A DNA stretch of 64,000 nt from Scatophagus argus (Eukaryota > Chordata > Actinopteri > Scatophagidae): the NCBI RefSeq assembly GCF_020382885.2, contig NC_058504.1:13527019-13591018 (forward strand), read 5' to 3'. The position numbers were made by a program, and so were the translations under genes. Of the stretch, positions 1 through 64,000 are shown piece after piece. Below the pieces are notes generated by a model. The model worked only from the letters and a program-made list of their open reading frames with translations. It ran no database searches and had not been told where the DNA came from. Positions within the stretch are counted from its first letter, which is position 1, and each line of letters opens with the position of its first letter.

Positions 1-3000
1 GATTAGAGAATAATTTATAAGCTATAGTAAGATAGAGACTGGAAATTTGTGTGACTTCGGATATTTCAAATTCCAAATGAAACATGATGTCTAATAATGT
101 GTAAACCTCATGAAATCTCTCAACGTTTTTCTGTAATATTGTAGATAGCAGTGCATTAGTATTTCATATATCTGTTGTGTTTTTTGTGCAAATGAGACAA
201 TCAGTGTAAAAGCTGCCAATTAAATCACTGGAAAACTGCAGAGGTGCTGAATGAAGCTTTATCACTGAGACTCCATTTTCCAATGTAAAGTTTATATATA
301 CTAATAGATTATGATTTGGTGCCAGATATTTCAAAGCTGTTTGTCTTTCGTGTATTTTGCTTATAGAAACTGTGCTGCTTTCAGGTTCTTCCCTCCTCAC
401 TTCCTATTTTTGGTTGGATAACGTCCAATCTGCATTTCCTCTGGAACATTTCCCACAGTCTCTGTCATTATTGCACAACTTTGAAATCTTCTGTAGGGAA
501 GTATTTGTCCCATCGCTTAGACTATAGAAATTCTAAGTGTTTTTGCGAAGTGCTTTTCCTCCTTTGTGTGGGTTCAGCTAAAAAGCAGCTTTATATTATA
601 ATAGTAACTTACCCACTTTCAGACTTGTATTTACAGCACTGCATGAGATTTACAACCAATTGTGCATGCAAAACATTTGGAAGAGAACAGTGACTATGTA
701 GCCATGCTACTGAATAAAACTCCTCTGTATATTTCTTTGAAACTTAGTGAAGTCAAAGTCCCATGAGGCTTTTATACACACTCACATTTCAGATGACTCT
801 GCCTGAGGCAAAAACGCCACAATTAGAAGCATTGTTAAAAATTGGTCACAGGAAGTTTAAAAATCCTAACTAAATAAACATGTAAAATAAAATAAAAATA
901 TAAATAAATAAAATACAGAACTAGCTGAATTTTAGTGTGTACCTTTACATGAATAAGCCAGAAGAACACACCGTTTAGGTTAAGTTACATTTACAAGAGT
1001 ACTAAAAGTTTACTTTTAGTACTAAAAGTAAAAATCCTTTTTACTTGTACTTTGTCTTTTCATTTAATGCCACTTTATACTTGATTAAAGATTGAGAAGA
1101 AAATTTCAGCTTTTAGTTTGGAGTTACTTTGAACTTTTTTTTTTGCATACAAACCATACATATACATATAACTGCTCAGTATATACAAGTGAAATAAGTC
1201 ACTGATATCCATACCGTTTTCACTGTTGGCACAAAGTAAGCATTGTGAATGTGTCACTTTGGGCTCTGTGCAATTGTGATGGACAGTTTTAATAAACCGA
1301 GCAATAAAATGATTAATGAAGAATATACATTAATAAAGATACTAATACTAAGACAGCTACGACTACAATAGTAAAATCCTGCTCATACATCAATGCATGT
1401 GTATTAATAACCTTATCATATAATATATAATAATGAAACAGTCAAAGGGGAGATTTTTCTGCATTGACCACCTTTACTTGTAATATCTCAAGTACATTTT
1501 CCTGATTATATTTAACAGTTTAGTGTTAGTGCCTTTACATAAGTAAAGGATTTGAATTCTCCCTCTGCCTCTGGTTAAGAGGCAATTAAATTGATTTCAC
1601 ATCTGAACTTATTCAACATTAGAAGTTAGCTAATGAACAACAAACACTGCTGTTAATTAAACCACGTAGACGTCATCACATGAACTCTTGTTTACTTTAT
1701 CAGCATTAAAAAGGCTTTTTTCCTGAGCTTTTCCATGTGGTCATACTGCATGTCTGTCTGCATGAAGACTATGTCCGCATGTCTTTTTAGTTATAGTTTT
1801 TAGGTTTGTAGCAGGCTACATTAGATTGTTTCTCTCCACTGTCCACCATTTAAAGTAAAGTACTGTCTATCATTTCTGACAACTTATCAAAGCGTAGTTG
1901 TAGTCCAAGTGCTATTGAAAGAAGCTTCATCACTGTTTAATCACAGAAACACTGGTCTTCCATACTTTCTAAATGTTAGTGACATTTATCCACATGTGAT
2001 AGTACAACCTCAGAACATGATGACACAGATTTTAAAAAGGTTCCTTTTCGTTTACGTCGCTACAGTGATATCGTTTCACAAACGGGGGGAACGCACTGAG
2101 CACTTGGCATTTACGCATTTTTTAATACAACTTCCTGGACAATCTCAAGTCTTCATTAAAGTCTTGTTAGTTAAATATAATTAGTAAGAAAAACATTAGT
2201 GATCAGTACTAACAAAAAAGAAATCTCTCTGAAGCACCTCACGGAGGCTGATTTACTGCTGCTTGGCTGACAGGAAGTAGTACAACTGATCGTTTGTGTC
2301 CTGGAATAGATCTTTATTGGGAAGGAAATGTAATCTAAAATGAAGTGAAGGCCCCAAAGTCCATCACCACTTAACAGTTCAGTATAATCAACAGATACAT
2401 TGTTTACATCATCTTCACTTTTCAAATGCAAACATCAGTCCAAAAGGCAACAAGTGAAAGGCGAGAGGTAAGAGTGTAAAACATAAAGCATATGTGTCTC
2501 TGCTCATGACAGGGAAATAAATACAACATAACCTTCGTGGTTAAATCATCATACATTTAGGCTTGATGTTGCCGAGTTTCTATATTCTTTCAGTCACAGG
2601 AAAACACACACTTTCTCATCTTTTCACTCTTGGCACCCATTTGGAAAGACACAAAATATTGTTACATTCCTTCAGTCATCTGAAATGGTAATTCTGACAT
2701 TCAGTCAGTGTCATCTAAACTTTTATTTACTCTTTTGCTGTATTAACAGATGGTTAGAAGACCGGGTCCATTTCTGCTAAATTCAGTCCGCTTTATCCAT
2801 ATTCATCATACATCAGTAAAATCTGACAACAACGTCTAACTGACTGCATGTGTTGTTGTTCAGGCTAGACTGCTATATTACAAATAAAGTAACCGCCTCC
2901 AAACTCTGGGATCCTTCTTAATGCAACTGTTCCTCTCCACATGTCTCTCACGTCTGTCTTATTATGTGCACTCTTGTCACTGCATGCAGCCGTCTTTGAG

Positions 3001-3049
3001 ATTCAGTCCGTCACTTTTTCTGCCTCCTGACTGTCTGTTCTGAACATTT
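1..3049. other. 3' flank and probable 3'UTR of HMGXB3; no gene seen
   Basis: AT-rich sequence with no exon-like frame on either strand. The part nearest 3049 should be the HMGXB3 3'UTR, since the gene runs on the minus strand and its stop codon is at 3050-3052. Possible minus-strand AATAAA signals (TTTATT on the plus strand) lie at 2722-2727 and 2313-2318. Nothing shows which is used. A degraded repeat occupies about 985-1580. Confidence 0.5.
985..1580. repeat. Degraded teleost DNA-transposon-like repeat
   Basis: The two ends are rich in ACTTTTACTTGTAC and CTTTACATAAGTAAAGGATT type strings. These resemble the ends of non-autonomous hAT-like elements that are very common in fish genomes (recognised from memory, not searched). 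A perfect 12-bp inverted repeat with a 2-base spacer, 998-1009 against 1012-1023, lies at the left end. The interior is too decayed to classify. Confidence 0.4.
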
Positions 3050-6000
3050 TTACTCACCAAGCACAACCTCATAGGTCTCAGTCCCTCCCGCTTGCGCCTC
3101 CCCTTCCATCCCGCTTCCTTCATCTTCCTCTTTCTCTGTGTTGATCTGTGCCACACCCAGTCGGTACAAAGCATCCCTGATCACCACCTCCCCAGGCTGG
3201 CAAGCGTTCACCACCTGGTTGATCTGCTGGCTAACAATGTCTCTGCTGGTGAGATAATCTACCAGCCGGTTGTAAAGGTAGTAACAGGCGGTGTTGTTGA
3301 ATACCACAGGTTGCCGCCGCACATGGTTTACAGAGGAACAGTCCACTGAGTCACTCTCATTCCCGTGTTCTTTCTGCTCTGCCCTCTTGTCATCCTCCTC
3401 TTTCCCCAGCTCGTCCATCAGGCCGATGTAGGGCTCCAGTTCTCTGCAGAGGACCATCGAGTGGTGCTCGTGAGGAAGAGCAGGAGGCTCCTGGGTTGCT
3501 CCAGCAGGATGAACAAGCCAGCAGCAAGATGACTTGGTGATGGGGTGAACCTGCTGGTTCTCTGCGACCAACGACAGGTCAGCACTGTAGGGCTGGTCTT
3601 GTAGCTCAGCACATGACACAGACTAAAAAACAAACAAACAAACAAAAAAAACAGAAAACAAGATTGAAACCTGTTTTTCCACCCCAACTCTAAATGGCCG
3701 CTTAAGTTTTAATATCTTTTCAGATAACCTTTCATTTTTCACTCATTTTTGTAAATATGCTACTCAAAACTATTGATTGGGCCTTTCATTCTTCTGAACT
3801 TTAATTAGCACACATGATTACCTTAAGAGATACCTGGATTTCATTCCATTTGCTCACCTCTGGCTTTTCAAAAGGGTCGGAGAAGCAGCCTTGGTTCCTG
3901 CCCCACATCTTGTTTGCCAGTTCTGGGTACTGCATGTCAGCACAGACTGCCACCTGACGAGCACAGTCGCTGACGTAGACCGGGGGCCAGTAGCGAGAGG
4001 ACAGTAGCAGGTCTACGTGGTCTCGAGCCGTCTCTCCTCTCACCAGGTACTTAGATCCACACACCACCTGGATGCATGTACAGGAGAGAAATGGACAGTA
4101 CAAAACAAAGTGAACAGTGAAAAAACCTGTCAGAACACAAAGGGAACATCTGGGTGTCAATTTTTAATGTGCTTTCTCAACATGTCTAATATTTTCTCTG
4201 ATAGACTTTTGCATTTGAGGCTTTAAAACACCACTTGTCCCGTGAGTGCACCTGTTTGAAATGAAGGACTTAAGAACAAGAAGGTTGCTGTCTTTACCTT
4301 GTGGGGGCAGACCTTGGACAGCTTTCCAGCAGTGAGGTGTGTTGGAGGCTGTGGGGCCGTGGAGAGGCCACTGTGAACGAGTGTGTACAAGGAGATGAGG
4401 GAGGCCAGCAGCTCATTCTAACGTAGTGAAAGACAGAGAGGAGGCTTTTATTTTAAAACAAACACCCACACAGATTGGCGATAGATAAGATAAACTTAGA
4501 GTGATGAATAAAGACATCGCCTTTCAGCTAAATCTTTCAGTTTGTTTATTTTTCATCATTGACAACACATGAGCATATTAAGCACGTAACCACAGGCTCT
4601 CTCTCGCACACACACACAAACGCACCCACACACCTTAGTGGAGCCCGGGGTAATGTTCGCCCCGCAGCGGTCCAGCATTGTTCTCAGCTCGTCCTCAGTG
4701 TGATCTTCAATTTTGTCGAGTCTCAGCTGACCATCATGAATGAGACGAACTAAAACCGATGGATCTCCTAAAACAGATGATGAAAACTGTTCCTTTAAAA
4801 ATCCGTTTTTTGTGTTTTTTTTTTTTTTTTACAGCCCACATGTGCCACTGAAAACAAACTCAACTGAACACAATGTCCCGGTCACAAGATTAACACATGT
4901 AACAGATGAAGATCAGGTACCTGAGGGCTGCGTTGTGTGTGACTGGACCTTGTCCTTCTCTGTGTTTATGACGGTGGAGCCTCTCATCAGCGGGGGAATG
5001 AAGGGAGCGATGATAGAAGCATCCACCCGTGTGATAGGAATCTCGGTGGGGAAAGTCGCTTGCTCGATGGCCTCACTTTCCATGGTTAGCCAGAAGTCAT
5101 CTACATGTACCTCATCGGAGACGGAAAACTCAGGCCAGGTAAACTGCGGACAAAATCGAATATGTGTAAACATTTGGACAGGTCGCTACACAAACACACC
5201 CAACATCTTCACGACTTCACTTCACTTTCTCAAGGTTTTACAAGTGGAAGACCACTGCATGACAGTGTTACTGTTAAACAGCTCCAAGCGTGTATTCATG
5301 GGCTTTAAATTTCTTGAATTAAGCTTTCACCTCCACATTCTTCAGCTCCAGTACGTTGCTCGTGTTTCGCTGTGCAATCTCCAGCTTGGGGGCAACACCA
5401 CAAATGCCGCAGATCATATCATTGTAATCACGCACTGTCAAACACTCAAAGGCCCAGTAGCCACTCAGGAGGAGCTCTTGAATTTGAGATAACTCCTCCG
5501 GACTCAGTGTGTGAACTGAGCAGACAGAGGTAGAAAAAATTAAATTCACAGAAAACATACTGTAGAAAACAGACGATGTGAGAATGCATATGTGCAAAAT
5601 GGAAGACAAAAATAAAGTTGCAGAATTTGTGTGCAGAGTTTAACCAAGTGCTTACCAGGGTGACTGGGGATGTGGTCCAGTATGGTCCTGGCTGCCTGAG
5701 GGGGGGTTTGGCCAAGTTTGATACTGGCCCTGACCCTCAGGAACAGGTCAATACTAACCAGCAGTCTGTTCCCAACATTGAACAAACCTGTCAAATTAAA
5801 AAATAAAAAAAAAGAACCAAATATAACTTCACAGAGGAAGCTGCCTAAAGGCCATGCAGCAGTTAAAAAAACACTCCTTGGGAAAAGCACAAGTACAATA
5901 GCGTTTCTGTTACCATGAATGTGGTGTTCTGTCCACAAATAAAACAAAACAAAATGTAAAAAGCTGCAATCAGTGACTATTTACTGTATATCAAACCAGG

Positions 6001-9000
6001 CAACAGAAAGTGGCTGTAAAAATATTGAAGACAAATGAAAATAATAAGGATATTTTAGAATTTTTAAATCAAACTGTGCCCTAATGCTGTGTGTGCGTTT
6101 GCCACATTAACAGAGAAATATAATGTAGTCTAGTCTTTCACATTATTTGGCATTCAACATCAGCATTCACACAAAGCAGATATTTCAAAAAACGCGTCCT
6201 CATAAATTAGTCTTAAGAGGGTCAGGGAGTGGAAAATTGTGACAAATAAACACGGCTAAAAAGATGTTTTATTTTGTGCACATAATGGATTGTTACTGAG
6301 CAAATTTAATCAGCGACGTGTTTGTTAATTGTTTGTTAATATACAGACTGTCACACTAAATAAAACCCAATTTTTACGAAAAATAAGCAGTAATACACAT
6401 AATTCCCAAATCCACCCATAATCTGATCTGCTGTGTTTGAGATATTCTGTGTGTATAAACATACAGATTCATCTCTGACTACACGTGAACAATGAACCAA
6501 TAGGAATGAAAATCTGTGTCTGACGCTTAGATAGATAGATAGATACTTTATTGATGCCGAGAGAAATTCAAACTGATTGATGTAAAAGTAGTTGAACAAT
6601 GTACTTGAAGAAAAGCTGCTGTAAGTGGTGCAGTTTACCTGGATGCAGGTCAGTGAAGCTGTGAAGAGCCAGACACTGAACGTTGAGACACACCTTGAGC
6701 TGGAGGGAGGCCGTCTGGATGAGTGTCTCAGTAAGCAGCCAGCAGTCCTCTTGTCCAGCAACAGTACTAGCACACAAATAAGAGCAAACATTAGGGAAGA
6801 AGACATCAGCACAACCTGCCAGGAAAACCGGATACAGGATACTTAAGAGCCAGAAGTACTGAGGAGAAGCCAGGGAGCCAAACTGATAAATGACAAACTC
6901 TAGACCACATCTGCTTCACTTTGTTGTCCCACTACACATCTTCATACCTTTGGTCTCCTTTGAAGAGAGGGTAGTTACACAGGCTACAGTGAGTCGCTGC
7001 TGATTCATAGAACTGAGGCCACCCAGACTCAACCAGCGTCTCTGTCTCTACAGTGCCTTCATGCTCCTGGTCGCCTGGCTGAACCAAGATGATCTGGAGA
7101 CTGTTGAGCTCTTGGATGAGGGTCAATGTTTCCTGGAGCTCAGTCTCACTCTCAGGAATCTGCAGGGACCGGTGCAGTAACTGCAGGGTATTTTGCCGCT
7201 GGATGTCCTTCTGAGCAGGACTCAAGGCCTGGTATGGATCGAGCAGAGTCCCAGACTGAGGGAGAGAGAGAGAAAAAAAAAGAGAACGATAAGAGCAACT
7301 TATCCACATTGAATGATAGAAAAGAAGTTAAAGAGGGGTTAGCTGCAGTAATCGTTAACGTGAAAGTGATTCATTTCTATCAACTGCTAAATTAAGATGA
7401 GGAGGAGGAAAAAGGTTAAATTGTTACCTGCAATGATTACAATGGACAGACCTTGATGTCAAGATTAGAAAAATGTTGTTCTACTATGACAAGAACTTGC
7501 AGAAATAATGACTTGATATCAGACATAAGTCAACATTGCAATTAATTCAAGGAACTGCTCAGGTATCCATTGTTGGACTGAGACTCCTATACGGAGTCAA
7601 GTTGTGAGAGACACAGCTGGAAAGTAATTCTGCACTTTCTTGACTTGAGAAGAACCTGGAGGAAAGCTTTCACCTTTGTTCCCTTGGCGTTCTTCTGGGT
7701 CAGTTCACAGCCACATTTAGGACACGCTGCAGGTTTGTGTCTGTTCTTATACATATAGTCACAGGATGGGTTCTTACACCGACCCCTTCCTCGTGCCGTA
7801 GAAAGTCCCAAATCCTACAAGGATAAAGAAGAGCAAGACAAAGGATCACTAGCAACAACTTAGCGTTTGAAAAGTATCACTGAGTGTAATAAAAAAAAAT
7901 GAAAACACAGCAGGCTAAGACACTGCACAGTGGTATACTGACAAAGCTGGAAACCGTGTGTTGTTGTTTGCAAGGCACAAACGACAGGATATTCACTCTC
8001 TTGTCGGCTACTGAAGTCATAGGTTGGCTACCCTCTGCTGAGACATAAGAATCCTATGGAAAGACAGGCAGAAAGTGAGGATAATGGGCCAAGCATGCAT
8101 CTTCGCTGTTTCTATTTGTGTGTGTTTTAAATATTTGACTCTGTGTGCGTGTGCGTGTTTTAACCTGTTTGGTTGTGGCTGTCGTGACTGTCTGGCCGAG
8201 TTGCTTTAAAGTGCTGGGTTTGAGACCTGAGAAACTGTCTCGAGGCACTGCGGTAAGAAATTGACCACATCAGTAGAAAGCAAAAACCTCAGGAAGTCAC
8301 ACATGTAAACACATCACTTTCTCTAGTGGAATAAAGGTAGTCTGTGCATGTCAATAACGAGCACTGAACGAACATTAAGCTGCATCACAACTAAGGACCG
8401 AAATATTAAGTAAGCATAATCAGAAAGAAAAATAAAATGATGTACGGTACCAGTGGATGATTTATTGTTGATTGCACTCTGAAATTTTCCTTTCTCAGGT
8501 GGGACAGTTAAGATCTGGAACAAAGTACGGCCTAGGCACACAAACACAGGCTAATGTGTAAATCCACACTGTGACAGCTTATTGTGCAGCAGAACACCTG
8601 TGCTCATATCTCACCTGTGCTATAGTAGGCAGGAAGGATGGGTCTCACAGGCCTCTTCTGAACAGCAGCATTGCTTCTGTCTCCACCTTGGACCGTCGCG
8701 CCCTTAAGACTGTCTTTCAGCTGTCTACTCAATGACAGATAAAACATATGTCAAGTGAGATGCACAGTATAATCAACACTTTCAATAAAAAAATGCAGCA
8801 GGGCACACAGAGATGGCATTATAATCCTACTACAGCTACATTTTCAAGTCAATAAAAGGTTTTCATTCAACACTTTTAGACAGTTCAGCAATAATAAAAA
8901 TCAGGAAAGAAATAAGGCCACGGTATGTATTTAACGCAAATTACAATGAGAGACTTAGACCATTTAACTACAGTATTACCACATTATAATGCCAGTTAAT

Positions 9001-11908
9001 GTATGTATACTTAATTCACTTCACACTTACACACACTTCACAATCAGCATTAAAGCACCATTCTGAAACTGCTTTTCACTGAACATCACAGTCCACATGG
9101 TCACCATGCTTTTGGGGTTCATGTAGCAGAACATGCTTAATATTCAAAGGAGGGTCTACTGTACACCAATCCGGGATTGGGGCAGTAAACTTCATAGGAC
9201 ACTCACTTTGTTTGTTCCTGCTCCTTGGCGCTGCTGCCCTCTGGTGTCTTTCCACCAGGAATTGCATGCTGCTTCCGGGAGCACCTTTGAACTCGTCCTT
9301 CTTTTTTATTCCCAGTAGTGTTTGTTTTCCGAACATCAGTGTTCCCCTCCTGAGCAGAAGGAGGTGTGGGTTGGCAGCTTTCATTATGCTTGGGTTCAGC
9401 TTTCTGTGACTTGGACGCAGCTTCTTTCTCTCGTGTCTTCTTTGCCTGATATGTAAACCAAGGGAGAGTTAACTGACTTGAGGCACAGGTCAAAACTGGA
9501 TGCTGATCACTGTACTACCACTGCACACTTACAGCAGGTACCCATTTTCCACCCAAGTGGCTCCCACAATCAGGGCATGTTGGTGGCTTGTGACGGGTTA
9601 CATAGACAAATGAACACCCAGGATTTAGACACCTCCCTCGACCTCTCCGGGTGTATGTCTTCACGGACTGCAAAAAAAAAAAGGAAAAAAGGAAAAAAAT
9701 CAGATGTCTTAAATCTAAATACAGTGATGATATTCATGATTGTCCTTTCACGTGTGCTCACTCTACGTTTGTCCATTTCCAAACTGATATTTAGAAGGTG
9801 GATTAACAATGTGACTGCTTACCATTTTATATGAAGTTTTGGCACTTTGTTCGATGCCAGCTCCTACAGAGAGCATCATCACTGGGCCCACAGGGCTGAC
9901 ACCTGCCAAAGTACTGGTCTCCAGCAGGTTCTGAAGTGAGGAACAAATCTCTTCACTGCATTAGTTAAAACACTTTTTGTGATTACAGTAATGAGTTATA
10001 TAGATTTTACCCATCAAACCCATATAGTTCTTCTTAATATAAAAACATTACGCATGATGTGCTGACTGGCAGAAGAACATTTAAGTCTCACCTGGGTGGG
10101 TATGATAGCAACCACCTGTGTAGCTCCCCCCTGTTTCTGCTGCACCATTGGCCCACCACAACCACTACCTGCAACTCTTGTCTCATTTCCTTTCAGTTTG
10201 ACCCCATTGGCTGTAAGCTCGTCAGAGCCCTGTGAGACATGAACAGCTGTGGAGGCCGGGACTGTAGATGAGACAGATGAGGAAGAAGAGTGTGGGATAG
10301 CTTTAGGGTCTGTGATATGAGACACCACTGCAGTTCCCTCTGCTATCTCATCAATAACGACGGGCTGCTTTGAAAGATCCCCTTCACTGGCCAACTCAAG
10401 TGGTGTGAACTGGGGCTCTTGGGTGACAGAAACAGAAGGCAGACCTCCCTCCACTGGAGAGTCCAGAGAGTCCACGTTCACCTCAGCCTGAGAGCCTCCT
10501 GGCTGGTGATTTGAGGAGCAGCTCTTAGACATGAGAAAGTAACTGGCTCTGGGGAGGATTCTGCGGAAGCCTGGCAGGTCTTTGGACGGGCTGGGGGATG
10601 ACTGAAGGAAAAGAACAATTGAAAAGTGTTAATGGCTGTTCATATAATCATTCTTAGCAGTGAATTAAGCCCTAGTTGGGATAAGCAGCAAAGAAAAAAA
10701 CCCTTTATGTCTGTTATCATACTTGATTCTATTAGGTCACCTCATTCTGCCTTTATCTGTAGTCCCATGAGCCAAATGTATGCATTACAAATTAAATCAA
10801 TCCTGCTGACTACATGAATGCCCTGTTGTGCATAATAATAAAGAAAGGCTCTGATATACACAATAGCTTATGCCTGTAATCAAGCGCTCCATCACAGGTA
10901 GACCTATCAGCAAGATTGTCTTGGGTTGACTGCTTAGCACTGTCAATAATTTACTGCCGCAGGTTCTACTGGCACGGCAGTTTTGTCAGAATATACATTA
11001 CAATCCCTGTATTCATTAGTATTTATTAGATTTGTCATTAATATTTAACAGGATTAAAAAAATCATGTAATCTCTGACTTTGCTAGATTTATCAGACTTT
11101 TCTTTAACTACTTTTGTACTTTTTCATCATTTACATGATTAATGCTAAAATTTATTAAAGTTGGTTGTGGCAGTTTTACTTGGCGCCAGTTACAATTTTC
11201 ATTCTCCTGGAAGTCTTTTATCTCTGTGCGCAAAAGCAGCATATGTATTCTGATCAATATCAAAGTAAGCCTTTTGCGCACCTTCAAATTTTCTTAAGAA
11301 CACTGCATTTTTTTTCCCGGTGCCATGTACACAGGGATGTTTGATTCAGTGGTTTAGTGAAAAAAAAAGAGGTTCTACAAATGCTGAAATGACTGGTTTG
11401 CTTATGTAAATAAACAAACTTGACAACGTTGCTTACTGCGTCTATTCCCTCCTTCTCAGACTTGGCCTTCTCCAGATAGTAGGCTTTCTCGGCTACGCTG
11501 AGCCTCTTCCAGCTCTCACTGATCCGCTTGTTGATCTCTGATTGTGGAATATTAGGGATTTCCTGCTGCATAATCTGGTGAACATCAAAGTAGTATAGCA
11601 GGTAGGCAGACCTAAAACATACAGATTAAACGCTGACAATTAGTACCAGACAAAGAAAAAGAACTTTTGGATTTTCAGAGGCTCAGTTCCTGTTCAAGAC
11701 CTGACTGTGCTTAGTACAATTATATTTTAACAGCTGTGTGTTAAAGTCGTCTGGGCTGTGCACATTACCTAGGCTTTTTAGGTTTATCAATATTGTCTTC
11801 TTGAAGTTTGGTCTTCCTCTTTTTGGGAGTTGTCACCTCCATTTGGTTATAGCAGCTGTCCACTTCCTCAGTCACTTTTACAACCTCAAACACCTCCACT
11901 TTCTCCAT
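3050..11908 (-). CDS. hmgxb3: HMG box domain-containing protein 3 (HMGXB3), 19 coding exons, 1254 aa
   Basis: Probable nuclear DNA-binding protein. Coding exons in gene order: 11908-11769, 11611-11437, 10601-10092, 9930-9823, 9667-9533, 9445-9207, 8724-8615, 8247-8165, 8053-7943, 7814-7674, 7255-6948, 6766-6639, 5787-5656, 5515-5331, 5143-4921, 4767-4634, 4417-4298, 4067-3858, 3622-3050. They total 3765 bases and all phases fit. An HMG box lies at about residues 43-102 (SAYLLYYFDVH, then ISESWKRLSVAEKAYYLEKA). Two related zinc-ribbon-like blocks follow at about 315-352 and 541-580 (GRGRCxNPxC, RHKPxxCPxCG). The Cys-rich C-terminal half contains MICGICGVAPK and matches human HMGXB3 closely (for example FTWPEF, APFIPPLMRG). 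From memory, this half is classed with cysteine clusters associated with KDZ transposases. The first ATG sits in the exon that starts the HMG box. Identity is secure; exact ends of a few exons rest on splice consensus only. Confidence 0.93.
6525..6572. repeat. GATA-type tandem repeat plus retroposon tail remnant
   Basis: A short AGAT tandem run is followed by ACTTTATTGATGCCGAGAGA, a string typical of the 3' tail of teleost non-LTR elements with GATA-type terminal repeats (from memory). It lies in the HMGXB3 intron just below the exon at 6639-6766. No coding remnant of the element remains. Confidence 0.45.
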
Positions 11909-12493
11909 GTTTTCAGAAGATCTGGGCCCAAAATGAAAAACTGCATGAGATGAGGTTTCTATTCAGGTTTGTACCTTCATGAAGGTATATTCTTATTGTC
12001 GGAGAGTTGTATCAGATAGCATTGGTTTCACCTACAAAAAAAAAAAAAAAGAAAGTTATTGTATACTGCGTTGTGCTGATTAACAACCTAATTTGTAAAC
12101 TATACAATGACTCAACAGTAGAACATGACTGTGCAAGCGTCACCATTCTGTGCTTAAATGAAACCACAGGATTTCTTAACTTTATTATAGCTCAGCAGGT
12201 AGCTGTGTATCGCCTCTGACGAGAGGCAAATACTGATATTGAAGAAACAAAAAATATGGCAGTGTGACTACGGCCTGATACTTCATGCAGGGAATACAAC
12301 ACTACATTCTCGTTTTCAAAATAAAATATCATGCAAACTTGTCATGCTTAGGACTCCTGAAGACACAACAAGACGCTGGCATGTTAAAACACGACTCCTT
12401 CGATGCTTTAAAAGTAGGTTTAATGGCGTGTCTTTATACTGCCTACACAGTCAGTGAGTTATCCAATGAAATGCCTTCTTATTGAAGCCTTAC

Positions 12494-12600
12494 CTACGAT
12501 GGCTTGAGGCTTTACAAATGTGCTCTGAACAACCTCTGGAAGAAGCCGAAAAAGTAAGGCATTGTGACGACGATAAGTAAGGTTGAAATCTTCCTGTGTT
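12494..12600 (-). other. hmgxb3: Probable non-coding first exon of HMGXB3
   Basis: On the minus strand ATCGTAG is followed by a strong donor GTAAGG (exon edge 12494). The next acceptor is at 11921/11922, where CCCAG precedes ATCTTCTGAAAAC and the ATG at 11908. The upstream limit is not visible; 12600 is an estimate. Confidence 0.5.
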
Positions 12601-13168
12601 TTACATTAAATAGGGAATTTTGGATGCATAAATGTCTGTAAAGTAGCCTCGTTTCTCGTCGACTTATTGAAAACATGGCGATTTGTTGCTATGGTCTTCA
12701 ACCAATCAAATGTCGGAATAAACAAGTACGGCCCAATCACAGAAGACGTTTTTGACACGTGAAAGCAGCGCGTGCGTCCCTTAGACCTTTAGCATACAGA
12801 TTGTGTCCACCAACAGTGGCAGTTTACACAATTACAGTTAAGAGATATAACATGGCAAAAGGGAACAGTGATTATGTGGCATAAAACCAAACCTACAAAA
12901 ACAAACAAACAAAAAAACAACAGCCGTATTTAACTCTATTGAACAAAGATGTACAATCCTTGTCTTTGCAGGGTGGAATAAACTGCATAGTTGTACCGAG
13001 AAAAAAAATAATTAAATAAGCACGTAAGAACACATTAAGAAACATAACCATAATTTTCCTACACGACAATATTTGAAACATAATTTATATCGCAGGTAGA
13101 CCAAGTTAATCGAGTTGAAGCAACAGACAGGATTATGAGCTGAACACTGATCATCCCACTGAGCAAAA
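12600..13168. promoter_or_regulatory. Bidirectional promoter between HMGXB3 and SLC35A4
   Basis: HMGXB3 (minus) and the SLC35A4 transcript (plus) start head to head here. Visible elements are two CCAAT boxes on the plus strand (12702-12706 and 12733-12737), a CACGTG E-box (12756-12761) and an RFX-like GTTGCTATGG near 12685-12694. No TATA box is obvious. Transcription start sites cannot be placed from sequence alone. Confidence 0.6.
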
Positions 13169-14306
13169 ATGGCGGATGACAAGGTGAGTGAGTTTCTGTG
13201 CTTTGGCTTAAATGTATTAACTTCCTGTGTTTTCTCAGGTGACAGCAAAAGTTAAAGGAGGACGAAAATATGTTTCATCTCGCCAGCGGTTGGCTGTGAA
13301 ATCAAGTTAAAGGGGCGACCATTGCCTCTGTATCAAATGTTGGTAGATAAGTTACGCTGCCATTAGCTAACTAGCAAACTTCAAGAAAACTGACTAATGT
13401 TAGTTGTTGACGTTCTTCATTTGAGTTCTGTCCGTAACTGTATTTTTAGGCTATGTTGTACAGCTATCCTCGGTTAACGATGGAGTTCATTCAAATGTCG
13501 TCTTTTGCTTTTATGCCAGGATCCACTGAAACAGTTACGAGATCTGACGCAGCTCAAAAATCAGTTGGAAGAAATCCAGAGGCGAGTAGAGAACGAAGTG
13601 TACGTGGGAATCCCTCAGGTAAGTTGTTCTAGGTGCCACTGATAACTGACCTCACGAGTACAATCAGGTTAAAGTTGGTTTTAACTATTGTTGAAAGCGT
13701 TTTCGTCCGCCAGGCTTGGACCGTTTCAGATATGTTTTCTATGGTGAATGTAATTCACACTGAAAATAAATGGGAATAAACATTTGTCCTTCTTCAGCCT
13801 TTTGTATTATTGAAATGGTGATGCCTTTCTCCTCACTGAAGACAAGTTAATAAAAAAAGGACAACGATTTTTAGAAAATTAGTCCATATCTCATTATACC
13901 CCAATTTTAATGTCTTTCTCACTTTATTTACTTTTGGTGTAGTTTTGCTTTATATTGTGTACTGTTCTTATTTTATTTACAATCTGATGTTTTATTGTGA
14001 AAAACATGCCTGCCCCCTACTCCACTACCCTACCCTATTTGTTAATGTGTTCAGGTTTGTTTACACATCTGTGTCCTATTTGTTTGGTTTCTTTTTTTGC
14101 TTTTGTAGGAAGGCTCAGTGTTTGGATCCCCATTTCTAAAGGGCCTTTTAGCTGGCTACGTGGTGGCCAAACTACGCTCTTCTGTCATCCTGGGAGTGCT
14201 GCTGGGAACAGTCACTGGCATGTATGCGGCACAGAACTATCAAGTGCCCAACATTGAAAGGACCGTGAAAGAGTATATTAACAATTTTAAAAAAGGACCA
14301 AAGTGA
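13169..14306 (+). CDS. slc35a4 (microprotein): SLC35A4 upstream-ORF microprotein (SLC35A4-MP), 103 aa, 3 exons
   Basis: Exons 13169-13183, 13520-13618 and 14109-14306 join in phase 0 to give 103 codons, the same length as the human microprotein. The protein begins MADDKDPLKQL. A helical, coiled-coil-like segment (QLKNQLEEIQRRVENEV) follows, then a hydrophobic membrane segment (about residues 61-79: LLAGYVVAKL through LLGTVTG), and it ends YINNFKKGPK. The human counterpart is translated from the SLC35A4 5' leader and has been reported in the inner mitochondrial membrane. The strong match to the human protein shows a real, constrained protein rather than a random uORF. The ORF ends 571 bases before the SLC35A4 start in the same exon, so one mRNA carries both. 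Confidence 0.93.
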
Positions 14307-14780
14307 TTTGGACTGACTGCTGCTCTTTCCATAACAGCTACGAGGGGAAGAAACATTGTTGCATATGCTGGCTTGTCGGTGGCTCGTGATGGATTAGCCT
14401 CCCAAGATTTCTGTGTAGACTGGATTATGGATATGACTGGAATTTCATTTGGGACTCAGTAAAAGACTACAATTTTTAGTTGCATTTTTGTTTCAGGCTC
14501 AGTTAAAGTTTCTGTTGTATCTTTTTGGTGTTAACACAAGATGTAAGACACGCTGCCTACAAAGTTTTAATGCTTGGTCCATCAGTTTTCATGACTTGGC
14601 TGCCTGGAGCAGTTCTTTAAGCCTGTTAGACTTTGAATTGCTCATGTGTAAAACAGGCAGTAGTTACCACAAATGTTTCCTACATCTTTATTCTTCATTA
14701 CATATTACAAATACAGAGAACAATACACAGAATAGCGCATCTAAGTATTTCATAATTGATATTTAACTTGTGGATATTTA

Positions 14781-14805
14781 TGGCTGTTTAATTTATAAAC
14801 AGCCA
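14781..14805 (+). promoter_or_regulatory. Perfect 10-bp hairpin in the SLC35A4 intercistronic spacer
   Basis: TGGCTGTTTA at 14781-14790 and TAAACAGCCA at 14796-14805 are exact inverted copies around a 5-base loop. In the bicistronic mRNA this would fold about 70 bases before the SLC35A4 start codon. A role in controlling initiation is inferred only from position. Confidence 0.5.
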
Positions 14806-14877
14806 AAATGTGAGGGCTTTTTGCACTGCAGTTACTACTTAGAGTTGTTTGAAACTGTTTATTTTGCATAACTGAGG

Positions 14878-15852
14878 ATGATTGTGATCCAGAATGTGGG
14901 GTCAAGTTCCCCAGTGACGAGCAAGGAACGGTGGATGAAAAGGATTCAGTGGGGTGTCCTCTTAGGGCTGATGGTCTTAATCTATGGATCTCATGCACCT
15001 CTCATCACTCTCACCAAGGTAGATGGTCAAATCCCTTTTAACTCCTCATCATGTGTTGTCATGATTGAGTTAGTCAAGCTCTTGATATCTCTGGCGACTC
15101 TTGTACTAACTGGGGGTACCACTGCCTTACATGCTCCTCCAACTCTAGTCCTTGTGGCCCCCTATGCGGTCCCTGCCATACTCTACGCTCTCAACAACAA
15201 TCTGGTAGTTCTCATGCAGGCCTACATGGACCCAAGCTCATACCAAATCCTGTCTAACTTGAAAATTGCATCCACTGCTCTGCTGTACTCCCTCTGCCTG
15301 GGCAAGAAGCTCCGGTCTGCTCAGTGGTTGGCTCTCGGGATCCTCATGTGTGCAGGGGTGTGCCACACCTACAGCAGCTTGGATTTGGGAGACCCTGGGA
15401 CGTCTGAAGTCAAAGAGGTTCCCAGGCTTCATATCACAGCTTGGGGGCTGTTGCTTGTGCTGGTGTACTGCTGTGTTTCAGGCCTGGCAGCAGTTTACAC
15501 AGAGAGGGTGTTGAAGAGCCAGAGGCTGCCCCTGAGCTTGCAGAATCTCTACCTCTATGTGTTTGGTGTGGCAATCAATGCAGTCTCCTCCCTCTCTGTA
15601 GGAAGTGATAAGAGCTTTCTGGAGGGATACTCGGGTTTGGTTTGGACTATTATAGCAGGGCAGGCAGCTAATGGACTCTTGATGTCCGTGGTGCTCAAGC
15701 ATGGCAGTGGGATCACCCGACTGTTTGTCATTTCCTGTTCCATGCTGGTTAACGCTCTGTTGTCATGGGCCACCTTAGGGCTGCAGCTCACACCTTTTTT
15801 CCTGCTTCCTGTTTCTATGATTGGACTGGCAGCTTACCTTTATTACAGATAA
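14878..15852 (+). CDS. slc35a4: SLC35A4, Golgi nucleotide-sugar transporter family member, 324 aa
   Basis: A single-exon frame of 324 codons, equal to the human length. It begins MIVIQNVGSSSPVTSKERWM and then runs through about ten hydrophobic segments typical of the SLC35A (UDP-sugar/CMP-sialic acid transporter) family, including VLLGLMVLIYGSHAPLITLT and the family block YQILSNLKIASTALLYSLCL. The protein should sit in Golgi membranes; human SLC35A4 has been linked to CDP-ribitol transport, and the substrate is not readable from sequence. The start is supported by length and by the N-terminal match to human. It is the second cistron of the transcript whose first cistron is the 103-aa microprotein. 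Several ATGs lie between the two ORFs, so translation must rely on reinitiation or leaky scanning. Confidence 0.95.
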   Translation: MIVIQNVGSSSPVTSKERWMKRIQWGVLLGLMVLIYGSHAPLITLTKVDGQIPFNSSSCVVMIELVKLLISLATLVLTGGTTALHAPPTLVLVAPYAVPAILYALNNNLVVLMQAYMDPSSYQILSNLKIASTALLYSLCLGKKLRSAQWLALGILMCAGVCHTYSSLDLGDPGTSEVKEVPRLHITAWGLLLVLVYCCVSGLAAVYTERVLKSQRLPLSLQNLYLYVFGVAINAVSSLSVGSDKSFLEGYSGLVWTIIAGQAANGLLMSVVLKHGSGITRLFVISCSMLVNALLSWATLGLQLTPFFLLPVSMIGLAAYLYYR

Positions 15853-16309
15853 TAAAGTCTCTACTGGATGAGCCATGCAACCCAAAAGAGCTCAGTACAG
15901 TTTTACTGAATCTCTATGTTCTAGTTTTGAGTTTCAGATGTGTCTTTTATATGTCTGCCTTCTGAATCTGACATCCAGAGCCCAACGCTTGTATTTGATT
16001 TGTAACCACTTACACCTGGTTTGACAATTTACATCATTTTTACATCATTCATTTCAGAGTTTAATTAATAATTCTGTTACACTTCAAGTAATGCATGTCT
16101 GGATATCATGGCTTCACTGACACATTTCTAAAGAGTGCTGCTATTGTCATTTTTGTGATTATGTCTTGTATTACATTCTCTGCCAAGAACAGTGTCAAAG
16201 ATATGTAAGTGTTGTACAGCATGATATTCAATAAATTGTCAAAAACCTTTATTTCTCACGAATTACATAAAGTGTACAGTTTCATAAATATCCTTTGATC
16301 ATATATTCA
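15853..16309. other. Convergent 3' ends of SLC35A4 and the kinesin-like gene
   Basis: This is SLC35A4 3'UTR up to a plus-strand AATAAA at 16230-16235. A minus-strand AATAAA (plus TTTATT) lies at 16248-16253 and would serve the kinesin-like gene, giving that gene a very short 3'UTR. No other feature is seen. Confidence 0.75.
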
Positions 16310-19300
16310 TTATTGTTGGGATAACAGTTCAGCTTTAGGATCACCTCGCACAACTAAAGTATCCTGTAACTCTCCCAGTGCTGTAAAAAGAAAAGAAAAG
16401 TTTAAAATGCTGGTGGGGGGATGAATCATCTCTTGGCATTCGAGGCTGAGTTTGGGCTAAGCTCTGTAATAAAAATAAGCCGGTCCAGTAGAGGTGAGGC
16501 AACATATACTGACCTTTACGGAGTTGTTTGTTGTCGGACTGCAGCTGCTGATTCTGGGCGGACAGGTAGACGGCGTCCTGCACAGCCTCCAGCAGCACAC
16601 TTCTGTATCTGCCCTCTGACATCTTCCTCTGCTCTTCACTTGCCTGGCGAAACACTCTGAACACCTAGAAAGGAGTGAAACGGATAACACAGAAAAACAT
16701 AGGGGTGCAGGAAGGAGCCAAATGTGTTTCTTTATGCAAACATTTGATCTAACATCTGCAGTTTTACTGAAAAAACCCATGGTTACATGAGCTTATATAT
16801 GAGCCCAAATGTGAAAAATACATGTGAATCATGCAAACACATTTACTTCCTGCATGCTGAATGAATCGTGTCTGTTGGTAAAAGAGACTACTGTAGCAAT
16901 AGCAGTAGAAACCGAATCTTTTTATTATTTGAATCAGTGTACTATCCTAAAAAACCCTCACCTGCAGGCTCTCTTCTCTCAGACAATGCAGCTCTGTTTG
17001 GTGTCTGAGATATTGATTCTGCAGGTCTCTCTCAGCCTGCTGGGCCTCAGCACGCAGGGCCTCTATCTGCAGCACCAGGACCTGCCTCTCTCTGGTCAGC
17101 ACCAGCAGCTCTCTCTGCAGGCCTTCTGTCTAGCAGGAGGAATGGATGAAACCATAAAAAAAAAAAAAAACTGCATGGAAATAACAGCATTAAGTTGCAA
17201 ATGCAGCAGTTAATGCTGCCCACCATAAACTCAGCCTTGCATTAATTTGAACTGACTCAGCATCCTCAGCTGACATAGATCACAAACTGAAAAACGTTAA
17301 TCAACGGTGTATCTCATTATCTTACCAGTTCCTGTGCCAAGTCTCTCTCCATCTTCTCCACCTCCTCTTGAATTAATCTCCCGTGGTCCTCCTTTAGTTG
17401 CCTTCTCCGTTCCTGCGCTTTGTCGTATTCCAGCTGAGACTGAGCATTAAATAGGAAAGGTAAAAGACATAGTTTGGCCTGTCCACTCGTAGACATAAAT
17501 CTTATTTATGTGCTTAATGGGACTTTCACGAAACCTTATACACATTATCCAGTCAGATGTATAGGTGCACAATATTGTCATTAAAATGGCAGGAGTTAGA
17601 TGGACTGTGTTACTTGCTGACAGAGGTCAGACTTGTTTGCAGCAGTCCCTTTTTTCAGTATCTCCTCTCTGAGATCCTCCCTCAGCTGCTGCATTCTTGC
17701 TACACTCTCCTGGACTTTCTCCACATTCCCTTTACCCTCTGAGGATAAGAGAAACACACATCGTTGCTATCCCTATGTTTAAAGGTTGACCAACTTTTTA
17801 TATCACAGCAAATGACCTTGGATGTGTTCTTCCATTTCTTGTTTCAGCTGGTCTTGTAAATATTTCATTGTGTCTGTACTCTCCCTGTGATCACTGCTGA
17901 GCCAGTCGCTATTTGGGGGCCGATGACCCTGCCAAATTCAGTGCGAAACATGGTACTCATTAAGTTGGAAACGTGCATAATCTTACAAAACCTGTGGGGA
18001 ACCTGTGTGGGTGGAAACCTGTGTTTTGCCTTTTATTTTCTTTGACTCTTCCCTCCTCTTCTCCCATGACTGATTTTTCACAATCTGTTGGAGAGAGAAT
18101 TTATTTCAGCTATGAACTCAATTCGTTCCAGCACAAGGTGGTGAGAAAGCAATATCAGGCTCATCGAATGAATTACCTGCAGGTTTTGGGTCAGCTCTGC
18201 CAGCCTGTAGATGTCGTAAACTTCATTTCCCCCCTGTGACATAATCCTGGTCCTTAGCTCCATGATGCTGTCTCTGATCTCTTGCTCAGTTGCCTCTTGA
18301 CACCAGCGATTGGTGGTGGCTGTTGTTACAAAATTTCTTGCTTTCTGGGCCAAAGCTAAAGCAGAGGTGGTTTCATCAGGTAGAAGACCTGGTAGAATAA
18401 AGACAGTCATTGCTATGCACAAAGGATTCTGGTTAAGATGGTGTTAGTGGGCACACTTACTTTGAGGGTGGATGCAGTAGATGAGGACTGTCCTATTGTT
18501 TCCTCTTAAGGCATCGTTCAGGAGCAAATGGAGGAGTTTGTCGCTTGCTGTGACTTCACACTTGATTTGGTCCATAACTTTTACCAGCGGGCTGACTCTG
18601 GAGAGTATTACAATTTTTTTTATATATATATATATTTTTTTTTACCAGTAGTGTCCAAGAAATCAACATACTTTAATGTGGCAATAATAAAACTATAGCT
18701 TTAATGCCTCTGCCAGATAAACTTCAACAGTCAGCAAAAAGTTTTTCCCAAAATGTCAATAGTTATTTGTGTGTTTATGGAGGTGTTACTGGAGCTGTTT
18801 CACATCCACAAATATTCAGCTGCAGGGGTAATTTGAGTTGATATAAAATTTGAAATAAAGTCCTTTCAGGGCAAAAGATCTTGATCATAACTTTCTTTTC
18901 TTCAAAACATTTCATCCTCCAGCAAAAACAAGATGAGCACCAATGGACGGTAGTAGTAGTATGGAAGTAGCTGCAGAGCATCTGAAGATGTAAAACTTAG
19001 CACGTCCTTGATCAAGGGTTCCTCAACTACAATAATCTATCATGCATGAAGGTGTAAATGTTCATAAGTTATTAATAAATTGATCTTGGTCTGGACTGAG
19101 AAGACTGAGATACTCTTTTCACGAGTTCTGAACGACTGTCATGCATGACAGCCAGATACTGAAGTCCTCCTCCAGTCAAAACATGTGGCTTTCTTCTTGT
19201 GCCTACAAAAACTACATCCTACATCCTCTTAAATATTTGAGTTTCATTGTGTAGAATGATTACGTTTGAACCTTTCAGGTCGTCGTCATACTCTCTTACT

Positions 19301-21359
19301 GAATGTGTTATTTTCTCTGTGCTCACTGAAAATCTGATTTTAACAGTAAAGTCTATGTGACACCACAAACGGTTTGGAAGCCAATCCTGATCCAGTATTC
19401 AACACACGCAAGTATGATGCGGAAACTTGAAATCTCCGGTGTTGTGAACAGACTTTTACAGAGAAGCAGGAGACCTCTTGAGTCTAGCAGTTAAACTTGT
19501 GAAATGAAATATTTAAATGAGGGGGAAGGAGTGAGGAAAATGACCACATTAAAGATTTTTAATAAGCTAATTATGCTTTTATTCTGCACACAGGAGGTGA
19601 TTTTTATGCGTGCCTTAATATATGTGTGGAAGGGATCTTTCAGTGTTTTATCACTCAGCTGAACGTTAGGACATCACTTTTAGCTCATCTGGCTCATGTA
19701 ACAGATATGTTGCTGTATGCGAGTGTAAGACTGACCCTCTGAGGTCAGTCCTGCTGGCTCCTCCTGCCAGGCTGAACAGCTGCAGTTTACTGCGGCAGAT
19801 CTCAGACTCCACCTCTTCTGGATGAAGTTTCCACTCAAAAGTCACCGTGAACAGGGAACTACATCTGACGGAAGCAGAAACAGAGAGCAGTAAGTAATCA
19901 TTATGTGCAGATGGGGGCAACTCGAATGACACCGTGTGAGTTAAATCTGAAAAATCTGATCTGATAATCTGATCACTCATGCAGCATTCGGACAGTCAGC
20001 TCTCTTGTGATCCACCGTTGTAATTGATCCATTCAAAGTAATTCAGTTAATGAATTACAAAGCCAAAGTTTGTCTGACGTACCTGTTGTAAATGGAGCCT
20101 GCACTGGCTTTCAGTGTCTCCCTGCAGGTTTTATACAGAGTGTAGGCTTCTTCTGCTGAACACACACACACTTCACACAAACCTGCTACAAGACTTAGAA
20201 AAAAAAAAAAGACATTTCATTCACTTAAACGTGTCGTGTGGCTAATTCATTTAAATATCGGTCATCTATTGTGTCTATATTGATATATCAGTGGTGATTA
20301 TCTGCACTCACCTTCCAAGGACTGGATGTGCCACAAGTTTTAAAGTCTGTTTACTGGCACTCAGGAGATCCACAGCAGTGCCATCAGGATAAAACTGACA
20401 ACCGACAAACATCAGAAGTCACCCTGCTGTGCCTGATATGAGCTGAAATTATGCTATTAGATACAAGACCAACCTGAACGAACGACACAGAAATGAACGA
20501 CTCCTCTTTCACCTGTGACAACATATGGCTAAACAGATTTGCCAGAACCTGAGACAGAGTCAAGAGTGAGATTAACAGTAAGAAAACATAAAAATCCACC
20601 AATGTGAAGTGTAGATTTGTTTTGGGCTCCACCTGTTTGATGATACTGTGGTCAATCAGAGTACTAATCTTCTCTGTGGTGACTCCACAGATCAGCAGCA
20701 CTCCGTGATAACCACTGCTTATGGATTCAGTGAGCGGCTGAAGGAGCTCAGGGTGAAAACTCTGCACATTTATATACAGACTTTTATTTTCCCAGTATTT
20801 GTCAGTTCCAAGCTATAAAGAGACTTAAAACCCAAACAGAAAAGTCACACACGGCTCGTTTGTACCTGCATGTTGTCACCAGTCACAACTTGGTCAAAGG
20901 AGAAGGACTTTGCTTCCTAAAAAAAAAAAAACATCAGCGAGAGCTTTCAGGAAGCAAACTGCTGAATGCTGACTGAGGCAGTGAGTGAACTCAAATGTTT
21001 TACCTCATCCTTCCCTGGTTTGTAGTCTATAACTCGTCCTTCTTCGCCAACAACTAAACAATCACCCTCTGTGCAATTAATAAAAACAAAACAACAACAC
21101 AAAACACACAAATCTTTAGAAACAGCACAACAGTTCCACAGATATATTTTCGGCCTTGCCTTACCTGGGATGGCAGTAAGCATAACTCCCACTCTCACCG
21201 TTTCGGCTCCCTCACACAGCTGGAGGAACATGGAAATCGGTCAACTATCACCAAATAAAACATCCTAGTCTGGATTCCTCGTCTTTTTCCTGTCCTTACA
21301 CGCTAATTGGGTTGTAAAATGAAGGTACTTACAGGTGTGTTCATGTTCACAGTGGCCAT
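16310..21359 (-). CDS. Divergent kinesin-like protein with degraded motor motifs, 604 aa, 17 exons
   Basis: Exons in gene order: 21359-21333, 21219-21165, 21068-21004, 20916-20866, 20761-20633, 20548-20474, 20394-20312, 20193-20083, 19864-19736, 18597-18461, 18388-18177, 17928-17817, 17738-17614, 17439-17326, 17129-16962, 16664-16514, 16380-16310. They total 1815 bases and stay in phase. Residues 1-300 follow the kinesin motor fold: VRVGVML, KSFSFDQV, SGYHGVLLICG, DLLSASKQTLKL, KLQLFSLAG, DKLLHLLLNDALRGNNRTVL. The P-loop position (about 91-99) reads CGVTTEKIS instead of GQTGSGKT. Switch II (about 228-235) reads LFSLAGGA instead of VDLAGSE, and the switch I SSR is lost. ATP hydrolysis is therefore unlikely. 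Residues about 360-590 are charged and coiled-coil-like. I cannot name the subfamily. The acceptor at 20761 has a poor pyrimidine tract. Confidence 0.85.
18617..18642. repeat. TA/T-rich simple repeat
   Basis: TATATATATATATA followed by a T run, inside the largest intron (18598-19735) of the kinesin-like gene. Nothing else recognisable is seen in that intron. Confidence 0.7.
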
Positions 21360-21659
21360 CCCGTGTGTCTGTGTACCACAGCCACTGGGTCACCTGGATT
21401 ACATTACACTGCACTGAATTATTAATGAGCCAGAATCTACTTTCACTGGTTTAGGTGATCAGGATGCAGTTACCAAGACAGACAGAAAGCTGAGGATATA
21501 AGCTGAGGATATAATAATTATAAAATCATTATGCCATGGTAGAACGTGGAACAGCGAAAGACCAAACTGACAAAACTTAAATTTTCAGTTTAAATCATGT
21601 AGATTTACAAAAATATTACACTTTGTGATGATGTAAAAATAAAATTGCAACAGCGTTAT

Positions 21660-21880
21660 TAAAAACTGATTTATCAAGTTTCCCTTGTTTATAAGGCATC
21701 CTTTAAAATAAGGTTATACTTTGTAGCTAATGACTTTATTAATGCGTACTAAGTTTGTTAGCATTGTTAGCAATTAATAGAAATGAAAAGTTATTAATGA
21801 CTGGTGTTTGAATTGTTGATGATGCTTTATAGATCAGTTATAAACCATTAATAAGCACAAGGTCTGAATAACCAGATTAT
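21660..21880. repeat. Dispersed AT-rich fish repeat remnant
   Basis: Strings such as TTATAAGGCATCCTTTAAAA, TAATGACTTTATTAATGCG and CAGTTATAAACCATTAATAA resemble a repeat family I recognise as common in teleosts. The class is uncertain and no coding part is visible. Confidence 0.35.
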
Positions 21881-21945
21881 GAAAATCTCTTTATCTGGTG
21901 TTTGTCTTTTCTATTTGTGCATTTTTAAATAATTTAATTTAATTA

Positions 21946-22455
21946 GAGAGAGTCAAAAAGGCAGGGATGCAAGGTAGAGGTCCAAAAATAATAAGTCTTT
22001 ATTTAACAAAGCAAAAAGGCACACTTACTGTGGCAAGGGAACTGAGAGAAACTGTGGCAAAAAACTCCTGGCAAAGCATGGCAAAGCATGGCATGGCATG
22101 GCATGGCATGGTAAGTCAAAGCAAAGCAAGACAAAGGTATCCTGACAATGTGAAACTAACACTAATGCTCAGACAAAGGTGGCTGGGAAGACAAGGACTA
22201 AATAGACATGACAATGAGACACAGGTGACACACATTAGGAGGGAGAAGGCAATCAAGAAAACCAAAAGCAAAGCTACCTGAGTACAAGAGACACACAGGG
22301 GAAGTGACGCTTTTCAAAATAAAACAGGACATGACAAAAACCTTGAGCATAATACATGGAAACACATGACAAGACAAACATGGAACATGGCACATGGACT
22401 GAAATCAAAAGACAAAGCATAACAAAAAACACCAGGCATGATACCGACAGCACAC
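21946..22455. repeat. Dispersed repeat with an internal ATGGC pentanucleotide array
   Basis: A CA/GA-rich stretch (AGTCTTTATTTAACAAAGC, GACACAGGTGACACAC, AAATAAAACAGGACATGAC) resembles a high-copy non-autonomous teleost element. It contains a tandem array at 22071-22112 built from GCAAAGCATG and GCATG units. Family and ends are not certain. Confidence 0.45.
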
Positions 22456-22841
22456 AAAATTCTTTTACTTTGGTGAAAGTGCTGCTCACATATTCCACCA
22501 CTGACAGAAAGCAACGTGGCTCTCTACTCTTCCTTTACTTTTATCATATCTTGTTAATTTCACTTGATGGATAAGCATGGCATCGTTTCAAGCGTGCCAG
22601 CTTTTCTGTCCGTCTCACCTGAACGATGATCTCAGAGCATGACTTTAATTAAATTATCGAGAGAGAGAGGGAGAGGAAGGCATTTCTTAAATCATGTGAG
22701 TGACAAATAACAGACCACAACAGGAAATGTCTTGAATGCAAAACTGAACGAGTTTAGTGCGTGTAAATGAAAAGTGAAAGTTGAAAGAAAACAGATGCCA
22801 GAGAATCACCGCAAATATCACTGCAGCTAATCAGGTTACAG

Positions 22842-23737
22842 TTTATTAAGGTCTTATTTTGTGTTTAACTCCATCTTGGGACACTGTGATCTCAACAATA
22901 ATGCAAACAGTGTTGTTAGGAGAACTTTATTTAGTCTTTTCAACACAGACATGTACACAGGAAAGACACTTCCTCATACTGCCACACCCAACATCACATA
23001 TTTTCTCTCTAAAGACATGCAGATATTTCGGTATTTGCTTAGCTGGGTTTTCACTTGTGGTCCTCACAACATTGAAAAACATTTAAAGCTGCAACATCTC
23101 TTTCAAGAAACTCCATTACCCTGAATGATCAACAGACATCACTGTGAACTGTTTTTACTTTCTATCAAAGAAACAGTCCCCAGTGTTGTCTGTGGTCCAT
23201 TCAGAGTAACAGGGGAAAACTGTTTCAGGAAAGAGTCTGATTACGTTTTTGAATGTAATTTTTCAATGCTGTGTGTACACCATAAACGAACTTCAGCTCA
23301 CGTCGGTGTGGTGACATCTAAGAGATGACATCTTAAAGCCAACAATCCAGACATCTTCATTTCTAGATTCTAGTGGAGGTAAGAGAGAAAATACGTAATG
23401 TGTGTGAACCAACCCTTTAAGTCTTCTTCAGAGATATTCGTTTAACACGCATACTTTAACATACCGCAGATCATAAGGCCAGAATACCATTGAGGATGCA
23501 CCAAAATTATTCTAAGGTACGAAAAATTAAAATATCAAAAGCAGTAAACTGTAACAAGACTCTATTGAGTTGATTTCAAGCAGTCAGCAAAATGGGAAAA
23601 AAATCAAGAGATTACATGGAAGAATAGCTGATTGATGGAATTAAAACTATTTGCATCCAGCTTAATATAACCAATTTCTCATGGCTGCAAAGTTTGCTTG
23701 ATGGAAAGAAAGACCCAGCACTTTCCCCTCACTTATT
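22842..23737 (-). other. cd74: CD74 3'UTR with candidate poly(A) signals
   Basis: This is the sequence below the CD74 stop (23738-23740). Minus-strand AATAAA signals (plus TTTATT) lie at 22926-22931 and 22842-22847. The stretch is otherwise unremarkable. Confidence 0.5.
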
Positions 23738-26700
23738 TCACTGATCTGGAAAAAAAAAAGAAAAACACGTGATGAATTATAGAAACCAACAAATGTTTGT
23801 GAATAAACATTTAAACTATTAGTCCACTTCAAAACCTAATTTATAACGCACTCACCATCATCAAGACTGATGGTCTTCTGCATCAACCTGGGTGCAAACA
23901 TCATGCGACGAGGAGCAAAGCCTGAAATAAACACGAAAAAAAATTGGAGAATTGAAGCTGCTTTCAACATGCATGACAGCCTCGCATGACAAGCTACAGA
24001 CGCAGCACTGAATCAAAAACCCTTCCCTTTAATCTGTGTCTTCCTACCTCTCTGACAGTCGGGGCGGCCACGCATGGTGGTGCCCTCGACCGCTGTGCCA
24101 GACTCGTCCACACACCAGCAGTAGCCAGTGGCGTGCCAGCACTGCATGGGCAGGTAGCGACCCTGCGCGTCACACTGGGGCTTGTAGGATCCGATCTTGC
24201 TGGGTCCAGGTGCTGCCTCGAGCTGGCATTTGGTCTTGATCACAGTAGCTGAGGGGTGGAAAAGAACATAACATATGAACATCAAAGGTCCGTTTAGTGT
24301 CAAATACTTAGCTCAGTATAAAGATTAGAAATGGGAGAAAAAATGAATGAAAATGATAAAAGTTATCTTAAACAAGTCAGTGATATACATCTTGTGAACT
24401 CCTGAGCACAACACACTGCATCAATACTCAACATAGCTCTCTTTCATAAGGTGTTTTACAACCATCATCTTTTAACCCCTACTGAAAAATTAAGGAAAAC
24501 CACTATCTACTGTAACAGCACCAGTTCGAATCAGAACATCAGCTAAAATGTAAAGAAAAGAAAGTCGCAGTAACCTGCTACAGGTGTTGGGCGTGGAGGC
24601 TTCTGTTGGGCCATCTGGAAGATCAGCCAGTAACGCATCCAGGTCTCAAAGCTCTGCAGAGTGCAAAACATTAAAAAAAAATGACTGACAAGATAATTTA
24701 ATTCTATTCATTGTGACTTTAGTTGTAGTAATTTCCATGTAAATGTGCATGGAGCATTACCTGCCACTCAGTACCATTCATCTGATGCTTCAGGCTTTCC
24801 AGGTTGGTCAGGAAGGTCTCGTTGAAGTGTGGCAGCTCTGTGCCCAGCTGAAAACATGACCACAGTTTAGTGACAATACACAACAACAGTGAAGCGAGTC
24901 ACTCAGGATAGCAAGTGCAACATACCTCAATGAGATCCTTCACCTGCTTCTCCACACTGACAACAGCATCCTGCAGCTTCTGAAGGGAGGAGGCAAACAC
25001 ATTCAAGATGTTTGTTAACGCTGAAATGTACTAATTCATTATACATAATCCAGGACGGTATTTTAAGTCTCAAAAAAGTCTGTTGCCACCATGATACAGT
25101 TAACTTTAAATTTTTCCAGGAGGCAGGTGTAAACCTACAATCATAGGCGTCTTGGAGTCCTCATCTGCAGGGGAGTCCATCAGCAGAGGGAGGGTGTTCA
25201 TGGGCATGTGCATCCTCACTGGAGACACAGCTGTAAAATGTAAAAAAGGTTTTTACTCATGAAAATGATGAAAAAAATGCTTAAATGCATGCATGCACAA
25301 CTGATTTATTGTTTGTTGATCTAGAATTCTATTATTATGCATAAAATAACATTACGCCCCACAGAACAAATAACTGCATGGATGATTTGAACAAAAACAT
25401 ACAAATACACAAATTAAACTGATTTAAATAAAGATCATGTGTAAAATTTCAAAATTATGCTTTTTAATAAGAGCAACTCTGTTGCTTCGGCTGTTATGAC
25501 GCAGGTTGAAATAGCACACAGCCGATTTCCCCTCCCAGTGACTCACTACCAGATCTTTCATTTCCCTGTCCAGGTTTCAAATCAAGTTCCTTAAAGCCTA
25601 CTCTCCTATTCCCTCTTCCTCTCCGACATAGACGATGACTCATTAATAACACATTTCTGCTTGGGCCACCTTGTCTGATTATTGGGACTTAATGTCTCAT
25701 TTTACCCTGGGATGAGCGGGTCAGCTGTCTACCCATTCGCTCCGAGTTCTTCTGCAGTGCATGGATTTGTTCTTTCTGACCGAACACCATGTAGGCAGTG
25801 AAAACCTGGCTGGCGAGGAGCAGACATGCCAGGGTTGTCAGGCCTGCGATCTTCAAAGCACGACTGTTGGAGCCCCTGAGAGAAAGAGCAATATAAAAAT
25901 GCATCTTAGAGGGTAAAGTGGCAGGGGAGAGAAGATAATATGATGCACAAGATGTTTTATTTACAAAATAATCCAAAATATTAAAGTGACTGGGGGGTGG
26001 GGGTTTGGATGCATATCAACATCATCATGCCTTTGGAGCTTTAATGTAGTCACTTAGAGTAAAATATGTTAAAATCCTGAGACAAAAATACAGTCAACCT
26101 TGTTCTTTGTTGCTCATAATCAGCCAATAGAATGCGAGCATCACTTGTTACTAGGCAGACATCTTTCTCTGGCATAAGGAAGTACACAGCCAATTGCTAT
26201 TTAGAGCCTATCTATTGATTTCTTATTAACTTCAACCCGGAAACTGGTGGCATCCAGCACCTATTTTCGAATAATGTACGCAAACAGTGCCATCATATCT
26301 AAGCTAGACATTTTCACAAATATGTCAGTCGGTCCATTGCAGTTTATCTTAAAGAGAATATTATTAAAAAGAAACATTTAATAATTATTAAAACAAAAGA
26401 GTAATGTGATTACATTTGAGACACTGATAAACTGTAACACGCATAAATCATATTTTATAAAGTATATTCTACGTTGAGATGTGATCACACCCTTGGCGCT
26501 TGTTTTCCTCTTTGGTTAATCAATGCAACGATGGACCAATAGCATGAGAGCATCACCAGTTACTAGGCAGACGCCCTTTGTTGGTGTAACGTCAAGAACT
26601 CGATTTAAAGTTGCTCCAAATCCTTTACAATGTATTAAGTGTAGAACAAATTTAACACATAAAATGTTAAAAAGCAATAACTAAATCCATTCACTATTTC

Positions 26701-27058
26701 ATGAACTAATCTGATGCAAACACAAACGGAGACTGTTTTTTTTTGTTTTTTGTTTAGAAGTGACAGAAAAAAACAACTTTATAGCATATTATATGCTCAA
26801 TATGTTACTAACTGGCTACTAACCTGAAATATGTATTAAGTTTTAATAGAGAATCAGCCTAGTCCTGTAGCTAAATGTAGAGGTACATGCACTTTATATT
26901 CTGAAACTACTACTGAGCTAATAACTGCTGCTGTTAAAAGTACAATTTTACATGATAAGCTCCTCTCACCCAGCGGGTCTTGCCGAGAGAATAAGGGCTT
27001 CATCACTGCCTGCCAGGCTGTCCCTGGCCAAGGGAGCATCATCAGGGGAATGAGCCAT
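23738..27058 (-). CDS. cd74: CD74 (MHC class II invariant chain) with thyroglobulin type-1 domain, 281 aa, 9 exons
   Basis: Chaperone of MHC class II in the ER and endosomes. Exons: 27058-26970, 25875-25706, 25230-25139, 24979-24926, 24847-24761, 24653-24575, 24248-24048, 23921-23856, 23745-23738; 846 bases in phase. The type II layout is clear. The cytosolic tail (residues 1-38) has an acidic/Leu-Ile endosomal sorting signal (DEALIL). The membrane anchor is at about 39-61. A CLIP-like Met/Pro-rich stretch ([14 protein letters not shown], about 91-104) follows, then the trimerisation region with two N-glycosylation sequons (NET, NGT) and [14 protein letters not shown]. The thyroglobulin domain (about 191-257) has six cysteines including CWCV. 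The final exon adds only two residues. The Tg exon is symmetric (phase 1-1), so skipping it keeps the frame, as in mammalian p31/p41 forms. Confidence 0.96.
26121..26160 (-). promoter_or_regulatory. X/Y-box-like module 1 in CD74 intron 1
   Basis: Read on the gene strand: TCTGCCTAGTAACAAGTGAT (X1-like, compare the class II X box CCTAGCAACAGATG), then GCTCGCATT, then CTATTGGCTG (Y/NF-Y-like). Order and close spacing follow MHC class II type promoters. It is clearly related to the module at 26533-26571 and to the promoter module. Confidence 0.5.
26533..26571 (-). promoter_or_regulatory. X/Y-box-like module 2 in CD74 intron 1
   Basis: Gene-strand reading: TCTGCCTAGTAACTGGTGAT, then GCTCTCATG, then CTATTGGTCC. 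Same order as module 1 with a few substitutions. The similarity between the copies fades quickly outside about 45 bases. Confidence 0.5.
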
Positions 27059-27255
27059 CCGTCTTGAAAGTTTGTCTCAGCTTCTTCAAAGTACCTGACT
27101 GCAGAGCGTCCGGCAAGACAAGCGGATTAATAGTCTCAAAATTCAGGAAGGACTGGCAGACAGGTTCCTGAGAAAGGTGAAGGGATGTGGAAAAGTCCCC
27201 TGTCTTAAAAAGCGCTGTGGGATGTCTCAGAAAGCTGTGTGAGAGCGTGCGAGCT

Positions 27256-27302
27256 GTGATTGGTCAGAATGTGCCATCATCACTTGTTGATAGAGGCAGA
27301 CA
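27256..27302 (-). promoter_or_regulatory. cd74: CD74 promoter X/Y-box module
   Basis: About 200 bases upstream of the CD74 start codon the gene strand reads TGTCTGCCTCTATCAACAAG, then TGATGATGG (X1/X2-like), CACATTCTG, then ACCAATCAC (NF-Y site in the opposite orientation to the intronic copies). Related to both intronic modules. A possible W/S-like CCCTAAGCAAACC lies further upstream, and a weak NF-kB-like GGGGACTTTTCC lies nearer the gene (about 27190-27201). Confidence 0.6.
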
Positions 27303-28036
27303 ATACCGAGGAGCGTTGGTTTGCTTAGGGCCTGATTTGCCATATTATTCACAGTTTATAGTAGTTCTAAGAAAATATGCTGAGTAATGTAGTTTAAATA
27401 CTAGGCTATCTGTAGTTACTTTTTTAAATGCTACTACGCTTTCATTTTTTCTTGGCGAATCTGTACAACGTGTGAATACTTTGTGAAACTTTATTTATAT
27501 CGTAGCCTACTTTTACTTTCAGCAAAGAAAAAAAGCAAACAATAAAGGCACAATGCAATTAAAGTTCTACAATTAAAGTTCTAATATTAATCAAATACTA
27601 TTAACTTATATTTCTTAGTATTTTTAAATGCAACATCTTCTCTTAGTTTATGTTGACTACAGTGTTCTTCCTGGAACAACAGAGGAGGACTGATTTGTTT
27701 GTTGTTTTCCCGACAAGGAATTAAAATCAAGGTAACACGGGCCACATGTAAAGCTAACTTGGGTTAGGTTAGACATCATGATAATGATAATCACAAGTAT
27801 ATTTTGTGTTGTATGCTTCATGGGACATTGAGAGGCCGTTTTCTTCTCAAAAGAACCGAAACCAAAAGACAAACCAATCTTATTCTTGGCCACATTCAAA
27901 TCAGACAGTGATATAAGCTTCTAGAAGATTCTGCAACTAAATAAAACTAAATAAAAATCCTTTTCTTTTGGTATGATCATATACGGGTAGAGGAAAGAAA
28001 CGAAAACAATCCAACTACTGAAAAATACAGTGGTGT
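27303..28036. other. CD74-NDST1 intergenic spacer
   Basis: AT-rich, with no coding frame, RNA gene or clear repeat. It separates the CD74 promoter from the NDST1 poly(A) signal. No RPS14 gene is present here, unlike the human CD74-RPS14-NDST1 order. Confidence 0.6.
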
Positions 28037-29088
28037 TTTATTTGCAAATTAAAAAGCACCGACAATATTAGTTACACTGTAAAAATTATTGACAACAATT
28101 ACAAATCTTTATCATACAGTCCAGGAGATTAGTACCATCATTGCTGTTATGTGTTATCACTTAATACTTTATATGGAGAGACTCAGTACCTGTTTACAAC
28201 AGTTGGCAGTGAGAGGACATGAGAGGAAACAATCTTAGCGACGAACCTCCACACAATGAAGTATTCCAAAACTCCCCTCAGTACAGCACTGACTTGTCAC
28301 ACTATGGGAATGGGCTGATGGCGAGTGTAAACCGAAACACATTCAATAATTTAGGTCTACCGAGGGTTGCGTATTATGTACATTACAAAGTCTGGAAATA
28401 AAGGACCAACATGTGCATTGTTATTACATCAGAACATTGTACAAAACTATTGCAATAAGAGCAGCTTTTTGTTATCTATGCTTGACATCTAGTTGCAGTG
28501 GTAACACCTCGATCGACAACCAAACGTCCGTACGGTCTCAGTGGGCATACTGTTGGTTTTCCTGGAAACTTTTAATGTTTTTGTTTTCCCAGAGACAGCA
28601 CACTCCCCACACTCCTCCAAACATAAAGTCATGTAGTGAGTGAAATGACAAAATATGGGACAAAATATACAGTTTTGACAAAAAAAAGAAAAGAAAAGAA
28701 AAAGAAAAACAATGCTGAGAACACATTTGAAATGAACAATCTTGTTCTGTATACTATCTGAATCTGTTGGACCAGAGTGTTTCATTAAACATACAGCAGC
28801 TAGCTTATGATCTTCTTCACAGATTGTAGCAGGATTCACTTTGTTAGTGTGCTTTCCAGTAACCTGTTATGCTCACTTGAGTGCCTTAAATATTGTGCTT
28901 TCAACATCTATCCTACTGTTCATGGCTGAGTCAAACAGTTTAACAAACCGGCCTACTGTACATCTGGTCTTCATGAGAAAACTGAGCTAAGATGTTTAGT
29001 TTTGGTACATTCTACAATAATGCATTGCTATCGGCATTATAGAAATGTTAAAACAAAATCTGAGTAAAGAAAACAAACCATAAAACTT

Positions 29089-29123
<35 letters not shown>

Positions 29124-29940
29124 TCAAAAGAGCACATGGTAATATTTTAATGAAGATTCTCTCCTGGCACTTGTAAATGCGATAACTAGATTCTACCAAG
29201 GCCTATCAAGTGAGGCTACAACATGCAGCCTGAGTCAAGACTTCAAATGTCCCATTCTCCTCCCATACTAACACTTCACTTATGTCAAAGGCATTTGCAA
29301 CCAATGTCTCTCTGTCCATCATCGTCATTCATTTAGTCAATGTTATGCTGCCTCTTCAAATCTATCCCCAACACAACTTCATTGATGGAGACGAAGGAGA
29401 TGTTCATCACTTTCACTTGTTTCCTAAAGCTGAAACGGTCAAGACTGCTCAAGCCTCAGACTTTTTTTTTTTCCTTTCTTTGATTTTCAAGAAGTTCACG
29501 TGAAGACAAGTAGGTTTGATTGAGGAGAGCAGGGCTGTGATTATCAAACAGTGAAGTTATCTCCTGCACACCACTGAGAATTTTTCTTCTTCTTCAGGAT
29601 ACACTGGAGGTCATTCATTAGGGCTCCATGGTCCTGGTTTGTCCTGCAGGGGAGTAACGGGATCCCGAAGCTCAGGAAGAGAGGGCGGAGCTATCAGCTG
29701 CTGAAAGCAACTATGCTCTATTCTTGCTTACCATTTGGGAAGATCGTGGTTAAGTTTTGAGTTTGAGCTGGGCATCCCATCCTCAATCTCCATATTCTTC
29801 ACTCTCTTTCAAAACTATTTGGGATCTTCAACATATCAGGCCACATGGCAAGTCCCCCCTACAACCACCACCACCCCAATCCCAAGCAGGGTCAAGCGGC
29901 GGTTCAGCGAGCGGAGCTGTGGGCTCCTCCTGTGGTGATG
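28037..29940 (-). other. ndst1: NDST1 3'UTR, ending near the poly(A) signal at 28037-28042
   Basis: A minus-strand AATAAA (plus TTTATT at 28037-28042) lies about 1.9 kb below the NDST1 stop. No intron or coding frame is evident between them. The stretch includes A-rich simple runs at about 28681-28710 and 29095-29116. Confidence 0.6.
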
Positions 29941-41392
<11,452 letters not shown>

Positions 41393-41866
41393 CGTCTCAA
41401 GCCACGCCTCTCCGCCCCACCGGCCCAGCAACACGCCTCGAGGACAGTCTCTCTTGGTGTGGGTAGAAAACGCCAAGCAGGAATTATTCACAACAAAGTC
41501 AGTCTCGTTAAGCAGCGAAATACAAATGCTAAGGTAGCAGCTGGAGCAGCTACTGGAGAAAGAAATGAGACGGTCTCGAGCTGGCTCTCCCTCATATTGC
41601 AGCACTGCTTATGTCACCATGGCAGAGAGATGGGAGGCCTTGCACTGCTCGTACACACTTCTACCTCAGAGGAAGGGCTGGCAGGCCGAGTCACTGGTGG
41701 AGAAAGATGATGGAAGACTCCATCACCTGTCCATCATGCGAACCTGCCAACCATGTCCCGGCGAGATTTCTCTCCGCTCTTTTGATTGGAGAATGATCTC
41801 TTGAGAAAAGTGAGGTCATGCAGGTCATCTCAGAGGCACCATTCCGTTAGGATCGATTCTCCTGAC
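41393..41866 (-). other. ndst1: NDST1 5'UTR part of the start exon, with upstream ATGs
   Basis: The acceptor TTTTTCTAG ends at 41867, so the exon reaches 41866 and 474 bases of leader precede the ATG. The leader holds several short upstream ORFs, such as ATGGTGCCTCTGAGATGA near its beginning. The main frame stays open upstream for about 70 codons but has no ATG before 41392. Human NDST leaders are reported to be structured and to drive internal initiation. Confidence 0.7.
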
Positions 41867-42062
41867 CTAGAAAAACAGAAGAAAAACAATGTTAAACTCT
41901 GAGAGCTCAGCATCAGCTCCTATAGAACAAACAACATACTTTTGTTGTGTGGGTTTAAAGGTGTGTGGGAGCGTGTATACTGCTAGTGCCAACACTCCAA
42001 AAAGTTCACTCCAAAGAAGTCCTTGCATTCACCTACACAAAGTAAGAGCTGCCAATCTCTCC

Positions 42063-42064
<2 letters not shown>

Positions 42065-42111
<47 letters not shown>
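42065..42111. repeat. (CA)n microsatellite
   Basis: About 23 uninterrupted AC units. A shorter AC run follows at 42590-42607. Confidence 0.95.
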
Positions 42112-42114
<3 letters not shown>

Positions 42115-43858
42115 CTAACCCTTGTGTGCTCAAATTTAAACACACACAAAATCACTTGCTCACGCAGCCTCCACACAATCAATAGTCAGAATGTGAGTGA
42201 CAACAAAGCCTCAAAGCAAACCAATTCACAGTTCAGCCCAGTAGGACTGTGTGACTGCATACTATTGAAGCCATAACCTGTGGGGACACTTGCCTTCGAT
42301 TTCTCTCAAATCCACAACAGCATTGAGATCGGTGACAGTGACAGGCCAGTCACTGTGGGATCCTTCACTAAGTATATATATATCCCCATACCCTCGGCAT
42401 ACCTATCATAATATACCAACTCTTCATTCAACCTCTGTCTAAGCTAAGTGCGAAAAGTACAGGATGCAGCATGAGAACACAGTTAACTAGGGCCTTACAA
42501 AAAACATCATTTCTCCATTTAGAGGCATTACCTTTACATGGAAATGCGCCGTCCATTAAGCTGGAGAGCTGTCGAGATGTGTGTACACCAACACACACAC
42601 ACACACAAACCTTTATAAAACCCTGGATACCCATTACAGTAGAATCACAACGCTCTCAACCCAGAGACATTAAACAGTGACCACCAAACCCATCTGGACT
42701 CATCAGACACAAATCAGACATAAAATAGATTTGATAATGTCATCAAAAGGTTTATCTGCAACACTATAAACTAAGGCTTAATTAAAAGGTGAGTAACATG
42801 AAAAATAGTGGTCACACTATGCTCAGCAGTGAATGCTAAGGGCTACAATCACCTATCTGATGGAATTTCAATCAATAAATTGACATTTCAAAGCCTGATA
42901 GCAATGTATCTCCAAACAGACTTTTTAAAGATAATCCTTGGATCAATGACCTTCGTTCGTGTACACAGAGTACTACATAGGGGGAAAACTGAGTCCATAC
43001 AGTGTCCCTTTAATGCCATCAAGGTCAGTGTTTTGGTGAGTAGCTCTGGCCCCTCTAGCCTTCCAGCTAAGCTTACCAGAATGGTTTAAATCTCCCTGTA
43101 AGTGCACTGGAAGAAATCACACTTCTTTTTTTTTTTCCTCTGAGTTGTGTCCAAATTTCCTCTTCACGGTGAGGCAGAGTCTAATGTAAAGAGAGGCCGT
43201 GAAAAAACAGTGGGCGTATAGAGAATGTATCGCAGCAGAGCAGACAAAAACCAACAGGCCTGGCTGCTTGAAGATGCTTGGGAAAACAAGGTACCTTGTT
43301 TGTTTTTTTCTCAGGGAGCCAGGGTTTGTGCCATGGCATATCAAAGTATGATTAACCACAGGAAGTGACTTCTGCTGAAAACAGTGAAGCAAGAAAAAAA
43401 AACAGAAGACAGAGGAGGCAACTTTTAGAGGTCTAACATTGTTTTAAGGTCTTTTTGGCTGAGGACTTTTGTTGGCACTTGCAAAAGGAAAAATAAATGA
43501 CAGCTCCCAATGAACAGGTCATTGACAAAAAGATTTGTTCAAATACCAAGAGAAGTTTCAGAAATGCCTTCAACGCTGACATAAATGAAGGATCGGCAAG
43601 TACGTGAGTCATTGATCTGACATTGGGTAATTTATTTATTAGAAAGATGATCCTGCTGCTAACCAGCAGTGTCATGTACATTGCATGCTACATAACATTT
43701 TTATTGCACAAGTAGCCAATATCCATAAGTGACAGGCAACATGTGTAAATTATTTGATTGCCCAGATATCAGATCAGAAAAAAAAATGAAATCCCTATCA
43801 AGAAAGTTATGAGGCTTAGGCAATAATTCAACATTATTCACTGTCTTTCAGCAGAATC

Positions 43859-43965
43859 TAGGGCTGCAACTACTGATTATTTTCATTGTCTAGCAATTTG
43901 TTGTGTATTTTTTGATTCAATAATCAGAAACCAAATTTCACAAAAATGTTGGGACTAAGTAACGC
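43859..43965. repeat. Teleost hAT-like MITE remnant
   Basis: The string AGGGCTGCAACTACTGATTA, followed by TTTTCATTGT and later TTTTTTGATTCAATAATCAG, matches my memory of a very common fish non-autonomous DNA element. Only one end is clearly preserved. Confidence 0.5.
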
Positions 43966-46900
43966 ATAAAATGTAAATAAATTAATGTGAGGAATATGAT
44001 GAAACCATATAATATGAAAACAGAATATGAAACCAACTGTGGCCTTCGCAGCGATATCTTTTACAATCATGGGTTTAATAAAGTGGCAAACCCTGTCCCG
44101 CCCTTGTTTGTGAACGACTGGGCCTTTTGAGGACACCCCTTTCATTGCCACTCATGATAATACCACCTTGTTAACAGTTAACCAGTTTATCAGTGGAATG
44201 TTTCAAACTGTTGTGTTCGAACGGTGCACAACTTTCCCAGTCTTTTGTTTTCCCTGTCCCTTGTTGTTTAAAATGCGCTGCTGGCATCAAATTCAGAACA
44301 AGCACATATTTACAAGATGACGTCTTCAAACTGCTTGTTCTCTTCAACCAATAACCTTCTGTCAATTAAAGATGCCAAGTGGATTTTTCTTGTGAATAAA
44401 TAAAGTTTGTGTTTATATTCTGGGCTCCTCACAAAAGCGAATTGTCTGTCTTTGATGTCTAACAAATGCGCTGAATGTATTTTTCTTCCTCCTAAAAAAA
44501 ATTGAAAAGCTGATATTTTTTGTTTTTGAAAGCCTGCATTGTTAAGTGGGTACAAGTAGTCTTCTCTGCCTTTGCTGATTAATAGCTGCATTAAATCCAC
44601 CTGTACAAGGGCCGAATTATGTTAAATGATTACAATATGCATCGTGTCACCCTTGGGCACATGCATGAGACAAGCAAAATAGGTACCCATTGATAAAAAT
44701 ATTGCTCCATAACACAACTTTTGGTCAAATGTGTTGATGTATGCAACTTGATATATTTTTCAGCTCCAGCAGGCTCATATCATCTTTTACAATTTTCTGT
44801 TTGTGACAGAGATGCATGACATATATTAGACTGATAAATCATCGGCCTGATAACAAGAAATTTATATTACAAGCTTTCAGGCAATAGTGAAATTCTAGCA
44901 GATAAATAAAGCTGATAATACAAAGCCATATTGCTTTCATTGACTTAACAAGTGCAGCATCTCCACACTCTGACACAACAGGTGGTGGGGCATGCACCTT
45001 AAAGCTGGTAGCGTAGACTAGGGAGCCAATTTGTGTTGTTGCTTGTGTGGACATTTCTGAAGGGTTCAGAGAGGAGGAGAAAAGTCTACAAGTTTTAACA
45101 TAACCAATCTCATAAGGGCTGTGGAATGTTAATTCATCCACGTTTGCTCACAACATCATAGCCTTTCTTAACCTCAGGTGTGCATAAACTGCAGGTCACG
45201 AAATCCTGTTTAAAATAAAAAAATATGAAATCATTGGTTATTCTATTCACATTGGCTATAAGGAGTAAGTAATTATTGGCTATTGCCTGAAAAAAAAAAT
45301 AAATCCATATCATGCCACCGTAGTCGTTGGGGAAAAAAAAACTGTTACTGATCATAAGTTTAACAAGCTCATACGTGTCTGTGCATGCATTTTCTCCTTA
45401 TTGTGTAGCATACTGGCACAGGAGAATGATTATAAACACATATCAGCCAGCTTCTCTCTTTAAAAAAAAACTCCATCTTAAAGTCATTTTCTGTTAATGA
45501 TTAAGCAGAATGAAGAAATGTTGTCTTTGTGTGCAGCGAGACAATGGGCTCTGGCACGGCACTAATGACACTGTCGACAAGGCTCGGAAGCGGACTAAAC
45601 TGAGACACAACACAAACACAGAAGGGGCACAGAAAACCTAACTTCCTGCCCAAGTCGCAGCGGTGGTGACCGCCTCCCAATGTTGACCTTCAGACCGAGA
45701 TACCAAGAGCTACAACTGAACGAAGGGAGGGAGAGGGAGAGAGAAAAAGAGAGCGGGTGATGGCCTGAGATGGGAAATAAGAGAGCGGTTGGCACAATTA
45801 GAGGGAAAATTCAAGTCCCTGAGTGTGAAGCTACAGCTTTGAGATCAGGCCAGCTAAAAAAAGAGCACAATACATTAGACTGTAATGGAAATGAGGATAT
45901 AGCACTGAGCTAATGGATCTCAAATGTCTGCACACCCATCTCACCTAATGTGTCTTCTACCTTCTGTGCCATATATACCTTAGAAGCCTAGATACAAACA
46001 TCTTTGTCCTTCTTCCTTCAAACTGACAGAAAAGAAAAAAAAAAATCAGAGGAGGAAGAAAAGAGAACATGATTATTTCACATTTAGAAGAAGCTTGCCA
46101 GAGGTATAGCCAGCACGTAAAGCAAGGTAAAGAGCAGACAAAAAGGTGTGCAGAGACCAGAGCTCTGCTGAAGAGTCAGTGACTTAACTCATGCATAAAG
46201 CAAGAGGCAGATGGAGACTAATGCGTATCTGGTAGCCAACCTTTTCATTCTCGGTGATGGAAAGAGCTCAGACTGAATATGAGCTCTGTAATTGCACACG
46301 TGGCCTAGAAGTCTTCCTAAATGGAGGTGACCGATAGACCAGAAGGAGCACAGAGCACAAGTGGAAAGGGAGCCTGCAGCAGGAAGGACAAGATGATCAA
46401 CTACCAGACCTTGACAAAAAAAACACAGATTGGTGAGCGAAATGAGCAAGAAATTCACCCCTAGGGCGACCATCAATCATAAGGCTTTGAAAACATCAAT
46501 TTAAATATCTCCCTCGTTATTTTATAGCAGCTGAAAGATGGCGACAGAATGAAGTGCAGGCATAAACAATAGCAAGCGACGGCCGAGAGGACGGACTAAT
46601 GCTTTTCCTCGGGGTGGGTGGCCACTCAAACCTGCTCCCTCTACATCATGGGAAGCAGGCCAGAACCAGACTGCCAGATTAATGAGAGACAATGAGGAAC
46701 AGGGGGATGGAGCCTGCTCCTCAGCTGTAACAACTCTCTGAATAAACAACGCTAAGGTTGGCCATATGTAGCCTCACACGTCCTGTTCCCTCACCCCCCG
46801 CCGCCTCCCTCCCTGACACTGCTGTTACACTTCTTTTGAGGTGCGAGTGAGACCATGTATCCCGGGGCTTGTAAGGAGGGTCAGTACATTAACGCCATCA

Positions 46901-48240
46901 ATGAGAGCCGGACTAGCTGTGCGCGATCCCTTTGACAAATAAACTTTTAGAGGAGAGCTGGATCTCCCCGAGGCCTTCGGGACCAAACAGCGTCCCTGTC
47001 GCCTCAAAACTGACTGACAGAAATAAATGATGACCCTCTGTGTTCAGTCACCACAGGCCTTGGCTTCTGCTGTGCAGAATGAAATGAAAGGGCAGGCAAC
47101 AATAATAATAATGATAAGGTCATTGTTGTTGTCACTTTTTATTTAATCATCTGAGCCACTTTGGTAAATGCACATCAATACACACTCACACCAGACATAG
47201 ACCCGAGAGACTCATTAGAAGATCTACAATCCAAATGATCTCACTACACAAGCACAAGTGTTTTGTTTGTAGCTATTCCTGAACAAACACTTCTGAGCCT
47301 TTGTGCAAACGCTAGGGCTTTACAATCACAAAAACAAGTTTAGTCTGACCATCTGAATTGGACACCGGGACATGGGTCAAGGTTAAACGGGTAAGAACGA
47401 CGCCAGTGTAATCTGCAATGTGTAATCCTGTTAATCTTAACACTGCAAACAGTACCAAATGTGCTTATGCCAGCTCTGATTGTGAGATGCCTTGAATGGA
47501 TTAAGAAACGAGACACAATAGAGTGACAAAGGACAGGATTGAACATTATATTGAGAGAGAGGTCAGATCTACGTATCTCTGCCCGTAGTCTTGCCATAAA
47601 ATAATACAAATAACACAAATAATAATGTGTCGCATATTAGAGTGCAAAGACTTAAACACGGCAAATTTAGAAGTGTAGTTTTAGTAGTTTTATGACCACT
47701 GTCAAGTGCTATGACAAGCAGCAAAATGCAAATCTCAAGCAAGTTTCTGCATTTGCATTCAGCCTCCTACCCTTTTTTTTTTGCAAGAGATTAAACTTCA
47801 AAAAGCAAAAATGTTCATATTTCTTTTGAAGCACATCTAAAAGCAACAAACAAGCACATGTTAAAGAGGTTGCATTTGAAAGCTACAGTCACAGATTTTT
47901 TTTTTTTCCCTTAAGGCAGCCTTGGCATTCATCAATACAGAATCAATCAATCTGAAATTTGAATTCCATTTTATGCATCCATTGTGGCTGCTGTGATTAA
48001 AGGCTTAGGCCGTGAAATAGCGTGGAGCAAAGCACCGAATTCTCACTCCAGCTTCTGCCTCCCACCCTTCAACCAATCTGAATGCACAAGCAGGCAGCTT
48101 CATTTTAGCTGCAAACATTTACACTGACACTTTCCTCTCCCTCTGTCTCATCAATTCATTTCATGCTACTGCGTGAAGGACAGAGGACTCAGGAGGGAAA
48201 TGTAGTTTTGCCTTCTAATTCTCCACAAAGTGACTTTCAG

Positions 48241-48560
48241 ACCATTTCCCCTACCAAACCATGCGGCTGAATTATCACATCATTTTTCAGCACCTCAATT
48301 TACTGTCCCCAAGACTGAGGCAATTTCACAGAAGAAAAATGCCTTTCCTCAATTCGCCTGTGCCCCTCCAATTACATCTCAAGGCCCTACTTGAAGATGT
48401 CAGCCCCAGTGCTGTCATAATTGAAATGATTGCAATGTTATTCGTTGACACAATGATGGGAGAAAGTGGCAGGCATCTTAAAATTCAGACAAGGAAGTAC
48501 AATCTTTTCCTAAGAGCAATTACAATCAGAATGGGAAGACAGCTAAAGTGTGTTCAATAA
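48241..48560. promoter_or_regulatory. Candidate regulatory element (low repeat content, homeodomain-like AT cores)
   Basis: Non-coding sequence with balanced composition and clustered TAATTG/ATTGCAAT-type cores (CATAATTGAAATGATTGCAA). It looks like many vertebrate conserved non-coding elements, but conservation was not tested. Confidence 0.25.
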
Positions 48561-49375
48561 CAGTTACAGAGAATTGGGGCAATTCTGTGCCAATACTGTG
48601 TTGTCTTATATCCAGCACAAGACAGAGCAGGAGCCCACCCCTCGACTTTCATTGGAGGGGTCATGTCAGATCCCATCAACAAAGATAACATCTTCCATGA
48701 AGATAACCTGTGCAGGCACAGGCATAATGGCATGATTACACATTCATATTATGTGGGGATGATCACAACCGAGATGAATAAAAACACAGAGGACAGAGGA
48801 TTAAATATACATGATGCTCTCAGAGTGTTTTTCATCTTAGACTAGGTTCCCAAATCTGCAGTCTTCCTCTACATCTGGGATCTCAAGCAAGAGGGATCCG
48901 AGAGTAGCACAAAGTATAAAATGGATTACCACACAGTATGGATAAGCTGTCAGAGCTATGGGAAAACTGTGGAGGGGTGGAGACAGAGCGAGGAAGGGTC
49001 ACTGGGGAAAGGTGGAGCCGAGATCTGACATGGAGACTTTCCTCAACGGTATTATTCCCCTGGGCGGTGGGACAGAGTGGAAGCAACGCCTTCATCAATA
49101 GCTTTGATCGCCTCCACGCAGCACATAAGACACACCGCGTACACATATACCCTCCCCTTTACTGATAAACATCACAGCTCGCTACCACAGTTATCTATTT
49201 ATAGAGACTCTGTGCCCCATTTACAGGCATGGGACACTGGATCTGTAAAATAAGTATAGTTGAGACTATGGAAGACATCGTTTGTATCCTGCAGACCTTT
49301 GCAGCTGAGAAGGAGAAAAGGATGGCTCTGAGAAAAGACACACAGAAAATACTGCAGTAACGTAACACTCCTTCA

Positions 49376-49700
49376 AGATGGACAGTCGACCCATTATAAT
49401 TCACACTCAACTCATCCAAATAGCCAAGGTGTCATGTCCGAATTAATTGCAATGTAATTCTTGCGACTACACAGTGAACAGATTAATCAGATACATAACC
49501 AGAGAGTGGCCTGATTAAGCCAATGAGAGAGAAAAATAATTGACCCCACGCTGGAGGCTCTGCATACGATTTCATCTTTGAGTGCCACTGCAGACTTTCA
49601 GCCAGTAGCTACAGAAGAGGAGATCCTACAGCGTGTGTTATTGAAGTGCATAATAATTTCCTTCATTGGTCCTTTGTGATGATTTGACAACATGCATAAG
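49376..49700. promoter_or_regulatory. Candidate regulatory element with TAAT/ATTA and CCAAT-like cores
   Basis: Contains GAATTAATTGCAATGTAATT, GATTAATCAGAT, CCTGATTAAGCCAATGAGAG and GCATAATAATTTCCTTCATT in about 300 bases. The density of paired-homeodomain-like cores is the only evidence. Confidence 0.25.
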
Positions 49701-52700
49701 GATGCCCTGCAGGGAAGAAATTACACCAGTGACAGGTTTATGTGTAGAAATTATAGGAAGGACCTGAAGCATTGAATAACCTCCATCATCCTCCTGCAAG
49801 AAAAAAAAGTACACTTTGGAGAAAAGAGGTTACTCACTCTATTGTATTTCTGAGGGGAGAAATAGGCTTGTGGTGCCTTGGACAGCACAGGGAGGTGGTG
49901 GCACAGGGGGGGACGGGGTTGGTCATTTATCATCTTTGTCAGTTCTGGTAGGAAAGGGAGGTGGGGCAGGGGGGGCTTTCATATAAAGTGAGTGTAGGTG
50001 GAATCAATGTGGTGAGAGTGGAGAGGGGGGTAAGGGAGCCAGATCAATGCTGGTGGGAGTGACTGTTTGTTCCCATTGTTTATCTACTGTCATCTCAGGA
50101 TGCTGCTGAAGGACAGGAGAGCATGGCGGGCAGCACAGTGCCTCCACTGGGACAGAGCATTTGTAATGGGTCTATCCTTATACAGACAACACACATCACT
50201 CAGAGGTGAAAGTCACACTGTTCGTGGACAAGGCACGTCTGCGAGTGTGTGAGCAATAGCAGGAGCTGGGGGGGGGTGTCAATAGAAGAGGGGCAAAAGT
50301 CGGTGAGGTATCATGCTGCAGAGTGTTGGCGATCAAATCAACTGCCTATTCAGCAGCGAAAAACTACCTAGAGCTGAACTAAAACTCTGACTAAAGCACA
50401 ACAGTTTTATTAAGACTTTTACACCTGCAGCTGAAGAGCAATAACAGATTTGCTGACCTGATGTAGACCAGAGATGTTATCACACAACAACGCTCATGAT
50501 GACCCGTGGATGAATAAAGGAAACCATCAAACTAATAATAAAGCCCCCAGGCATGCTGTAACATGGGCTGTGGCACACGCAGAAACAATATAACCGCCTA
50601 ATCTACTCAATCAATCTGGGAGAGAGAGAGAGAGAAGGAAAACAGAGGATGTGTCTTGGAGGTGTAATAGGGCCGAGTACAATACCTGCTCATGAAATGA
50701 TGATGAGCTAGATTCAAGAAGCTGCCCAGTGAATTTCAGGTATTACCATTCCCAAGGGAGCCCTGCTTCTTCTCTCCTCTTTCCCTTTCTCTCTCTCTCT
50801 GTCTTACACCTCCCTCTTCCATCTTCCCTTCTTTCATGTCCAGATTAGAAAGAGCCCGCACTGATCCGACTGTGATTCGCGCAGCAGAAATGCGTTCCCA
50901 TGGGAATATCACGCCGCAGAAGAATAGCTGACACAAAAGATGAGATTCTGTTGGGCTGCCCATATTTTTTTTTCTTGTGAGATCAAACAGATAGGATTTT
51001 TCCTAATCATCAGCTCACTTTCAGAACACAAATCGAGAACCACGGATAAATGGATGGAAGTGGAAATTTGTCTCGAGGGCTGTATACAGTGCGTTTTACA
51101 TAAACAAACACTACACACTTGACTCGTGCCCCCATGTGTGACAGCTCCAGCTGCAGAGAATACCCAGCTTCATGATTGGCCTGTCGCAATAACAATAATT
51201 ACACTCCCAATTGTAGCCCCAGTCATGAATCATATTACAAGTTTTTTGTGGGGTTTGAAGCTCAGCTCCAGCTTTTCTCTTCTCTCGCTCACACTTCTTG
51301 ACTCAGTTGTGGTTTTTAAAACACAAGCCACAGTCGAGTTTCCAAGTTTTCCAACGTGGCAGTATTCATCCGCTTTAGACTCCGTCTTTGCCATTTTAAG
51401 CTTTAAGCTTTAAAAACCAATACTACGTATGGATCAACAAAAGTGGCTCAAAACAGATACAACGACCATGACAAGTTTAAGGCATTTCTTTTATGCATCA
51501 GCTCCACGTGTTTTATGTTGACAATGATGTCAGAAAATCATACAAATCTGAGCAAAGAGCAGCTGTGTGTAATTAAGGAGCGAAAACAGTACACAACTGC
51601 GAATACACCTGCATCTGGATGAAACAACTGCCACACTTTCCTGCCAGAAGCTACAAATAGAGTCTAAATAAATAGAAGAAAATCCAAGGAAAATAGAAGG
51701 GTATTATCCTTCGTAGTACGGTAAGGTCAGCCATTATAGGACTAAATCTGGTACAGCTGTGTATTTGCCAAGAGAAGGCTGCCCTCTAAAAGTGAGTATC
51801 AGTGCATTAAAGGACAGCAGTGTGAAAACCAGCAAGAGGCCTGTAGCGACTCTGAAGAATTTACAGGCTTTCGTGGTTGAGAGATAGGAGACACTCTGCA
51901 CTCAATAACCGTTGCCTGGGAGAAACACTAGACACAATTTTATAGCACGCTGGTGAAGAGAAAGACACTGCTGAAGAAAAAAAAACCCCTCACATGACAT
52001 CTAAGCTAATATTTACCAGAAGGGGATTTTAGAACAAAGTTTAAGTGAATTTTATAGTGTGATGAGACAGAAAAGTGGCTCTTTGGCTATCAAACTAAAT
52101 GCTATGTTTGGTGTAAGGCAAAGAAACTCATTATCCACACCGTGAAGTCGGTTTGCAGTATTTGGAGGTGCTTCTCTGCAGTAGGACTTTGAAGACCCGT
52201 GGAGGCAGAGTGCAAAATTAATGCAGCAAAAACCTCCTGAAGTCTGACAGAAAACTGAGACTTGGAAGATTTATGTTTCTGCAAGATATCAATCCCACAC
52301 ACACATAGGCCAAAAGCTACGCAGGAATGTTGTTAATACTGTTCATGTTCTGAAGTGGACAGTCCAGACCTCAATCCAATCCAGAATTAGCTGCAGGACT
52401 TCCAGTTCATGTAACTCATCACAACCTGTGCAATTTTGTACTAAGAGGGTGACTACTTTTTTTCCAGGCACTCTACCTGCCAGATTTCCTATCTTCTCTC
52501 CCTCAAGTCTCCCCGTGCTCCCTGAAATAAACACTTCTCCTCCGAAGCTCACCATTATCCCTTTCACAGCTTTAGTCTTAACTCTGCTCCTTGTCGAGAC
52601 TCTTGTCTATTTCGCTCCACCTGTCCCCGGCCAAGCAGCTTTGCCTGCCTCTGCTCTCGTCCTACAGCAGAGGGTGAGGCATGCGTGGGTGTCACGGAGC

Positions 52701-53089
52701 TGACAGGTCTATCTGGGCTCTGTCTACTGTGCTGGCCCTTCCCATTTCCTCCCTTCACCGCCGCCTCTACAGCTGCTGTGTATCTTACCGTGACACCCCA
52801 CACACACACACAGGGATATCAGTTTACAGAAGGGGGTAGCTGGGGTCTGTGAACAGGGTCAAACCTCCACAGGGCTGCATGCATAGTGTATGTCCTGGAA
52901 CACAACACTTTGGTATCAAAACAGTATTTCATTATTTTTTCAGAGGGGGAAACAGGCCAAGGGGGTGCAAGAGAGCGAGATGTGTATGTGTACGTGTATT
53001 TATGTGGGAAGAGAGATATGCTTTTCCCTGTCAGTTCAAGGAAAGCCTGTCAGAATTATGGATTAAACGCCACTGTGCTGCAGTGTATC

Positions 53090-53116
53090 CACACACACAC
53101 ACACACACACACACAC
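53090..53116. repeat. (CA)n microsatellite
   Basis: About 13 AC units, followed by a TG-rich stretch at 53140-53190. Confidence 0.9.
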
Positions 53117-53724
53117 ATGCTGCCCGAGTTTAATGGCGTGTATGTATGTGTGCTCTTATTTGTTCCTTTATGCGTTACAGTGTACATGTGGCTCTGAGGT
53201 GGGTTGTGGGTCCAAGCACCCAATCTGAAAAGCAGACTGTCACATAATGTGTTAGCCATCTAAAATCTAAAATCTGTCTCCTGTCACCCATCCATAAAAG
53301 GCCAGCAGCTGCCAGAGTCAGTGCGGTTCAGGCACACGCCGTCACCATAAACCCGATGTAACACATTTCTCATTCGCTACGCCTCTCAGCCATTTGCTCT
53401 CCTGAGCACACAAACAGTCTTTCCACCGTCTCTCACACACAACCAATTTGCACACACACAGCTACACACTTCCGCACACAGATTTGGTGGCGTGTTTTCC
53501 CTCCCGTTGGCTGTAACAGGTGTGTGGGGGTAGGAAGTGGTAAGCTGATCCAGCCATGAAGACTCCTTCTCCTCTCTTGCCAAAACATCCCTGCTGTCCC
53601 GCTGCTATCCTTCACCTCCTGAAGGGTAACTTCCAATCAGTCCACCAGATCAATACGCCCTAGCCTCAGGATATGAGGCTCTAAAGCTAACTAGAAGCAC
53701 TTAAGAAGAGAGGAATCTGTATTG

Positions 53725-53870
53725 ATTACAAAGGGTTAATGGGACCTTGTGCGCTAGTTACGCTTTTTCCAAGATAGGAATCGCGTGGCCAGGTTGGTTA
53801 ATTAATACAAATTGGTAGCATTCGCACAAACTTGACTGCCAAGGATATAATACGACTATTTTGCAGTCCA
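53725..53870. promoter_or_regulatory. Candidate regulatory element
   Basis: A unique tract with GGTTAATTAATAC, GCCAAGGATATAATACGAC and GGTTAATGGGACC. There is no coding frame and no repeat signature. Role not shown. Confidence 0.2.
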
Positions 53871-54320
53871 CAGCCTTGGGTTCTCACACTTAACAATGTA
53901 TAAAGGGTGAAATAAGGCTGAATGAAATAATGATAATAGCTGCTCAGTCAGTGAAGGGTACAGTGCCAGAACGAATCAGTGCAGACTGACTTGGATGACT
54001 AGAAAGAAAGCAAACTGGTAAATGTTTCATCTACGTTGCCAGTAAGTATACCGAGTATCACAAGGTTCAGGATGCCATGACATCTTTGCTCCAATATCAA
54101 TTATTCAGCATTGCCTTTTCTAACCCTTTAATTATACATCAATGTTACAATAACAAAGGCTAGGGATGCACACTGTGATCCTGCTTCCAAAGGCCATGAC
54201 GATGAAACCGGATGGGGGAACTTTAGTTAGAGGACGGAGGAAGACGGAAGCAAAAAAAGCCTTCAGGCTGCTTTACCCTGCTGTCGAGCTGTCATTTATG
54301 ATGTGTCCGCCTCACCCAGT

Positions 54321-54350
54321 GTATGATCAGAGATCAAAGGGTTAACTGAA
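54321..54350 (+). promoter_or_regulatory. Possible TCF/LEF site next to an HNF1-like half site
   Basis: AGATCAAAGG (54331-54340) fits the TCF/LEF consensus and GGTTAAC (54340-54346) fits an HNF1 half site. Single short motifs occur by chance. Confidence 0.2.
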
Positions 54351-57300
54351 ACCCTGGCCTATGGCCCTGTGCTTACATTATTCAACAGCTTGTTACAACA
54401 GCCTGCTCCCTGATCTCAAACACAGGGAGACAGAGCTGGAAACTCCAGGGAGGAGAACGCTAGGGACGAATAGGCGGATTAAAAAAAGGGAATGACAGAG
54501 AGACTGGGTGGCTGGAGAGAAGAAAGAACTGAAGAAAAGGGGGACTGAGAGATGTGGAATAAAAGGCGAGGTGTGGTTAAAAAAAACACACACAGGGGAT
54601 TCAATAGGATGAAAAGAGGTATTGAGAAAATGGAAGGATGAGAAAGTTGAGAAAGTGTTGAAAGATAGCGAGAGAGCACCGGTGGACAGACGGGGAGGGC
54701 GGTTTGTCCAAATCTGCCTGTTGCCACAGGAGAGTGATCAGAAACAATGAATATAGACGGTTTGACCACACATCTTATTTGTTAGCTCGGCTCCAGGTAT
54801 TGAGGTTTAATACAGTATCCAAAATATTATTTCCAGCCTTTTGACAACACAGTGTCAGAAAAAGGCACAGTCCATTTACTTACATCTCAAATGTGATGAA
54901 ACATGACGGTGGTTGAAAGGCGTTTTGTTTTTTGGACAAAGATGTAATGATTTGTCTTCTTTCACTTCCTATTCCCAACAAGAGACACCTGAATATTGGC
55001 TGGAACCGTGTTCAAACAGGTAACACTGCAGTATCCACTGGCTTTAGACTCTTCAGAAATAGTACTCATGGTCAAGCACGCTAAACAACAAAGCAAAACA
55101 ACATCTATCAGATGAGCACCGAACTGACAGCAACCATGTTTTGGGAGCGTCCTGTTTATAGTCCCAGACTCGCGCTGCTGCTCAGTGAGCGGGCTCCTTT
55201 GTTCATTAATTGATTGGCCTCCCCTGCTGGGCCTCAGTAACTAGGTTACACAGATCCATGAAAAGAAGAGCATTGCCCCCCCACCCGTTGAAAGGCGGAG
55301 GATAGATAGACGACTCCAGGGCAGGAATCTGAGTGTTAATATAACTAATGGAGTGAGGACGACAGTAACTTTATTGAAATCACCCTCATCTAATTAGAGT
55401 GAGCAGTTGATGAGAGCAAAGAGGGGCGGGAAACAAGGTTGGATTCCATTATGTCAGGGTGAAGTCACAGTCATATCAAATAAGAGGGCAAGGCCGCAGC
55501 AGGGTGAAGCGATGGCTGTGAAGGAGAGCAAGAGATGACGTGACGTTTGTTACGAAGCAGTCACAATTATGTGTCTCAGCAGAAGTCATCACTTTGCTCT
55601 CTGTCACAATGTTTTGCTAAGAAGGATAGGGGAAACGCACGGGTTGTGAAAAATCCTGCAAAGGTCACCAAGACATTCACACGAGGCCTCTAGTTCCATA
55701 CGACATGACGAGGCTAAGAGACCTCTGAGATAAGTCGAAAAACAGATAGAAACACAATTTACTGGCTTTGCTATGATATGAGTTTGGTAAAGGCAGCCGT
55801 TTTAGTCATTAGAACAAGTTTAAACATTTGTTTCTCTACAATAAGGTCAAAAATGAACAGTGATCAGAGAAAGACTGTCTGGACAGGTCCCTAAAAATTC
55901 ACTGAATTTAAAAATGTAACATCAACGTAACTACAGTGACTCCAGGGAGCTCATCATAAACTGACTTTGTCCAATCTATGAGGGCAAAAACTATTTTGTT
56001 AATTAGCTTTTGGCCAGAAAACAACAAAGTAGAGAGCTTTAAGCAGTGGAAGAAAACTGTCCCCCCCACCATCAGCAGTAAAAAGTGAGCTGACCTCAAG
56101 CCACCACATCGAACCACCAACGAATGTCACACAAGAGGTTAAAGACAGACTGTTTGGAAATAACTTTTTTTTTTTATTATTTTGATGTAACAAATCCTAA
56201 AGGTTGAAAATGGATGTTTATTTACCAAAAAGCAATGCAAATGTATAAATAAATTGTTCAAGAAAATCATGCTTGCAAAAAGACCACACTGACTCTAAGT
56301 TCAGAGCATGAAAACATCACTGCAGACAGTAAATACCTCATCCAGCGATGTAACTCCTCCAGTAACAGAGACGGACAGGAACCGGGCCCACCCTGTCAGC
56401 AAGGGGAACAACAGCTGAACCAACGGAGGATCTGCATCTGCCCCGCATACCTCAGGGGATACAAGTTTCCACCGTGCACTTTATCCCTCAGGTGACAGGA
56501 CTGAGCTCCCTCCACTAACAGAGGACATAGGCAGACTGGGCAGTGAGCCCCACAGTGACACCGTCAGATATGGGCACTGTGTGTGCGAATGGTGGTCAAT
56601 ATGGTGGGGTGGGAGGGTGGGATGGGGGGTTGGATGACATTGGCAAAACTAGATCAAACAAGGCCTTAGCCAGCCCTTGAAAAAAAGGGAAAAAAAATCT
56701 ATCAAAGTATGACTCTGCAAAAAAAAATTGCTGGCATAGTAGTTCTCGACCCAAGTGGTGTGTGACAGCTAGTAACATAACCATAATATATTATGCGATC
56801 CTCCCATCCCAAAGCAATGGGACCCGAAGCCATTATGCATTACGAGCCAAAGTGAGACCTGAGACTCTGAGCGGCAGAACAGTTGACCACTCCTCACAAG
56901 AGATGACTTCCGGGTCACATGAGCACAGCGCCGAAGAGAAGAGGTTAACCTTACTGTCAGCGATAGCCAGAGGGAAAGAGATAGAGAAGGAGAGAACTAA
57001 AAATGTCAAACAAAAAGGAAAAAGAAATTCACCAAAGCATTTCACTTGTATTCCATTAGACTACACATTAGCTACTCTGCAAACTGCAAGGCAAAAGCAG
57101 CCCAACTCCTCCCAACAACCCCGCTAATGGTGTTGTCTTTAAAACCTTTATCACTAATTCATTACTTCTGATTTTCCAGCACCACGGGTTGAAGCTTTGT
57201 CTTCTGTCTAATTGAGAGCCAGCGGCTTCAGGCCCTAATCAGTCAAACCTACTAACCGTTTTCCTCAGGGAAGGATGAAGTCAAAAACAGCATTATCATA

Positions 57301-59601
57301 CTGGTCGGTCATTTGCTATGTGTGCAGTTTCAAATAATTTTAATTCACACTCTCCAAAGACGTCAATTTGTGGAGTGGGCAAAATGTCAGGCTGTAATGA
57401 ATGTTGAGGTTCCCCCCAGTTGTGCCTTGTCAGAAAGTAGCTGCTGTCATTAAGCAGCAAAACACTGAAAGAATATGCTGCATATTCAAAAGGGTTGTTG
57501 AAGCAGCATTTGGAACCTATTCAATCAGTAAAAACTTTTCAAAGAGCAGGAAAGACATTTTCTTTTCACATCATCTCACTTTATCCCCACCTTTCCCCTC
57601 CACTCGCGGAAGCGTTCTAATTAGCTGCGTTGTATCCCTAGAGGACTCCGCCATTTCCACTCTCTGGGAAAGATTAACCACCACAACACCGATATCGGCC
57701 TCCACAGCAACACAATTAGGTGAAGAGTGAAATGTGAGGCATGTCGTCACATATCCACGGTTTCACTTGAGCAAACAAAAGACGACTTCACGGGCAGACA
57801 GGCCACTGCGTCTGCAGGTTGGGGAGGCTCTGAGCAGGTGCACTTGGCAACCAAGATGAACGCCATGGGATGTGGTTAGAATTGTCCTAGATAACACAAT
57901 ATGGCTAGGTTTATTGCTGGTGCTGTCATGCTGATTAGAGCTCACCAGTGACTACCAGTCTGCCAATTATAAGAAATCTAATTCTGAAATGTACTTTTCA
58001 TTTAGTAATGCTGATAACCTTGACAAAGAAATATGAATCTTTTAGATCAGGATTCACCCTTTGTACTGTATGCAAGTGGTAGATAAGGTCAAGTAGTAAC
58101 AATCCAATATCGGCAGAAAGACTGAAAAGGAGATATGATTTGCTTTTTCAGGGTAAGAGTTGGGAGTCTATAGAAAAAAAGAAAACCTTCCCAAATGAGC
58201 CTCAATATTGTGCAAATCTAGCAAATGTTTTGAGCAAGGTTTCAGTTATGACTTTCAAGGTTTCAAAGAATGGCAAGTCAATCTTTCCATGTAATTCAAC
58301 TCTCAGAAGACAGAAACCCAAGAAAGTCAGGAAGGAGAAGCATCCACACAGTCTGACATGGAGCCTGCTGAAGACAATCCATTGTTTCAAACTGTTTCCA
58401 GATGCTGTAAACTTAAACTGTTGCATTTTTCTGGCCAGGGTTTGTCATTCTTTTAGCCAGTCTTGGGGCTTCCTATTAGTTCCCGTCAGCCAAGTCACCA
58501 CCCAAACACATCCTTAGTGAACAAGTGAAGTTCTGAGGCCTTTGGGTGTATTTGTCTTCTGTCACAAGAAATTTTTCAACAACTACTGGAAGTAGTTGGA
58601 ACCACATGCTGTTTAATAAACAACTTGTTTATGCCAAGAATGCATTTATAGCAGTCAGGACACACGTGAGCAATGCAGCAGTGGAGCTTCAGCTAATTTT
58701 TCTGTGTCACACACATGTGAGCCACACGTGTGCGACACAACACGTTAATCGTCAATATTACTTATGAAGCTTAGAAGAAACTAAAAAGGAAGAACTTAAG
58801 CTTCAGAAATATTCCATCATAATCAATATTTTATTATAATGATCCCGTTTTCATCAAGAAACATAACAGGAACCTATTATAACACATGACTTAACAGGAT
58901 ATACACAGTATAAACTACACTAGCTGTATCTAGTCTTAAATAATGTGTTATATGAAGCTGAAACAAGCTGGCAAAACAATGAGAATTTTGATAATTGTTT
59001 TTAAAAAAAGAAGACAAGAAAAGCTGCCAAACATTTGCAAGATTTTTGCTTTTCTTTGACATACAAAAGCAAACTGAAAATTCTGACATTTTGCGGAATG
59101 CTGACTGGAAATCAGTTCAGACGTTAACTTAGGGTTTCTGAACATGTGACTTTATGAACCAAAACAAACAAACAAACAAACAAAACCCAAAAAAACGGAT
59201 GAATTGAGAAAACAATGTCCAGATTAGTAAGTAATGAAAATAACGGTCAGTTGCAGCCACAGCATTAAAGTCTTTTGTTTAGTTACAAAAAAAATAAATG
59301 CTTTATTTTCATCCAAATGTTGATAAATTCCAATTGTTTACAATGTGATTACACTTGAAATGTATATCTTCTAAAGTAACAGACTCACTCTGTATGTTAT
59401 TACTTAATATCAAGTTTGTTCCCTAAAGCACCAAATAGTTAAATCTTCATATGTGCAGAAAGGAGTTCCAACCTCAAACTATACCATCTGATCTATATGG
59501 AGACTGCTGTATCTCATTATTTTTCACCAGATGACAGATTCCAGATGACAACAAAGTCCTGCTAAAAAACCCCAAAACAAAACAAAACAAAAAAAAAAAC
59601 A

Positions 59602-59835
59602 CTATATAGACAAAAGCATTGGGACATGACCATTACACCAACAGGGACGATGATGACATCACTTTCTAAATACATAGACAGCTTTGCAGGTATAACAGCT
59701 GCCACTCTTCTGGAAAGGCTTTCCACAATATTTTCCATGGGAATTTGTGCCCATTCATGCAGGAGAGCATCTGCGAGGTTGGACGAAAAGGCCTGGCGCA
59801 CAATCTCCACTGCAGTTCAGCTCAGTTTGTCTACA
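59602..59835. mobile_element. Truncated non-autonomous DNA transposon (teleost family)
   Basis: The left end reads ACTATATAGACAAAAGCATT, then GGGACATGACCATTACACC, CTAAATACATAGACAG, CTTTGCAGGTATAACAGCT, CTGGAAAGGCTTTCCACAAT and GGGAATTTGTGCCCATTCAT. I recognise this as one end of a high-copy element common in fish genomes, usually TATAGACAAAAGTATTGGGA at its terminus. No transposase frame and no matching right end are seen. Confidence 0.65.
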
Positions 59836-62194
59836 TAGTTTATCTGGATCAGCCTTCAAAAGCTGATGTTGCTGAATTATGGCGTAATGTTTTCATTTAG
59901 GCCATCAGACCACCTAAAAGGTTTCCAGGGAAAACTCTTCTTCACTGAACAGACTCAAAAAAAACAAGAGGGATCCTTATGATCAGCTATGCTGTCAGCT
60001 GACATTAGAGCACACAGCAGATATTTACAGCCTTCTGGAAACATCTGTGGGCTCTTAGGCCTGGACTGTCAGGCAGGCAGGGTAAACAACATACTTACTA
60101 GCATCTAACCCCCGATGCTAACCGGGCCTATCAATCACATGGATCAAGCCAGTGGTTGTGACTCAGATGTGGATGAAAGGAGGCTGCTGCTACAACAGCC
60201 CAGCAAGTGGCTGCACCACATGAGCAAAAGAAAAAAGAAAAAAGAAAAGGCAATTAACTGCAAAAGATAAAGTCGAGAGTTTTGGACTCAAAGATAAACA
60301 AAACACAACAAATGCTCAGCTAATTGAGATGTTTTGCTCAAAGAGCTTCAGCAGATCATTTAGTGATAGCTCGTGCAGTATGTTCAAAAATAATCTGACA
60401 GGAGAAGGAAGATGAGAAATGCGCCACTGAACACAAGTGTGCAGCACAGAGCAGAGAGGAAAACATGCAAAGGGGAAAACAAGAGCGCTAGAACAGAGGA
60501 AATCTAACAAAAGACAACGGAGCATAGTCGGAACACAGTGGAGCCGAGCACAACACACCAGAACAGGCTGTAATTGTGTTGTGCAGGACTGACCCCAGCG
60601 CATCCCAGCAGGCATTGCATGATGAATGGGGCTGGCGATGACTACATCCCACATCCCTCCTCCTCCTCCTCCTCACATGCTCTTTTCTCTCCCTCTCTTC
60701 TGTCGCCACCATTAGCCCTCCTTCTGTCCCTCCCTTTGCTCCCCTTCTTTCCCCAAAACCACACTCTATTCAGCTGCTGCCATCCCACAAGATTAATTTG
60801 CATTCAGTGCACTTAGTCCTTGTATTGTGCTCTGACACAATGACATATTACAGTGCACAGCGCACCTATTAAACACATAGTCTAGCTTGAGGGACAGTGC
60901 TTCTTCTGCAAGACGGCTATGATACAGAGTACAAGTGCACGGAGAGAGAGGCATGAAGGTACAGCTTGATCAGTTACGAACACAGCGAGGCTCTGACACA
61001 CGAGTCACGGTGGAATCATTACAGGAACAGTTAGATAACCTCAATTAATGATTCACCAGACCCAAACTAATAAACTGGGTCAGACTGTGTTCGCACTGGT
61101 AGCAAGAGCAGAGAGACCTTCAGGTTAGGCTGTGTGAGAAGGAACAGCAGCAACGGGAGCGACAGGGAGAGAGCAAGAAAAAGAAAATTAAAAAAGCGAT
61201 AGAGGTGTTGGTGTTACTCCACTGTAGACCCTGAGGAAAGAGACAGTAATGCATAGGAAATGGGCTTTCTCCCCCAGCTTTCTTTGCTCCTGTTCTCCTT
61301 CTACTGTTCCATCGTGCCCACGTCCAAGGGGAGCAAATTTAATTTGCGACACCTTCCTCTAGCTATCACCCTTTGTGCCTGGGGACAAACGAAATGGATT
61401 CTGGAATTTAAAAAGATGAGCGAAATAAAGAAATAAAACAGTGCACTCGGGAGAGGGCGTCAGAGACAATAGCACAGAGGGTGGCAGGGAGAAATGAGAG
61501 CAGAGTTGGGAGGGGGGTGTACAGGGACAGGAAACGGTAAGAGCATTATGTGGGCCAGATATTAACTGTATGGTTATCATAAACCAGCTCAGAAGCCTGG
61601 CCATCTGGGGTGGCCACAGGGTTACTCAAACAATCAGATCAGGGTTGTGATAGCAGCCACTGCCGACAGTACGACATCCAAACATGGAGGTGGCTGAGGG
61701 GTTAACAACCCATTACCTCACCCTAGAGCACTCCCTGAGGAGACACAGTTTGGGGTTGTGCTGACAGTCGGTGTGTGTAAAGCGCACCTTTGGGCTGTTA
61801 GTCAACAAAAGGGAGTATGGCGGAGTATCATCACCACAGAGACTAAGCATGTGTGCAGGAGGCAAGCCGGAGACAAGGGCGTGGAGGATGGAGACCGGGG
61901 ACGTTGGGCTATGTGGGAGTTTCATTACTCCCCTCCAGCTCTTCTCTACCTGTGCACATAAGCACTTTGAGGACTCAACGCTAAAGCCAGAGCCTTGACA
62001 ACTTCAAACGCCTGCTTTGCTGGGGTAGATCAGAGGCAACAGAGGGATAAAAGGAAGAATAAAGGAAGAAAGAAGAATCTAAAGATCACCAGACCTGCTT
62101 AGTGTGTAGCCTGAACACTCTGTTGTGAGGTGCCTTGAATTTCATTATCAGATTTGTGAAGTTCATCCACTGCCCTGTCCCACAGTAGAAAAAA

Positions 62195-62235
62195 ACTGGC
62201 TCTCAATGGGCTACCCCGGCCCATTGAGAGCCAGT
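62195..62235. repeat. Perfect 17-bp inverted repeat with a 7-base loop
   Basis: ACTGGCTCTCAATGGGC (62195-62211) and GCCCATTGAGAGCCAGT (62219-62235) flank TACCCCG. The arms are GC-balanced and unlike the neighbouring simple repeats. Confidence 0.9.
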
Positions 62236-62724
62236 GAGCTCTGGTTGAGCTGCAGCAGAGTTGGGGGCCATTACGGAGAGAAAACAAACATAGACCTCTG
62301 GCCAGGCACACACACACACAGCCCAGCCCAGACACCTGTGTCCCATTCACCAAACATATCTGGCCACTTAACACTTCACAGAAGGGGCAGGGTGGTGTTT
62401 GTGTTTGCAGGGCTGCACACCCCACTATGGCTTCTTTAGCTGAGCCTCTTTACCCAAACAGTCTCCTAGCCTCTCTGTTAGGACCAAATGCTTGCGGCTG
62501 TAGCACGTCCCGCTGAGAGCAGCCAGCCGTTACACCACCTGACCGTCAGACTTGACCCCATTCAAAGCTGTACCCTCTGAATACAACTGACCAAAATCTT
62601 GGCAAAACAAAGCTCATTCATCCTGCTGTCATTTGCAGTCTCCAGCCGTCAGCTCTGTCTAGGTTCCCCCAGCTGCATCTGGACTGCCCTCTGGGTTGCC
62701 AACACCTGTCTTGCACAGACAGGG

Positions 62725-62732
62725 ACACACAG

Positions 62733-62760
<28 letters not shown>
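62725..62760. repeat. (CA)n microsatellite
   Basis: A CACA run of about 15 units with one early interruption (AGACACAC). Confidence 0.9.
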
Positions 62761-62763
<3 letters not shown>

Positions 62764-64000
62764 CCTCCCTACCACCCAGGATGGATGAGACAGCAGGCTG
62801 GGCAGACACGGCACCGCCTCGGATCAGTGGAGGGGTACACTCAGAGCCGCCAGCAGCTAAACCTCAGGTCGGCACCATGACAATACTTTCCACCTCAGCA
62901 ATTCAAAATGGAGAAGAGGTATGCCATTGGCTGTGGTCAGTTTGTTACGGTGAATTCTGAATGCCTCAGTACAATTTAATGAATTGTAATGGAGATGACC
63001 CATAGCCCTGGCAATGCACTCATAGTTTCCACCCAAAGATTAAGCTAGATAGCAGGGCTGGGTTGTTTAGATGTACCGGAGGCCGTTCGCATGCTGCAAT
63101 GCTTTGTTTGCACTGAAGCCAAATTCACTCACAGATGGGAACCAACTGGACACCAGATGACTTGCTTTGGTGTGGTGTGGTGGCGGGGTCTGTTCTGGAG
63201 CTGAGAGACAAGAGAGTGAGGGAAAAGAGCACTACATCAGGACAGTACACAGAAAGGCCGTATCAGCATGTATCAACCTGTTTTATTTATGTTGTACTGT
63301 TGTCCTTGCTAACAGTCTCTATCATTATAGGCTATCAAAGGAAAACTGAAACTTCCACACGGCCGTTTGAAGGGCTTTGCTCCTCATTTTCCCACAACGC
63401 CATTGCTTATCATGAAAAACTGTAAACACAAATTCTAGCTGGTAAACACTGAACACGGCCTTCCTGATGGCATCAGGTCACAGCTGTTATCTTGTTTAAG
63501 CTTCAGCAGAAATAGTCAAGCACAGACAGCTGCAACTATCAACTAGATAAGGACGTGGACTATATACTTAGCTATAATACATACACTAAACCTACTGCAG
63601 TCTAATCAAAACAGTTCCGACATGGTTCATACCTTCATGAAGGCAGAAACTACAGTGTTTTGGGAAGATTCAATTTTACACCCATTTTAGAGGCTTCAGT
63701 TTGTGGTTTTGCTGAACGCTGACAGGTGTGCCAAGTATTCTGTCCACTCATGCTTATCAATAAGCATAGACTGCATGATAGATACTCCTCTTGTTAAAAT
63801 GTAATTAACCAGCACCACAAACTGCAGCCTCCAAAATGACCTCTGTTAAAGAGTTTCAGTACCGATTATAACCTCCACAACGGCAGGTTTTATTTCATTC
63901 ATTTCTGCAGCGCGTTCCCTTCAAACTGGCAAGTGTTACATGATAGTGATAATACAGACAATCGACAAATACATAATACTGATTTAGAATATTTCACATT

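Follow-up and report, generated by a model that had tools for sequence, protein, structure and literature searches.

Among the closest described systems is mouse Cd74, whose intron 1 is reported to carry two enhancers, each interacting with CIITA in vivo (PMC2883540), and therefore this kind of element is already known. Intron-1 enhancers with class II homology had been described in the mouse gene earlier (Krawczyk 2004, Moore 1998 and also Cao 2000, as cited in PMC2883540). In human, CD74 is a CIITA target, and the extract of the CIITA ChIP-seq study used here names a site only near the CD74 start (PMC4243378). In a salmon cell line the enhanceosome has been argued not to drive IFN-gamma induction of MHC genes, with a zebrafish study cited to the same effect (PMC7573153). 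Moreover, a zebrafish cd74a driver line was built from 2.6 kb upstream of the transcription start only, and therefore intron 1 lies outside the construct (PMC11058276; all four papers are cited from extracts). A literature search, with most subscription papers outside its scope, showed none on X/Y boxes in a fish cd74 among the titles and abstracts listed, and the exact X motif was absent among the literature matches listed.

Class II-like elements are present at the sequence level in intron 1 of cd74 of Scatophagus argus, within the 64-kb stretch of DNA analysed here (the window). The mouse enhancers are alike in lying in the same gene and the same intron, in being two and in their class II homology (per the title of Moore 1998), whereas the mouse intron is 3.9 kb long against 1.1 kb in the fish; the two are likened via the summary in PMC2883540.

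The cd74 gene and its X/Y sites

The gene lies on the minus strand of the window and its spliced protein contains the Pfam domains MHC2-interact, MHCassoc_trimer and Thyroglobulin_1, in agreement with its identification as cd74 in the preliminary description. The three X/Y sites placed there, one at the promoter and two in intron 1, were confirmed in sequence and coordinates. The features are as follows.

25876..26969, minus strand: cd74 intron 1 (GTGAGA...CTCAG), boundaries by eye
25902..25904, minus strand: ATG, open and in frame into exon 2, 29 nt upstream of it; possible start of an N-terminally altered isoform, read from sequence only and could be chance
26124..26128, minus strand: downstream intron-1 module, Y box (ATTGG on the gene strand), 13 nt past the X1 end
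26136..26143, minus strand: downstream module, X2-like position TGATGCTC, a poor CRE/AP-1 match by eye against the general X2 consensus
26142..26160, minus strand: downstream module, pyrimidine tract and X1 box GTCTG-CCTAGTAACAAGTG, matrix rank 2 of 127,952, one of two exact genome matches of the X core
26536..26540, minus strand: upstream intron-1 module, Y box (ATTGG), 13 nt past the X1 end
26548..26555, minus strand: upstream module, X2-like position TGATGCTC, by eye
26554..26572, minus strand: upstream module, pyrimidine tract and X1 box GTCTG-CCTAGTAACTGGTG, matrix rank 1 of 127,952, the other exact genome match
26970..27058, minus strand: coding part of cd74 exon 1, ATG at 27058 (placed by eye in the sequence; supported by the Pfam domains of the spliced protein)
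27189..27200, minus strand: NF-kB-like site GGGGACTTTTCC in the cd74 promoter region, judged by the general consensus
27259..27263, minus strand: Y box of the promoter module in reversed orientation, reading CCAAT on the gene strand, 17 nt past the X1 end
27281..27301, minus strand: promoter module, pyrimidine tract and X1 box GTCTGCC-TCTATCAACAAGTG, 2 nt longer than class II-type sites

On the gene strand the promoter site reads TCTGCCTCTATCAACAAGTGATG, with CCAAT 17 nt past the end of X1, whilst the upstream and downstream intron copies read TCTGCCTAGTAACTGGTGATG and TCTGCCTAGTAACAAGTGATG, each with ATTGG 13 nt past the end of X1. The orientation of the Y box is as had been described, canonical in both copies within the intron and reversed at the promoter.

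A relaxed X1 regular expression, composed after the sites were known, matched three times in the window, at exactly these sites, and each match has a Y box starting within 17 nt; X and Y together were matched a mean of 0.085 times and at most once in 200 dinucleotide shuffles. An alignment of the two intron copies scores 30.5, whereas the best of 300 intron shuffles scores 19.5. The score of the promoter copy against the downstream intron copy was reached by 0/2000 shuffles and 0/2607 window tiles, and the weaker score against the upstream copy by 19/2000 and 9/2607, respectively. When 500 nt of promoter were compared blind with the entire intron, the result was not significant (18.0; mean 14.6 and maximum 24 in 300 shuffles). 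The claim that similarity ends abruptly outside the modules holds roughly: the best intron-intron alignment spans 64 columns and the 5′ flanks beyond it do not match (307/500 shuffles equally good), and the 3′ flanks are weakly alike (21/500).

Likeness to MHC class II X boxes

Four X boxes from this genome's class II region, none of them a cd74 site, were used to build a matrix. The two beta training sites are near copies of each other, the beta site at L037 was found by eye and not via the X1 core, and the site at L037 8897 is assigned by its class II region and not by the gene that it serves; MHC II alpha and beta domains adjoin the L037 sites. With this matrix the intron sites, at 28.5 and 22.1, take the top two places among 127,952 window positions, the next score being 14.2, and they keep these places when any one of the four training sites is omitted. 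The promoter site ranks only 1381. The best background score was 18.0 in ten other non-class-II stretches (nine of 10 kb and one of 6 kb), six of which were picked for having an X-like core. By ungapped comparison over 25 nt (8 nt before X1, X1 and 3 nt after), the intron sites share 18-20/25 positions with the MHC II alpha promoter and one beta promoter of this genome, only 13-15/25 with a third X-Y site from the class II region, and 14/25 and 16/25 with their own cd74 promoter. The L037 beta site does not count in these identities, being one base out of register there; in the matrix scans it was correctly placed.

Genome-wide, TCTGCCTRGTNAC followed by ATTGG 12-42 nt on, a pattern designed with the sites already known, gave ten matches against one for the reversed control. 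Four of the ten are the two intron sites and two identical copies of the MHC II alpha promoter; the other six were followed as far as translation. No such X box was found in the class II beta stretches L039 and L040 on C9 (best matrix scores 11.3 and 8.9), and the two class II beta promoters on C23 (L038, and L037 by eye) have no Y box within 40 nt of X1. The matrix ranks, the leave-one-out result and the genome-wide pattern bear out the presence of class II-like X/Y modules in intron 1. What does not stand is the reading of the three sites as equal copies of one module: besides its low identity with the intron sites, the promoter site has 2 extra nt before AAC and a reversed Y. At the sequence level the two intron sites are class II-type and the promoter site is of another subtype.

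The intron copies carry the X1 box of the class II SXY module, as judged from their sequence, and an inverted CCAAT downstream of it in the canonical orientation (ATTGG in both). They share with the canonical S-X-X2-Y arrangement of MHC class II promoters the pyrimidine tract, X1 and Y in the same order and orientation, and differ in a shorter X-Y gap, the lack of an S box above background, an X2 that looks poor by eye and their intronic place. Within the class II region of this genome the gaps are 24 and 24 nt (in the alpha copies, identical to each other) and 23 nt, whereas both intron copies have 13 nt; the fixed spacing of the class II module is therefore not kept, the intron copies being 10-11 nt, or about one helical turn, shorter. 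An S/W box search upstream of X with the generally known S core, run on the cd74 copies, scored 7 and 7/12 in the intron copies and 8/12 in the promoter copy, within the range of 2000 random 60-nt stretches. The X2 consensus is TGCGTCA and the preferred base after CCAAT is C or G. Judged by eye, the X2 position looks poor in both intron copies (TGATGCTC), where the class II alpha promoter has TGATGTCAT and the cd74 paralogue promoter TGCGTCA. In both intron Y boxes CCAAT is followed by A.

Copies in the genome and the cd74 paralogue

A dispersed transposon, named in the preliminary description as one finding that would overturn it, was ruled out. A 601-bp stretch has a single match in the 570.7-Mb genome assembly, and the X core has two exact matches, both of them the intron sites; since exact copies occur nowhere else in the genome, it is not a dispersed repeat. 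Allowing one mismatch, the X core has 23 genome matches, against 27 for the reversed control. Among 13 inspected of the 21 one-mismatch cores outside cd74, ATTGG follows at 14 nt in one (L006, C4) and at 27 nt in another (L008), whilst the other 11 have no CCAAT or ATTGG within 45 nt. By eye, L013 resembles a repetitive element and L014 a non-class-II locus.

The promoter of a cd74 paralogue (L031) has X1, an X2 reading TGCGTCA and, at 18 nt (L031 6631), a CCAAT in reversed orientation. The promoter module of the window aligns with it (3/2000 shuffles equally good), with an X-Y gap of 17 nt against 18 nt. The two genes are alike in the promoter pyrimidine tract, an X1 in the same long register, the reversed Y and a class II-type X box in intron 1, whereas the paralogue has a consensus X2 in its promoter and its intron X box is single and without a Y. 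That X box scores 19.4, the best in its 10 kb and reached by 0/200 shuffles, although little above the best background site, and it has no Y box within 40 nt. No X+Y module was found in paralogue intron 1 by regular expression, and neither intron module of the window aligned to this intron above shuffles (404/1000 and 555/1000 equally good). One promoter-like alignment in paralogue intron 1 (15.5; 2/1000 shuffles equally good) was set aside because it lacks the AAC of X1 and adjoins what by eye is an apparent inverted-repeat element.

Possible roles of the intron modules

The sequence itself shows the sites, their resemblance to class II-region X boxes, the equal 13-nt gap, their uniqueness and the related X boxes that the paralogue has in its promoter and in intron 1. 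From there we infer that factors bind the sites and recruit CIITA, that the modules have enhancer activity and that other species conserve them. Judged from sequence features, the two class II-type X-Y modules in intron 1 of this teleost cd74 probably act as cd74 enhancers via RFX, NF-Y and CIITA. X1 (CCTAGTAAC) is the predicted target of the RFX complex and the ATTGG Y box that of NF-Y, and the two factors would jointly recruit CIITA; the intronic complexes would cooperate with the promoter's own RFX/NF-Y site, and cd74 would be switched on together with the MHC class II genes. RFX5_N-domain exons occur at three places in the genome; the RFX5_DNA_bdg profile gave zero genome matches, as did its controls, which makes this result uninformative.

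The intronic modules had been proposed as enhancers or alternative promoters; enhancer appears the likeliest role, and alternative promoter stands only as a rival. Under the latter, the downstream module would mainly belong to a promoter for a shorter cd74 transcript from before exon 2, encoding an isoform that lacks the cytosolic tail of exon 1, a situation described for mouse Cd74. The in-frame open ATG 29 nt upstream of exon 2 fits this, as does the mouse intronic transcript, whose ORF starts 23 nt upstream of exon 2 in the account given in PMC2883540, and the distance from the downstream Y box to exon 2 is about 250 nt. However, a single in-frame ATG so near exon 2 may easily be chance, and in mouse the intronic promoter is located downstream of the two enhancers and is described as without TATA, CCAAT or Sp1 elements (PMC2883540). 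We regard this reading as unlikely.

Several RFX proteins are able to read the half-site CCTAGYAAC, and the RFX5_N-type exons at three genome places may, we presume, include RFX7 relatives. Together with the seemingly weak X2 and the weak S of the intron modules, this is compatible with occupation of the sites by a different RFX protein (RFX1-4 or RFX7) or by NF-Y on its own, in a role unrelated to CIITA. Such a role seems improbable, as the pyrimidine tract and X1 share 18-20/25 positions with class II alpha and beta promoters of this genome and human CD74 is reported as a CIITA target in the extract of PMC4243378. Lastly, there is little chance that the intron copies are an old local duplication retained without present function, since, despite the shared 64-column alignment and the weakly similar 3′ flanks, they resemble each other mainly in the X-Y module, have equal X-Y gaps and both match class II X boxes, a likeness for which a random duplicate would have no reason.

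Returning to the enhancer reading, we tentatively extend it, with more doubt than confidence, to an intron-1 RFX/CIITA enhancer of CD74 that predates the teleost gene duplication and the fish-tetrapod split, present here as two compact X-Y modules minus one helical turn, a spacing variant of the class II enhanceosome. If true, the enhanceosome would tolerate a one-turn change and fish cd74 would depend on the enhancer. The 13-nt gap is a natural test of the rigidity of X-Y spacing. Moreover, the two small unique sites offer places to probe the enhanceosome code in fish, against the claim made in salmon in the extract of PMC7573153. Class II-type X boxes at MHC II promoters, at both cd74 paralogue promoters and in cd74 intron 1 argue that this code is kept in at least this teleost, and by analogy the class II-like intron switches in fish CD74 suggest that fish may use the same control machinery.

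The cd74 locus and its three X/Y modules

The window lies at C12:13527019-13591018 of an assembly of 570.7 Mb in 48 contigs. A protein was spliced by eye from the minus-strand exons; its Pfam matches, MHC2-interact, MHCassoc_trimer and Thyroglobulin_1, identify the gene as cd74 and show that it has a p41-like thyroglobulin exon. The window also contains coding stretches of nucleotide-sugar transporter, HMG-box and heparan-sulfate N-deacetylase (NDST-type) kind; human CD74 likewise adjoins NDST1. The cd74 promoter also holds an NF-kB-like site, GGGGACTTTTCC, at 27189-27200, directly downstream of a TTTTTAAG stretch. The features are:

27259-27301, minus strand, promoter copy of the X/Y module, Y box reversed (CCAAT on the gene strand)
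26969 down to 25876, minus strand, cd74 intron 1, boundaries by eye
26536-26572, minus strand, upstream intron module, Y box as ATTGG
26124-26160, minus strand, downstream intron module, Y box as ATTGG

The preliminary description had reported these three sites and their Y orientations, and all are present in the sequence as it said; we regard the observation as confirmed. A relaxed X1 expression, composed only after the sites had been seen, matched three times in 64 kb, always at cd74 and each time with a Y box at most 17 nt away, and 200 shuffles held on average 0.085 X+Y sites (maximum 1). Against an HLA-DRA X1 core (14 positions), five window positions scored at least 11/14, two of them the intron sites; the promoter site scored 10/14, as did 33 other positions. 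The two intron copies are clearly related to each other, with an alignment score of 30.5, where none of 300 shuffles exceeded 19.5. The promoter copy shows clear similarity to the downstream intron copy (score reached by 0/2000 shuffles) and weak similarity to the upstream one (19/2000). A blind alignment of the cd74 promoter with the intron gave no significance.

Class II likeness of the intron modules

Membership of a dispersed transposon can be set aside for the intron modules, as a 601-bp intron stretch matched the genome once and the core CCTAGTAACNNGTGATG has two exact genome matches, both of them the cd74 intron sites. With up to one mismatch this core matched 23 times, against 27 for the reversed control. 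A pattern devised after the sites were seen, TCTGCCTRGTNAC with ATTGG 12-42 nt further on, gave 10 genome matches against 1 for its control; these include the two cd74 intron sites and two MHC class II alpha promoter copies, and only in those four does TGATG follow X1.

Class II genes were found via PF00969 at four places in the genome and their surroundings were then fetched; in one such stretch, L037 on C23, alpha and beta domains were confirmed by Pfam. A scoring matrix was trained on four X boxes, taken from an alpha promoter, a pair of near-identical beta promoters and an X-Y site in L037, in effect about three independent sites. Three were picked by the X1 core and the fourth by eye, and no cd74 site was among them. 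Among 127,952 window positions this matrix ranked the upstream intron site first (28.5) and the downstream one second (22.1), the following score being 14.2. Both ranks were unchanged when any one training site was dropped, and the top score in 10 other non-class-II stretches was 18.0. The promoter copy ranked only 1381, and the matrix found no such X box in L039 or L040, the two class II beta stretches of C9. Compared ungapped over 25 nt, the intron sites are identical at 18-20 positions to the alpha and one beta promoter, at 13-15 to a third class II-region site, at 14 and 16 to the cd74 promoter copy and at 15 and 15 to the promoter of a cd74 paralogue. The earlier interpretation is partly supported: the intron pair is class II-like, and the promoter copy is of another subtype.

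The cd74 paralogue

The paralogue lies on C10 (stretch L031); teleosts are on record as possessing CD74a and CD74b (PMC6523485). Its promoter shares with the window gene's promoter copy the long register between X1 and the preceding py tract, and has a reversed CCAAT at 18 nt (17 nt in the window gene) and an X2 box of TGCGTCA. The alignment of the two promoter sites was equalled by 3/2000 shuffles. Moreover, the best alignments of all three window modules to the 1.7 kb upstream of the paralogue fell at one site, its promoter X/Y, with scores that are singly modest (equalled by 124, 203 and 40 of 1000 shuffles).

Intron 1 of the paralogue contains a class II-type X box, AGTCTCTGCTTGGCAACAGCTGATT (L031 5461, minus strand), with the top class II-region matrix score of its 10 kb. 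This score, 19.4, was reached by 0/200 shuffles of that intron (maximum 18.8) and exceeds the best background site (18.0) by a small margin; a Y box is absent. Neither intron module of the window gene aligned to paralogue intron 1 above shuffles (404 and 555 of 1000 as good). There is a hint here that an intronic X box may be older than the cd74 duplication.

Spacing, proposed function and known counterparts

From the end of X1 to ATTGG is 13 nt in both intron modules. The class II region of this genome has wider gaps, 24 nt at each of the two identical alpha copies and 23 nt at a further site, a difference of 10-11 nt or about one DNA turn. Older work on class II promoters reportedly found full-turn changes of spacing better tolerated than half-turn changes. 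The fish intron modules differ from canonical class II modules in X-Y spacing, and also in the S box and probably in X2. The class II promoters of this fish also vary among themselves, and the Y box is not universal, because two C23 class II beta promoters (L037 2166 and L038 2157, both minus strand) have a strong X box and no CCAAT/ATTGG within 40 nt. Elsewhere on C23, L037 8897 (minus strand) carries X, X2 (TGACTCA) and Y at 23 nt, and is either upstream of a gene or a distal class II-region element. A one-mismatch X core with ATTGG at 14 nt, a short gap like that of the cd74 intron modules, occurs at L006 1517 (minus strand; C4:1782068) and may be chance. In class II genes the order, orientation and spacing of the boxes are described as strongly conserved (PMC2278383), and most NLRC5 targets are said to have Y at a distance of 20-22 bp from X, the exceptions having it at 48 bp (PMC4374748).

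Most likely, RFX would bind X1 and NF-Y the Y box, CIITA would be recruited to the modules, and the intron modules would reinforce the promoter; we infer this binding and activity from the sequence. RFX5_N-domain exons were found at three genome places and may include RFX7, and the RFX5_DNA_bdg model had no genome match, its controls being likewise matchless.

Intronic CD74 enhancers of this kind are already known, since mouse Cd74 has two in intron 1, whose class II homology is the subject, by title, of a paper cited as reference 20 and whose in vivo CIITA interaction is credited, for both, to reference 19 (PMC2883540). In the same account the ORF of the mouse intronic transcript begins 23 nt before exon 2. 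An in-frame ATG at 25902-25904, 29 nt before exon 2 of the fish gene, resembles that start and, as a single ATG, may be chance. For human CD74, one text describes a site near the transcription start, a description in which no intronic site is mentioned (PMC4243378).

The fish cd74 intron modules are a spacing variant of the known kind, not a new system. Use of the enhanceosome in IFN-gamma induction has been argued against in a salmon cell line (PMC7573153). Despite that argument, the present sequences argue for retention of the enhanceosome code in this fish.
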